Position numbers and translations under genes: made by a program. Positions 1 through 56,257 of a stretch of DNA of 56,257 bases are shown one piece after another. A model generated the notes under the pieces. The model had not been told where the DNA came from. It was given only the letters and a program-made list of their open reading frames with translations, and searched no databases. Positions within the stretch are counted from its first letter, which is position 1, and each line of letters opens with the position of its first letter. Source of the DNA: Actinomycetota bacterium. Its GTDB lineage: Bacteria > Actinomycetota > Acidimicrobiia > IMCC26256 > PALSA-610. The stretch covers positions 205 to 56,461 of the forward strand of contig PLBO01000147.1 in the NCBI GenBank assembly GCA_003134555.1, given 5' to 3'.

Positions 1-245
1 TCGACCAGGCCCGCGAGGCCGCCCGCGACCGGGACGTCCGCATCGCGGGCGGCGGCGCGACGATCCTGGAGTACGTGAACGCGGGCCTGATCGACGAGTT
101 CTCGATCGCGCTCTCACCCGTGCTGTTCGGCTCCGGAATCCGCCTGTTCGAAGGCGTGGACGCGGGCCGCGTGGCCCTGGAGCCGGTCCGCGCGGAGCCC
201 TCCCCAAGGGTGACGCACCTGACCTACGCAGTCCGGGAGCGGTAA
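1..245 (+). CDS. RibD C-terminal / dihydrofolate reductase-like protein, 3' part
   Basis: The frame is already open at the left edge and ends at TAA 243-245, so only the last 80 or so residues are present. They contain a G-G-G-A-T glycine loop followed by an L-I-D-E-F segment and a P-V-L-F-G-S-G segment. This is the usual ending of the dihydrofolate-reductase/RibD C-terminal fold, which binds NADPH. The family in actinobacteria includes many stand-alone reductases of unknown substrate, so the exact reaction cannot be named. A related but separate RibD-like reductase lies at 5163-5903. The gene converges on the methyltransferase at 277. Confidence 0.8.
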   Translation, partial: DQAREAARDRDVRIAGGGATILEYVNAGLIDEFSIALSPVLFGSGIRLFEGVDAGRVALEPVRAEPSPRVTHLTYAVRER

Positions 246-276
246 CTGTCTCGACCTCAGCGCTCCCCCGCCAAGG

Positions 277-1146
277 TCAGCAGCGCGGTGAGATCCTCGA
301 CGCCTTCGTTCCCACGATGCAACGCGCCACGCCCGGAACCCGGACCTTGCCGTCCTTCTCGAACGCGCTCACCTTCGCGATGGCGTTTGCCCGAATCCGC
401 TCCCGCGCCGGGCTGTCGACCTGCTGCAGCGCCGCAACTGCGAGGGAGACGTGCTCGCTGATCATCTCCCAATACTGCGCGGGCGATTGCGTCACGAGTT
501 CGACGTCGACGTCCCACTCGGCAACGTCGCGCAGCCCCGCGCTCTCGTACAGGGCACTGACATATCCCGGGGCCGCGCACCGAAACATATTCGGCCCGTC
601 CGGGTCGGGTGGTGCCACCACCACCGTCTCGCTCGCGATTGCGTGCATGGCGATCGTCGTCCACGGGTTTTCCTCGGGCTTGACCCATACCGACGAGCAG
701 AGACGTCCGCCCGGCTTGAGCACGCGCGCGAACTCGGCCGTCGCCTTGCCCGTGTCGGGGAAGAACATGTACCCAAAACGCACCGAGACGCCATCGAATG
801 TGGCGTCGTTGAACGGCAGATCGTCGGCGCTGCACACCTTCGTCTCGATATTGGCGACCCCTTGCGCCCGGGCTCGTCGCGCGGCGACGTCCAGCATCTC
901 CGCTACGAGGTCGGTCAGCACGACGCGACCGTTCGGCGACAGTCTCGCGATGCTCAAACCCGGCTCACCCGTGCCCGCGGCGATGTCGAGATACTGATGA
1001 TCGGAAGCGATGTCGAGACGCTCGATGATCGCGGCGCTGACCGGGCCCAGCTGATCCATGATGACCGAGTCCCACTTCTCCCAGCCCGCAGAGAGCCCGG
1101 CCCACGTCGCTCGCTGAACGCCTCGGATCTCATCGGCGCTCGGCAT
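277..1146 (-). CDS. Class I SAM-dependent methyltransferase
   Basis: The protein has about 289 residues. The AdoMet-binding motif I (L-D-I-A-A-G-T-G-E-P-G) lies near residue 55, followed by an acidic strand (V-L-T-D-L) and a post-motif region with L-K-P-G-G-R. This is the UbiE/methyltransferase-11 type of fold. The substrate cannot be inferred. The start at ATG 1144-1146 was chosen over a frame opening 20 codons earlier, because a GGGAGG ribosome site sits just upstream and homology-like sequence begins there. It is the first cargo gene of the remnant-rich region: an acyl-CoA dehydrogenase tail fragment follows its 5' side at 1270. Confidence 0.82.
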   Translation of the reverse strand: MPSADEIRGVQRATWAGLSAGWEKWDSVIMDQLGPVSAAIIERLDIASDHQYLDIAAGTGEPGLSIARLSPNGRVVLTDLVAEMLDVAARRARAQGVANIETKVCSADDLPFNDATFDGVSVRFGYMFFPDTGKATAEFARVLKPGGRLCSSVWVKPEENPWTTIAMHAIASETVVVAPPDPDGPNMFRCAAPGYVSALYESAGLRDVAEWDVDVELVTQSPAQYWEMISEHVSLAVAALQQVDSPARERIRANAIAKVSAFEKDGKVRVPGVARCIVGTKASRISPRC

Positions 1147-1269
1147 CGGCCCTCCCGCTATCGATGCATCCGCCGAACACGAACGCACTCCTTGGCGGCC
1201 GTGCATGATGCCCTGATGGTTGAGTTCGTGTCACGCGCTGCGGTTGGTAGCCGTGGTTGGCGAGCCATT

Positions 1270-1335
1270 GGCGGCACGAGTGAGATCCCGCGACTCGTCG
1301 TCGCGAGAAGCATCTCCGGCCTGCACATTCCTTGA
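1270..1335 (+). pseudogene. Acyl-CoA dehydrogenase C-terminal remnant, copy 1
   Basis: In frame to TGA 1333-1335 the sequence reads G-G-T-S-E-I-P-R-L-V-V-A-R-S-I-S-G-L-H-I-P. This matches the very end of acyl-CoA dehydrogenases, whose last residues are typically F-E-G-T-S-E-I-Q-R-L-V-I-A-R-x-I-S-G. Nothing upstream of 1270 looks like the rest of that enzyme. It is therefore a gene tail without a gene. Two more copies lie at 2261 and 3144. This copy keeps an intact reading frame and stop codon but begins later than the other two. Confidence 0.75.
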
Positions 1336-1420
1336 TCTCGGTCCGTCTGGTCGGGTCCGGACCGCGAGTCGATCGTGATCGATCGCGTCGACAACAATGC
1401 GCGCGAGTCGCGTGGCCATC

Positions 1421-2146
1421 TCAGCGAGGTGTCAGCACGCAGTACTCGTTGCCCTCGGGGTCGGCCAGCACAACCCACGAGACATCGCCTTGCCCGATGT
1501 CGATGCGCCGGGCTCCAAGTGCGATGAGACGCTCGACTTCCGCATCTTGGTCGCCGTCGGTCGGCGGTGCGATGTCGAGATGAAGGCGGTTCTTACCCGT
1601 CTTGGCCGCGCCGGTGGGTGGGCCGAACGTCACGAAGGGACCTCGTCCGTCCGGCTCTCGGATGGCGGTGTCGCCGTCTTGGTCGTACACGATCGGCCAG
1701 CCGGTCGCCTCACTCCAGAACCGGCCGACGATTGGGTCCGCCGGCTCGAACACGATGGCACCGATCAGATCGGTGGTCGCCAAGAAGTCGCCTCGTAGGA
1801 CCACGCAGAACTCGTTGCCCTCGGGGTCGGCCAGGACGACGTGGTCGACGTCGCTTGATTGCCCGATGTCGACGCGCCGTGCACCCAATGCGATGAGCCG
1901 ATCGACCATCTCGGACTGGTGCTCGGGTGATTCGCTGACGAGATCGAGATGGATCCGGTTCTTTCCGGTCTTCGGCTCCGGAACGGGAAGGAACGAGAAC
2001 GCGAAGCGCGTTCCGTCCGTCGGGAAAAGGCTGACCTCTCCGTCGGTCTCCTCATGGATGTCCCAGTCCAACGTGGCAGCCCAGAAGCGCGCCAGACGCA
2101 ATGGATCGTTGGCGTCGAAGCACAGAGTGACGAGTCGAGTGGTCAG
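1421..2146 (-). CDS. VOC family protein with two glyoxalase-like domains
   Basis: About 241 residues form two tandem vicinal-oxygen-chelate domains. Each ends in a near-identical V-V-L-A-D-P-E-G-N-E-(F/Y)-C-V-x-L signature, near residues 110 and 235. This glyoxalase/bleomycin-resistance fold is common in actinobacteria, usually with unknown substrate. The frame stays open far upstream, but sequence before about 2150 is arginine-rich and unlike the family. A strong GAAGGAGG site at 2151-2158 lies six bases before a CTG codon at 2144-2146. I propose that CTG as an unusual start; no ATG, GTG or TTG fits. Acyl-CoA dehydrogenase remnants bracket the gene on both sides. Confidence 0.82.
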   Translation of the reverse strand: MTTRLVTLCFDANDPLRLARFWAATLDWDIHEETDGEVSLFPTDGTRFAFSFLPVPEPKTGKNRIHLDLVSESPEHQSEMVDRLIALGARRVDIGQSSDVDHVVLADPEGNEFCVVLRGDFLATTDLIGAIVFEPADPIVGRFWSEATGWPIVYDQDGDTAIREPDGRGPFVTFGPPTGAAKTGKNRLHLDIAPPTDGDQDAEVERLIALGARRIDIGQGDVSWVVLADPEGNEYCVLTPR

Positions 2147-2260
2147 CTCAAGCCTCCTTCGTCGCCGACCCCCGAGCGGATCTCCGCGACGATCATGCCG
2201 ATGAGTATTGCAGCCGTTCTGCCGCTGGCATCGGTAGCCGCCTCCATCCCTACTGCCCTG

Positions 2261-2350
2261 ACGTAGCAAAGTGAGTTACACGATCTTCGAAGGCACCTCG
2301 GAGATCAGCGGTTGGTCGTCCCAAGAAGCATCTCAGGCCTGCATATTTCG
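2261..2350 (+). pseudogene. Acyl-CoA dehydrogenase C-terminal remnant, copy 2 (frameshifted)
   Basis: The sequence reads K-V-S-Y-T-I-F-E-G-T-S-E-I in one frame. After a one-base loss it continues as R-L-V-V-P-R-S-I-S-G-L-H-I-S in another. This is the conserved end of an acyl-CoA dehydrogenase, broken by a single-base deletion at about 2306. The first 40 or so bases are nearly identical to copy 3 at 3144, starting from a shared ACGTAGCAA. The second half resembles copy 1 at 1270. There is no body of the gene upstream. Confidence 0.78.
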
Positions 2351-2382
2351 TTTCGCTGGGACCGTCACGGCTCGATGTTTGG

Positions 2383-2780
2383 TCAATCGAAGCGCACGCG
2401 ATCTCGAAGCCAACGCGCGAGCCAATCCTCGTTTACCTCGCGCGCGGCAACCGAGAGCATCGCGGCCTCGGCCTCGTCGACCACCGGCGGATTCGGTTCC
2501 CATGAGCCGTCGTTGAGGTCGATGAACATCGCGAGCGTTGCCCACGCCGCGCGCTGTTGCCGTCGGGCAGTGGATGGTTCCACGAGAGGCGGCACGTGAG
2601 AACTGCTGCCTTGTCGAAGATGTCCGGGTAGAAGTCCTCATCTCCGAAGCCGGCCTGTGGGGCGTGCAACGCCGAGTCGGCGAGGTCGACGCGCGCAGCC
2701 TTGACCAACACGGCCGCCTCGACGCCGGTGACCTGCTCCGCGAGCCAGAAGTATTCGGCGAGCGAGACATACCGCGTCAC
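2383..2780 (-). pseudogene. Doc/Fic-type toxin, frameshifted in the active-site motif
   Basis: The intact product would be about 132 residues of the death-on-curing (Fic/Doc) family, which modifies translation factors with a phosphate or nucleotide. The N-terminal part, from GTG 2780, runs to N-H-P-L-P-D-G-N. The frame is then lost and resumes one base over as R-A-A-W-A-T-L-A-M-F-I to a stop at 2383. Restoring one A near 2554-2555 turns AACAGCGC into AACAAGCGC and rebuilds the family motif H-P-x-x-D-G-N-K-R. The toxin is therefore probably inactive, unless this is a sequencing error. The start overlaps the antitoxin stop as GTGA. Confidence 0.8.
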
Positions 2781-2986
2781 TTGGTGAGTCGCTCAAGCAG
2801 CTCCTTGTCACGCTCGAGCAACTGCCTGGCCCGCTTGGTGAAGTCTTTGTCGGCGCGCACGCGCTCGACCTCAGCCGCGAGGGAGTCGACGATCAACGCA
2901 TTCAGGCTCTTGGCTTGCACTCGCGCGACGGCCTCGGCTTGGTCTGCGAGATCTTCGGGAAGGCGGACAGTCGTTTGCTTGGTCAT
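2777..2986 (-). CDS. Ribbon-helix-helix antitoxin paired with Doc-type toxin
   Basis: The 69-residue protein begins M-T-K-Q-T-T-V-R-L-P-E-D-L, the DNA-binding strand of a ribbon-helix-helix fold. It continues into a charged helical tail that would wrap the toxin. In such type II modules the antitoxin neutralises the toxin and represses its own operon. It lies directly upstream of the Doc-type gene, and its TGA stop overlaps the toxin GTG start by four bases, a translational-coupling arrangement. Because the toxin is frameshifted, the antitoxin may now be an orphan. Confidence 0.8.
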   Translation of the reverse strand: MTKQTTVRLPEDLADQAEAVARVQAKSLNALIVDSLAAEVERVRADKDFTKRARQLLERDKELLERLTK

Positions 2987-3143
2987 GATGTCATGCTATC
3001 GCGAATGCAAGAGGCGCCGGTCGTCTGAGGCTAGGGAGGGCTTGTATCCCTACTTCATCCGTACAACTCACGGTTACATGCCGTACTGCACGGACCAGGA
3101 GACCGAGTCGGGCCCGCTCAGCGGACGTGTGCGCATTGGTCGC

Positions 3144-3264
3144 ACGTAGCAAGGTGAGCTACACGATCTTCGAAGGAACGTCGGAGATCGAGCGGCTTCT
3201 GGTCGCGGATCGAGATGGTGTTCCCGTCGCGCGCCTGACTCCCGCGCGTTACTCCGGGTCGTGA
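3144..3264 (+). pseudogene. Acyl-CoA dehydrogenase C-terminal remnant, copy 3
   Basis: From ACGTAGCAAGG the sequence reads S-K-V-S-Y-T-I-F-E-G-T-S-E-I-E-R-L-L-V-A, again the end of an acyl-CoA dehydrogenase. It then diverges and stops at TGA 3262-3264. The first 45 or so bases match copy 2 at 2261 with only about five differences, including upstream bases that are not part of the conserved protein core. It separates the Doc-type module from the VapC-type module. The 155 bases upstream (2987-3143) show no recognisable gene. Confidence 0.75.
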
Positions 3265-3275
3265 TCTCGATGGCG

Positions 3276-3656
3276 CTATGTGTCGACAATCGGCAGCGAG
3301 ATTCGTGCGGCGGCGAGAAGGTGCGTGATGTCAGCGCGGTCGGCGGTCACGATCTCAGCGGTGCGGTCGATGGCAAGAACGACAACTGCTGCGTCAACGA
3401 CATCGCTCGTTCTCGAGCGTGCGAGCAGTCGCCCAGCCGCGTACCCGTCGACTTCGCGGAAGTCGACGATGTCGCAGCCTCGCAGGAACCGACGTAGCTG
3501 CGCTTGACGACCTGATCTGCTCACCTGCGCTATCACCGGAGCAGGAACGCACGGGATGACACCGGCCTCGAGGCGCACGCGATGTTCTGCCCACGTCGAT
3601 CGTGCGTTTCGATCAGCTGCGACGAGCGCGCCGGCGTCGTAGACCGCCGGGTTCAC
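3276..3656 (-). CDS. VapC-type PIN-domain toxin
   Basis: The protein has 126 residues. PIN-domain acidic residues are visible: Y-D-A-G-A-L near the start, a central D-V-V-D-A segment, and V-T-A-D-R-A-D near residue 105. PIN toxins are metal-dependent RNases, often cutting tRNA. The GTG at 3654-3656 is chosen because it overlaps the stop of the antitoxin gene as GTGA and puts the first PIN aspartate seven residues in. The frame opens further upstream but only inside the antitoxin. Unlike the Doc module, this toxin looks intact. Confidence 0.82.
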   Translation of the reverse strand: MNPAVYDAGALVAADRNARSTWAEHRVRLEAGVIPCVPAPVIAQVSRSGRQAQLRRFLRGCDIVDFREVDGYAAGRLLARSRTSDVVDAAVVVLAIDRTAEIVTADRADITHLLAAARISLPIVDT

Positions 3657-3916
3657 GCAGTGCGCCGAGCGCGTCGGCTTCGGTTCGCGAGTCGGCTGCG
3701 TGCCGCGTCGAGCTCCTCGGGACTCAACGCGCCGTGCCTTGCTTCCCACTCGGCGACCCCTGCGAGTCCGTCACGGACGACGAGGGCCCGGCGCGCGGCG
3801 TCCGTCATCCACGCCGAGACGCTCATTCCATCGGCGGCTGCAGCCGCAACGATGCCGGCGTGCACTTCGGGATCGACCGTGATGGCCATCTTGGGCGAGG
3901 GCTTTCCGCGAGGCAT
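3653..3916 (-). CDS. Antitoxin of the VapC-type module
   Basis: The 87-residue protein starts at ATG 3914-3916. It has a ribbon-helix-helix-like beginning with M-A-I-T-V-D-P-E-V-H, then a helix ending in S-A-W-M-T-D-A-A-R-R-A. The C-terminal half is acidic and then strongly basic. It precedes the PIN toxin with a four-base GTGA overlap, as in the neighbouring Doc-type module. AT-richer sequence upstream at 3917-3950 probably carries its promoter, where such antitoxins usually autorepress. Confidence 0.75.
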   Translation of the reverse strand: MPRGKPSPKMAITVDPEVHAGIVAAAAADGMSVSAWMTDAARRALVVRDGLAGVAEWEARHGALSPEELDAARSRLANRSRRARRTA

Positions 3917-4018
3917 CACGAAACTATACTCCACGAGTAGGAGACTTACACCGACACGCGGCTGAGGGCGGGCGCACCGCCCCTCGACCTCGACTGACGT
4001 GGTAGCCCTAGCTCCGAC

Positions 4019-4272
4019 ATGGCGACGTCGGAAATCCCCGACGAGCGCGCGCCCGAGTCGCGCGCGGCGGCGGGCAATGCGCTCCTCCGATTGCCCCGTG
4101 TCGTGCGGCGACCGCTCGCCTTCGTGCTGGCGCATCTCCCGTTCCCCGACGCGAAGTTGCTCGCCATCGTCGCCAGTCCGGAAGTGCGCGCCGAACCGTG
4201 GGCGGTGTACCGGCGGCTGCGAGAGACGCATCCCGTCTACCGGTCGCGGCTCGGCGCGTGGATCGTCGCGAG
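4019..4272 (+). pseudogene. Truncated cytochrome P450-like N-terminus
   Basis: From ATG 4019 about 85 residues resemble the beginning of an actinobacterial cytochrome P450. They include P-E-V-R-A-E-P-W-A-V-Y-R-R-L-R-E followed by P-V-Y-R-S-R-L-G-A-W-I-V. The similarity stops at about 4268-4275, where the family would continue to the helix B and haem-binding parts. From there the sequence makes sense only on the opposite strand. It is a gene head joined to foreign DNA and cannot encode a working oxygenase. Confidence 0.55.
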
Positions 4273-4434
4273 CGCCACGATCGCGTTGTGCACGCCGCCG
4301 CGCAATCCGATATCGAGCGCGCTCCCCGCGCCGATCGCGAGAACAACCAGCACGAAGGGCGCCGGGTCGACGGGGAGGGGACGAGTAGGCACGGGCGCCG
4401 GCCACGGAACTTCGACGACCGGCGGACTCTGCAT
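4272..4434 (-). pseudogene. Truncated membrane-protein N-terminus, DUF4173-like
   Basis: Reading leftward from ATG 4432-4434, a proline-rich start leads into one hydrophobic stretch (F-V-L-V-V-L-A-I-G-A-G) and then a D-I-G-L-R-G-G-V-H-N-A segment. This resembles the first membrane segment of DUF4173/DUF4153-like proteins. It stops abruptly at about 4272, where the head of the P450-like gene on the other strand begins. Two convergent genes thus lost their 3' parts at one junction. The family assignment is tentative; the truncation is clearer. Confidence 0.45.
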
Positions 4435-4522
4435 GCAGCGGTGAAGCTACGAGCGTCGTGTGGAGGCAATGCCCGAGGGCTGTGAAGATCGCGTGGAACA
4501 CTCGCTCGCTTTCCGGGGCACA

Positions 4523-5041
4523 ATGTCGCCGATGCTCGACGTCGTACTGGTTCAGCCGCAGATCGCCACGAACACGGGCAACATCATCCGGCTGTGTGCG
4601 AACGTCGGTGCCCGGTTGAACCTCGTGCGTCCGCTCGGCTTTTCTCTCGATGACGCCGCCCTGCGCCGCGGCGGACTCGACTACCACGAGATCACCGACA
4701 CGCAGGTATGGGACACGTGGCAGGACTGCCGGGCCGCGCTCGGTGTGGAGCGGCGCTGGTTCGCTACGACGACGCGCGTTCCCCATCGACGCTACGACGA
4801 TGTCGACTACGACGCGGGCGACGTCGTGGTCTTCGGCTGCGAGGCGACCGGTCTCGGCGAAACGCTGCTGGCCGAGTTCTCGTCCGAATGTCGCCTACAC
4901 GTCCCGATGCGACCGTCGAATCGCAGCTTGAATCTCGCGAACGCGGTGAGCGTCGTTGCGTACGAAGCCTGGCGTCAACACGACTTCGACGGCGCGGCGA
5001 CGGGAACGTTCGAAGAGTCGCTGCGTCCCGCCCGAGGTTAG
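4523..5041 (+). CDS. trmL: tRNA (cytidine(34)-2'-O)-methyltransferase, SPOUT family
   Basis: About 172 residues. The SPOUT trefoil-knot motifs are clear: V-Q-P-Q-I-A-T-N-T-G-N near the start, V-F-G-C-E-A-T-G-L-G in the middle, and S-N-R-S-L-N-L-A-N-A-V at the knot. TrmL methylates the wobble ribose of certain leucine tRNAs in the cytoplasm as a homodimer. The start could be ATG 4523 or ATG 4532; neither has a strong ribosome site, and sequence before 4520 is unlike the family. It is the first intact housekeeping gene to the right of the remnant region, and a DUF427 tail fragment follows it. Confidence 0.85.
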   Translation: MSPMLDVVLVQPQIATNTGNIIRLCANVGARLNLVRPLGFSLDDAALRRGGLDYHEITDTQVWDTWQDCRAALGVERRWFATTTRVPHRRYDDVDYDAGDVVVFGCEATGLGETLLAEFSSECRLHVPMRPSNRSLNLANAVSVVAYEAWRQHDFDGAATGTFEESLRPARG

Positions 5042-5044
5042 GGG

Positions 5045-5162
5045 CGGCGCGGTCCACGACGGCATCGTTTGGAGCTACGAGAATCCGATCCCCGCAGCCA
5101 TTGGCGTGACCGGGCTGTTGTGCTTCCACAACGATCGGGTCGATCTCACCGTCGGTAGCTGA
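5045..5162 (+). pseudogene. DUF427 C-terminal remnant
   Basis: The frame ending at TGA 5160-5162 reads G-I-V-W-S-Y-E-N-P-I-P-A-A-I-G-V-T-G-L, then C-F-H-N-D-R-V-D-L. This is the characteristic last third of DUF427 proteins (W-S-Y-x-x-P-x-x-A followed by F-x-x-x-R-V-D). The start and central parts of the domain are absent, because trmL ends at 5041. No start codon or ribosome site fits. It is another gene tail left in the remnant-rich region. Confidence 0.6.
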
Positions 5163-5903
5163 TCAGTCCCGCGCGGGCCGGTAGCGCAGGAAGAGGTAGT
5201 CGTCCTCGGCGCAGACTGATCGCAGGCGAAGCCGTTCGAGTTCGTCGAGCGTCGAGCCGGCGATGATCCGCTTCGCGTCGCCGCTCGCCAGCAGCGGCGA
5301 GAGCGTCACGCACAATTCGTCGAGCAAGCGCGCTCGCGCGAGGTCGCCGTTCAGCGTCGGACCGCCTTCGGCGAGGACCGTGCGCGCGCCGCGCGCTCCG
5401 AGCTCGCGCATCGCCCGGGTCAGGTCGACATCGTGCTCACCGGCAATGATGACGTCAGCGACCTGCGCGGCTCGAGCCCGATCGTCCGTGTCGGCATCGG
5501 TAACCGTGATCACGATCGGGCGCTCGGTCGCCGCGGTGAAGAACGGGGCATCCCAGTCGAATCGACAGCTGCGTGACACGACCGCGATCGGGGGTACGGC
5601 CGTCTGCCCGCGCTCTCGACGCGCGTCCTGTGCGGTTTGCGGGAGCACCGCGGGTCCGTAGTGCTCGGCCTTCATCGTTCCCGAGGCAACGAGTACGACG
5701 TCGGTGAGTGAGCGCAGGACCTGGAACAGCGCCTTGTCCGCGGGTCCGCCCAGCGCGCCGGACACGCCGTTCCACGAGGTTCCGCCGTCGACGCTCACGA
5801 TCATGTTGAGGCGAACGGACGGACGACCATCCGCGCCCGGGAGGTCGGCGTACACCTCCGCCGGGTCGACGGCGTCGGCACAGTCGGGAAAGAGCATCCG
5901 CAT
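5163..5903 (-). CDS. Pyrimidine reductase-like (RibD C-terminal domain) protein
   Basis: About 246 residues. It has the RibD-C/dihydrofolate-reductase-like fold: R-L-N-M-I-V-S-V-D-G near residue 32, a G-G-P-A-D-K segment, and the NADPH loop A-E-G-G-P-T-L-N-G near residue 185. The family includes 5-amino-6-(5-phosphoribosylamino)uracil reductase of riboflavin synthesis and relatives of unknown substrate. ATG 5901-5903 is preferred because GAGGGG lies five bases upstream. It is the last gene of a three-gene operon with the LLM flavoprotein (16-base gap) and the Nei glycosylase. A flavin link with the LLM protein is possible but not shown. Confidence 0.85.
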   Translation of the reverse strand: MRMLFPDCADAVDPAEVYADLPGADGRPSVRLNMIVSVDGGTSWNGVSGALGGPADKALFQVLRSLTDVVLVASGTMKAEHYGPAVLPQTAQDARRERGQTAVPPIAVVSRSCRFDWDAPFFTAATERPIVITVTDADTDDRARAAQVADVIIAGEHDVDLTRAMRELGARGARTVLAEGGPTLNGDLARARLLDELCVTLSPLLASGDAKRIIAGSTLDELERLRLRSVCAEDDYLFLRYRPARD

Positions 5904-5919
5904 AGCAACCCCTCTGCAG

Positions 5920-6960
5920 TCAAGCTGCGGCTTCGGGGACTCCCGGGTAGACCGGCTTGACATTCCACGCCTGTGCGAGCAGCTCGTATGACCGGAGCCG
6001 GTCGATGGTGCCGTGAACGATCGTCGTGATCATCAACTCGTCCGCGCCGGTTTGTTGCGCGAGTGCTTCGAGCTCCGACCGCACGTGGTCGGGCTCACCG
6101 CGGATCAGCGGCGCGGTCCAACCGCGGACGATCTCGCGTTCCATCGGCGTGAACACGTATTCGGCGGCTTCTTCGGGCGTCGGGACCTGCGTCGGTCGGC
6201 CCTGGCGAAGACGGACGAAGGAAAGCGCGCTGGATCCCGAGAGCCAGCGCGCGCGTTCGGCGGTCTCCGCGCAGATCACGGGGACGCCGATCATTGCGTA
6301 CGGCTGCTCCAGCTCACTCGACGGACGAAATGCTTGCCGGTAGATCTCGAGCGCGGCGATCGTGTTCTGCGACGCGAAATGATGCGCGAACGAGAACGGC
6401 AAGCCGAGCGCGCCGGCAACGCGCGCGCTGAAGTCGCTCGAGCCGAGCATCCACACCGCGGGGCGGTACCCGCGACCGGGCACGGCGGTGATCTGCGGAT
6501 GCGCGCCGTCGAAGAACAAGAACAGGTCGCGCAGCTGCTCGGGAAAATCGTCGGCCGCGAGAGACGGGCTCCGCCGCAATGCGGCGGCGGTGACCGGATC
6601 GGTTCCGGGCGCACGTCCGAGCCCGAGATCGATGCGACCCGGATGCAGCGCCTCGAGCATCCCGAACTGTTCCGCGACGACGAGCGCGGCGTGATTGGGA
6701 AGCATCACGCCGCCGGCGCCGACTCGGATTGTCGTGGTCGACGCCGCGAGGTGGGCGATGAGCACTGGGGGAGAGGAGCTCGCGATCCCGGGCATGTTGT
6801 GATGCTCGGCAACCCACAAACGCCGATACCCGAGGCGTTCGGCGAGGCGAGCCAACTCGACCGAGCCGGCGAGAGCCATGGCCGCCGTCGTTCCATCACC
6901 AACCGGAACCAGATCGAGCACCGAGAGCGGGGGGCGCCGGGCCGGCGAAGGATCAGTCAT
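5920..6960 (-). CDS. LLM class flavin-dependent oxidoreductase
   Basis: 346 residues with the bacterial-luciferase-like TIM barrel: L-S-V-L-D-L-V-P near the start, W-V-A-E-H-H-N near residue 49, [10 protein letters not shown] near residue 82, and [11 protein letters not shown] near residue 105. This is the MsnO8/LuxA-like subgroup, which uses reduced FMN or F420. The substrate is unknown. It overlaps the end of the upstream glycosylase gene by eight bases, so the two are co-transcribed and probably translationally coupled. Confidence 0.88.
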
Positions 6961-7789
6961 CCGAGTGGTGAACCTCCCGGACGCCCGCCATCTTCCCGTC
7001 GGATTGGCAGCGAGGGCACCAGTAGGTCGAGCGCGCGGCCCGATCGCGCCGGCTGACGATGGTTGTGCCGCAGCGCGGGCAGCGCCGCCCCGTTCTCCGA
7101 TAGACCGCGAGCCCGGTGCCGTAGGTCGTGCGGCGCGCCGTCGTCACGTTGCTGGTGAGTTGATGCCGCGCGGTTTCGTAGATGCGTCGCCGAGTCGGCT
7201 CGTCGAGCTCGGCGATGGTCGTGAACGGAAAGATACGCTCGGCCCAGCAGATCTCCGACTTGAAGACGTTTCCGATCCCGGCCGCGACCCGTTGGTCGAG
7301 GAGTGCGGCGGCGAGCTCGGTACCCGGTTCCAGCAACGCGAGCCGTGCCACCACCGCTTCGAGATCGACTCCGGATTCGCACAGGTCCGGACCGATGCGC
7401 TCGAGCATCCGGGACGCGCGGGTAGGACGATCGCGTCCGTCACGTTCGCGCCGAAGCTCGACGATCGGTGCCGCGAAGCAGACAGCAGTCGTGCCGTCGT
7501 CGACCCGCACGACGACCCGCGCGCTGTGGCCGGGCCGGCGCCAACGCTCGGCCGGTCGGTAGACATGCCACGCACCGGTCATCTGCATATGCGTATGCAG
7601 CACGTGACCGTCGGCGAAGTGCACGAGGAGGTGCTTGCCGGCCGAGTCGACCGCGGTGATCGCGGTGCCCGGTTCCGGCCCGCGTCGACCGCGAGGATCG
7701 CGACGCACTTCGAGCTCGACGAGCCGCTTGCCGACCAGCGCCGCGCGCAGTTGCGCCGCGGCGCGGAAGATCGTGTCTCCTTCGGGCAC
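6953..7789 (-). CDS. nei: Formamidopyrimidine/endonuclease VIII family DNA glycosylase
   Basis: 278 residues of the Fpg/Nei family, which removes oxidised bases and nicks the strand during base excision repair. The catalytic N-terminus P-E-G-D-T-I is typical of the actinobacterial Nei2 subgroup. Because the catalytic proline must be residue 2, the start must be GTG 7787-7789. An ATG three codons upstream would bury it. A helix-two-turn-helix segment ([10 protein letters not shown]) lies near residue 170. The C-terminal zinc finger is C-P-R-C, then 16 residues, then C-P-R-C. It leads the operon with the LLM flavoprotein. Confidence 0.9.
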
Positions 7790-7927
7790 ATCCACCATCG
7801 TGCCCGACGACGCGTGCCCCTTGGTACTCGAGGGGGTCCGCGCGGCGGTGCGGTGTCGAGCTGAGCCGTCACAACTGCCGATGTGTCAGTCTGATCAGCG
7901 ACCGTGTTGCCGTTGTGGAGGTAGAGG

Positions 7928-8428
7928 ATGGACCGTGACGAGCTTCGGGAACGCCAGGGTCCGCTCAAGGAGCGTTACCGCGCCGAGCCCACGACGGCAG
8001 TCGTCACACTGCGCGCCGAAGGCTCCCTCGCAGACAGTGATGTCAGTTGTTCGGTGCAGACGGGTCGTGCTCTCGTCGAGGCCGGTCTCCATCCGGCGAC
8101 GGGCGGCACCGGCACTCTCGCGTGCTCCGGCGACATGCTCCTTCAGGCTTTGGTCGCGTGCGCGGGGGTGACGCTGCGGTCGGTAGCCACGAACCGCGGC
8201 ATCGCCGTGACCGGCACCGTGCACGCCGAGGGCGATCTCGACTTCCGGGGCACCCTCGGTGTCGACCGCTCCGCGCCGGTTGGTTTCCGGTCGATCCGGC
8301 TCAGCTTCGAGCTCGAATCGGATGCGAGTGCCGAGGATCTCGATGCGCTCATCGCCACGACGGAGCGGTATTGCGTGGTGTTCCAGACCCTCGCCCACCC
8401 TCCGCAGCTGTCCGTCGCGCGGCGATGA
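7928..8428 (+). CDS. OsmC/Ohr family protein
   Basis: 166 residues. The family reduces organic or fatty-acid hydroperoxides with two cysteines. Cys78 sits in the L-L-Q-A-L-V-A-C-A-G helix and Cys149 in E-R-Y-C-V-V, the expected peroxidatic and resolving positions. ATG 7928 is preceded by GGAGG at 7916-7920. The gene is divergent from nei. The 138-base gap at 7790-7927 holds the two promoters, but I cannot assign an operator. The small acidic protein at 8461 may be co-transcribed. Confidence 0.85.
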   Translation: MDRDELRERQGPLKERYRAEPTTAVVTLRAEGSLADSDVSCSVQTGRALVEAGLHPATGGTGTLACSGDMLLQALVACAGVTLRSVATNRGIAVTGTVHAEGDLDFRGTLGVDRSAPVGFRSIRLSFELESDASAEDLDALIATTERYCVVFQTLAHPPQLSVARR

Positions 8429-8460
8429 CTTCGAACGCCCAAACTGGGTAGGAGCTCTCT

Positions 8461-8925
8461 ATGGACATCGTTCGAAATACAGATGGCACCCTCGTCGTAC
8501 CGGTGCAACAGGAACGACACCACGACACCGACGGCGACGAGGAGAGCACGTCAGGCGGTGCCGACGCGGCGCCCACCACCCGGGTACTCCATCCGGGCGA
8601 AGGTGGATACGACGAGGCCCTCGCCGAGTGGGACCTTCAGCAGAACCCCGATCGGGCACCGGTGGTGTCGACCGCGAATGGCCGGCAGGAAGCCATGGCC
8701 CTCGTGCACGCCGTGGCGACGTCGCCCGATCATGCAATCGCGCCGGCAGTCGAGGCGCTCGACGATCCCGAAGCGAGCGCGCAAGCGCTGCGTCACGTTC
8801 TCGTCGGCGGTGTTCACTCCGTCGAAGGCTTTGCCGCCGAGATCGCAGAGGCCGAAGGCGGCGACCCGCTCCCCGCGCACGAGGCGACCAAGATCATCGG
8901 CGAGGTTCTCGCCGAGCTCGACTGA
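8461..8925 (+). CDS. Hypothetical acidic protein
   Basis: 154 residues, rich in Asp, Glu and Ala, with no cysteine and no membrane segment. I do not recognise the family. The first 45 residues look disordered (H-H-D-T-D-G-D-E-E-S). The rest is predicted helical, with repeated D-D-P-E-A-S-A-Q-A-L-type patterns. ATG 8461 follows GTAGGAG at a good distance. It lies 32 bases after the OsmC gene on the same strand, so it may share that transcript. A cytosolic partner or stress protein is possible, but nothing in the sequence shows it. Confidence 0.6.
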   Translation: MDIVRNTDGTLVVPVQQERHHDTDGDEESTSGGADAAPTTRVLHPGEGGYDEALAEWDLQQNPDRAPVVSTANGRQEAMALVHAVATSPDHAIAPAVEALDDPEASAQALRHVLVGGVHSVEGFAAEIAEAEGGDPLPAHEATKIIGEVLAELD

Positions 8926-8938
8926 AGAGGACGCGTGC

Positions 8939-9235
8939 TCAGCGAGTGAGCGGCTGCGCGTCGTAGATCTCGAGCACCGGCGGCTCGACCGCGAGATCGC
9001 CGACGGCCTGGGCGAATGCACCGGAGGCCGGCACGCGGAAGTGCGTCGTGAGTGCGTCGCGGTCGGCCCACTGCTCGAGGAACACGAGGCGGTTCGGGTT
9101 CTCGACGTCGTAATGGACCGAGTGCAGGAGGCAGCCCGGCTCGAGCCGGGAGCGGTGCACGTGCTCCAGGCTGAGTCGCAGCGCCTCCTCCCGCGTCTCA
9201 GGGCTGGTCTTGGCGCTGCCGGTGACGATGATCAC
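8939..9235 (-). CDS. Antibiotic biosynthesis monooxygenase (ABM) domain protein
   Basis: 98 residues make one ferredoxin-like ABM domain. It begins M-I-I-V-T-G-S-A, has E-P-G-C-L-L-H-S-V-H-Y-D near residue 32, and F-L-E-Q-W-A-D-R-D-A-L near residue 52, followed by H-F. These are hallmarks of the YgiN-type quinol monooxygenase group, cofactor-free enzymes acting on quinol-like substrates. It is convergent with the acidic protein at 8461 and divergent from the secreted repeat protein at 9411. Confidence 0.82.
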   Translation of the reverse strand: MIIVTGSAKTSPETREEALRLSLEHVHRSRLEPGCLLHSVHYDVENPNRLVFLEQWADRDALTTHFRVPASGAFAQAVGDLAVEPPVLEIYDAQPLTR

Positions 9236-9410
9236 GTCACGGTTCTACACCCGCATGGCGGGACGGCGATCGTCCGTAGCTGCGGAGAGACCGCATGTCG
9301 ACCCGATCCCAACGCGCGGTCGCGATCCTCTACGGTTCCGCACAAGTTCGCGCGACTTGTCACTCGGCGGTCGCGTTCGAACGAAGTCGGCGGCGAACAT
9401 TTGGGAGATC

Positions 9411-11285
9411 GTGAGCAAGACGGGGCGCGTCGTTCTTGCATCGTTGACGATGTCGGTCGCGGCGATCACGGCGGGTACGGCCCCCGCTCGGGCCGACGCG
9501 CGGCACTGCTTCCCTCGCGCGCCCATTTCGGTCGCCGACTATCAGTCGGTCACCGACCGGCGCGACGTGAACTTCGGTGTAGGCGACATCACCTCGGTCG
9601 TGAAGTTGCCGGACGGCCGCCGTTTCTTCGCGCTCGGTGACACCGGGTATTACGACCTCAACGGCGACGGCAGTGCCGGACCACTCAAAGGGTTCGGGAA
9701 CAACTCGGCCTGGGTGCAGTCGGGAAATTGCGTCACCCTGTTGGGAAGCGCCGGTCCGGGTACGAGGAGTTGGGTCCTCCCGCCGCAGCAGGACGGCTCG
9801 TTCTATTGGCCGGGTGCATCAGTCGTCGTCGGTGCGCGCCTCTACGTCTTCATGCAGCGGCTGGTCATGAACACCACGTTCGGCACGTCGGTCGGCGCCG
9901 CGGTCGCCGCGTTCGATCTTCCATCGCTGAAACTTTCACGGCTCACGCCGATTCCGTGGATGGAAAAACGCGTGTTCGGCGAGGGCGCGGTATACGACGG
10001 CGGTTACGTCTACACGTATGCCTCGCAGGCGCGCACCTGCGGGTTCTGTTTCGCAGGCGACATGTATGTGGCGCGGGTTCCCGAGAGCCAGATCATGGTG
10101 CCGAGCGCGTGGCGTTTTCGCTCGGGGTCGAGCTGGGTGAGTGATCGCAACGCGGCGACGCCGGTGCTGCGCGCCGCGGTCAGCAACACCGATGTGCAGC
10201 GCTACGGCAACGGCTTCCTGTTGATCACCAAGACCGTCAGCATCATCGGCCCGCCCGTCGAAGCGTGGTGGGCACCGAATCCCGAAGGTCCTTGGCGCGA
10301 TCTCGGCACCGTCTACTCGGTTCCTTCTCCGCCGCCGGCGCGCGTGTCCGGTTACAGCTACCACCAGGCCTACACGTACAACCCGGTCGTGCTCGCGAAT
10401 ACGCGTCTCGCCGATGGCGGTTTGCTCGGCTCCTACAACGTGAACAGTTTCGATCCCGCCGAATCGCAGCGCGACGGTCGCATGTTCGGACCGCGCTTCG
10501 TCTCGATCAGGGTGCCTGCGCCTCCGAGTGCGCCGCCGCGTCCGGCGAGCTCCCCGGGAATTTCTCCGTGGATACCGACGTTCGCCGTGGACGGCGCCGG
10601 ACGCGTCCGGACCCTCGGCGGCGGGGCAGGGTTCGATCGTTCCTACACGGCGCACGCAGTGGCCGTGGCGCGGACCCCGACCGCGCTCGGCGGATGGATT
10701 GCCGCCGCCGACGGGGGAGTGTTCGCGTACGGCGACGCGAAGTTCTACGGCTCTATGGGCGGCGTGCGACTCAACCAGCCGATTGTCGGTATGGCGGCCA
10801 CGCCAACGGGCCGCGGCTACTGGCTCGTCGCGCGCGATGGCGGCATCTTCGCGTTCGGCGATGCGCGGTTCTACGGCTCCACCGGGAGCTTTCGGCTGAA
10901 CCGACCGATCGTCGCGATGGCGGCTTCGCCGACCGGCGGCGGGTATTGGTTCGTCGCGTCCGATGGTGGCATCTTCTCGTTCGGCGACGCGCGGTTCTTC
11001 GGCTCCACCGGGGGCGCGCCTCCCTACTTTCCCGTCAGCGGAATGGCCGCCACGCCGGACGGCCGGGGCTATTGGCTCGTGACGATCGCCGGCCAGGTGT
11101 ACTCGTTCGGCGACGCGAACTACGAAGGAAACGCACCGCTGCCGCTCGCGGCGATTTGCATCGGCATCCTGGCCGCGCCCGGCGGCTATCGAATCGTCGA
11201 CACCGCCGGAAATGTCTTCGGGCGTGCCATTGTGCAGAGCCGAAACCGGATCGCGACCCCGACACCGTTCGTAGCCGCGGGCTGA
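9411..11285 (+). CDS. Secreted repeat protein with glycosidase-like N-terminal region
   Basis: About 624 residues. GTG 9411-9413 is chosen because it starts a Sec signal peptide (K-T-G-R, then a hydrophobic stretch ending A-P-A-R-A-D-A), with GGGAG just upstream. The next 370 residues have aromatic G-D-T-G-Y-Y-D and S-Y-H-Q-A-Y-T-Y-N-P segments, recalling DUF5005-type carbohydrate-active propellers; I do not assign an activity. The last 230 residues carry tandem 42-residue repeats of the W-x-x-x-x-D-G-G-I-F-A-F-G-D-A-x-F-x-G-S type. Such repeats are abundant in secreted Acidimicrobiia proteins. Likely extracellular. Confidence 0.75.
   Translation: MSKTGRVVLASLTMSVAAITAGTAPARADARHCFPRAPISVADYQSVTDRRDVNFGVGDITSVVKLPDGRRFFALGDTGYYDLNGDGSAGPLKGFGNNSAWVQSGNCVTLLGSAGPGTRSWVLPPQQDGSFYWPGASVVVGARLYVFMQRLVMNTTFGTSVGAAVAAFDLPSLKLSRLTPIPWMEKRVFGEGAVYDGGYVYTYASQARTCGFCFAGDMYVARVPESQIMVPSAWRFRSGSSWVSDRNAATPVLRAAVSNTDVQRYGNGFLLITKTVSIIGPPVEAWWAPNPEGPWRDLGTVYSVPSPPPARVSGYSYHQAYTYNPVVLANTRLADGGLLGSYNVNSFDPAESQRDGRMFGPRFVSIRVPAPPSAPPRPASSPGISPWIPTFAVDGAGRVRTLGGGAGFDRSYTAHAVAVARTPTALGGWIAAADGGVFAYGDAKFYGSMGGVRLNQPIVGMAATPTGRGYWLVARDGGIFAFGDARFYGSTGSFRLNRPIVAMAASPTGGGYWFVASDGGIFSFGDARFFGSTGGAPPYFPVSGMAATPDGRGYWLVTIAGQVYSFGDANYEGNAPLPLAAICIGILAAPGGYRIVDTAGNVFGRAIVQSRNRIATPTPFVAAG
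10680..11220 (+). repeat. 126-bp (42-codon) coding tandem repeats
   Basis: The D-G-G codons recur at 10710, 10836 and 10962, exactly 126 bases apart. A fourth, diverged unit lies at about 11088, and a fifth, shorter one near 11200. Each unit encodes a turn with G-D-A followed by an aromatic residue and G-S, then a stretch ending in G-Y-W. The units have diverged at third codon positions, so they are old, selected protein repeats and not a recent slippage product. Confidence 0.85.
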
Positions 11286-11317
11286 CATCCACGTTGTTGC
11301 CGACGAAGGAGGCGGGA

Positions 11318-11737
11318 TTGAGCACAGTCGCGAGCCGCATACCGCGCGATGTCGTCGCCGTCATCGCGATCGGGGGCGCGCTCGGCGCCCCGGCGCGTTA
11401 CGAGGTTTCGCAGCTGATCCATGTCGCGAACGACTCCTTCCCCTGGGCGACGTTGGTGACCAACCTGTCGGGTGCGTTCGTTCTCGGGCTGTTCCTCACG
11501 TTCACGTTCGAACGTCTCCCGCCGACGCGCTACCTGCGACCGTTCTTCGCCATCGGCTTCCTCGGAGCATTCACGACCTTCTCGACGATGGCGGTCGAGA
11601 CCGTGACCCTCGCGAAGGACGGCTATGTGGTGCTCGGCGTGGGCTACCTGATCGTGAGCATCGCGGCCGGGCTCGTGGTCACCTACCTCGGGATCGCGAT
11701 CGCTCGCCGACTCCCACGAAGCGCCGGCGGTTCCTGA
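11318..11737 (+). CDS. crcB: Fluoride channel subunit CrcB/Fluc, first of a pair
   Basis: 139 residues with four membrane segments. The Fluc signatures are present: G-G-A-L-G-A-P-A-R-Y near residue 20, T-L-V-T-N-L-S-G-A-F near residue 46, and G-F-L-G-A-F-T-T-F-S-T near residue 83. Fluc dimers export fluoride passively. The start is a TTG at 11318 with GAAGGAGG eight bases before it; the frame runs open through the preceding gene. Its stop overlaps the start of the second copy (TGATG), as expected for two subunits of opposite topology forming a heterodimer. Confidence 0.88.
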   Translation: MSTVASRIPRDVVAVIAIGGALGAPARYEVSQLIHVANDSFPWATLVTNLSGAFVLGLFLTFTFERLPPTRYLRPFFAIGFLGAFTTFSTMAVETVTLAKDGYVVLGVGYLIVSIAAGLVVTYLGIAIARRLPRSAGGS

Positions 11738-12102
11738 TGCTCGTGCTCGGCATCGCGCTCGCCGGCGCGGTCGGCGCGCCGGCCCGCTATCTCGTCGACG
11801 GCATCGTCCTCGACCGAACCGAGTCCGGGCTCCCGACGGCGACGTTCGTGATCAACGTCACCGGGTCGTTCGTGCTGGGGCTGCTCACGGGGCTCGCGCT
11901 GTATCACGCGTTCCCGTCGACACCGAAGACGATCCTGGGTACGGGCTTCTGCGGCGCGTACACGACGTTCTCGACGTTCACCTGGGAGATCGTTCGCCTC
12001 GCCGAGGGTGGGGCCAGGCGTTCCGCGCTGAGGGCTCTACTCGCAAGCCTCGTCGGGCCCGCACTTGCGGCCGCGCTCGGCCTCGCGCTCGCGGCACTGT
12101 GA
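11737..12102 (+). CDS. crcB: Fluoride channel subunit CrcB/Fluc, second of a pair
   Basis: 121 residues, four membrane segments. The same signatures appear as in the first copy: G-A-V-G-A-P-A-R-Y, F-V-I-N-V-T-G-S-F and G-T-G-F-C-G-A-Y-T-T-F-S-T. The start overlaps the previous stop by one base, so the two subunits are made from one message in similar amounts. I see no fluoride riboswitch in the 32 bases between the secreted protein gene and the first crcB; expression may come from readthrough. Confidence 0.88.
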   Translation: MLVLGIALAGAVGAPARYLVDGIVLDRTESGLPTATFVINVTGSFVLGLLTGLALYHAFPSTPKTILGTGFCGAYTTFSTFTWEIVRLAEGGARRSALRALLASLVGPALAAALGLALAAL

Positions 12103-12118
12103 CGCTTCGCCGACGTCG

Positions 12119-13354
12119 TTACCGCGACGTCGGATACCAACTTCCGCCCCTCGGCGAACGGCGGTAGCCGAGCGCGATGTACGCCGCGTCGATCAGCGAC
12201 TGCGCCCGCTCGTCGAGTCCGGTCGTCATGCCCTGTCGGTTCATCGTGTAGCCGAACGACATGCGCGCGTGGGGATCGGCGAAGCCGATGGAGCCGCCCA
12301 TACCGACGTGACCGAACGCCTCCTCCGCGAGGATGACGCCGTCGCGGTCGCCCGGCTCGCGCGCCGAATTGTCGACCGACTTCACGAAGCCGAGCGACCA
12401 ACGGGTGGGGACGAGCATCGTGGCGTCGACGGAGGTGGCCGAAGCCACCGCGCCCATCTCCACGAGCTCGCCGCGGTCGATGATTTGTACTCCGTCGACT
12501 GCCCCGCCGAGCGCGAGCGGGCGATACATCCCGGCCAGCGCGCGCGCGTTCCCGATTCCGCCGAACGCGGGCAGCTCGGCCGCGTGGGCGCCGCGTGTAT
12601 CGATCCAGCCCGGCGCGAAGACGAGTCCCGAGTTCATCAGTACCAGCGCGCCGACCGAGTCGGGATCGGTCATTGCAACCCGGTAGAAGGTCGGGATGAC
12701 GTCACCCGGCTCGGGAAACGGCGCCGGGATCGTCGGTGCGACCCGCGGTTCGTGCTCCTCGGGAAGCCCGATCCACAGATCGAGATTCAGGGGTTCCGCG
12801 ACCTCCTCGCGGAAAAACGTGCCGAGGGATCGACCGCTGACGCGGCGCACGACCTCGCCGACGAGATGGCCATACGTGAGCGCGTGATACCCATGGCGTG
12901 TCCCGGGAGCCCACAGCGGTGCCTGCTCCGCGAGCCGGCTCACGATCAGCTCCCAATCGCAGTACCCGTTCTCGGGAATCGGTTCCGTGAACGCGGGGAG
13001 CCCGGCCTGATGCGCGAGCACCATGCGCACCGTGATCGCGTCCTTGCCGTTCTTTGCGAACTCGGGCCAGTACGACGCCACGGGCGCGTCGAGCTCGAGC
13101 TCACCGCGCGCGACGAGGACATGCGCGCACAGGGCGGTGGCGCCCTTCGTGCACGACCAGATCACGCCGATCGTGTCTCGTTCCCACGCCCGCGCGGACC
13201 CGGGATCGGCGATCCCGTCCCAAAGATCGACCACGGTTTCGCCCTCGAGCGTTACGCAGACGGAAGCCCCGACCTCGCCCCGCTCCGCGAAGTTGCGGTC
13301 GAACGCGTCGCGAACCGCCGCGAACCGCGGGTCGTACGTGCCGCTGTCGCGCAT
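12119..13354 (-). CDS. Serine hydrolase, beta-lactamase class C / EstB esterase type
   Basis: 411 residues. The catalytic S-C-T-K motif (Ser67, Lys70) and the G-Y-H-A-L-T-Y-G-H-L-V-G-E segment with Tyr156 define the penicillin-binding-like esterase/class C beta-lactamase fold. The R-H-G-Y-H-A-L-T pattern is typical of the EstB carboxylesterase group and not of true beta-lactamases. There is no signal peptide, which also argues for a cytosolic esterase. The gene is convergent with crcB and lies downstream of the TauE-like transporter. Confidence 0.88.
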   Translation of the reverse strand: MRDSGTYDPRFAAVRDAFDRNFAERGEVGASVCVTLEGETVVDLWDGIADPGSARAWERDTIGVIWSCTKGATALCAHVLVARGELELDAPVASYWPEFAKNGKDAITVRMVLAHQAGLPAFTEPIPENGYCDWELIVSRLAEQAPLWAPGTRHGYHALTYGHLVGEVVRRVSGRSLGTFFREEVAEPLNLDLWIGLPEEHEPRVAPTIPAPFPEPGDVIPTFYRVAMTDPDSVGALVLMNSGLVFAPGWIDTRGAHAAELPAFGGIGNARALAGMYRPLALGGAVDGVQIIDRGELVEMGAVASATSVDATMLVPTRWSLGFVKSVDNSAREPGDRDGVILAEEAFGHVGMGGSIGFADPHARMSFGYTMNRQGMTTGLDERAQSLIDAAYIALGYRRSPRGGSWYPTSR

Positions 13355-13420
13355 TCCCCGATCGAACCACGTTTCCGGTGCCGCGGCCAGCGGTCGGGAT
13401 CGGCCGGTCGAGCTGGTGCC

Positions 13421-14254
13421 CTACCTCGCGAACGCGAGCAGACCAGCTGAGAGCATCGCGATGCCGACTCCGTACGCAAGCGTCAACGACCGCTCGCGCA
13501 CACGCAGCGCCGCCGTCGCGCCGAGCGCCGCGAACGGCACCGACGCCATCCCGAACACGAACGACAGCGACCAATCGATGTGCCCGAGCCACGCGTGCAC
13601 GATCGTGCCCGGTACCGCGAGGACCGCGGCGAGCGCGAGCGACGTGCCGAGCGCGCGACGCACCGGCATGCGCAGCACGTTCATGAAGAGGGGAGCGAGG
13701 AGGAAGCCACCACTGTTGCCGAGCAACCCCGACACCATGGCCGCGACGGCGACGACGCCGACGGTGCGCGTCTTCGAAACCCGATCCGGCTCGCCCGATT
13801 GGGATTCCGCTTCGTCGCCGGCCGCCGTGGCGTGCGCGACGAGCAGCACGCGCAGGCTGATCGCGAGGAGGATCGCGTCCGTCGCGAGCACCAGCGACCC
13901 GCCCGCGATCCAGCGCGTGAGGAAGGCGCCGAGCGCGGTGAGGGGAAGGCCGACGATCGCTCCGATGCGCAGCACGTCGCGGTCGACGTGGCCGGCGCGT
14001 GCGTAACCGCGGCTCGCGAGCAAGGTCGACGGGATTGTCGCCGGGAGCGGCGAGGCGATGGCGACGATCGCCGGGACCCCGAGGGCGTGCAGGAGGGGCG
14101 TCGACACGGCCGAGCCGCCCTTGCCGAACGCGCCGGACAGGAATCCGACGCCGGCGCCGATCAGCAGCGCTCCGAGCAGTATCTGTGGGTCCACGCCTCC
14201 ATTGAACGGCAGCGGGTATCCATCGATCAAGCCTCTGTGGACTACCGTTACCAT
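13421..14254 (-). CDS. TauE/SafE family sulfite/anion exporter
   Basis: 277 residues, about eight hydrophobic segments. The family's repeated signatures appear as G-A-G-V-G-F-L-S-G-A-F-G-K-G-G in the first half and G-L-L-G-N-S-G-G-F-L-L-A-P in the second. These proteins export sulfite, sulfonates or organic acids. The start at ATG 14252-14254 leaves a 20-residue N-terminal extension, and a later start is possible. It is divergent from a LysR regulator with only 45 bases between the starts, so that regulator probably controls it. Confidence 0.83.
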   Translation of the reverse strand: MVTVVHRGLIDGYPLPFNGGVDPQILLGALLIGAGVGFLSGAFGKGGSAVSTPLLHALGVPAIVAIASPLPATIPSTLLASRGYARAGHVDRDVLRIGAIVGLPLTALGAFLTRWIAGGSLVLATDAILLAISLRVLLVAHATAAGDEAESQSGEPDRVSKTRTVGVVAVAAMVSGLLGNSGGFLLAPLFMNVLRMPVRRALGTSLALAAVLAVPGTIVHAWLGHIDWSLSFVFGMASVPFAALGATAALRVRERSLTLAYGVGIAMLSAGLLAFAR

Positions 14255-14299
14255 CGGATATCCCTATGAATGGCCAATGGGGACCGGGAGGGATCGCCG
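14255..14299. promoter_or_regulatory. Divergent control region between TauE-like and LysR genes
   Basis: The 45 bases between the two starts contain a perfect palindrome GGATATCC at 14256-14263 and flanking CCAT/ATGG arms (14251-14254 and 14270-14273), giving a longer imperfect dyad. LysR regulators usually bind such a dyad with T-N11-A spacing between divergent genes. The palindrome touches the proposed TauE start, so either that transcript starts inside or its true start codon is further in. The ribosome site for the LysR gene, GGGAGGG, lies at 14286-14292. Confidence 0.45.
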
Positions 14300-15178
14300 A
14301 TGGAGCTGCGCCAGGTCGAATACGTCCTCGCCGTCATCGATCACGGCAGCTTCACGGCCGGGGCCGACGCCGCGGGGGTCGCGCAGCCCTCCCTCTCGGA
14401 GGGGATCCGACGGCTCGAGAGCGAGCTCGGCGTCCGGTTGTTCGACCGCGTCGGCCGAGCGGTGAAAGTCACGGACGCGGGCCGTGCGTTCGAGGGACCG
14501 GCCCGCCGGATGATCCGGGAACGCGCCGTCGCGCTCGATGCCGTGGGTGCGGTGCGCAACCTCGACACGGGCACGCTCGACCTGGTCGCGTTGCCGACGC
14601 TGGCAGTCGATCCGCTCGCGTCGCTCGTTGGTCGCTTCCGCACCCTCCACCCCGGTGTCGTCGTGCGGGTGGCCGAGCCGGAGGACGCGAGCGCACTCGC
14701 CGATCGTGTCGCCGACGGTCAGAGCGAGGTCGGGCTCGCCGAGCTGCCGGCTCGCCGCGACGAGCTCGTCGCGATCGCGCTGGCGCGTCAAGAGATCGTC
14801 GCGGTGTGCCCACCCGGCACGCGGTTGCCCGCGCCCGGCCGGTTGCCCGTCGCGCGGCTCGCGGGCATGCCACTCGTCGCGACGCCGCCGGGTACGTCGA
14901 CGCGCGACCTGCTCGACCGCGCGCTCGCAGCCGCGTCGGTCGCGCCGATCGTCGCGGTCGAGATCTCGCAACGCGAGGCGATCGCACCCTTGGTGCTCTC
15001 GGGCGCGGGTACGTCGTTCCTTCCGCGGTCGATGGCCGAAACCCTCGGTGCGCAGGGCGCGGTCGTGGCGCGGCTGGTCCCGGCGTTGACCCGCACGATC
15101 GGCCTTCTGCATAGGGCCCATCCGCTCACGCCGTCGGCGCGCGCCTTCGTCGAGCTCGCGCGCGCCCGCAAGCACTGA
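14300..15178 (+). CDS. LysR-family transcriptional regulator
   Basis: 292 residues. The N-terminal winged helix is textbook: [12 protein letters not shown], then [20 protein letters not shown], with the R-L-E[10 protein letters not shown] turn. The rest is a periplasmic-binding-like effector domain, ending in an [10 protein letters not shown] segment. ATG 14300 follows GGGAGGG; two earlier ATGs at 14266 and 14270 lack a site. It probably regulates the divergent TauE-like exporter in response to that exporter's substrate. Confidence 0.88.
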
Positions 15179-15189
15179 GCAACGCGGGC

Positions 15190-16107
15190 TCAGGAGGCGC
15201 GATCGACCGCGGCGGCGAGGAAGTCGTCGAGCGACCGAATGAGAGCGTCGATCGTGATGTCGGTCCGGCCGGCGTCGTGCCAGCGCCAGGTCTCGGGCGG
15301 CTCCGTCCCGACCGCGTCGACGACGTCGAACCACGCGAGATCGTCGAGCGGTCCGAAGCGATGACCGAACTCGTCGGCGACGTCGAGGCCGAAAAGCAGT
15401 GCGAGATTCAGCCGGCAGTGCGCGACGTCGGCAGCAGCCGGTCCGAGGCATGCATGCGTCCAGTCGACGACACCCGTTACCCGGCCGTGGCGCCACAGGA
15501 CATTGCCGGGATGGAAGTCGCGATGGCAGAGGACGCGGCCGTGGTCCGGCACGGGCTGGCGCGCGATCTCGAACGCGCGGTGCCAGATGTCGGGTCGACC
15601 CGACCACGACGGCGGCTCGGTGAGGTCGCCGAGCCCCCAGGGCCGGTAGTGGTAGAGCTCGCCCGGGCGTACCGGCACCGCGTGCACCGAGCGCAGTGTC
15701 GTGATCATGCCGTCGAGAAACGCGTCCATGTCGGGCGGCGCGAGCACGTCGCGCCCGTCCAGGCGGGTCATCACGAGCGTCGGCGCGTCGGAGTGGACAC
15801 CATCGGGATCGGTCGCGACGAGGGCGGGAACGAGCAAGTCCTGCGCCGATGCCAGCAATCTCAGCGCGGAGGCCTCGTTCTCGACCACCCCCGGGTCGGG
15901 TCTCACGTCGACGCGCGCCCAGCGGCGCAGCACGAGCTCGTGCCGGTTGCCGTCGACGTCGACGACGTCGACGGCGTGCATCGCGGCCGACCACGCGTTC
16001 CGGAGCCGTCGCACTCCCGCCACCCGCGCGCCGGGTCCGACGAGTCCGGCGACCCATTCCAGCGTCGCCCCCGGCGGCATGCGTCGAAGCTCGGCCGGTA
16101 TCTCCAT
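15190..16107 (-). CDS. APH-type phosphotransferase
   Basis: 305 residues of the aminoglycoside phosphotransferase/kinase-like fold. The catalytic loop C-H-R-D-F-H-P-G-N lies near residue 195, and the metal-binding G-V-V-D-W-T follows about 15 residues later. ATG 16105-16107 is chosen because sequence upstream is unlike the family. The many chromosomal members phosphorylate small molecules such as sugars, choline or CoA-linked compounds; real drug resistance cannot be claimed. It is divergent from msrA with 69 bases between. Confidence 0.83.
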
Positions 16108-16176
16108 TCGACGGGAACCTTTTGGGTAGAACAGTGGTTCACGAGGACGGTATCCGCCCGTAGAAGAGGTGCATCG

Positions 16177-16833
16177 ATGTTCTCGCGTCGCGACCAGGCC
16201 CACCTGCCCACCGCCGACGAAGGATGGCCCGGCCGGCCCGAGCGCCCGTTCGCCGTCCCCGAGCGCCATTTCGTGCTCGGTACGCCGCTGGAGCCGCCGT
16301 TTCCCGCCGGCCTCGAGCAAGTCGTCTTCGGCATGGGCTGCTTCTGGGGCGCCGAGCGGAAGTTCTGGACGGCACACGGTGTCTACACGACCGCGGTCGG
16401 CTATGCGGGTGGCGTCACACCGAATCCCACGTACGAGGAGGTGTGCTCGGGGCGTACCGGCCATGCCGAGGTCGTGCTCGTCGTGTTCGATCCGAAGGTC
16501 ACGTCGATCGACGAGATGCTCCGCGTGTTCTGGGAGAACCACGACCCGACGCAAGGCATGCGCCAGGGCAACGACGTCGGCACGCAGTACCGCTCCACCG
16601 TGTACACCTCCGACGCGGCGCAGGCGAGCGCGGTCGAGGCGTCGCGTGCGATGTTCGCGGAGGGATTGCATGCAGCCGATTACGGTGACATCACGACCGA
16701 GATCGCGGCGGCACCCACGTTCTATTACGCCGAGGACTACCACCAGCAGTACCTCGCGAAGAACCCGAACGGTTACTGCGGGCTCGGAGGCACGGGCGTG
16801 AGCTGTCCGATCGGGGTCGCGCGCGCCGAGTAG
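16177..16833 (+). CDS. msrA: Peptide-methionine (S)-S-oxide reductase MsrA
   Basis: 218 residues. The active-site G-C-F-W-G (Cys55) and the V-G-Y-A-G-G, G-H-A-E-V and H-Q-Q-Y-L motifs are all in place. A C-terminal [13 protein letters not shown] supplies resolving cysteines. The enzyme repairs oxidised methionine using thioredoxin. ATG 16177 follows AGAAGAGG; the frame runs open for 300 codons before it, antisense to the phosphotransferase gene. The N-terminal extension of about 45 residues is common in actinobacterial MsrA. Confidence 0.93.
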
Positions 16834-16847
16834 CGCGAGCGCTGAGA

Positions 16848-17801
16848 ATGGAAACGCCGGGCGAAGCAGAGCTCGACCCTTACGTCGACTTCACCCGCGA
16901 GGAGTGGAGCCGATTGCGCGCGTCGACGCCGCTTTCGTTGGCCGAGGACGATCTCGCGGCGCTGCGCGGTCTCGGCGAGCCGATGCCGATGCTCGAGGTC
17001 GAGGAGGTGTACCTGCCGCTGTCGCGGCTCTTGAACCTCCGCGTCGCGGCCACCCGCGAGCTGCACTCGGTCACCGAGACCTTCCTCGGTCATCTGCACG
17101 CGGGCGCGCCGTACGTCATCGGCATCGCGGGCAGTGTCGCCGCGGGCAAGAGCACCATCGCGCGCATGCTGCAGGCGTTGCTCGCCCGCTGGCCCGACCA
17201 CCCGCGCGTCGACCTCGTGACGACCGACGGTTTCCTGTTCCCGAACGCGACGCTCGAAGCGCGCGGACTCATGGCCCGGAAGGGCTTTCCCGAGAGCTAC
17301 GACGTGCGCGCGTTGATGCGCTTTCTCTCGGAGCTGAAGGCCGGCTCCCCGAAAGTGCGCGCGCCCCGGTACTCACACCTGACCTACGACGTCGTCGACG
17401 ACGAGGAGATCCTGCTGGCGGCACCCGACATCGTGATCCTCGAAGGTGTCAACGTGTTGCAAACCCCGTCGCGCCGCGGGCGGGTGGAGGCGAGTGTGGT
17501 CGTCTCCGATTTCTTCGACTTTTCGATCTACGTCGACGCCGCCGAGGCGGACCTCGAACGTTGGTACATCGACCGGTTGCTCTTGTTGCGACAGACGTCG
17601 TTGCACGATCCACGTTCGTACTTCAACTTCCTCACGCAATACTCCGAGGACGCGACGCGCGATTTCGCGCAGTCGGTGTGGAACCAGGTCAACCTCGTGA
17701 ACCTGCGCGAGAACATCGCGCCGACGCGCGGCCGCGCTCACCTCGTGCTCGAGAAGGGCAGCGATCACGCAGTCGGGCGCGTGCGGCTGCGGAAGCTCTA
17801 G
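16848..17801 (+). CDS. coaA: Type I pantothenate kinase
   Basis: 317 residues, the usual length for bacterial CoaA. The Walker A loop G-S-V-A-A-G-K-S-T lies at residues 95-103. It is followed by T-T-D-G-F-L-F-P-N, the K-G-F-P-E-S-Y-D substrate loop, and P-x-Y-S-H-L-x-Y-D. CoaA phosphorylates pantothenate in the first step of coenzyme A synthesis and is feedback-inhibited by CoA. It starts 14 bases after msrA and may be co-transcribed. It is convergent with the TetR gene across a short direct repeat. Confidence 0.95.
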
Positions 17802-17803
17802 TG

Positions 17804-17831
17804 GGGAAGTCCTAGTCGGGAAGTCCTAGTC
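17804..17831. repeat. 14-bp tandem duplication between coaA and tetR ends
   Basis: The unit GGGAAGTCCTAGTC occurs twice without a gap, at 17804-17817 and 17818-17831. Each contains CTAG, which supplies a TAG stop on either strand; the TetR gene ends inside the second unit (17826-17828). It looks like a small slippage duplication that extended the spacer or moved the end of the TetR gene. No terminator hairpin is visible here. Confidence 0.8.
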
Positions 17832-18443
17832 GGTTCGCACGCCGCGGAGACCGAACCAGGCGAGCTCCGAGATCCACTGCGCGAGCTGATCGCTGTCGAC
17901 AATCGTGCCGGGGTCGCGGAGCACGCGGAGCCCGACCGATTCGGCCATGCCGACGATCGCGTTGGCCAGCATCTGGCGCTGCTCGTCGGGCGCGGGGATC
18001 TCGATCAGGGTCGCGATCGTCTCCGCCGCCGCGTCGAGGATCTCCTCGACAATGCGCGCGAACTCGGGATCGGAGCGCAACGACGTGCCGAGCAGGAACA
18101 AGAACGCCGATCGATTGCCGACCGCGAACCGGAAGTACGCGCGGAACCCGAGCTCCACCCGTTCGCGCAATGAGCCGGCGAGCGCGGTGGCCTCGGCCAG
18201 CGTGCTCAGCAGCTGCCGTCCGGTCTCTTCGAGGAGTTCGACGTAGAGCGCGCGCTTGCTCGGGAAGTGCTGGTAGAGGACCGGCTTGGTGACGCCGGCA
18301 GCCTCCGCGATCTCGTCCATCGACGTGGCGTGGAAGCCCTGCTGCGCGAATCGTTCGCGCGCGACCTCGAAGAGCTGTTGCCGCCGTTGATCGGCCGGCA
18401 TCCGCATGGACGACCGGGAGGTGACGTCGGCGGGATCAGACAC
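17826..18443 (-). CDS. TetR-family transcriptional regulator
   Basis: 205 residues. The N-terminal helix-turn-helix reads F-A-Q-Q-G-F-H-A-T-S-M-D-E-I-A-E-A-A-G-V, then V-L-Y-Q-H-F-P-S-K, typical of TetR repressors. The rest is an all-helical ligand domain. It overlaps the 3' end (in transcription order) of the aldo/keto reductase gene by eight bases, so it is the last gene of an apparent operon with the reductase, alcohol dehydrogenase and glycosyltransferase genes. Repression of those by a metabolite-responsive TetR is a reasonable inference. Confidence 0.9.
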   Translation of the reverse strand: MSDPADVTSRSSMRMPADQRRQQLFEVARERFAQQGFHATSMDEIAEAAGVTKPVLYQHFPSKRALYVELLEETGRQLLSTLAEATALAGSLRERVELGFRAYFRFAVGNRSAFLFLLGTSLRSDPEFARIVEEILDAAAETIATLIEIPAPDEQRQMLANAIVGMAESVGLRVLRDPGTIVDSDQLAQWISELAWFGLRGVRTD

Positions 18444-19443
18444 TCGACTTCAACGGCATCACGTAGCGGTCGACGTGATCGAAGTTCCGCGCCCGGAGAT
18501 CGGCGAGCGCGGCGACCTCGTCGGCCGCGAGCGGTACCTCGGATGCGTGCGCGTACTCGCGCACCTCGTCGACGGAGAGCACGGTCGGGAGCACGCTGGC
18601 AAAGGAGGGATTCGCGAGAATGCCCGCGATCGCGGCCTGGCCGATCGTGCGCCCCACTCCGGCCGACCAGAGGAAGTGCAGCGTCTCCGCCTTCTCGAAG
18701 TTGTCGAGCATGTTGTCGCGGTTGCGATGCGCGCGATGGTCGCCGGGCGGGAACACGGTGTCGAGCGTGATCTTGCCCGACAAGGTGTCGGATGCGTGCG
18801 GCACCCGTGCGATCAAGGCGACGTCGCCGTTGCGCACACGCTCACGCGCGGCGAAGGTGAGGCCGGGTTCCTGCTCGAGCACGTTGAAGACCGTCTGCAG
18901 TGTCGTGATGGGACGATCGTCGACTGAGATGTTGCCTTCCTCGACCCAGCCGATCGCCGGCCCGAGCGCGACGCCGAGTTCGCGGACCTTGCCCGCTTCG
19001 CGCAACGCGACGAGCGTCTCCCACAGCGCGTCGTCGACGATCGGGTCGATGCGCGGATTGTGGAGTTGCAGGAGATCGATGTGATCGGTTCCGAGCCGCG
19101 CCAACGACGCGTCGACCTGCTGACGCACCGACTCCGGTCGCCAGTCGTGCGGTCGCTCCGACTGCCCCGGGTGCTTGCGCTCCGCGGCGATGTCGTAGCC
19201 GACCTTTGTGGCGAGGACGATTTCGTCGCGTCGCGACAGGTACTCGCGCAGGATCGTCTCACCGGCGCCGTCCGCGCCGTAGACGGGCGCGGTATCGAAG
19301 AAGTTGATGCCGGCGTCGAGTGCCGCCCGGATCATTGCGTGCGGGTCGTCGGTGCGGCCCCACCAGTCGGTGACGAGCGTCCAGGTACCGAACCCGACCT
19401 CGGAGACGACGAGATCGCTATGACCGAGTGGGCGATGGCGCAT
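18436..19443 (-). CDS. Aldo/keto reductase
   Basis: 335 residues, TIM-barrel NADPH-dependent reductase. Visible features are G-F-G-T-W near residue 16, F-F-D-T-A-P-V-Y-G with the catalytic Asp and Tyr near residues 51-56, A-T-K-V-G with the catalytic Lys near residue 79, and L-L-Q-L-H-N with the histidine. The substrate is unknown. Its stop overlaps the TetR start, and the alcohol dehydrogenase gene lies 49 bases upstream. Confidence 0.9.
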   Translation of the reverse strand: MRHRPLGHSDLVVSEVGFGTWTLVTDWWGRTDDPHAMIRAALDAGINFFDTAPVYGADGAGETILREYLSRRDEIVLATKVGYDIAAERKHPGQSERPHDWRPESVRQQVDASLARLGTDHIDLLQLHNPRIDPIVDDALWETLVALREAGKVRELGVALGPAIGWVEEGNISVDDRPITTLQTVFNVLEQEPGLTFAARERVRNGDVALIARVPHASDTLSGKITLDTVFPPGDHRAHRNRDNMLDNFEKAETLHFLWSAGVGRTIGQAAIAGILANPSFASVLPTVLSVDEVREYAHASEVPLAADEVAALADLRARNFDHVDRYVMPLKSSV

Positions 19444-19492
19444 GTCCCGAGGCTACGTCGCGCTCGACTCCGGGGGCGGTTCGGGCGCTCGA

Positions 19493-20602
19493 TCAGATGC
19501 CGTAGTCGACGACCGATCGGGCCACCTCGCCGGCCTCCATCGAGCGGAACGCATCGTTGATGCCCTCGAGACCGATCGTGCGCGAGACGAGCTCGTCGAG
19601 CTTGAGGGTCCCGTCCTGGTACAAGGCAACGAGCCGGGGCACGTCGCGCTGCACGTCGGACGATCCGTACCACGACCCGCGCACCTGCTTCTCGTTGACG
19701 AGCAGCTCCATGGCGATCGGGATCTCCATCGTCTGCTCCATCTTCGGCACCCCGACGATGATCGCCTGGCCGCCCCGCCGCGCCATCGCGAACGCCTGTT
19801 GCACGGTGTCCTTCAGGCCGATCACCTCGAACGACACGTCGACGCCGCGGCCGGCCGTGAGCTCCTGCACCTGCGCGACCGGATCGCGGTCGGTTGCGTT
19901 GACGAGATCGGTCGCGCCGAATTGCTTGGCCATGTCGAGCTTCGTATCGAAGCGGTCGATCGCGATGATCCGCTCGGCGCCCTTCCATTTCGCGCCCTGG
20001 ATCGCGTTCAGGCCGACTCCGCCACAACCGATGACGGCCACGGTGTCGCCCGGAGCGATATCGGCCGTGTTCGCGGCGGCGCCGAATCCGGTGAGCACCC
20101 CGCAGCCGATGAGCGCCGCGCTCGTGAACGGCACGCTGGAGTCGATCTTGACCGTGCTGATCTCAGGGCAGACGAGCTCCTCGCTGAACGTGCCGAGCGC
20201 CGACATCTGGTGCAGCGCCGCGCCGTCGCGGGAGAAGCGCGGCGTCATGTCGAGCTGCGCGCCCATCGCCATGGCGAGGAAGCCGGTCTCGCACATCTCG
20301 GGCGAGTCGTGCGTGCACATGTAACAGAACCCGCACTGGGGCACGAACGAGAGCACGACGTGATCGCCGGGCTTCACCCGGCTGACGCCTTCGCCGATCG
20401 CATCCACGACCCCGGCGCCCTCGTGACCGAGCACGGCCGGGAGTGGCGACAGCAGCGTTCCGTTCACGACCGACAGGTCGGAGTGGCACACACCCGACGC
20501 GCCCATGCGGACGCGCACCTCACCCGCCTTCGGACCGTCGAGCTCGACGTCGACCACCTCGAGCGGCTCGTTGATGGCGGGACACACAGCTGCTTTGGGC
20601 AT
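19493..20602 (-). CDS. Zinc-dependent alcohol dehydrogenase, class III-like
   Basis: 369 residues of the medium-chain dehydrogenase family. Catalytic zinc ligands appear as G-V-C-H-S-D (Cys38) and G-H-E-G-A-G (His60). The structural zinc loop is C-G-F-C-Y-M-C followed by a fourth cysteine. The Rossmann motif G-C-G-G-V-G-L lies near residue 192. Overall this resembles the NAD- or mycothiol/NDMA-dependent alcohol dehydrogenases of actinobacteria. ATG 20600-20602 follows a GGAGG-like site at 20608-20613. Confidence 0.9.
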   Translation of the reverse strand: MPKAAVCPAINEPLEVVDVELDGPKAGEVRVRMGASGVCHSDLSVVNGTLLSPLPAVLGHEGAGVVDAIGEGVSRVKPGDHVVLSFVPQCGFCYMCTHDSPEMCETGFLAMAMGAQLDMTPRFSRDGAALHQMSALGTFSEELVCPEISTVKIDSSVPFTSAALIGCGVLTGFGAAANTADIAPGDTVAVIGCGGVGLNAIQGAKWKGAERIIAIDRFDTKLDMAKQFGATDLVNATDRDPVAQVQELTAGRGVDVSFEVIGLKDTVQQAFAMARRGGQAIIVGVPKMEQTMEIPIAMELLVNEKQVRGSWYGSSDVQRDVPRLVALYQDGTLKLDELVSRTIGLEGINDAFRSMEAGEVARSVVDYGI

Positions 20603-20644
20603 GGGGAGCTCCTCCTCGACCGGCAGGTGATCGTAATGCGCGCT

Positions 20645-20911
20645 TCAGATGCCTCGGTCACGGTCGTCGCGTGCTGCGGCGCGCACGCCGTACGCGAGGA
20701 CGATCGGGATCGGGAGCACGACGGACGACACGACGAGGCCGGCGATCGACACCCCGACCGTCCACGTCGGGAACGCGGTCGCGGCCCCGACGAAGAAGGC
20801 GACGATCGCGATGGCGAGCGCGAGATAGCCGATGCGCTTGCCGAGCGCGGCGAAGCGTGCGATGCGCTCCCGCCGCGCGAGGACGGGATCGTCGGCTACC
20901 ACGCGATCCAT
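20645..20911 (-). CDS. Small two-segment membrane protein
   Basis: 88 residues with a charged N-terminal 25 residues (M-D-R-V-V-A-D-D-P-V), two hydrophobic segments (residues 31-48 and 54-76) and a basic tail. I do not recognise a named family, although similar short proteins occur widely in actinobacteria. ATG 20909-20911 is chosen because it lies inside the end of the glycosyltransferase gene, overlapping by 16 bases, and all sequence before it belongs to that gene in another frame. Likely co-transcribed with it. Confidence 0.65.
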   Translation of the reverse strand: MDRVVADDPVLARRERIARFAALGKRIGYLALAIAIVAFFVGAATAFPTWTVGVSIAGLVVSSVVLPIPIVLAYGVRAAARDDRDRGI

Positions 20912-22008
20912 CCGTGCGCGGCGAAGGTCTCGTCGATTGCGGCGGGAAGATCGGGGAGCGAGAACGACACGCGGGCGCGGTGGACGTTCGCGTCGAAGAA
21001 CCGCTCGCGCACCGCCGGCGGCTCGGACAGAAATTTCGCCACCGTCTCGGGTTGCTGGGTCGAAAAGACGCGAACCCCGGCGGCGACGATCTCGGCGAGC
21101 ACCGGGTAGGGATACGTGGCGCACGCTCGGCGGTACGCGATCGACTCGACGACGGGATTGCCGAATCCTTCCCACGTCGAAGGGAACACGACGAGGTCGG
21201 ATGCCGCGTACCCGTCGCCGGCCGTCGGAGCGCGGCCGACGGTGATCGGTATCTGCGCCCGCTCCATAATGCGTTCGAGGACCGGTGCGTACCCGTCTTC
21301 GGCGGGCCCGGATATCCAGAGTCGTAGGGGAAGGCCGGGCGCGAGACCGTGCAGCTGTTGCGCGAACCGAAGCGCCCCCGGCACGTTCTTGCGCTCGATC
21401 GCCCGCGCCGGTTGGAAGAGCACGAAGTCGTCGTCGCCGAAGCCGAACTGATTGCGCGTCGTGTTGCGATCGTGTGCCGGCGGATCGAGATCGAAGTAGT
21501 TGTGGATCGTGACCGCGTCGGCGTAGCCGCGGGCGTGCAACTCGCGCCGGCTCCGCAGATTGATCGTCGCGTGGAGCGCGCCGTCGACACGCGGAGGAAA
21601 GTCGGCTTCGAGTTGAGTGAGATTGCGTCGTTGCCAGGGCAGGTCGTGGTGGCGAAAGCAGACCCGGCCGGTGTGCTCGCTCGCGACCCGGGCAACCGCG
21701 CGCGCCGCGTCGACGTTGAGGGGGAGGGAACAGATGTTGTCGACGACCACGAGGTCGGCGCCTTGCAATGCGGCGCGCAGGACGCCGGGCTCGACGGGAT
21801 CGCGGTCGGACCGGCCGGAGTGAGAAGGGTCGATCGCGAGACCGGGAATCACGATATCGTCAGGCTCGACGGGGCCTTCGATCTCACCGGCGACCCGTCG
21901 GTTCTCGAAGCCGAGCTCGTGGAGCGCCCACGCCCATTTGCGCGCCTCGACCGATACGCCGTCGTCGCCTCCGAGCCGGAACGAGACGGTGACCGCCTGC
22001 GGCGCCAT
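20896..22008 (-). CDS. Glycosyltransferase, GT4/GT1-like
   Basis: 370 residues. The C-terminal half has the GT-B nucleotide-sugar site: F-Q-P-A-R-A-I-E-R-K-N-V-P then F-P-S-T-W-E-G-F-G-N-P-V-V-E-S. The N-terminal half has R-H-H-D-L-P-W-Q, which fits the acceptor side. ATG 22006-22008 is the likely start. Trehalose- or glucosylglycerol-type synthesis is possible, but the donor and acceptor cannot be read from sequence. It precedes the small membrane protein and dehydrogenase genes on the same strand. Confidence 0.83.
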   Translation of the reverse strand: MAPQAVTVSFRLGGDDGVSVEARKWAWALHELGFENRRVAGEIEGPVEPDDIVIPGLAIDPSHSGRSDRDPVEPGVLRAALQGADLVVVDNICSLPLNVDAARAVARVASEHTGRVCFRHHDLPWQRRNLTQLEADFPPRVDGALHATINLRSRRELHARGYADAVTIHNYFDLDPPAHDRNTTRNQFGFGDDDFVLFQPARAIERKNVPGALRFAQQLHGLAPGLPLRLWISGPAEDGYAPVLERIMERAQIPITVGRAPTAGDGYAASDLVVFPSTWEGFGNPVVESIAYRRACATYPYPVLAEIVAAGVRVFSTQQPETVAKFLSEPPAVRERFFDANVHRARVSFSLPDLPAAIDETFAAHGWIAW

Positions 22009-22028
22009 GGCGCCGACGATAGGGCGGA

Positions 22029-22676
22029 TTACGGGGCGGAGACGTACGCGAGACGACGGTTCGTCGCGTCGAGCACCGCGCGGGCGACTGCGTCCGCCTC
22101 TTGTTGCGGACGCACGATCGCCGAACCCGACACGAGCTGTTCCGCGGGAGGGATGACGTACACCACGGTGACGACGGCGACGTCGTGCGCGCCGATGCGC
22201 AAGACCTCGGCGTGGTCGACGTCGACACACTCCGCGGCCGGTTCGAGTTGCCGCAGCGAGTCGACCGTCGCCAGCGCGACGAGCCGGTGGCGCGCGGTCG
22301 TCGCGATCGAGCCTTCGGCGAAGCCGACCGCCTCCTCCTCGTCGAGCGCGAGGGTGACGCGCACCAACGAGCGCATGCCGCTGGCCTCGGCCGTGATCGC
22401 GACGATCGACGGACGCGGTTCGGGTGCGAAGGCCTCGTCGAGGACGGTGCCGCCGAGCTGCACCACTGAGATCACCCGGCGATCGAGCTCGAGGCCGAAC
22501 GACGCGAGCGCGACCGACTGCACGTCGCGCACGATCTGCTTCGGGTGCTTGCCCTGATGCGCGACGACGTGCACCTCGGAGACGCGGCCGTCGAGCTCGG
22601 CGACGAGCCGAACGATCGACACATCGGGAAGCCGGCAGATCTCTCGTTCGACTTCCGCCAAATCCAATTCGTCCAC
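22029..22676 (-). CDS. Conserved actinobacterial protein of unknown function
   Basis: 215 residues from a GTG start. The N-terminal 75 residues look like a small alpha-beta domain: I-C-R-L-P-D-V-S-I-V-R-L-V, then S-E-V-H-V-V-A-H-Q-G-K-H-P-K-Q-I-V-R-D-V-Q-S and D-R-R-V-I-S-V-V-Q-L. The remainder holds two similar strands-and-helix units, with G-F-A-E-G-S and R-H-R-L-V-A-L-A-T. I recognise this pattern as recurring in actinobacteria and some Firmicutes but know no function. It is followed by the glycosyltransferase gene after 20 bases. Confidence 0.65.
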   Translation of the reverse strand: MDELDLAEVEREICRLPDVSIVRLVAELDGRVSEVHVVAHQGKHPKQIVRDVQSVALASFGLELDRRVISVVQLGGTVLDEAFAPEPRPSIVAITAEASGMRSLVRVTLALDEEEAVGFAEGSIATTARHRLVALATVDSLRQLEPAAECVDVDHAEVLRIGAHDVAVVTVVYVIPPAEQLVSGSAIVRPQQEADAVARAVLDATNRRLAYVSAP

Positions 22677-22741
22677 GCCTGAATCTTTCCACTCGGCCGC
22701 GCCACGACATTAGGTCCTGGCGGCGTCCGGTTGGGTGACCG

Positions 22742-23668
22742 TCAGGACGCGGGTTGCTCGATCAGCTCGAGGACCTCGTCGTCGGGTCCGCGAAAGCAGA
22801 CGAAGCGCAGGGTCGGCAGGTTCGGCAGGTTCGGTCCCATCGACATCGTCACCGGCGCGGAGATCGTGTCGACGCGCAGACGCGCGAGCTCGGCCACGGC
22901 GTCGTCGAGATCGGCGACCAGGAAGGCGGCGCGCCACATGCCGATCGTGTTCGCGGCGCGCGGCGCGGCAGCTTCGCACCGCGGCGCTCGAAAGCCGACG
23001 AGCATGACCAGGACCTCGTCATGCTTGTCGTGCTCGTCAGGCGCGGCCAGCACGACCTCGTCCATCGCGACCGGACCGTCGATGCGCAGGTGCGAACCGT
23101 CGGGATTATCGCTCGGGTACTGCGCGATCTCGCGGAAGCCGAGCGACCGATAGAACGAACGCGACCGCTCGAGATCGGCACATGTGATCGCGACGAACGA
23201 CACCGTCGACGGTCCGCCTTCGATCAGCTCGATCGCGGTTCCGTCCGGGTCGCCGGCGAGCACCAGTCGAATCTCACCGCCGTCGACGAGCGCGTGGCCG
23301 AACGGCTCGCTCCACACGCAGCCGCCGAGGGCTCCGACGCGGGCGATCGCGGCGTCGAGATCGGGCACCCGCACGCCGAGTCGTTGGAAGCCCGTCTCGA
23401 ACAACCGCGTCGGGGGCGCGCCGGCGGGAGCCGGCTCGTGCCACTCGAGCAGATCGATCGCACCACCGTCGTAGCCGCGCGGTCCGAGGAGTATCGACGC
23501 GTCCCACCTGGCGCGCGCGAGTCCGAACGCGGCACCGGACTGCGTCTCCTCGGGCGCAGTACGCGCGCCGAGCTCGAGTCCGAGCCCTTCCGTGTAGAAG
23601 CGCCGGGAGCGCTCGAGATCCGAGCAATTCACATTCACGTGAAACAGCCGCGCCGCGCTCAACGACAT
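22742..23668 (-). CDS. VOC family protein with two glyoxalase-like domains
   Basis: 308 residues. Domain 1 begins L-F-H-V-N-V-N-C-S-D-L-E-R-S-R-R-F-Y. Domain 2 begins V-S-F-V-A-I-T-C-A-D-L-E-R-S-R-S-F-Y near residue 150. Both have the C-x-D-L-E-R-S-x-x-F-Y signature of lyase/dioxygenase-type VOC proteins, with His and Glu metal-ligand candidates. The substrate is unknown. ATG 23666-23668 starts directly at the domain. Its partner gene is not evident; the next gene upstream is 50 bases away. Confidence 0.83.
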   Translation of the reverse strand: MSLSAARLFHVNVNCSDLERSRRFYTEGLGLELGARTAPEETQSGAAFGLARARWDASILLGPRGYDGGAIDLLEWHEPAPAGAPPTRLFETGFQRLGVRVPDLDAAIARVGALGGCVWSEPFGHALVDGGEIRLVLAGDPDGTAIELIEGGPSTVSFVAITCADLERSRSFYRSLGFREIAQYPSDNPDGSHLRIDGPVAMDEVVLAAPDEHDKHDEVLVMLVGFRAPRCEAAAPRAANTIGMWRAAFLVADLDDAVAELARLRVDTISAPVTMSMGPNLPNLPTLRFVCFRGPDDEVLELIEQPAS

Positions 23669-23718
23669 GGCCGGCCACCGTATCTGCGCCCGGCCCGGCG
23701 AGGTCAGGAGTCTCGAGG

Positions 23719-24546
23719 TCAGGGTTGGAGGACGGAGCGGACTTCGTTCACGGGGTACGTGCGGGTCGAGGTGATCGCCGCGCGCCCGAGGTCGACGGCG
23801 GGGAGCCCGCCGGGAAGATCGGGCCCGGTGAGCGCGGCGGTGCCGTGCCAGATCGCGCTGATGGCGATCGTGTGATTCCCCTTCGTCTCGAACGTGTAGT
23901 GGCCCGTGCCGGCGTTCGTAGCCGGTTGACCGTCGACGCTGATCTCGTAGTGGTCGAGGGTCGCGGTGCCGGTGATCGTGTAGCCCCGGATCGTCGCCGC
24001 GATGGTGACGATTACCGGGCCGTCGGTCGAGATGCGGGTGTCGAGACCGGTGATGCCGCGGGTCGCGGGATCGAGCGTGACGGTCGGCGCCGGCAGTTGG
24101 GCGCGGTTCCACGCTTCGCCGAATGTCGGCACGGCGGGGACCGGCGGCTCGGGTGGGCGCACCGTGGCGTCGCCGTTCGTGAACGCGACGCACTCGAAGC
24201 GGTCGTCGACGATCTTTCCGCTCGGATCGGTGCCGACGAGGTGGTACAGGAATCCGAAGATCGGTTGCTGCGCGGTGCCGCCGGGGAGCACGCACAGGCC
24301 GTTGAGACTTCCGATCTGTGCCGGAGTGGGGTCGACCGACCACGACACGACGTAGTGCACGATCGGCCGCGCCGCGTCGTCTCCGGATTGACCGGGCGTC
24401 CACGACCCGGGCGCGGTTACGACGATGCCCACCGAGACGTTGCCGCCGTGGCCGGTTCCACCGTCGCCGGAGACACTCGCGCCCGCGCCCGCGGCCGACG
24501 TCGATCCGAGGAACGAGAGCACGACGAACGCGAGGACTCGTCTCAC
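23719..24546 (-). CDS. Secreted protein of unknown function
   Basis: 275 residues from GTG 24544-24546. A signal peptide is clear: R-R-V-L-A-F-V-V-L-S-F-L-G, then A-A-G-A. The mature part is beta-rich with two cysteines (C-V-L-P-G-G and F-E-C-V-A-F) and a P-P-E-P-P-V-P-A-V-P linker. The second half resembles an immunoglobulin-like fold. No known family is recognised. Its GTG overlaps the stop of the upstream lipoprotein gene as GTGA, so the two are translationally coupled and probably act together outside the membrane. Confidence 0.7.
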   Translation of the reverse strand: MRRVLAFVVLSFLGSTSAAGAGASVSGDGGTGHGGNVSVGIVVTAPGSWTPGQSGDDAARPIVHYVVSWSVDPTPAQIGSLNGLCVLPGGTAQQPIFGFLYHLVGTDPSGKIVDDRFECVAFTNGDATVRPPEPPVPAVPTFGEAWNRAQLPAPTVTLDPATRGITGLDTRISTDGPVIVTIAATIRGYTITGTATLDHYEISVDGQPATNAGTGHYTFETKGNHTIAISAIWHGTAALTGPDLPGGLPAVDLGRAAITSTRTYPVNEVRSVLQP

Positions 24547-25187
24547 AGATGCACGTTCACGGGACGATCGACCTCGTTCGAGGCGAGATACCAATGGCCG
24601 CGGACCAGGACCACGAGCATCAGATAGGTCGTCGGTGCGGTCCGTCGTTCAACGCTGGTGACCCGCCCGCTCGCGACGACCGTCTTGTGCGCGAGGACCT
24701 CCTCGACCGACTTCGCGGAGAACGCGGTCGGTCTCGTGCTGATGATCGTGTATTCGCTCGGACCGCCGAGCTCCTCGATCAATCGTTTGCCGTTGTCTCG
24801 GAGGCGCGTGAGGTCGCCGGCGAAGCGGTCATGGAGCGTGGTTCCGGCTGCGATGATCGTCGACACCCGGGCGGGGTCGGGCCGGTGGGCCGCGAGCCAG
24901 TTTCCGTATGCTCCGAGTGACTTCAGGATCGCCACGTAGTCCGTGCCGGTGTTGACGAGTTTCGGAGGCGGGACCGAGTCGTCGAAGCTGAACTCCGGCG
25001 TCGCCGCGGGGGTGACACTCGGCGCCGTCGCGGTCGTCGTCGATCGCGGTCGCACCGTCGTCTCGATCGTCGCGGCGCTCGTCGCCGGCGCTCCCGTGGT
25101 GGCGGTATGGCCACTACACGCGCTCGCCACGACGATGACGATCCCCGCGACGAGCACGCTCGTCCTCCGCCTCCCCACCGTTGACAC
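24543..25187 (-). CDS. Lipoprotein of unknown function
   Basis: 214 residues from GTG 25185-25187. The N-terminus is a lipoprotein signal: R-R-R-T-S-V-L-V-A-G-I-V-I-V-V-A-S-A-C-S-G, where the cysteine would be lipidated. A Thr/Ala/Ser-rich linker of about 50 residues follows, then a globular part with N-W-L-A-A-H-R-P-D-P and a C-terminal beta segment ending W-Y-L-A-S-N-E-V-D-R-P. I do not recognise the domain. The frame continues upstream but without a signal-like start. It is the first gene of a pair with the secreted protein. Confidence 0.72.
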   Translation of the reverse strand: MSTVGRRRTSVLVAGIVIVVASACSGHTATTGAPATSAATIETTVRPRSTTTATAPSVTPAATPEFSFDDSVPPPKLVNTGTDYVAILKSLGAYGNWLAAHRPDPARVSTIIAAGTTLHDRFAGDLTRLRDNGKRLIEELGGPSEYTIISTRPTAFSAKSVEEVLAHKTVVASGRVTSVERRTAPTTYLMLVVLVRGHWYLASNEVDRPVNVHL

Positions 25188-33639: not shown

Positions 33640-34158
33640 ATGGTCGAAGATCTCGAAGACCCCCGGCGGCAGGAGCCGCCTTTCGTCCTGAATGAGCGGG
33701 AGATGCTCGACGCCTGGCTCGAGTACCACCGCACCACGCTGCTGCTCAAGTGCGAAGGGCTCGACGACGCCGACCGCAAGCGCCGCCCGGTGTCGACCTC
33801 GAAGTTGTCGCTACACGGTCTGGTGCGCCACATGGCCGAGGTCGAGCGGAACTGGTTCCGTCGTGTGCTCCTGCGCGAGCGCGACGCGCCGCCGATCTGG
33901 TACGACCCTGCGATCGAGGACAGCGAGCTCGTCCCCCTCGACGACGCCGACTGGGAAGCCGATCTCGCCGACTGGCACGCCGAGTGTGACGCCGGCCGGG
34001 CCGCCGCGGCCGCGCACGAGCTCGACGACACCGGCATTCGACACGGAGAGCCGTGCACACTGCGCTGGATCTACGTGCACATGATCGAGGAGTACGCGCG
34101 CCACAACGGACACGCCGACATCATCCGCGAGCTGGTCGACGGAAGCGTCGGCTGGTAG
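33640..34158 (+). CDS. DinB-like / DUF664 protein (mycothiol transferase fold)
   Basis: 172 residues, four-helix bundle. Metal-binding histidines fit H-G-L-V-R-H-M-A-E-V-E-R-N-W in the second helix and E-E-Y-A-R-H-N-G-H-A-D near the C-terminus, the DUF664/DinB pattern. In actinobacteria several members are thiol S-transferases using mycothiol to detoxify electrophiles. It is followed after ten bases by a methyltransferase gene, and the two may be an operon. Confidence 0.85.
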   Translation: MVEDLEDPRRQEPPFVLNEREMLDAWLEYHRTTLLLKCEGLDDADRKRRPVSTSKLSLHGLVRHMAEVERNWFRRVLLRERDAPPIWYDPAIEDSELVPLDDADWEADLADWHAECDAGRAAAAAHELDDTGIRHGEPCTLRWIYVHMIEEYARHNGHADIIRELVDGSVGW

Positions 34159-34168
34159 CCGAACACCG

Positions 34169-34978
34169 ATGGACGAGCGTCTGGCGGCGAACCTCGAGAG
34201 CTGGAACGACCGGACCTCGATCCACCTCGGCTCGACCTTCTACGACGTCGAGGGTTGGTTGCGCGACGAGCGGGGTCCCAGACCGCGCGAGGTCGAGGCG
34301 CTCGGAGACGTAGACGGCCTGCGCCTCTTGCACCTCCAGTGCCACTTCGGTCTCGACACATTGGCGTGGGCTCGCGCCGGCGCGCACGTCACCGGACTCG
34401 ACTTCTCGCCCGCCGCGATAGATGCCGCCCGGGAAATCGCGCGCCGTGCCGGTCTCTCGTCGCGGTCCGAGTTCGTGTGTTCGGACGTCTACGACGCGAC
34501 GATCGCGCTCCGCCACGCGACGTTCGACATCGTGTACGTGAGTCTCGGTGCGCTGTGTTGGCTTCCGAGCGTCGATCGCTGGGCTGCGCAAGTCGGTGCG
34601 CTCGTCGCGCCGGGCGGACGCCTTCTCGTTCACGACGTTCACCCGGTCGCGTGGGCCTTGGCCGACGACAGCCTTGCGATCGAGCACACCTACTTCGAGG
34701 AGACGGAGCCGTTCGTCTCCGATTCCGACGAGACCTACACCGACGCGAACCGACCGCTCGTTCACTGTCGCACCTACGAATGGAATCACGGGATCGGTGA
34801 GATCGTCACGGCGCTTATCCGTCACGGGCTCCGTCTGGAATGGCTTGTCGAGCACGACTGGACCGTTTGGCCGCGCTTCCCGTGGCTGGTGCGCACGGGC
34901 GACGGAAGGTGGACCGCTCCGGCCGGGAGGCCGCGCGCGCCGCTGACGTTCAGCCTGCTCGCGTCCCGTGACGGCTGA
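34169..34978 (+). CDS. Class I SAM-dependent methyltransferase
   Basis: 269 residues. Motif I is L-L-H-L-Q-C-H-F-G-L-D-T near residue 55, a variant typical of the subgroup with H-L-Q-C at this site, followed by V-T-G-L-D-F-S-P. The C-terminal P-R-F-P-W-L-V part is characteristic of the same group. The substrate is unknown. It starts ten bases after the DinB-type gene. Confidence 0.85.
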   Translation: MDERLAANLESWNDRTSIHLGSTFYDVEGWLRDERGPRPREVEALGDVDGLRLLHLQCHFGLDTLAWARAGAHVTGLDFSPAAIDAAREIARRAGLSSRSEFVCSDVYDATIALRHATFDIVYVSLGALCWLPSVDRWAAQVGALVAPGGRLLVHDVHPVAWALADDSLAIEHTYFEETEPFVSDSDETYTDANRPLVHCRTYEWNHGIGEIVTALIRHGLRLEWLVEHDWTVWPRFPWLVRTGDGRWTAPAGRPRAPLTFSLLASRDG

Positions 34979-34993
34979 GGCATGACGGACGGG

Positions 34994-35866
34994 TTACCAC
35001 GGCAGCGCGTCGAGATCGACGTTGCCGCCCGAGCAGATGATCCCGACGCGCGCGCCGTCGAGGCTCGACGCGTGTGCGGCCGCGAACGCCACGGCCGCGC
35101 TCGGCTCGATCAACTGTTTCGTCCGTTCCCACACGACGCGCATCGCTTCGATGATCGCGGCCTCGTCGACGACGACCTGCTCGACGTTGTGTTCGTGCAG
35201 GATCGCCTCCGTACGAGCCGAGCAGCCGGTGCGCAAGCCGTCGGCGACGGTCGACGCGCGGTCGTGCGGCGACGCGCCGATCACCCGTATCGGCGCGACG
35301 GCCACGCATGTGCCCGAGCACAGACCGCCACCGCCGACCGGCGTCACGACGACGTCGAGATCGGGGATCTCCTGCGTCAACTCCAACGCCGCGGTGCCCG
35401 CGCCCGCGATCACGCGTTCGTCGTCGAAGGGATGGATCTCGACCGCGCCCGTGCGGTCGAGCACCTCGGCGAGCTCGGCGCGGCGCGCGTCGAGCGTGTT
35501 GTCGCACAACGAGATCTCGGCGCCGTACCGCTGTACCGCGGCCTGCTTCGCGGCCGACGCGTTCTTCGGCATCACCACGTACGCCGGTATGCCGCGCGTC
35601 TCGGCGGCGAGCGCGAGCGCGGCGGCGTGATTCCCCGACGAATGCGCGGCCACGCCCCGACGCGCGTCGGCGTCCGACAGCGACTGCACGGCGTTGGTCG
35701 CACCGCGGTACTTGAACGCGCCGACGCGTTGGAGGTGCTCCGCCTTGACGAACACTCTGGCGTCGACCCAACGGTCGAGAGACTGGGAACGGAGCACGGG
35801 CGTGCGATGCACGAACGCGGCGATACGCGCCGCGGCTTGCACCACCTGCGCCCGTCCGACGCTCAC
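34994..35866 (-). CDS. PLP-dependent threonine/serine dehydratase-like enzyme
   Basis: 290 residues, fold type II PLP enzyme. The cofactor lysine lies in G-A-F-K-Y-R-G-A (near residue 52), and phosphate-binding loops read S-S-G-N-H-A and G-G-G-G-L. The C-terminal S-G-G-N-V-D is typical. Lacking the ACT regulatory domain of biosynthetic IlvA, it resembles catabolic threonine dehydratase or serine racemase; the exact reaction cannot be chosen. It lies four bases upstream of the sortase stop in coordinates, with the sortase gene preceding it on the same strand. Confidence 0.85.
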   Translation of the reverse strand: MSVGRAQVVQAAARIAAFVHRTPVLRSQSLDRWVDARVFVKAEHLQRVGAFKYRGATNAVQSLSDADARRGVAAHSSGNHAAALALAAETRGIPAYVVMPKNASAAKQAAVQRYGAEISLCDNTLDARRAELAEVLDRTGAVEIHPFDDERVIAGAGTAALELTQEIPDLDVVVTPVGGGGLCSGTCVAVAPIRVIGASPHDRASTVADGLRTGCSARTEAILHEHNVEQVVVDEAAIIEAMRVVWERTKQLIEPSAAVAFAAAHASSLDGARVGIICSGGNVDLDALPW

Positions 35867-35870
35867 GTGT

Positions 35871-36833
35871 CTAGTAGCCCGCGGGGAGCGCGCGTTCCAG
35901 ATACACGTAGAACGGGAACAACGCGATCAGGAACGGCAGGACGCCGATCAACCACGTGAGCGGATGCCGCCAGCGGCGGAACGTCCACCACCATGCGAGC
36001 CCGACGAGCGCGGCGATGATCCCCCACGTGACGCTCGGGACGAGACTGCGGGTCTGCCCCGACAGACCGTCCGCGAGGGCGGCTTGCTGCGTGGCGCGCG
36101 CCTTGCCGGTGCGCACGACCACGGGCTTCGGCTTCGCGGGCGGTGTGCTCTTGGCCGGAACGAGCTTCGCTTTTATGACGATGCGCTCCGCCGCCGAGCC
36201 CTTGGGGTGGCACGCCGTCAGCGTGAGCTGCGGATCGGGTGTGTCGGCGACGACCCACACATCGGTCGGCTTGACGGTGAACCAGTTCTGCGAGACCCGG
36301 TAGTCGAACGACCCCGCGAACGTCTCGATGATGATGTCGTCGCCCGGCACGAGGTTGTCGAGGCCCCAGAACGGGTGCAGGTAGGTGGTGCGATGCCCCG
36401 CTATCGCGGCGTTGCCGATCGTTCCGGGCAGCGGCGTGCCGGGGTAGTGGCCGGGGCCCTTCTTCAGGTCGTCGCGCGACGTGCCCTCGACGAACAACAT
36501 GTGCAGGCCGATGCGCGGGATGGTGATCCAGCCCTCGACGTCGCCCTCGGGCGGCGTCGGGATAGGAGGCCGCGCATTGGAGTAGGGAGAGGTCGTCGTG
36601 GTCGGCGCGGGCCGCGCGGGCAACTTGGCGGTGGTCGGGACCGGTCCGACGGTGTCGTTCTCCGCGGCGTACTGCTTCTGTTCCTTCGCGAACTTGTTCT
36701 TGAGATTCTCCTGGGCCCGGGCGGTGAAGATGCCGGTGCCCCACAGCTGATACACGACGAACAGCAGGATCAAGACCCCTAGGGTCACCAGCGTCCGACC
36801 AGTACCCGCGATCGCACGTCGCACGCCGCTCAT
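35871..36833 (-). CDS. Class E-like sortase
   Basis: 320 residues from ATG 36831-36833. An N-terminal membrane segment (residues 15-30) is followed by a Pro/Thr-rich linker, then the sortase barrel with His147 (A-G-H-R-T-T-Y), Cys208 (T-L-T-A-C-H-P) and Arg217 (A-E-R-I-V-I). Two more membrane segments close the C-terminus. Class E sortases of actinobacteria attach proteins bearing LAXTG-type signals to the cell wall. No substrate with such a signal is visible in the window. The gene is divergent from ccmA. Confidence 0.88.
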   Translation of the reverse strand: MSGVRRAIAGTGRTLVTLGVLILLFVVYQLWGTGIFTARAQENLKNKFAKEQKQYAAENDTVGPVPTTAKLPARPAPTTTTSPYSNARPPIPTPPEGDVEGWITIPRIGLHMLFVEGTSRDDLKKGPGHYPGTPLPGTIGNAAIAGHRTTYLHPFWGLDNLVPGDDIIIETFAGSFDYRVSQNWFTVKPTDVWVVADTPDPQLTLTACHPKGSAAERIVIKAKLVPAKSTPPAKPKPVVVRTGKARATQQAALADGLSGQTRSLVPSVTWGIIAALVGLAWWWTFRRWRHPLTWLIGVLPFLIALFPFYVYLERALPAGY

Positions 36834-36945
36834 CGTACCGGCCGTGATCCGGCGGTCGCGCGCGGTGGTCGGGCCCGGTTCGCCGGGTTCGCCGACCTCT
36901 CCGTAAGCTTCGCCCGTACCGCACCCCCGGTCCCCGGAGCTCTGG

Positions 36946-37635
36946 TTGCGCTGCGTACGCCTTCGGTCGGCCGTTTGCATGCTCGGACGATTTCCCGCGC
37001 TCGCGGGCGCCGATCTCGAAGTCGAAAGCGGAGAGGTCGTGTTGCTCAGCGGGCCAAATGGCGCCGGCAAGACCACGCTGTTGCGGCTGTGCGCGGGTCT
37101 GTTGGCGCTGCGCGCGGGGGAGGCTGAAGTGCTCGGTGTGAATCTGGCGGTCGAACCTCGGCGCGTGCGTCGCGCCGTCGCCCTGGTCGGTCACGAGACG
37201 TTCTGCTACGACGACCTCACGGTCGCCGAGAACGTGCGCTTCGTGGCCCGGTCGACCGGCCACCGCGCGGCCGACGCCGACGACGCGCTCGAACGAGTCG
37301 GTCTGCAACGCGTCGCCAACATCGCGCACGGCCGGCTGTCACAAGGGCAACGCCGGCGGCTGTCACTGGCCAACGCACTCGTCCGCAACCCGCGCCTGCT
37401 GTTGCTCGACGAACCGCATGCCGGGCTCGACGAGCACGGGCGCGCGGTGTTGGAGGAGATCGTGCGCTCGGCGCCTGCGGAGGATCGTACGGTGATGCTC
37501 GCGTCGCACGAGCTCGAGCTCGCGCGCCGGCTCGCGACACGCGAAGTGCGCATCGTCGCCGGCCAGGTACACGCCGTGCCGCCTCCTGCGCCGGCGGGTG
37601 CGGCCGTGGTCGCGGGATTCGAGCCGCGCGCATGA
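36946..37635 (+). CDS. ccmA: Haem exporter ATP-binding protein CcmA
   Basis: 229 residues. ABC ATPase with Walker A G-P-N-G-A-G-K-T-T (36-44), signature L-S-Q-G-Q-R-R-R near residue 130 and Walker B L-L-L-L-D-E-P-H-A. With CcmB and CcmC it releases holo-CcmE in System I cytochrome c maturation. The start is a TTG at 36946 with GGAG eight bases before it. It leads a nine-gene operon in which each gene nearly always overlaps the next; its stop overlaps ccmB as ATGA. Confidence 0.88.
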   Translation: MRCVRLRSAVCMLGRFPALAGADLEVESGEVVLLSGPNGAGKTTLLRLCAGLLALRAGEAEVLGVNLAVEPRRVRRAVALVGHETFCYDDLTVAENVRFVARSTGHRAADADDALERVGLQRVANIAHGRLSQGQRRRLSLANALVRNPRLLLLDEPHAGLDEHGRAVLEEIVRSAPAEDRTVMLASHELELARRLATREVRIVAGQVHAVPPPAPAGAAVVAGFEPRA

Positions 37636-38306
37636 GCTTCCTTCGTGACGCGCTGCTGGTGGCGGGCAAGGATCTGCGCATCGAGCGCCGCTCCCGGGTC
37701 GCGCTCCAGCAGATCATCCCGTTCGGCGGCGTCGTCGTGATGCTGTTCGCGTTCGCGCTCGATTCCGACCGCACGCTGCTGCACCAAGCTGCACCCGGGC
37801 TGTTCTGGGCCGCGGTGCTCCTCGCCGTCTTGCTCGCAGTCGGTCGGTCGTTCGCGATCGAAGAAGCCAACCGGGCGCGCGACGGGCTCCGGCTGTCGGG
37901 GCTCGACGGCGGATCGATCTTCCTGGGCAAGGCCGCCGCGGTCGCGGTCGAGTTGTTCCTGCTCGAGGTGATTGTCGGAGCCGCGGTCGTCGTGTTGTAC
38001 GACGTCTCCGTCCGGGGCGCGGTCGTCCTTCTGTGCGCGGCTGTGGCCGCGACCGTCGGGTTGGCGGCCACCGGTACGGTCTACGGCGTGCTGGCCGGAG
38101 GATTGCGCGCCCGCGAGACGCTCCTGCCTCTGCTCGTGCTCCCGGCCGTTACCCCGGTGATGCTCGGCGCGACGCGTTCGTTCCAAGCCGCGCTCGACGG
38201 TACGCCGGGCGACGCGTGGCCCTGGGTGCAATTGCTTACGGCGTTCGCGGTGCTGGCGGTAGCCGCGGGCACCGTCGCGTTCGGTCCGCTCCTGGAGGAA
38301 GCATGA
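37632..38306 (+). CDS. ccmB: Haem exporter membrane subunit CcmB
   Basis: 224 residues, six membrane segments. The start region L-L-V-A-G-K-D-L-R-I-E-R-R-S and the G-L-D-G-G-S-I-F-L-G-K-A segment near residue 90 match CcmB. It forms the membrane part of the CcmAB ABC complex. ATG 37632 overlaps the ccmA stop, and its own stop overlaps ccmC as ATGA, so the three are translationally coupled. Confidence 0.88.
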   Translation: MSFLRDALLVAGKDLRIERRSRVALQQIIPFGGVVVMLFAFALDSDRTLLHQAAPGLFWAAVLLAVLLAVGRSFAIEEANRARDGLRLSGLDGGSIFLGKAAAVAVELFLLEVIVGAAVVVLYDVSVRGAVVLLCAAVAATVGLAATGTVYGVLAGGLRARETLLPLLVLPAVTPVMLGATRSFQAALDGTPGDAWPWVQLLTAFAVLAVAAGTVAFGPLLEEA

Positions 38307-39025
38307 AACGGCTCTTCCTCGCGACGACCGTTGTCTCGCTCGGAGTCACGGCGGTATTCGCGTTGTGGGTCACGCCTCCGCGCGCCGACCAGGGCTTCGA
38401 CGCGGTGCGACTGCTCTATCTGCACGCACCGACGGCGTGGATCGCGTACCTCGCGTTCGGCGTCACCGCGCTCGCATCACTGCTGTGGCTGTTCCCGCGC
38501 ACGCGTAGCGCCACGTGGGATCTGCTCGCCGGTGCGTCGGCCGAGGTCGGCGTCGTGTTCACCGGGCTCACGCTCGTACTCGGGTCGCTCTGGGGCCGGC
38601 CGACGTGGGGAACCTGGTGGGAGTGGGACGCGCGTCTCACCACCACCGCGATCCTTTTCTTCCTCTATCTCGGCTATCTCGCCCTGCGCCGCACGGGAAC
38701 GACCGCCGACGAGCGCGGGAAGCGGAGCGCGATCGCCGCGCTGATCGCCTTCGCCGACGTTCCCGTGAGCTACCTGTCGGTGACCTGGTGGCAGACCCTG
38801 CATCAGCAGGGCACCGTCTTCAACGAGCGGCTCAGCGTGAAGATCGATGGTTCGATGGCCTTCACGCTCGTCGCCGCGGTCGTCTCGTTCACCTTGCTCT
38901 ACGGCTACCTCGTGCTCGAGCGCTTCGAGCTCGCGCAGCTCGAAGAGGGGCGCGAGGCACGCGAGCTCGAACGCGCGATCGCGGAACGTGTTCGCGCCGA
39001 GCACGTGGAGGTCGCGCCGGTATGA
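38303..39025 (+). CDS. ccmC: Haem handling protein CcmC
   Basis: 240 residues, six membrane segments. The tryptophan-rich haem-binding motif W-G-T-W-W-E-W-D-A-R-L-T lies near residue 102, flanked by the conserved periplasmic histidines (L-Y-L-H-A-P and T-L-H-Q-Q-G). CcmC loads haem onto CcmE. A charged 25-residue C-terminal tail follows. ATG 38303 is used; the frame is open far upstream but only antisense-like. The stop overlaps ccmD. Confidence 0.92.
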   Translation: MKRLFLATTVVSLGVTAVFALWVTPPRADQGFDAVRLLYLHAPTAWIAYLAFGVTALASLLWLFPRTRSATWDLLAGASAEVGVVFTGLTLVLGSLWGRPTWGTWWEWDARLTTTAILFFLYLGYLALRRTGTTADERGKRSAIAALIAFADVPVSYLSVTWWQTLHQQGTVFNERLSVKIDGSMAFTLVAAVVSFTLLYGYLVLERFELAQLEEGREARELERAIAERVRAEHVEVAPV

Positions 39026-39153
39026 GTCACAACTGGGGATTCGTGACCGCGGGCTACTCGATCACCACGGCCGCGCTCGGCGGCTACTTCGTGTGGATAC
39101 GGCTGCGGACCCGGCACCTCCGGCGAACACTGCGCGACGAGAACCGTGACTGA
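39022..39153 (+). CDS. ccmD: Small membrane protein CcmD
   Basis: 43 residues from ATG 39022: M-S-H-N-W-G-F-V-T-A-G-Y, one membrane helix, then a basic tail R-T-R-H-L-R-R-T-L-R. The Y-x-x-x-x-x-x-L-x-G-Y-F-V-W-I pattern is typical of CcmD, which stabilises the CcmC-CcmE complex. It is easily missed, because the reading frame runs open through the preceding gene. It overlaps ccmC by four bases and ccmE by eight. Confidence 0.82.
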   Translation: MSHNWGFVTAGYSITTAALGGYFVWIRLRTRHLRRTLRDENRD

Positions 39154-39610
39154 TTCGCCGCCGGCGCCGGCGCCGCTCCGCAAGCGCAACCGGTTGCGGT
39201 ACACGATCGTCGCGGTTCTGTGCGTCGGCGCGGTCGCATGGATGCTCGTGTTGATGCAGAAGAACGTCGTCTTCTTCAAGACGATCTCGCAAGCGGTGCG
39301 GGACGAGCCGCACGACGGTATGCGCACGATGCGGATCGGCGGGGGCGTGCTTCCGCTCAGCATTCAGCAGCACACCAACGGCGCCGAATTCGACCTCACC
39401 GAGGGCGGGGTCACCGTGCGCGTCCACCACGTCGGCAACGAGCCCGAGCTGTTCAAGGATTGCGCGCCGGTGGTTGCCGAGGGTCATTGGAGTGCGCCGG
39501 GCTCGACCACGTTCGACTCGACCCGCCTGCTGATCAAGCACGGGTCCGACTACACGCCGCCCAAGACCGGCACCCAATGTCCGCCGGACCCGTTCGGCCG
39601 CGGCAGTTGA
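39146..39610 (+). CDS. ccmE: Haem chaperone CcmE
   Basis: 154 residues from GTG 39146. One N-terminal membrane anchor (residues 19-36) precedes an OB-fold barrel. The haem-binding motif is K-H-G-S-D-Y-T-P-P with His132 and Tyr136, the histidine form of CcmE; archaeal-type proteins use cysteine. It carries haem covalently to CcmF. It overlaps ccmD by eight bases and ccmF by four (TTGA). Confidence 0.9.
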   Translation: MTDSPPAPAPLRKRNRLRYTIVAVLCVGAVAWMLVLMQKNVVFFKTISQAVRDEPHDGMRTMRIGGGVLPLSIQQHTNGAEFDLTEGGVTVRVHHVGNEPELFKDCAPVVAEGHWSAPGSTTFDSTRLLIKHGSDYTPPKTGTQCPPDPFGRGS

Positions 39611-41622
39611 GAGCGCAACTCGGCTTCGGCCTCCTCACGATCGGCACCGTCGCCTGCCTCCTCGGGGCTGCCACGCTCGCGACCGGCCTGGCGACGGGTC
39701 GTCGCGCGCTGCTCGAACTGGGCCGGCGCTACGTCGTGGTCGTGCTCGTCTCGGCAATAGGTGCCTTCATCGTCATGGAGACGGCGTTGTTCGGCCACGA
39801 CTTCTCGATCGACTACGTCGCCCACAACGTGGCGAGGGCGACCCCCGGTCTGTACACGTTCACGGCGGCGTGGGCCGCGCTCGAAGGTTCGATCCTGTTG
39901 TGGGTGCTCTTGTTGTCGATCTACGTGGCCGTCACCACATGGCGATTCCGGCACCGTTCGGACGACCCGCTCGTGGCCTGGGCCACTCTCGTTCAGTACG
40001 CGGTCTTGCTCTTCTTCTTCGCGCTGATGCTCTTCGCGGCCAATCCGTTCAAGCAGGTCACCGGCTCGGTGCCGTTCGACGGCGCGGGCCCGAATCCGTT
40101 GCTGCAGAACCATCCGCTCGTCGCGATCCATCCGCCGTTCCTGTACACGGGCTACGTGGGTTTCGCGATCCCGTTCTCGTTCGCGATCGCGGCGCTGGCC
40201 ACGGGCCGGTTCGGCGAGGGTTGGCTGGCGGCGGTGCGACGCACGACGCTCATCTCGTGGGGATTTCTCACCGTCGGCATCGTGCTCGGCGCGTGGTGGA
40301 GCTACTCGGTGCTCGGCTGGGGCGGCTACTGGGGTTGGGACCCCGTCGAGAACGCGTCGCTGCTGCCGTGGCTCACCGCAACGGCGTTCATCCATTCGGT
40401 GATGGTGCAGGAGCGGCGAGGGATGCTGCGGGTGTGGAACCTGTCGCTCGTGCTCGCGACGTTCTGCCTCACGATTCTCGGCACGTTCCTGACCCGTTCC
40501 GGCGTCGTCAACTCGGTGCACGCGTTCTCGCAGTCGAGCATCGGGCCGTGGTTGTTGACGTTCCTCGGCGTGTGCGCCTTCGGGAGTGTCGGACTGGTCG
40601 CGTGGCGGGGCGACAAGCTCCGTTCGCCCGGCCGCATCGACTCCGCTGTGTCGCGCGAAGCGGCGTTCTTGTTGAACAACCTGCTCTTCGCCGGCTTCGC
40701 GCTCGTAGTCCTGACCGGCACCGTGTTCCCGCTCCTCGTCGAGGCGCTGCAGAACAAGCAGGTCACCGTGGGGGAGCCGTACTTCGCGCGCCTCGGTGCA
40801 CCGATCGGGATCGCGCTGCTGTTCCTCATGTCGGTCGGGCCGGTGTTGCCGTGGCGGGCCGCGAGCGCTGAGTTGCTGCGCGACCGGCTGTTGATCCCCG
40901 CGTGGGCCGGGGCCCTCACGCTGGTGATCGCGCTGATCGCCGGCGCGCACGGCGTCGCCAACGTCGGCGCGTTCGCGCTGGGCGCCTTCGCACTCACGAG
41001 CATCGGTCGCTCGGTCATTGTCGGAATTCGATCGCGCAAGCGCGCAACCTCCGAGGCGCTCCCGGTAGCCGCGGCGCGCACCGTGCGGACGAATCCGCGT
41101 TTGTACGGCGGTCTGCTCGTGCATGCAGGCGTAGTCGTGGTTGCGGTCGCGCTCGCGACGACCGGTGGCTACACGACGAAGCGCGAAGTGCAGCTCTCGC
41201 CCGGTGAATCGGCACGCGTTCGCGGCTACACGGTGACCTACATCGGCCGCGAGGTGTCTCGATCGGCGCAGAAGACCACGATCAAGGCGCGCGTGAAGGT
41301 CAGTGGCATCGGCGAGCTCGCCCCGGCGATCTCCACGTTCCCGAATGCGGCCGAAGGCATCGGTACCCCCTCGATCCACACCACGCCGTGGCACGACGTC
41401 TACCTGACGCTCATCTCCTCGCCCACGTCGGGCCGGGTCACGATCGGAGTGCAGATCGGGACGATGGTGATGTGGCTCTGGATCGGCGGTCTGATCATGG
41501 CGCTCGGAACCGCGCTCGCGCTGGTGCCCGCGCGCAAACGCGACGCGCTCGCCCGGACGATCGCCGACGTGGCCGGTGACGACGACTCGGCTCCCGCTCC
41601 GCTCGCCGAGGCTCGCACCTGA
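39607..41622 (+). CDS. ccmF: Cytochrome c haem lyase subunit CcmF
   Basis: 671 residues, about 15 membrane segments. The W-G-W-D-P-V-E-N motif (near residue 240) within G-W-G-G-Y-W, plus H-P-P-F-L-Y-T-G-Y, are diagnostic. CcmF with CcmH attaches haem to apocytochrome. The start is TTG 39607, overlapping the ccmE stop; the frame continues upstream only inside ccmE. Its stop shares a base with the ccmG start (41622). Confidence 0.93.
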   Translation: MRAQLGFGLLTIGTVACLLGAATLATGLATGRRALLELGRRYVVVVLVSAIGAFIVMETALFGHDFSIDYVAHNVARATPGLYTFTAAWAALEGSILLWVLLLSIYVAVTTWRFRHRSDDPLVAWATLVQYAVLLFFFALMLFAANPFKQVTGSVPFDGAGPNPLLQNHPLVAIHPPFLYTGYVGFAIPFSFAIAALATGRFGEGWLAAVRRTTLISWGFLTVGIVLGAWWSYSVLGWGGYWGWDPVENASLLPWLTATAFIHSVMVQERRGMLRVWNLSLVLATFCLTILGTFLTRSGVVNSVHAFSQSSIGPWLLTFLGVCAFGSVGLVAWRGDKLRSPGRIDSAVSREAAFLLNNLLFAGFALVVLTGTVFPLLVEALQNKQVTVGEPYFARLGAPIGIALLFLMSVGPVLPWRAASAELLRDRLLIPAWAGALTLVIALIAGAHGVANVGAFALGAFALTSIGRSVIVGIRSRKRATSEALPVAAARTVRTNPRLYGGLLVHAGVVVVAVALATTGGYTTKREVQLSPGESARVRGYTVTYIGREVSRSAQKTTIKARVKVSGIGELAPAISTFPNAAEGIGTPSIHTTPWHDVYLTLISSPTSGRVTIGVQIGTMVMWLWIGGLIMALGTALALVPARKRDALARTIADVAGDDDSAPAPLAEART

Positions 41623-42167
41623 TGCAATTTCCCATTCGGTGGATCGCGCTCGCGGTCGCCCTCGTGCTGGTGGTCTTCGGAGTGGTACTCGCGGTTCAGA
41701 CCCGTTCGGAGCCGTCGGTGCCGCGGCTCGTGCTCGAACACGGGCCGGTTCCGAGCTTCAGCATGAAGAGCCTCGAGGGCAAGCCCATCACGTCCGCGGG
41801 ATTGAAGAACAAGACCCTCGTGGTCAACTTCTTCAACAGCTGGTGCATCCCGTGCCAGCAAGAGGCCCCCGCACTGAAGGCGTTCTACGCGGAGCACAAG
41901 GCGGAGGCCGACTTCGCGATGATCGGAATAATCATCGACGACGACGCGTCGACGATGCGCGGCTACGTCAAGGACCAAGCCATCACGTGGCCGGTCGCGG
42001 TCGATCCGAACGGCAGCGCGTCCCTCGATTTCGGCACCACCGGGCAGCCGGAGACCTATGTCTTCTCGCCCGACGGTGTTGCGGTGTGCGGCCGGCTCGG
42101 TGCGTCGAGCCAGTCGTTGCTCGACACGTGGCTCCAGGGCGCCCGCAACGGTCAAGAATGCACGTGA
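41622..42167 (+). CDS. ccmG: Thiol:disulfide oxidoreductase CcmG/ResA
   Basis: 181 residues. A membrane anchor (residues 7-25) is followed by a thioredoxin fold with W-C-I-P-C (Cys75, Cys78). It keeps the apocytochrome CXXC thiols reduced outside the membrane. The cis-proline segment is T-T-G-Q-P-E-T. A pair of extra cysteines occurs late (V-C-G-R and Q-E-C-T), which may be unpaired. It starts at the last base of ccmF. Confidence 0.9.
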   Translation: MQFPIRWIALAVALVLVVFGVVLAVQTRSEPSVPRLVLEHGPVPSFSMKSLEGKPITSAGLKNKTLVVNFFNSWCIPCQQEAPALKAFYAEHKAEADFAMIGIIIDDDASTMRGYVKDQAITWPVAVDPNGSASLDFGTTGQPETYVFSPDGVAVCGRLGASSQSLLDTWLQGARNGQECT

Positions 42168-42180
42168 GCCAGAACCCCAG

Positions 42181-42642
42181 ATGAAGTCGCGCAAGCTCGT
42201 GCCGTGGATCGCGCTCGTGATCGTCGTGGTCGTGGGGATCGTCGTGCTCGTCGTGCGCTCGCGGCCCGACAACTCGCCCGCATCCCGTGCGCACCGGCTC
42301 GAGCAGCAACTCGCGTGCCCAGTGTGCGAGGGTCAGTCGATCGCCGACAGCAACTCGCCGCAGTCCCGCGCCATCCGCGACGACATCCCGCGCCGGATCG
42401 CCGCCGGCCAGTCCGACGCGGCGATCCGCGCGTTCTACGTCTCGAAGTACACCGAGCGAATCCTCGAGACACCTTCGAACTCGGGTCTCGGCATCGTGGC
42501 GTGGGGTCTGCCCGCGCTGGCCGTCATCCTCGGATCGGCGAGCATCGTCGTCGCAGTGCGCAAATGGAGCCGGACGCCCCGGCTGACCGCCACCGACGAG
42601 GACGAGGACATCGTCCGCCGGGCACGGGAGGAGGGAGAATGA
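42181..42642 (+). CDS. ccmH: Cytochrome c maturation protein CcmH
   Basis: 153 residues. L-A-C-P-V-C-E-G-Q-S-I-A-D-S-N (Cys46, Cys49) is the CcmH active site, followed by the typical helical bundle and a second membrane segment (residues 97-120). It passes reducing power from CcmG to apocytochrome and works with CcmF. ATG 42181 starts 13 bases after ccmG; the stop overlaps the next gene as ATGA. Confidence 0.92.
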   Translation: MKSRKLVPWIALVIVVVVGIVVLVVRSRPDNSPASRAHRLEQQLACPVCEGQSIADSNSPQSRAIRDDIPRRIAAGQSDAAIRAFYVSKYTERILETPSNSGLGIVAWGLPALAVILGSASIVVAVRKWSRTPRLTATDEDEDIVRRAREEGE

Positions 42643-43475
42643 GCGACGAGCTCGAGGCGGAGCGCGACTTCCTCCTGCGCTCCCTCGAGGATCTCGACTC
42701 CGAGCTCGTGGCCGGCAACATCGATCCCGACACGTACCGCGTGCTGCACGACGACTACACGGCACGCGCCTCTGCGGTCATCCAGTCCATCGCCGACGGA
42801 GTGGAACGCCGGTCGCCCGCCGGACCGCGAGTCCCGACTGCGATGCGCGTGCTCACGTTCGGCGGCATCGTCATCTTCGCCGTGCTCGCGGCGGTCCTGC
42901 TCGCACACGCGGTCGGTCAGCGTCGTCCCGGGCAGCAGATCACGGGCGACGCGCAGTCGAACGGCCCGTCGACCACCGCGTCGCCCGCCAACGCGGCGAC
43001 CGCGGCCAAGGCGGCCGCCGCCGCGCAGCCGAAGAGCTACGACGCGCGGGTCCGCTACGCGCGCGCGCTCCTGTCGGCCGGTGCATTGCCGGCGGCGGTC
43101 CAAGAGTTCGTCACGGCTTCGACGCTCGATCCGACGCAGGCCGAACCGCTCGCGTACGCGGGATGGCTCACCGCGCTCGTCGCCCGGCAGGTGACCGCAC
43201 CGGCTACGAAAAAGGAGCTCCTCGACGCCGCGGCCGCGAGTCTCGACCGGGCGATCTCGGTCGATCCGACCTACCCTGACTCGTATGTCTTCAAGGGTCT
43301 GCTGCTGGCGCAGATCGAGAACAAACAGTGCGCGGGCGCCGTCGCGATGCAGCAATTCCTCGTGACCGCACCGGTCGACCATCCGATGCGTCAAGTCGTT
43401 CTGTCCGCGCTCGCGCAGGCCGTGAAGGCCGGTAAGTGTCCCGCACCGAACAGCACTCCAACCACCAAGCCGTAA
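42639..43475 (+). CDS. ccmI: CcmI-like TPR protein
   Basis: 278 residues from ATG 42639. The first 60 residues (E-A-E-R-D-F-L-L-R-S-L-E-D-L-D-S-E) match the CcmI N-terminal domain. A membrane segment lies near residues 72-90, then an Ala/Pro/Thr linker and two or three TPR-like helices (Y-A-R-A-L-L-S-A-G-A-L, then L-D-R-A-I-S-V-D-P-T-Y-P-D). CcmI presents apocytochrome to CcmFH. It ends the ccm operon, ten bases before the cyclophilin start. Confidence 0.8.
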   Translation: MSDELEAERDFLLRSLEDLDSELVAGNIDPDTYRVLHDDYTARASAVIQSIADGVERRSPAGPRVPTAMRVLTFGGIVIFAVLAAVLLAHAVGQRRPGQQITGDAQSNGPSTTASPANAATAAKAAAAAQPKSYDARVRYARALLSAGALPAAVQEFVTASTLDPTQAEPLAYAGWLTALVARQVTAPATKKELLDAAAASLDRAISVDPTYPDSYVFKGLLLAQIENKQCAGAVAMQQFLVTAPVDHPMRQVVLSALAQAVKAGKCPAPNSTPTTKP

Positions 43476-43485
43476 GGAGCCCGTC

Positions 43486-43965
43486 GTGGCCGCCAAGAAG
43501 CCCGAACCGCAGACCGACGAGACGAAGATCTACCGGGTCACCATCACGACCGATCGTGGCCCGATCGTGATGGATCTCGATCCGCAGCTCGCGCCGAACA
43601 CCGTCAACAACTTCATCGGCCTCGCGCGTCAGGGTTACTACGACTCGCTCTCGTTCCACCGGGTCGTGCCCGAGTTCGTGATCCAGGGTGGCTGCCCCGA
43701 AGGCAGCGGTCGAGGCGGGCCGGGCTACAAGTTCGCCGACGAACCGGTGAAAGGTGACTACACCCTGGGCGCGGTCGCGATGGCGAATTCCGGGTCCGAC
43801 ACCAACGGCTCACAGTTCTTCATCTGTATCGACGACTGCACTCGCAAGCTCACGCCGAACTACAACCTGTTCGGTCATGTCGTCGAGGGCATCGACATCG
43901 CCCAGGCGACCAAGGTGGGCGACGTGATGCAGAAGATCGAGATCGAGGAGCGCGATCGCAGCTAG
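43486..43965 (+). CDS. Peptidyl-prolyl cis-trans isomerase, cyclophilin type
   Basis: 159 residues from GTG 43486, with AAGGAG upstream. Cyclophilin features are F-H-R-V-V-P-E-F-V-I-Q-G-G (catalytic Arg), A-N-S-G-S-D-T-N-G-S-Q-F-F-I and L-F-G-H-V-V-E-G. There is no signal peptide, so it acts in the cytoplasm as a folding catalyst. It follows ccmI closely and may be part of the same transcript, but its job is general. Convergent with the ABC permease gene. Confidence 0.92.
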   Translation: MAAKKPEPQTDETKIYRVTITTDRGPIVMDLDPQLAPNTVNNFIGLARQGYYDSLSFHRVVPEFVIQGGCPEGSGRGGPGYKFADEPVKGDYTLGAVAMANSGSDTNGSQFFICIDDCTRKLTPNYNLFGHVVEGIDIAQATKVGDVMQKIEIEERDRS

Positions 43966-43969
43966 GCAG

Positions 43970-44809
43970 TTAGAGCGCGGCGGCGTCGATGAGGCCGTAG
44001 CGCTTGCGGATCGCGCGCAAGATCGTGCCGAAGAAGACCGCGTCGACGACCACACCGATCACGAAGATCACGATCATCGCCTCGTAGACGCCGACGAAGT
44101 CGGAGTTCTGGTAGGAGACGTTCAAGGTCTGCGCGATCCCGATACTGCCGGGAAACACCGTGATCAGCTCGCCGGCCATGAGGCTGCGCCATGCGAACGC
44201 CCAGCCCTGTTTGAGACCGCTCACGACCGCGGGAAGCGCGGCCGGGACCACGACGTAGCGCAACGCCGAGAAGCCGCGCGCGCCGAGCACGCGCCCGGCG
44301 CGCATCAACAGCGGTGGAACGTTGTCGACGCCGTCGATGATGCCGTTGGCGATCGAAGGCGCGGCGCCGAGGACGACCACGAACAAGATGGCGCGCTCAC
44401 TGAGCTGGAACAGGACGATCGCGAGCGGGACCCACGCCACGGACGGCATGGTCTGCAATCCCGTGATCATCGATCCGATACCGGCGCGCAAGATGGGCAG
44501 GCGCGCGACTGCGAGACCGATTGCCGCGCCGATCAGGATCGCGAGGCCGAACCCCTCTCCCGCGCGCCGCATCGTCACCCCGACCGAGCCGGTCAGTGTG
44601 CCGAGGTCGTGCCGGAGCTGATCGAGGACCGTGAACGGAGATGGAACGACGTACTCCGGCTTCCAGTGCAGCCATACGACCACTTGCCAGGCGCCGATGA
44701 AGATCGCGACGGCGAGCAGCTTGGGCCAGACCGCGGGCCAGAGCTTCCGGCGAGCCGGCTTCGCCATCAGCTCCGTGATGAGGACGGCGTCGGCTGTGTC
44801 AACGGCCAT
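43970..44809 (-). CDS. ABC transporter permease, nitrate/sulfonate/taurine type
   Basis: 279 residues from ATG 44807-44809, six membrane segments. The binding-protein-dependent transport signature is visible as E-G-F-G-L-A-I-L-I-G-A-A-I-G and G-L-K-Q-G-W-A-F-A-W-R-S-L-M-A-G-E, the SsuC/TauC type. It is the last gene of a leftward operon: substrate-binding protein, ATPase, permease. Its start overlaps the ATPase gene by 11 bases. Confidence 0.88.
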   Translation of the reverse strand: MAVDTADAVLITELMAKPARRKLWPAVWPKLLAVAIFIGAWQVVVWLHWKPEYVVPSPFTVLDQLRHDLGTLTGSVGVTMRRAGEGFGLAILIGAAIGLAVARLPILRAGIGSMITGLQTMPSVAWVPLAIVLFQLSERAILFVVVLGAAPSIANGIIDGVDNVPPLLMRAGRVLGARGFSALRYVVVPAALPAVVSGLKQGWAFAWRSLMAGELITVFPGSIGIAQTLNVSYQNSDFVGVYEAMIVIFVIGVVVDAVFFGTILRAIRKRYGLIDAAAL

Positions 44810-45578
44810 TCGACACCTCGGCACGCAGCCGGTCCGTGATCGCGGCGGCGAGGGTCGCCACCTCGGCGGAGTCGATGCGGCGCGGCCGGGGAATCTCCAC
44901 CGGGAAGATCTCCGCGACGCGGCCGGGTCGGCTCGCGAGCAGCACGACGCGATCGCCGAGGCGCACGGCTTCACGCACGTTGTGCGTCACGAAGATCACG
45001 GTGCGGCGAGTGTCGCGCCACACGGTTTCGAGCTCGTCGTGCAGGCGGTCGCGCGTCATCGCGTCGAGTGCGCCGAACGGCTCGTCCATCAAGAGCACCT
45101 CGGCGTCCTGCGCAAGGGCGCGGGCCAGCGCGACCCGCTGTCGCATACCGCCCGAGAGCTCGTGTGGACGCTTCTTGGCGAAGTCGCCGAGGTGCACCAT
45201 CTCGAGGAGTTGGTCCGTACGCTTCCGGCGCTCGTCACGCCCGACGCCGCCGAGTTTCAACGCCAACTCGACGTTGCCGCGTGCCGTCAACCAGGGGAAC
45301 AACGCCGCCTCTTGGAACATCAAGCCGGTGCGGTTGGCCCGAACGTTCACCTGGCCCGACGTCGGCTGGTCGAGGCCCGCGATGATGTTGAGCAGCGTGC
45401 TCTTGCCGCATCCCGACGCGCCGAGCAGGCAGACGAACTCGGCCGGCGCGACGTCGAGACTGATGTGGTCGAGCGCCGCGACCGAGCCGCGACCGTTTCC
45501 GAACACCTTCGACACGTCGGCGATGGAAACCGCCGCCGCCGGTTGTATGCGCACTTCGAGCTCGGTCGGGGCGGTCAT
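44799..45578 (-). CDS. ABC transporter ATP-binding protein, nitrate/sulfonate/taurine type
   Basis: 259 residues. Walker A G-A-S-G-C-G-K-S-T, signature L-S-G-G-M-R-Q-R and Walker B V-L-L-M-D-E-P-F are intact, with the F-Q-E-A-A-L-F-P-W-L Q-loop typical of SsuB/TauB/NrtD. It overlaps the substrate-binding protein gene as ATGA at 45575-45578 and the permease gene by 11 bases. It energises uptake of an anion such as an alkanesulfonate, taurine or nitrate; which one is not clear. Confidence 0.9.
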   Translation of the reverse strand: MTAPTELEVRIQPAAAVSIADVSKVFGNGRGSVAALDHISLDVAPAEFVCLLGASGCGKSTLLNIIAGLDQPTSGQVNVRANRTGLMFQEAALFPWLTARGNVELALKLGGVGRDERRKRTDQLLEMVHLGDFAKKRPHELSGGMRQRVALARALAQDAEVLLMDEPFGALDAMTRDRLHDELETVWRDTRRTVIFVTHNVREAVRLGDRVVLLASRPGRVAEIFPVEIPRPRRIDSAEVATLAAAITDRLRAEVSNGR

Positions 45579-46639
45579 GTCTGCACCGCCGGCTGACCCC
45601 GCGCCTGGAGCACCTTGTTCAGCAGCGTCAGGTCGAAGATGTTTCCGAGATCGCTCGACTTGAGGAATCCGAGCGCCTCGGCGTTCTTGGCGTTGGTCAC
45701 CAGCGACGACGCGATCGGGTCGAGTGTGAAGGTGATGTGCGAGAACGACGCGGCGATGAGGCTGTTCTTCAGCGGCTTCCCGGTGATCTTGAGGATGCCC
45801 TGACCAACCAGCTTTTGCGCCTCGGTGGGGTTCGTCTTGACGAGATCCACGGCGTCGGCGAGGCCGCTGACCAGGTTCTCGACGACGGTGGGGTTCGCGT
45901 CGAGGAAGCTCTTCTTGACCATCAGCAACGTCGTCACGAACTTGCCGCCGGGCCATTCCGATGACTCGTCGACGAGGATCTTGCCGCCGCCCTGGGTCAC
46001 GAGCCGGGTCGCCCACGGTTCGGGCACCCATGCACCGTCGATGGCGCCCGATTGGAACGCGGTGAGCGTGATGGAGTTCTCCTCGGGGACGATCGTCACG
46101 TCGCCGCCCGTCTTGCTCTCGTGCAAGCCGTTCTTGTTCAGCCACGTGCGGAGCGCGACGTCCTGGGTGTTGCCGGCCTGCGGCGACGCGACCTTCTTGC
46201 CTTTCAGGTCGGCCGCGCTGTTGATGCTCGGCTTGACCACGAGGAACGCACCGCCCGACGCGGTGCCGGCGACGACGCGGATGCCGCCGTTCGTCTTCTG
46301 GTAGGCGTTGATCGCCGGGTTCGGACCGACGAACGATGCGTCGATCGCTCCCGCGAGGAGCGCGGTGGTCGCCTCGGTGCCGGAGTTGAACGTCTTCAGC
46401 GAGAGCTTGACGTTCGAACCGAGCTTCGACGCGAACGTTCCGTTCTGGACGCCGATGATGGCCGGCGCGTGGGTGACGTTGGGGAAGTAGCCGAGCCGCA
46501 GTGTTACCGCGCCCGCTGGGTTCGAGCTGTTGGTCGGCGATCCGGTCTTCGAACTGCTGCCGCACGCAGCCAGCATCAGCGAGAGCGCGACGGTGATCGC
46601 GAGGGTGAAGATCAACGGCCGCCGGCTGCGATTCTGCAC
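45575..46639 (-). CDS. ABC transporter substrate-binding lipoprotein, NMT1/SsuA type
   Basis: 354 residues from GTG 46637-46639, with GGAGGA 9 bases upstream. The lipobox is L-M-L-A-A-C-G-S. The mature protein starts L-R-L-G-Y-F-P-N-V-T-H-A-P-A and has the usual A-F-Q-S-G-A-I-D-G-A-W-V-P-E-P segment of the SsuA/NrtA/TauA group. It would catch the substrate outside the membrane for the ATPase-permease pair downstream. Control by the divergent Rrf2 regulator is likely (see the operator at 46659). Confidence 0.9.
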   Translation of the reverse strand: MQNRSRRPLIFTLAITVALSLMLAACGSSSKTGSPTNSSNPAGAVTLRLGYFPNVTHAPAIIGVQNGTFASKLGSNVKLSLKTFNSGTEATTALLAGAIDASFVGPNPAINAYQKTNGGIRVVAGTASGGAFLVVKPSINSAADLKGKKVASPQAGNTQDVALRTWLNKNGLHESKTGGDVTIVPEENSITLTAFQSGAIDGAWVPEPWATRLVTQGGGKILVDESSEWPGGKFVTTLLMVKKSFLDANPTVVENLVSGLADAVDLVKTNPTEAQKLVGQGILKITGKPLKNSLIAASFSHITFTLDPIASSLVTNAKNAEALGFLKSSDLGNIFDLTLLNKVLQARGQPAVQT

Positions 46640-46658
46640 GAATGTCCTCCAGGACGAT

Positions 46659-46686
46659 ATATCTCGACTAAAGCAGTCGACAAGAT
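46659..46686. promoter_or_regulatory. Palindromic operator inside the ABC operon promoter
   Basis: A perfect inverted repeat TCGACT-AAAGC-AGTCGA spans 46664-46680, extended by TATC on the left and GATA on the right. Read leftward, it sits between a TTGTCG (-35-like) and a TATATC (-10-like) element with a 16-base spacer, ahead of the substrate-binding protein gene. The divergent gene encodes an Rrf2 regulator, so this is its probable operator. A bound repressor would block polymerase directly. Confidence 0.65.
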
Positions 46687-46749
46687 AGAGTAAGGGTTCA
46701 CGTTTCGTCAAGCTCGGGTGCGGCTCCCCGGAGCGGTAAGAATCACCCC

Positions 46750-47211
46750 GTGCGGATCACGGCCAAGGCCGACTATGCGGTACGCGCGGCCGTCGAGCTG
46801 GCCGCGGTCGAGAAAGCGGGCAAACCCGTCAAAGGCGAATACCTCGCGCGCGTCCAGGGCATCCCGCAGAACTTTCTGGAGAACATCCTCACGGAGCTGC
46901 GCCGCGCCGGCATCATCCGCACCCGCCGCGGCGCCGACGGCGGATACCAGCTGGCCCGGCCTGCGGCTGAGGTCAGCGTGGCCGACGTGCTCCGCGCGGT
47001 GGAAGGCCCGCTGGCTGCGGTCCAGGGTGTCCGGCCCGACGAACTCTCGTACGGCGGCGCGGCCGAGCGTCTCCCGGAGGTGTGGGTCGCGTTGCGAGCG
47101 AGCCTGAGAGATGTGCTCGAGCACGTCACCCTTGCCGATATCGCACGGGGACGCCTGCCGGCGGTCGTGAAGGACCGCACGCGTCCCAAGGACGCGTGGC
47201 GAGCACACTAG
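46750..47211 (+). CDS. Rrf2-family transcriptional regulator
   Basis: 153 residues from GTG 46750. The N-terminal winged helix M-R-I-T-A-K-A-D-Y-A-V-R-A-A, then N-F-L-E-N-I-L-T-E-L-R-R-A-G and G-G-Y-Q-L-A-R-P is textbook Rrf2. It has no cysteine, so it cannot hold the Fe-S cluster of IscR or NsrR. CymR-like sulfur control, as in firmicutes, is the closest known analogy and fits the adjacent sulfonate-type importer. A TAAGAAT just six bases before GTG suggests a leaderless transcript. Confidence 0.88.
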   Translation: MRITAKADYAVRAAVELAAVEKAGKPVKGEYLARVQGIPQNFLENILTELRRAGIIRTRRGADGGYQLARPAAEVSVADVLRAVEGPLAAVQGVRPDELSYGGAAERLPEVWVALRASLRDVLEHVTLADIARGRLPAVVKDRTRPKDAWRAH

Positions 47212-47221
47212 GAACTCCGTC

Positions 47222-47899
47222 GTGCTCGTCGTTCTCGTCCTCATCGTTGTCGCCGGAATCGCCGGGGTAGCCGCGTACCTGCGGTTCAAGGCACGCCAGG
47301 CGCGAGTGCGCGCGGTCGCCGCGCTCGCGCAGCAGATCGGTTTCACGTTCTCCAACACCGACGTCGAGCACCTCGTCGGCATGCCGTTCGCGTTGTTCTC
47401 GAAAGGCGACGGACGGCGAATCGAGCTCGTCGTCTCCGGCGTGCACAACGGCGTGCCGATGCGGATGTTCGACTATTGGTATTACGACCAGAACTCGGAC
47501 GGGCGAGGCGGCCGCAGCCGCATGTATCACCGCTTCACGTGCGCGCTCGCGACGATCCCGGCCGCGTGCCCACGGTTCCGGCTCGGGCACGAAGACTTCG
47601 TGACCCGGCTCGGTGGTCACCTCGGCCTGCACGACGTCGAGCTCGAATACGACGACTTCAACCGGCGCTTCCGGGTCAAGTGCGACGACCAGAAGTTCGC
47701 GTTCTCGCTCCTCGACGGGAGGATGATGCAGTGGCTGCTCGATGCCGACGGCTTCGACAGCGTCGAGGTCGACGGCCCGTGGGTGCTCCTCGCGCGACCC
47801 AAGCTCGATCCGGAGCGCTGGCTCGACCTCGGGAGCTGGCTCGACCAATTCCACCGACAGATCCCACCCGTCGTGTACTCGACCTATCCGCCGCGCTGA
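47222..47899 (+). CDS. Membrane-anchored protein of unknown function
   Basis: 225 residues from GTG 47222. One hydrophobic segment at the very start (residues 1-20), then R-F-K-A-R-Q-A-R-V-R and a cytoplasmic or surface domain with many aromatic residues (F-D-Y-W-Y-Y-D-Q-N, F-R-V-K-C-D-D-Q-K-F-A-F). It resembles DUF3137-like proteins only loosely. It is ten bases after the Rrf2 gene and 30 bases before lemA, so it may be co-transcribed with either. Confidence 0.65.
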   Translation: MLVVLVLIVVAGIAGVAAYLRFKARQARVRAVAALAQQIGFTFSNTDVEHLVGMPFALFSKGDGRRIELVVSGVHNGVPMRMFDYWYYDQNSDGRGGRSRMYHRFTCALATIPAACPRFRLGHEDFVTRLGGHLGLHDVELEYDDFNRRFRVKCDDQKFAFSLLDGRMMQWLLDADGFDSVEVDGPWVLLARPKLDPERWLDLGSWLDQFHRQIPPVVYSTYPPR

Positions 47900-47929
47900 T
47901 CGCGTACGCTCTGTGCGCGTGACGGGACC

Positions 47930-48502
47930 ATGAGCGCGATCGTCGTCGTTGCCGCGATCGCGATTGTCGTCGTCGCGGTGCCGCTCGCCGTGTACAACCG
48001 CTTCGTGCACCTGCGAAACCTGACGCGCGAGTCGTGGCGCGACATCGACACCGAGCTGCAGCGGCGCTACGACTTGATCCCAAACCTCGTCAACACCGTG
48101 AAGGGCTACGCGGCCCACGAGCGGGCGACCTTCGAGGCGGTCACGGCGCAACGCGCCGACGCGATGGCGACGACTCGCGAGCCCGACGAGCAGGCCACTC
48201 GGGAGCAGGCACTCGGGCGCGGCGTCGCGCAGCTGATGGCGGTGGCCGAGCGCTATCCGGAACTGCGCGCCAGCGAGCAGTTCCTCGCCTTGCAGCGCGA
48301 GCTCGCCGGCACCGAGGACCGCATTCAGGTCGCGCGGCGCGTTTACAACGCGAACGTTCGCCGCTACGACACGCTCGTGCAGACCTTCCCGGCCCTCGTC
48401 GTCGCGCGGCTGTTCGGCTTCACCGCGCGGCCCTACTTCGAGGTCGACCCGATCGTCCGCGACGCCGGTCCGCCTCCGGTCGACTTGTCAGGTCGGACGT
48501 AG
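47930..48502 (+). CDS. lemA: LemA family protein
   Basis: 190 residues. An N-terminal membrane segment leads into Y-N-R-F-V-H-L-R-N, then W-R-D-I-D-T-E-L-Q-R-R-Y-D-L-I-P-N-L-V and R-R-V-Y-N-A-N-V-R-R-Y, the LemA helical repeats. Its role is unknown in most bacteria; it is often next to membrane proteins such as the one at 47222. Its last codons overlap the -35 element of the following promoter. Confidence 0.9.
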   Translation: MSAIVVVAAIAIVVVAVPLAVYNRFVHLRNLTRESWRDIDTELQRRYDLIPNLVNTVKGYAAHERATFEAVTAQRADAMATTREPDEQATREQALGRGVAQLMAVAERYPELRASEQFLALQRELAGTEDRIQVARRVYNANVRRYDTLVQTFPALVVARLFGFTARPYFEVDPIVRDAGPPPVDLSGRT

Positions 48503-48513
48503 ACAAGTATAAT
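48485..48513 (+). promoter_or_regulatory. Promoter of the gntR-aconitase operon with operator
   Basis: TTGTCA (48485-48490) and TATAAT (48508-48513) are 17 bases apart, an almost consensus sigma-70-type promoter. The -10 lies within the palindrome GTATAATAC (48507-48515), which resembles the GTnTAnAC type recognised by HutC-type GntR proteins. The GTG start at 48521 is seven bases after the -10, so the transcript is leaderless. The spacer also holds CGGACGTAG (48493-48501), also found in the SufR-like gene promoter. Confidence 0.75.
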
Positions 48514-48520
48514 ACAGGTC

Positions 48521-49243
48521 GTGCGGTACCTCGACCTCGCCGATGCACTCCGGGCCCGGATCGCGGCCCGCGACGTGGGCGCCGGGGGTGCGCTCGCCGG
48601 CGAGCTCGAGCTGGCCCGTGAGTACGGCACCAGCCGGGTCACGGTGCGCCGCGCGCTCGACCTGTTGCGCCAAGAAGGATTGGTCACCAGCCGGCGGGGT
48701 GCCGGGTGGTTCGCCGCGCTCGACCCCGTGCGCCAGCCTCTCGGGCGGGTCACGACGGTCGAAGCCGCGGTCGAGGCGGCCGGCGCGCGCCCGGGGCGTG
48801 AGATCCTCGCCTTCGGTTTCGTCGATGCGCCGGCTGCGGTCGCCGACGCCTTGAAGGTCGACCGCGGTTCCGATGTGCTGCGCGTCGAACGGGTGAACCT
48901 CGCCGACGACGAGCCATTCGCGTTGGTGACGGTGTGGGTCCGCGCCGACGTCGGCGCCGACGTGTCGCGCGCCGACGTCGAGCGCGCGCCGTTCTACGAC
49001 CTCCTGCCGCTCCGCGGCGTCGAGCTCGGGTCGGCGCATCAGACGATCACCGCGGAGGTCGCGAGCGCCGGAACGGCGCGGTTGCTCGCGTGCGCTCCCG
49101 GCGCCCCGCTGTTGCTCTGCCGGCGCGTGACCTATGACGCAGCCGGTTTGCCCACGCTCGTGTCCGAGCACCGCTATCCCGCCGACCGTACGACGTTCGA
49201 GATCGATTTCTCGTTGAGAGCAGGAGCACTACAGCATGCCTGA
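48521..49243 (+). CDS. GntR-family (HutC type) regulator with UTRA domain
   Basis: 240 residues from GTG 48521. The winged helix reads L-A-R-E-Y-G-T-S-R-V-T-V-R-R-A-L-D-L-L-R-Q-E-G-L-V. A UTRA ligand-binding domain follows (residues 85-235). It overlaps the aconitase gene by eight bases and shares its promoter, so it most likely autoregulates and controls aconitase, perhaps sensing a tricarboxylic acid. Actinobacterial aconitase is more often controlled by TetR-type AcnR, so this pairing is unusual. Confidence 0.88.
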   Translation: MRYLDLADALRARIAARDVGAGGALAGELELAREYGTSRVTVRRALDLLRQEGLVTSRRGAGWFAALDPVRQPLGRVTTVEAAVEAAGARPGREILAFGFVDAPAAVADALKVDRGSDVLRVERVNLADDEPFALVTVWVRADVGADVSRADVERAPFYDLLPLRGVELGSAHQTITAEVASAGTARLLACAPGAPLLLCRRVTYDAAGLPTLVSEHRYPADRTTFEIDFSLRAGALQHA

Positions 49244-51482
49244 CCAGATCGGACCGACCACCCCCGAGTCGCTCGTCGAATCCGTGTACGCGACGTTCCC
49301 GGAGCGGATCGCGGTCACGCGGGAACGGCTGGGCCGCCCGCTCGCGTTCGCGGAGAAGGTGCTCGCCGCGCACGCCGACGATCCGCGAACGGTCGGGTTG
49401 ACGCGCGGCGTCGACTACGCCGACTACCGCCCCGACCGCGTCGCCATGCAAGACGCGACGGCACAGATGGCGTTGCTGCAATTCATGCTCGCGAAGATGC
49501 CGTCGGTCGCGGTGCCCACCACCGTGCACTGCGATCACCTGATCCAGGCGCGCGTCGGCGCCGACGCCGACATGAAGGTCGCGCTCGACACCAACCGCGA
49601 GGTGTACGAGTTCCTCCGCACGGTGTCGTCCAAGTACGGCATCGGCTTTTGGAAACCGGGCAGCGGCATCATCCATCAAGTGGTGCTGGAGAACTACGCG
49701 TTTCCCGGCGGGATGATGATCGGCACCGACTCGCACACGCCGAACGCCGGCGGACTGGCGATGATCGCGATCGGTGTCGGCGGCGCCGACGCGGTCGACG
49801 TGATGGCGGGCTGGCCGTACAACACGCGCGTCCCGAAGCTCATCGGTGTGCGGCTGACGGGGTCGCTGTCGGGCTGGACTACCGCCAAGGACATCATCTT
49901 GAAGGTCGCCGGCATCCTCACCGTGAAGGGCGGCACCGGTGCGATCGTGCAGTACTTCGGGCCCGGTGCACAGTCGATCTCCGCGACCGGCAAGGCGACC
50001 GTGTGCAACATGGGCGCCGAGATCGGCGCCACCTGCTCGCTGTTCGGCTACGACCGCAACACCGCCAAGTACCTGAAGGCCACAGGACGCGAAGCGATCG
50101 CCGATCTCGCCGATCGCTACGCCGAGCACCTCGTCGACGACGACGAGGTCGAGGCCGATCCCGAGCGGTTCTTCGATCGGGTCATCGAGGTCGACCTCTC
50201 GGCGCTGGAGCCTCATCTCGTGGGGCCGCACACGCCCGATCTCGATCGTCCGGTGTCCGAGATCGCGGCGGAAGCCGAACGCGAGGGCTATCCGAAGCAG
50301 ATCTCGGCCGCGCTCGTCGGCTCGTGCACGAACTCGTCGTACGAGGACATCGGGCGCGCCGCGCACCTGGCCCGGCAGGCCTCGGCGCGCGGCTTGCGGG
50401 TGAAGACGCCGCTCATGATCACGCCCGGTTCCGAGCAGGTGCGTGCCACGATCGAACGGGACGGGCTCCTCGCCGACCTCGAGGCGATCGGCGCGACGGT
50501 GCTCGCCAATGCGTGCGGACCGTGCATCGGGCAGTGGCGGCGCGACGACGCGCCCGACGGACCGAACGTGATTGTCACGTCGTTCAATCGCAACTTCCCG
50601 GCCCGAAACGACGGCAACAAGAACACGCTCGCGTTCATCGGATCGCCCGAGACGGTCGTCGGCATGGCCCTGAGCGGGCGGTTGGACGGCTCGTTCCTGC
50701 AGGAGTTCGACCCGCCCGTAGCCGACGATCTACCGGCGCGCGGGTTCGATCGGGGCGCGAGCGGATTCGCGGCGCCGGTCGACGACCCCGAGAGCGTGAC
50801 CGTCGCAGTGGCGCCCGGGTCGGATCGCCTCGAGCTGCTCGAGCCGTTCTCCGCGTGGCACGGACGCGACATTCACGGATTGCGCGTCCTGCTCAAGGCC
50901 AAGGGCAAGTGCACGACCGACCACGTCTCGCCCGCGGGGAAGTGGCTGACGTATCGCGGCCACCTCACGAACATCTCACAGAACATGTTCCTCGGCGCCG
51001 TCAACGCGTTCGCCGACGCGGAACCGGGCGTCGGCGTCGACGCGCGCGACGGCTCGGTCAAGCCGCTGCCCGATCTGGCCCGGGAGTACAAGGGCGCGGG
51101 CATCGAGTGGATCGTGGTCGGCGACGACAACTACGGCGAAGGCTCGTCCCGGGAGCACGCGGCCATGGAGCCTCGTTACATGGGCGGGCGCGCAGTGCTG
51201 GCTCGGTCGTTCGCGCGCATTGCCGAGGCGAATCTGAAGAAGCAGGGAGTGCTGCCGCTGACGTTCGCCGATCCCACCGACTACGACAAGATCCGCGTCG
51301 ACGACGTCGTCGACCTCGACGGGTTGTCGGCGCTCGCGCCCGGTAGCTCGGTGCAGGTCGTGCTGCTGCACGCCGACGGCACCACCGATGTGCTCACCGC
51401 GAAGCACACGCTGTCCGACGAGCACGTCGGCTGGTTCAAGGCCGGTTCCGCCCTCAACCTCCTAGCCGCCACCCGCCCCTAA
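49236..51482 (+). CDS. acn: Aconitate hydratase (mitochondrial type)
   Basis: 748 residues, the length of mitochondrial-type aconitases and shorter than the about 900-residue AcnA of most actinobacteria. The [4Fe-4S] ligands are Cys364 (G-S-C-T-N-S), Cys427 and Cys430 (N-A-C-G-P-C-I-G). Substrate segments H-C-D-H-L and G-T-D-S-H-T-P-N-A-G are present, as is S-R-E-H-A near the C-terminus. It interconverts citrate and isocitrate in the TCA cycle. It is translated with the upstream GntR regulator through an eight-base overlap. Confidence 0.95.
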   Translation: MPDQIGPTTPESLVESVYATFPERIAVTRERLGRPLAFAEKVLAAHADDPRTVGLTRGVDYADYRPDRVAMQDATAQMALLQFMLAKMPSVAVPTTVHCDHLIQARVGADADMKVALDTNREVYEFLRTVSSKYGIGFWKPGSGIIHQVVLENYAFPGGMMIGTDSHTPNAGGLAMIAIGVGGADAVDVMAGWPYNTRVPKLIGVRLTGSLSGWTTAKDIILKVAGILTVKGGTGAIVQYFGPGAQSISATGKATVCNMGAEIGATCSLFGYDRNTAKYLKATGREAIADLADRYAEHLVDDDEVEADPERFFDRVIEVDLSALEPHLVGPHTPDLDRPVSEIAAEAEREGYPKQISAALVGSCTNSSYEDIGRAAHLARQASARGLRVKTPLMITPGSEQVRATIERDGLLADLEAIGATVLANACGPCIGQWRRDDAPDGPNVIVTSFNRNFPARNDGNKNTLAFIGSPETVVGMALSGRLDGSFLQEFDPPVADDLPARGFDRGASGFAAPVDDPESVTVAVAPGSDRLELLEPFSAWHGRDIHGLRVLLKAKGKCTTDHVSPAGKWLTYRGHLTNISQNMFLGAVNAFADAEPGVGVDARDGSVKPLPDLAREYKGAGIEWIVVGDDNYGEGSSREHAAMEPRYMGGRAVLARSFARIAEANLKKQGVLPLTFADPTDYDKIRVDDVVDLDGLSALAPGSSVQVVLLHADGTTDVLTAKHTLSDEHVGWFKAGSALNLLAATRP

Positions 51483-51491
51483 CCCCCAAAC

Positions 51492-51609
51492 CGCGCACAA
51501 CTGTTGGCACCGTTTCCGGGCGCGTGGGGCAGGTTTCGCGCACAACTGTTGGCACCGTTTCCGGGCGCGTGGGGCAGGTTTCGCGCACAACTGTTGGCGC
51601 GGTTTTGGG
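51492..51609. repeat. 45-bp intergenic tandem repeat, 2.6 copies
   Basis: The unit begins CGCGCACAACTGTTGGCACC and continues through GTTTCCGGGCGCGTGGGGC to AGGTTT. Copies start at 51492, 51537 and 51582; the first two are identical, and the third diverges after CAACTGTTGGC. Each contains the palindrome CAACTGTTG. It fills the gap between the end of aconitase and the end of a convergent VOC gene. Read leftward it makes a 15-residue repeat inside a false open frame. No spacers or terminator hairpin with a U-tract are seen. Confidence 0.9.
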
Positions 51610-52080
51610 TTAGCCGTGGCGGGTGAGTTCGGCGGTGAGGTCGAGGTGCTTCGTGATCGCGGCGTGCTCCATGTCGCCCCATTGCTCGCGGGGGACCATC
51701 CACATCACCTCGAACTCGTTGCCGTCGGGGTCTTTGCCGTAGAGCGACTTGGTCACACCATGGTCGCTCTCACCGACGAGCGCGTTCAACCGCAGGAGGC
51801 GCTCACGTATCTCGGCGAGATCCCGAATCGTGTCGACCTGCCATGCGAGGTGATACAGACCGACGCGGCCGGGCTCCGGTAGCGGGGCTTGCGGTCCGAG
51901 CGAGAAGAGACCGAGGTCGTGATGGTTCTCGGTTTCGCTCGCACGCATGAAGACGGCGGCGCCTTCGCCGTAGTCGGCGAGTACCTCGAAGCCGAATGAC
52001 TCTTCGTAGAACGCCGCGGCTCGGCGCGCATCGCGCACATAGAGCACGGCGTGGTTCAACCGACGAACTGTCGCAGTCAT
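51610..52080 (-). CDS. VOC family / catechol 2,3-dioxygenase-like protein
   Basis: 156 residues, a single larger VOC unit. It starts R-R-L-N-H-A-V-L-Y-V-R-D-A, has Y-H-L-A-W-Q-V near residue 80 and ends D-P-D-G-N-E-F-E-V-M-W. His9, His79 and Glu133-like positions fit an extradiol dioxygenase or related metal site. Its ATG overlaps the stop of the cysteine desulfurase gene by four bases, so it is the last gene of a leftward operon. The substrate is unknown. Confidence 0.85.
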   Translation of the reverse strand: MTATVRRLNHAVLYVRDARRAAAFYEESFGFEVLADYGEGAAVFMRASETENHHDLGLFSLGPQAPLPEPGRVGLYHLAWQVDTIRDLAEIRERLLRLNALVGESDHGVTKSLYGKDPDGNEFEVMWMVPREQWGDMEHAAITKHLDLTAELTRHG

Positions 52081-53198
52081 ACCGTCCGCAACTCCCTCAG
52101 GCGTTCGACGATTCCCGGGAAGACTCCCACAAATCGCTCCACGTCGTCTGTAGCCGACGACCAGCCGACGGATATCCGCAGCGATCGCTCGGCATCGACA
52201 CCCATGGCTTCCAGCACTGGCGAGGGCTCCAGCGTCTCCGACGAGCAGGCGGAGCCCGAATGCACCGCGACGCCGTGCTGGTCGAGGGCGAGCAGAATCG
52301 GTTCCGCTTCGACGCCGCCCACGCCGAGGCACAACACGTTGGGCAGCGATCCGTCGCCGAAACGCTCGACGCCGGTGACGCGGTCGACCACCGCGGCCGC
52401 GAGGTCGACGAGCATGCGCGCGGCCGCAGCTTCGGTCGCGAGATCGACGACCGCGCACGCCGCGCCGAATCCGACCCAAGCCGGCACGTTCTCGATGCCG
52501 CCGCGGCGCGTCCGTTCCTGCGCGCCACCGACGAGCAACGGCGGCACGCGCAGTCCGCGCCGGACGAGCAGCGCGCCGGCTCCCAGCGGACCACCGAACT
52601 TGTGCGCGGTCACCGAGCACAGGTCGGCGCCGAGCGCGCCGAAATCCACCGCGATATGACCCGCGGCCGCGCACGCGTCGACGTGCACGAGCGGGGTGCG
52701 TTCGCGCAACGCGCTGCACACCTCGGCGACGGGCTGCACGGTGCCCACCTCGTGGTTCGCGAGCTGCACGCTGACGAGTGTCGTATCGGCGCGCACCGCG
52801 TCGACCACCGCGCCCGCGTCGAACCGTCCGAACCGATCGACGCCGACGACCGTGACCTCGGTCGTGCCCCGGTCGACCGCGTCCCGAACGCACGAGTGCT
52901 CGACCGCCGTCGTCACAACGTGCCCGCCGCTACCCCCGCGCGCCAATGCGCCCGACACCGCAGTGTTCACCGCCTCGGTACCCGACGACGTGAACACGAC
53001 CTCGCGGGGCCTCGCCCCGAAGAACGACGCCACCTGCTCGCGGGCGGTCTCCAGCGCCACCCGGGTTGCGCGCCCCTCCGCGTGCAAACGCCCCGGATCG
53101 CCGAACGACGATTCGAGGTACGGCCGCATCGCGTCGTAGGCCGCGTCGCGCAGAGGCGAGGTAGAGGCGTGATCGAGGTACGCGCGCGCCACCGCCAC
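52077..53198 (-). CDS. Cysteine desulfurase
   Basis: About 373 residues. It begins A-R-A-Y-L-D-H-A-S-T-S-P-L, carries the PLP lysine in S-V-T-A-H-K-F-G-G-P and the catalytic cysteine loop in S-G-S-A-C-S-S-E-T. This is the NifS/IscS (group I) type that supplies sulfur for Fe-S clusters, thiolated tRNA and molybdenum cofactor. The start is uncertain: GTG 53198 or GTG 53192, just after the regulator gene ends. It sits between that SufR-like regulator and a VOC gene. Confidence 0.88.
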   Translation of the reverse strand: MAVARAYLDHASTSPLRDAAYDAMRPYLESSFGDPGRLHAEGRATRVALETAREQVASFFGARPREVVFTSSGTEAVNTAVSGALARGGSGGHVVTTAVEHSCVRDAVDRGTTEVTVVGVDRFGRFDAGAVVDAVRADTTLVSVQLANHEVGTVQPVAEVCSALRERTPLVHVDACAAAGHIAVDFGALGADLCSVTAHKFGGPLGAGALLVRRGLRVPPLLVGGAQERTRRGGIENVPAWVGFGAACAVVDLATEAAAARMLVDLAAAVVDRVTGVERFGDGSLPNVLCLGVGGVEAEPILLALDQHGVAVHSGSACSSETLEPSPVLEAMGVDAERSLRISVGWSSATDDVERFVGVFPGIVERLRELRTV

Positions 53199-53209
53199 GA
53201 CGTCGTCGC

Positions 53210-53917
53210 TCAGACGCGCGTGACGCAGTGCTGGTCGCCGTCGGGGCGACTCTCGGTGAGCAGGGGTTGCGTCTCGCCGTAGAGACCCTCGAGCATGCCG
53301 CGGACCATGCCGGTGTCGACCGCGCACAACACGTGCGGCCAGCGCTGCGCCGCTTCGCCGAACGGGCAGTGCTCGGAAACGAGCGTGAGCAGGTTGCCGC
53401 GCGCCTCGGCGTGCGCGGCGAAGCCGTGGGCGGTCAGCGCTTCGGCCACCGACGCGACCGCCGCCTTCACCGAACGGTGTCCCTCAGTGGGTTCCATGCG
53501 CGACGCGATCGAGCGTCCGTAGTCGTAACCGACCTCTTCCGCGAGCGCGCGGGCGTCTTCGATCGGCAGTCGTTCGAGCGCGCGGGCGAGCAGCGTCGCG
53601 AGCAGGTCGTCGCGCTTGGGCGGAAATGACAGATGGGTGTCACTCGCCGAAGCGCGGTAACGCTTCGACGGTCGTCCGGCGGACACGTGCCGCTCGAGCT
53701 CGACGTCGAGGTAGCTGCCGGCCGCCAGCTTTTCGAGATGGTGGCGGGCGACGTTGGGGTGGAGCTCGAACCGCTCGGCCACCTCGGCGGCCTTGGCCCC
53801 CTCGGCCGACGAGCGTACGAAGAGGTAGATGTCGCGGCGGGTGGGGTCGCCGAAGGCGCTGGTGACGGCGGCAACCGCGGCGCCGAACTCGTCCGCGGTG
53901 AGATCTTCGTTTGCCAC
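53210..53917 (-). CDS. SufR-like winged-helix regulator with C-terminal Fe-S cysteines
   Basis: 235 residues from GTG 53915-53917. N-terminal ArsR/DeoR-like helix-turn-helix (R-R-D-I-Y-L-F-V, then A-E-R-F-E-L-H-P-N-V-A-R-H-H-L-E-K-L). The C-terminus carries Cys184 (E-H-C-P-F-G), Cys198 (V-L-C-A-V) and Cys231 (Q-H-C-V), the kind of arrangement that holds the cluster in SufR repressors. SufR represses Fe-S assembly genes when clusters are plentiful. Its neighbour on the same strand is cysteine desulfurase; divergent is Mrp, an Fe-S carrier. TACAAT ends seven bases before GTG, so it is probably leaderless. Confidence 0.82.
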   Translation of the reverse strand: MANEDLTADEFGAAVAAVTSAFGDPTRRDIYLFVRSSAEGAKAAEVAERFELHPNVARHHLEKLAAGSYLDVELERHVSAGRPSKRYRASASDTHLSFPPKRDDLLATLLARALERLPIEDARALAEEVGYDYGRSIASRMEPTEGHRSVKAAVASVAEALTAHGFAAHAEARGNLLTLVSEHCPFGEAAQRWPHVLCAVDTGMVRGMLEGLYGETQPLLTESRPDGDQHCVTRV

Positions 53918-53924
53918 GCTGGGT

Positions 53925-53943
53925 ATTGTACCTACGTCCGTAG
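53925..53943. promoter_or_regulatory. Promoter and inverted repeat between sufR-like gene and mrp
   Basis: On the leftward strand, TACAAT (53925-53930) serves as the -10 of the SufR-like gene. Beside it is an inverted repeat CTACG-TC-CGTAG at 53932-53943, a probable operator that would cover both divergent promoters. Its half CTACGTCCG is found reverse-complemented in the aconitase promoter at 48493-48501. The mrp ribosome site GGGAGG lies at 53955-53960. Confidence 0.6.
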
Positions 53944-53967
53944 TGGAAATTCCCGGGAGGCCCAGCC

Positions 53968-55101
53968 ATGCCCAGCGAGGCGCGAACCGGGGCCCCCACC
54001 GAGGCCCAGGTGCTCGAAGCCCTGCGCCCGGTCGAGGACCCGGAGATCCATCAGTCGATCGTCGACCTGAACATGGTGCGCGGGATCCAGATCGACGGCG
54101 GGAACGTCAAGGTCACCGTTGCGTTGACCGTTGCCGGCTGCCCGATGCGGGCCGAGATCATCCGGCTGGTCACCGACGCGGTCGCTCCGCTCGCCGGCGT
54201 GGCGCACGTCGACGTCGACCTCGGCGTCATGACCGACGAGGAGCGCGCCGCGCTCTCGCAGCAACTCCAGGGCGGTCACGGAAACGACGGCCAGGAGCAC
54301 CGGACCAACCCCTTCACCGATTCCAACACCCGAGTGCTCGCGATCTCCTCGGGCAAGGGCGGGGTCGGGAAGTCGTCGGTGACGACGAACCTCGCGGTCG
54401 CGCTCGCGCAGCGGGGTCACAAGGTCGCGGCCATCGACGCCGACGTGTGGGGATTCTCGATGCCCCGCATGCTCGGGATCGACCGCCCGCCGACGGTGAT
54501 CGACGACGTCATCGTCCCGCCCGACGCCAACGGCGTGACGCTGATCTCGATGGGGTTCTTCGCGCGCGAAGACCAACCGGTGGTTTGGCGCGGTCCGATG
54601 CTGCACAAGGCGCTCGAGCAGTTCCTCACCGACGTCCACTGGGGTGAGCCCGACTACCTCATCGTTGACATGCCGCCCGGCACGGGCGACATCGCGTTGT
54701 CCATGGCGCAGTTCCTTCCGCGTGCCGAGGTCATCGTCGTGACCACACCGCAGCCGGCCGCCCAGAAGGTCGCGCAACGCGCGGCGTACATGGCGCGCAA
54801 GGTCAACCTCCAGGTGGTCGGGGTGATCGAGAACATGTCGTGGTTCCTCTGCGATCACGGCACCGAGTACCGCCTGTTCGGCGAGGGCGGTGGTCAGGAG
54901 CTCGCCGAACAGCTCGAAGTGCCCTTGCTCGGGCAGATTCCGCTCGTGCCGGAGCTGCGCGCCGGAGCCGACTGCGGTGAGCCGATCGTGGTCACCCATC
55001 CCGACGATCCCGCCTCGCAGGTGTTCGGCGCGATCGCCGAGCGCCTCGACGTGGAGCTCGCGCCGAAGCGCATCTACCGAACCCAGCTCAAGATCGTCTG
55101 A
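53968..55101 (+). CDS. mrp: Mrp/ApbC family Fe-S carrier ATPase
   Basis: 377 residues. The N-terminal MIP18/DUF59 domain (V-E-D-P-E-I-H-Q-S-I-V-D-L) is followed by a P-loop ATPase with deviant Walker A S-G-K-G-G-V-G-K-S-S (128-137) and the P-P-G-T-G-D motif. It carries Fe-S clusters to target proteins in the cytoplasm. The C-terminal C-x-x-C of most bacterial members is reduced to C-D-H-G, so only one of the two cluster cysteines remains. It is divergent from the SufR-like regulator. Confidence 0.93.
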   Translation: MPSEARTGAPTEAQVLEALRPVEDPEIHQSIVDLNMVRGIQIDGGNVKVTVALTVAGCPMRAEIIRLVTDAVAPLAGVAHVDVDLGVMTDEERAALSQQLQGGHGNDGQEHRTNPFTDSNTRVLAISSGKGGVGKSSVTTNLAVALAQRGHKVAAIDADVWGFSMPRMLGIDRPPTVIDDVIVPPDANGVTLISMGFFAREDQPVVWRGPMLHKALEQFLTDVHWGEPDYLIVDMPPGTGDIALSMAQFLPRAEVIVVTTPQPAAQKVAQRAAYMARKVNLQVVGVIENMSWFLCDHGTEYRLFGEGGGQELAEQLEVPLLGQIPLVPELRAGADCGEPIVVTHPDDPASQVFGAIAERLDVELAPKRIYRTQLKIV

Positions 55102-55124
55102 CGGCGACGGCTAGGGTCACAAGC

Positions 55125-55355
55125 ATGGAAGTACGGATCGGCGTGGTGTACACGGCCCGCGAGCTCACCGTCGAGACCGACGATTCGGTCGACGGTGTGA
55201 CCGCCGCAATCGAGGGCGCGATGTCGAAGGGCGACTCGTTTTTGTGGCTCACCGACACGAAGGGCCGGCGGATCGGTGTGCCGGTCGACAAGATCGCCTA
55301 CGTCGAGGTCGCGGCCGACGCGGGTGGCCGCAAGGTCGGCTTCGGCGCGAGCTAG
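55125..55355 (+). CDS. DUF3107 family protein
   Basis: 76 residues: M-E-V-R-I-G-V-V-Y-T-A-R-E-L, then W-L-T-D-T-K-G-R-R-I-G-V-P-V-D-K-I-A-Y-V-E-V. It matches DUF3107, a short ATP-binding-like protein conserved across actinobacteria; its role is unknown. It starts 23 bases after mrp and is followed by the ArsA-like gene after 13 bases, so it is likely part of the mrp transcript. Confidence 0.88.
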   Translation: MEVRIGVVYTARELTVETDDSVDGVTAAIEGAMSKGDSFLWLTDTKGRRIGVPVDKIAYVEVAADAGGRKVGFGAS

Positions 55356-55368
55356 CGCGCACGCCATC

Positions 55369-56257
55369 GTGAACGGGCCCGCGCCCGAGCTGCTCGACCG
55401 AAGGCTTCTCCTCTTCACGGGCAAGGGCGGGGTCGGCAAGAGCACGATGGCCGCGGCCACCGCGCTCCTGGCGTCGAGGATCGGCAAGCGCGTTCTGCTC
55501 GTCGAGGTCGACGCCAAGGGCGACATTCCTGCGCAGTTCGAGCACTCGCCGGTCGGGTTCACCCCGCGCGAGATCCATCCGGGCGTGCTCGCGATGGCGA
55601 TGGACACCGAGGCCTCGCTTCAGGAGTACCTGCGCCTCAACCTTCGGGTACCTGTGATCGGGAGGATCGGTCCCCTCGCACGCGTTCTCGACTTCGTCGC
55701 GACTGCTGCGCCGGGCGTGAAGGAGATCCTCACGATCGGCAAGATCGTGTGGGAGGTGCGAGAAGCGATCGAGGGACGAGCCGACTTCGACCTCGTTGTG
55801 GTCGACGCGGCCGCGACCGGTCACATCGTCGCCCAGCTCGGCGCGCCCGACGCCATCCGCGAACTGGTCGACGTCGGGCCGCTGCGCAGCCAGACTCAGT
55901 GGTTGTCGGAATTGCTCGCCGATCCGGCGATCACCGCGGTCAACGTCGTCACCACACCCGAGGAGATGCCCGTCGTGGAGACGATCGAGCTGGTCGACAA
56001 GATCCGGCGCGAGGTCAACGTGCCGCTCGGCAGCGTCATCGTCAATCGGGTCTTGCCCGAGCTGTTCACCCGGGCCGACGAGGAGACGTTCGACGCGTTG
56101 CGCTCGCCTCCGGCCTCCGATCTACTCACCGAGCGCGTCGGGCGCGGCGCGACCGAGGTCCTGGATGCGGCGCGGCTCGCGGTCTCGTTGCGGCGCACCG
56201 GCGCAACGCACCTCGAACATCTCCGCCAGTCGGTCGACCTGCCACTCCTCTACGTGC
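55369..56257 (+). CDS. ArsA/GET3-like ATPase (5' part)
   Basis: GTG 55369 starts a frame that is still open at the right edge, at least 296 residues. The deviant Walker A F-T-G-K-G-G-V-G-K-S-T lies near residues 17-27; D-A-A-A-T-G-H (near residue 145) is the family switch II. Actinobacteria have paired ArsA-like proteins of this kind in place of a true arsenite pump. The second partner would lie beyond the window. It follows DUF3107, as in other actinobacteria. Confidence 0.88.
   Translation, partial: MNGPAPELLDRRLLLFTGKGGVGKSTMAAATALLASRIGKRVLLVEVDAKGDIPAQFEHSPVGFTPREIHPGVLAMAMDTEASLQEYLRLNLRVPVIGRIGPLARVLDFVATAAPGVKEILTIGKIVWEVREAIEGRADFDLVVVDAAATGHIVAQLGAPDAIRELVDVGPLRSQTQWLSELLADPAITAVNVVTTPEEMPVVETIELVDKIRREVNVPLGSVIVNRVLPELFTRADEETFDALRSPPASDLLTERVGRGATEVLDAARLAVSLRRTGATHLEHLRQSVDLPLLYV

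Follow-up and report, generated by a model that had tools for sequence, protein, structure and literature searches.

ICESt1 sits at the 3′ end of fda, and phiC31 integrase is a serine integrase. Accretion of CIMEs, ICEs and IMEs at a conserved gene end, as defined in excerpts of PMC5704250, leaves tandem elements at one target, bounded by att sites, with decayed members that carry neither integrase nor transfer genes. The window, a stretch of 56,257 nucleotides from an actinomycetotal genome, holds an array that looks alike in these respects and differs in its target, a fatty-acid metabolism gene for an acyl-CoA dehydrogenase (ACAD) in Acidimicrobiia, in modules as small as ~0.9 kb and in being known from sequence alone. 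With a probability of roughly 0.87, we take the window to contain decayed modules of cis-mobilizable type that accreted as an array at the ACAD 3′ end by repeated integrase-mediated integration, and the evidence supports a CIME-like array left by mobilizable elements.

Other described systems share parts of this arrangement. The Dehalococcoides islands at ssrA, in the sections of PMC3146451 used here, have displaced gene-end repeats behind one target, a conserved motif beside each repeat and islands without an integration module, but there a serine recombinase and a tmRNA gene take the place that a tyrosine integrase and a protein gene have here. Among actinobacteria, the integrative element PAISt of Streptomyces turgidiscabies likewise occupies the 3′ end of a protein gene (bacA) and shows modular excision, and it differs in its target gene, its 8-bp palindromic site and its nature as a large pathogenicity island (excerpts of PMC4057263). 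ACAD genes themselves are entered by a Mycobacterium abscessus prophage at attB-21, through a serine integrase, and by phiC31 at a pseudo-attB site in Streptomyces rimosus; both sites lie inside the gene instead of at its 3′ end, and both events disrupt or probably inactivate the gene, which stays whole here (parts of PMC9934374 and PMC7890619 on these sites). In the literature searched, no ACAD 3′ end is described as a tyrosine-integrase attB. The mechanism is already known, and the target gene and integrase clade seem to be new. The original prediction had likened this gene end to the tRNA ends that serve as integration sites, an idea now supported by relatives in which an integrase lies directly behind the intact gene. 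In Acidimicrobiia, the ACAD 3′ end would then be the equivalent, in a protein gene, of the attachment sites known from tRNA genes. This target is a coding sequence and diverges, so that the order of integration can be read from ACAD tails, as can 3′-end replacement in some genomes; near-identical tRNA sites hide both.

Displaced tails and putative attachment-site anatomy

The window holds three displaced 3′ ends of one ACAD gene, all on the plus strand and at the places originally predicted (Table 1). Tail 1 contains GTSEIPRLVVARSISGLHIP and the stop codon and is missing the left half of the core, tail 2 has a one-base frame break after EGTSEI, and the homology of tail 3 fades past EIERLLVA. 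Copies 2 and 3, for which about 45 shared bases had been claimed, have 46 nt in common at 91% (2261–2306 and 3144–3189), and copies 1 and 2 have 40 nt in common at 83%. The claim that sharing reaches beyond the protein part also stood, although the shared upstream DNA is longer than supposed, at ~110 nt for tail 3, a remnant for tail 2 and none for tail 1. This arm is absent from the intact ACAD gene.

Table 1. Tails, arms and cargo genes at the left end of the window
Feature	Position	Strand	Details
UbiE-type methyltransferase cargo	277..1206	-	Pfam PF01209 3.8e-21
Tail 1, displaced ACAD 3′ end	1274..1335	+	core overlap to stop codon; no arm
Double glyoxalase/VOC protein, cargo between tails 1 and 2	1421..2269	-	PF18029 6.9e-54, two stretches
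Arm remnant before tail 2	2246..2276	+	single ATCCCTAC at 2246-2253, then arm end
Tail 2, displaced ACAD 3′ end	2277..2349	+	GATCTTCGA 2282-2290, AGGCACC overlap 2291-2297, TCGGAGATC 2298-2306
Fic/Doc-family toxin	2433..2780	-	PF02661 4.9e-5
Probable ribbon-helix-helix antitoxin of Doc module	2777..2986	-	weak HicB/Arc 6.6e-4, below Pfam cut-off
P′-type arm of tail 3	3046..3159	+	ATCCCTAC 3046-3053, ATCCGTAC 3057-3064, conserved DNA to core
Tail 3, displaced ACAD 3′ end	3160..3213	+	GATCTTCGA 3165-3173, AGGAACG overlap 3174-3180, TCGGAGATC 3181-3189
Possible PIN/VapC-like toxin after tail 3	3276..3749	-	reading by eye
Possible ribbon-helix-helix antitoxin partner	3653..3919	-	weak HicB 0.0063, below Pfam cut-off

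With the DNA of copy 2 as query, the 4.63-Mb genome gave eight places: all three tails of the window, the intact ACAD gene on contig C95 (E 1.3e-7), an orphan tail on contig C79 (E 1.3e-10) and three weak matches (E 0.04–0.4). A 30-base pattern with up to three mismatches matched the C79 tail and two of the window tails, 2 and 3, with no match for the reversed control. The likeness of the three tails is therefore not a matter of chance. The weak matches include places on C63 and C132. No gene body had been expected nearby, but the intact gene on C95 lies on the same strand and, by the inferred contig join, ends ~2.8 kb before window position 1 and ~4 kb upstream of tail 1. Adjacency of C95 and C122 is deduced from a RibD/DHFR-type gene (identified by eye) that occurs, across N gaps, both on reversed C95 and at the beginning of C122.

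By inspection, the core reads GATCTTCGA-AGGCACC-TCGGAGATC, inverted repeats symmetric at 8 of 9 bases around a 7-bp spacer, so that a 9-7-9 bp arrangement lies within the codons for IFEGTSEI, in keeping with the 6–8 bp overlap between inverted repeats of a lambda-type core. Paired TCCCTA repeats stand within 150 bp of the gene end at six of nine integrase-bearing loci, with one exact copy at a seventh (G010), and at 0 of 31 comparison loci, which represent ~26 distinct integrase-free genes. The comparison list held 33 loci, of which two had no motif match; the 31 scanned (two on shortened stretches) include four duplicates and G050, with its degraded integrase. TCCCTA repeats also occur before attR tails and are degenerate in the window. 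With putative arm repeats flanking the attP core, the paired repeats and core look like a lambda-type attachment site. We considered a hairpin or intron reading of the arm, for which a palindrome near the core is suggestive, and found attachment-site arm DNA the better explanation; an integron attC reading was also set aside, as the repeats do not, by eye, fit the attC consensus and consist of gene 3′ ends accompanied by arm sites.

Tails flank the modules between tails 1 and 2 and between tails 2 and 3, with arms at tail 2 (a remnant) and tail 3 and none at tail 1. Among the searched module ORFs, which are of glyoxalase, Doc and ribbon-helix-helix types, no integrase or transfer gene occurs, as is typical of CIMEs. 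Attachment arms of attR type are present, and no paired repeats were seen behind the window tails, which makes the modules look immobile on their own.

Integrases and elements in related genomes

Among 30 integrase loci surveyed, nine of the ten closest (42–100% identity) stand directly behind an ACAD 3′ end, eight of them at full-length genes and one at a tail at a contig end, and the exception, in G055, is 42% identical. None of the other 20 stands behind ACAD (Fisher p = 7e-7 against the closest ten), within the flanks examined, which reached 1.5 kb at most and in several cases stopped at a contig end. Four of the nine ACAD-linked integrases (G008, G010, G037 and G050) are truncated or broken. 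Two elements (~9 and 14 kb) each lie between an intact ACAD gene and a displaced tail and carry genes for an integrase, a xis-like protein and a TrwC relaxase. In G005 a 369-aa integrase (PF00589 3.4e-19) starts 91 bp past the ACAD stop, and behind it come a TrwC relaxase in two ORFs and a xis-like gene of HTH_17 type. Over 83 bp, the intact tail and the first displaced tail have 97.6% identity. In G176 a single contig carries ACAD, integrase, a weak xis-like HTH gene, TrwC relaxase and attR, together bounding ~14 kb, with 77 of 82 bases of the attR tail identical to the intact tail. Like IMEs, both elements have their own PF00589 integrase beside one att site, immediately after the ACAD stop, and attL/attR repeats on both flanks.

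The window's own genome is 98% complete, and a search there for a cognate integrase found none (four matches, of which the two best have 28% and 33% identity); the array is therefore probably a remnant. The clade had no match in a plasmid collection and one 27% match (E 1e-20) in a phage collection. At E 1e-60 the same integrase query found nine genomes among 296 of the class and none among 396 of the phylum outside it, a search run without a positive control, which suggests that the integrase is restricted to the class. The nearby intact gene, the anatomy of arm and core and the failure to find a cognate integrase all lie beyond what had been predicted.

The sites recur in relatives, as expected if this gene end serves as an integration site. 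Outside the window, sites of arm plus tail occur twice on C79 of the same genome and in G003, G005 and G008, and at least 17 full sites were found in at least nine of 296 class genomes, lower bounds because ten candidates were scored per genome under stricter filters; 11 of the 17 had served to build the site model. The arm of tail 3 scores 103 bits against the R1 model (E 2.3e-31, filters off), being itself among the training rows. ACAD homology starts at about TACACG in 13 of the 15 displaced tails tabulated from four genomes, two of these tails coming from G008. In three relatives, displaced tails diverge from the intact tail with distance from the gene: matches are 79/82, 77/82, 71/82 and 53/73 in G005, 76/81 and 68/81 in G008, and 74/81 and 68/81 in G014. 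The window tails, at 55/77, 58/81 and 57/80, have no such trend.

Whether the gene's own 3′ end is replaced was assessed by comparing genes. Between the window's genome and G001, identity is 92% ahead of the core and drops to 69% beyond it, and the drop begins within the core. Between G008 and G010 it rises from 77% to 95%, but the rise begins ~75 nt before the core rather than at it, and only 8 of 45 gene pairs lie outside their upstream identity range. Replacement is thus supported but less sharp, and it is not established for each genome. A search for a clean empty site, with the right flank as control, found none; in G001 and G003 the genes beside the window array are separated from each other or lie on different contigs.

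Proposed mechanism and competing explanations

Most likely, tyrosine integrases on small mobilizable elements recognise the core GATCTTCGA-N7-TCGGAGATC inside the IFEGTSEI codons and would recombine it with an attP bearing paired ATCCCTAC arm sites. Integration would restore the ACAD gene with a new, element-donated 3′ end while the previous 3′ end would come to lie beyond the element as attR, an arm followed by a displaced tail. Repeated integration, decay and deletion could then yield the order of intact gene, module, tail, module and tail, with modules presumably travelling by co-excision with an integrase-bearing neighbour. We infer the chemistry and the exact crossover base. If confirmed, this would be an example from nature of a working enzyme whose last ~20 codons are rewritten by mobile elements.

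An unlikely reading is a cassette system distinct from integrons in which one-armed tail sites would allow an invading integrase to take up and reinsert single toxin-antitoxin or enzyme modules of less than a kilobase, each event also rewriting the C-terminus of the metabolic enzyme. We regard as very unlikely an integron-like system in which an integrase working in trans would excise each tail-bounded module of less than a kilobase as a circle of its own and insert it. Tail-bounded modules of 883 bp (between tails 2 and 3 of the window, and between the first and second tails of G005) and 1018 bp would suit such a system, as would Doc modules right behind att tails in the window's genome, G005 (twice) and G020, but single modules have an attR-type arm, exact CATCCCTAC repeats were not found beside the other core, and this genome yielded no cognate integrase. 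Lambda-type integrases normally need both arms.

The original prediction had offered successive duplication of one broken locus as its alternative, here taken as tandem duplication of ACAD plus neighbour by homologous recombination followed by decay. The ~80 bp repeats could sustain unequal crossing over, and G005 does contain one tandem duplication of a Doc module (93% over ~1.1 kb). However, modules between the window tails differ in content, the tails have an arm that the intact gene does not, homology starts almost identically across genomes, and relatives have an integrase at the gene end. Because duplication leaves arm, fixed boundary and integrase unexplained, it is disfavoured and highly improbable. 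We give almost no credence to decay in place of intact ACAD paralogues that once stood at the window tails, for although such paralogues are common (45 PF00441 matches in the genome), no ACAD body sequence is seen upstream of the tails, where the arm stands instead for tail 3, a single family member in this genome is the best match of every window tail, and tails 2 and 3 have the same starting base.

Cargo modules and their relatives

Accretion by integration accords with cargo found at tail borders elsewhere. Window modules are 94–97% identical to those of the congener G003, compared with 87% for 600 nt of ACAD and 81–82% for genes right of the array, and two of the G003 modules in common have ACAD-tail remnants at their edges and different neighbours, which bears out the expectation that gene ends mark module borders. 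Window 305–1274 matches G003:C327 3338–4303 at 94%, and the methyltransferase segment there is flanked by a core-bearing tail (3167–3200) and an arm plus tail (4366–4515). Window 1414–1828 overlaps the glyoxalase/VOC gene, which probably starts further inside its ORF, and has 94% identity to G003:C287 415–1, where 22 bases identical to an ACAD tail end lie just in front. If confirmed, the site would serve as a marker by which the gene flow of small cargo modules could be traced.

The Doc module is 80–81% identical to that of G005. Since this does not exceed the identity of the ACAD gene (82–83%), vertical inheritance of the module is possible. The second half of the window Doc frame is apparently broken relative to the 132-aa G005 relatives (PF02661 9.6e-10): G005 DNA matches residues 1–76 and 72–109 as separate pieces, and the next frame runs on in ORF 2383–2595. 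By eye, the order of Doc and ribbon-helix-helix genes is the same in G020 and G118. A Doc gene near ACAD in G118 was left out of the count, as a gene read by eye as pyruvate kinase-like lies in between. The small gene packages in the row appear to include toxin-antitoxin-like pairs. The PIN/VapC-like ORF had no Pfam match and no PADLOC match. Genes named by eye are of VirD4-like, sigma factor, MntA/HepT, ArsR, SRPBCC, RibD/DHFR, TrmL and LLM types.

Displaced ends of one gene and their conserved arms

As the original prediction had it, the last codons of an acyl-CoA dehydrogenase (ACAD) gene recur in the first 3.3 kb of the window as three copies, all on the plus strand, and DNA, pattern and protein searches recovered each of them. 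Tails 2 and 3, as we number these displaced 3′ ends, are 91% identical across 46 nt, and tails 1 and 2 are 83% identical across 40 nt. In G000, the genome of the window, the same searches matched the three window tails, an orphan tail on contig C79 and, on contig C95, a single intact gene with the C-terminus DSKIYTIFEGTSEIQRLVVARSISGLHIP; the remaining matches were weak or fell in other ACAD genes. None of the 45 PF00441 matches in G000 lies on the window's contig C122 or on C79. The further claim that no body of the gene stands nearby has to be given up. Because the reversed end of C95 and the start of C122 share a RibD/DHFR-type gene (named by eye), with identical stretches on either side of N gaps, the intact ACAD stop would lie about 2.8 kb ahead of the first base of the window, in the same orientation as the tails.

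DNA absent from the intact gene precedes tail 3, the C79 tails and, as a remnant, tail 2. When this arm was used as a query in G000, a second, degenerate arm and tail emerged on C79, and further copies occur in the congener G003 and in G005, a member of the same family. In the fuller arms, two or three ATCCCTAC-like repeats spaced by about 12 bp come first, and the arm stops at the ACAD sequence TACACGATC, where homology to ACAD starts in 13 of the 15 tabulated tails (two from G008; C79b, G003:C327 and the third G005 tail are degenerate members). The two exceptions are tail 1 of the window and the distal tail of G005, in which homology starts elsewhere; the arm of the G003:C400 tail is barely recognisable. 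Tyrosine-recombinase cores usually consist of two inverted half-sites around a short spacer. By inspection, the shared part contains a putative core, GATCTTCGA-AGGCACC-TCGGAGATC, in which 9-base half-sites (one asymmetric pair) flank 7 bases. An arm and core model built from 11 sites found at least 17 full sites in at least 9 of 296 genomes of the class at E values of 1e-9 or better, 11 being its own training sites and 6, from 5 genomes, new; many weaker matches are plain ACAD gene ends. Other matches end before the core does (see table) and are possibly arms of related elements with another target.

Features and their coordinates
Feature	Location	Position
Tail 1 (+)	window	1274-1335
Tail 2 (+)	window	2277-2349
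Tail 3 (+)	window	3160-3213
UbiE-type methyltransferase	window, in front of tail 1	
Double glyoxalase protein	window, between tails 1 and 2	
Probable ribbon-helix-helix protein and Doc-family toxin	window, between tails 2 and 3	2383-2780 (Doc)
Two ORFs reading like a VapBC pair, without confident match	window, behind tail 3	
ORF reading like a truncated cytochrome P450 N-terminus (by eye)	window	4019-4444
TrmL-like, RibD-like and LLM-type genes (by eye)	window	4460-7000
Arm and tail sites, 7.8 kb apart	G000:C79 (L138, L179)	25523-25667; 33330-33464
Integrase of another kind	G000:C79	38183-39370
Arm matches ending before core end	G041:C35	84163; 87138
	G026:C265	28824
	G044:C95	1418
	G074:C440	3985
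Different ACAD-type gene end	G037 (L220)	16422-16487
Four cargo genes	G176 (L283)	5787-10795
ACAD to RHH/Doc-like pair	G020 (L282)	7291-9154

An integrase clade behind the ACAD 3′ end

In G005, a 369-aa tyrosine integrase follows the intact ACAD gene after 91 bp, and TrwC relaxase ORFs and an HTH_17 xis-like ORF come next; the first displaced tail downstream is 97.6% identical to the intact tail across 83 bp and encloses about 9 kb. Relatives of this integrase occur in 35 of 296 class genomes at E values of 1e-30 or better. Among 30 loci examined, the integrase stands directly behind an ACAD 3′ end in 9 of the 10 closest (42-100% identity; the exception is the G055 integrase, at 42%) and, within the flanks examined, in 0 of the 20 more distant (Fisher p = 7e-7). 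This association, together with the tails that bound the G005 and G176 elements, supports the predicted repeated integration at one gene end. A full-length ACAD gene is visible at eight of the nine loci; at G037 a DNA match identified just the end of another, different ACAD-type gene (IYEGTNQIQRM, read by eye) lying at the contig edge, a hint that the target has shifted within the enzyme family. Several of the integrases are damaged: that of G008 is without its N-terminus, that of G010 has an in-frame stop, that of G037 is in two pieces and that of G050 is degraded. Six of the nine loci carry paired TCCCTA repeats no more than 150 bp from the gene end; of the other three, G010 has a single exact copy, and G008 and G050 have none. 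The repeats occur at 0 of 31 comparison loci scanned, which amount to about 26 distinct integrase-free genes once four duplicates and G050 are removed.

In the single-contig genome G176, a stretch of about 14 kb runs from ACAD through an integrase, an xis-like gene with a weak match, a TrwC relaxase and cargo, in this order, to attR (arm plus displaced tail). One cargo gene, with DUF4365 and TPR repeats, weakly matches the PADLOC model Aga_REase-PNTD1-PNTD2 (2.9e-6) and is possibly a defence system.

A serine-integrase prophage site within fadE (PMC9934374) and a phiC31 pseudo-site within an ACAD gene (PMC7890619) are, as those papers describe them, internal to the gene, whereas the site here is the 3′ end. 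The literature searched held no earlier report of the ACAD 3′ end as a tyrosine-integrase target; as far as it shows, its use by an integrase clade in several Acidimicrobiia families is new.

Probable replacement, displacement and accretion

If an incoming element donates the DNA behind the crossover, the core should mark a shift in similarity between intact genes. G000 and G001 are 92% identical in the 600 nt before the core and 69% in the 55 nt behind it, with the fall beginning within the core (30-nt steps); between G008 and G010, identity climbs from 77% to 95%, with the rise beginning about 75 nt ahead of the core. For each of 45 pairs, 74 overlapping upstream stretches gave the range for comparison, and 8 pairs fall outside their own range (7 lower, four of these including G000, and 1 higher), and other pairs, such as G004-G006, have no break at the core. 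These comparisons support replacement of the ACAD 3′ end in G000 and are suggestive of it in other genomes.

Displaced tails number four behind the intact gene in G005, two in G008 and two, on another contig, in G014. Identity to the genome's own intact tail drops with distance in G005 (79/82, 77/82, 71/82, 53/73), G008 (76/81, 68/81) and G014 (74/81, 68/81; order taken from orientation). The window tails (55/77, 58/81, 57/80) have no trend, as would be expected if all are old, yet they lend the distance pattern no support.

We propose, as the likeliest course, that an incoming element brings integrase, xis and relaxase and that its attP recombines with the ACAD core, so that ACAD would be restored with the element's own 3′ end and the old end displaced. 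Later elements would enter at the same spot and drive older ones outward, and deletions would remove integrases and one arm, so that short modules remain. The sequences support integration and displacement; that modules may move again, when an element excises between its attL and an attR further away, we infer. In G000 (98% complete) no cognate integrase was found, the search giving four weak matches of which the best two reach 28 and 33% identity, so the array in the window probably survives as a remnant. ICEs, IMEs and CIMEs are known to accrete in tandem, as outlined in PMC5704250, and on that outline the ACAD-end array is the same process; it also resembles Dehalococcoides ssrA arrays as PMC3146451 presents them.

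C79 is a second accretion locus in G000, with a 1210-aa TrwC relaxase and a VirD4-like ATPase (by eye). In G020, from another family of the order, an intact ACAD gene is followed by a 1.2-kb module, an arm and tail site and an RHH/Doc-like pair.

Cargo modules and their relatives

The Doc toxin frame in the window seems broken, and its G005 relatives read through. From the tail onward this module aligns with two tandem G005 modules at 80-81%; since the ACAD genes are about equally similar (82-83%), it may be inherited rather than transferred. G000 and G003 share the methyltransferase, glyoxalase, RibD-end and ArsR-type segments at 94-97% identity, compared with 87% for ACAD and 81-82% for genes to the right of the array. 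Remnants of ACAD tails border the methyltransferase and glyoxalase segments of G003, whose neighbours differ from those in the window. This resembles the presence or absence of cargo at tail borders that the original prediction proposed to look for, although G003 is in many contigs and each species is represented by one genome. The TrmL-like, RibD-like and LLM-type genes are adjacent in the window, but in G001 and G003 some of them are several kb apart or belong to different contigs; by this gene order the region to the right of the array contains a second variable junction.
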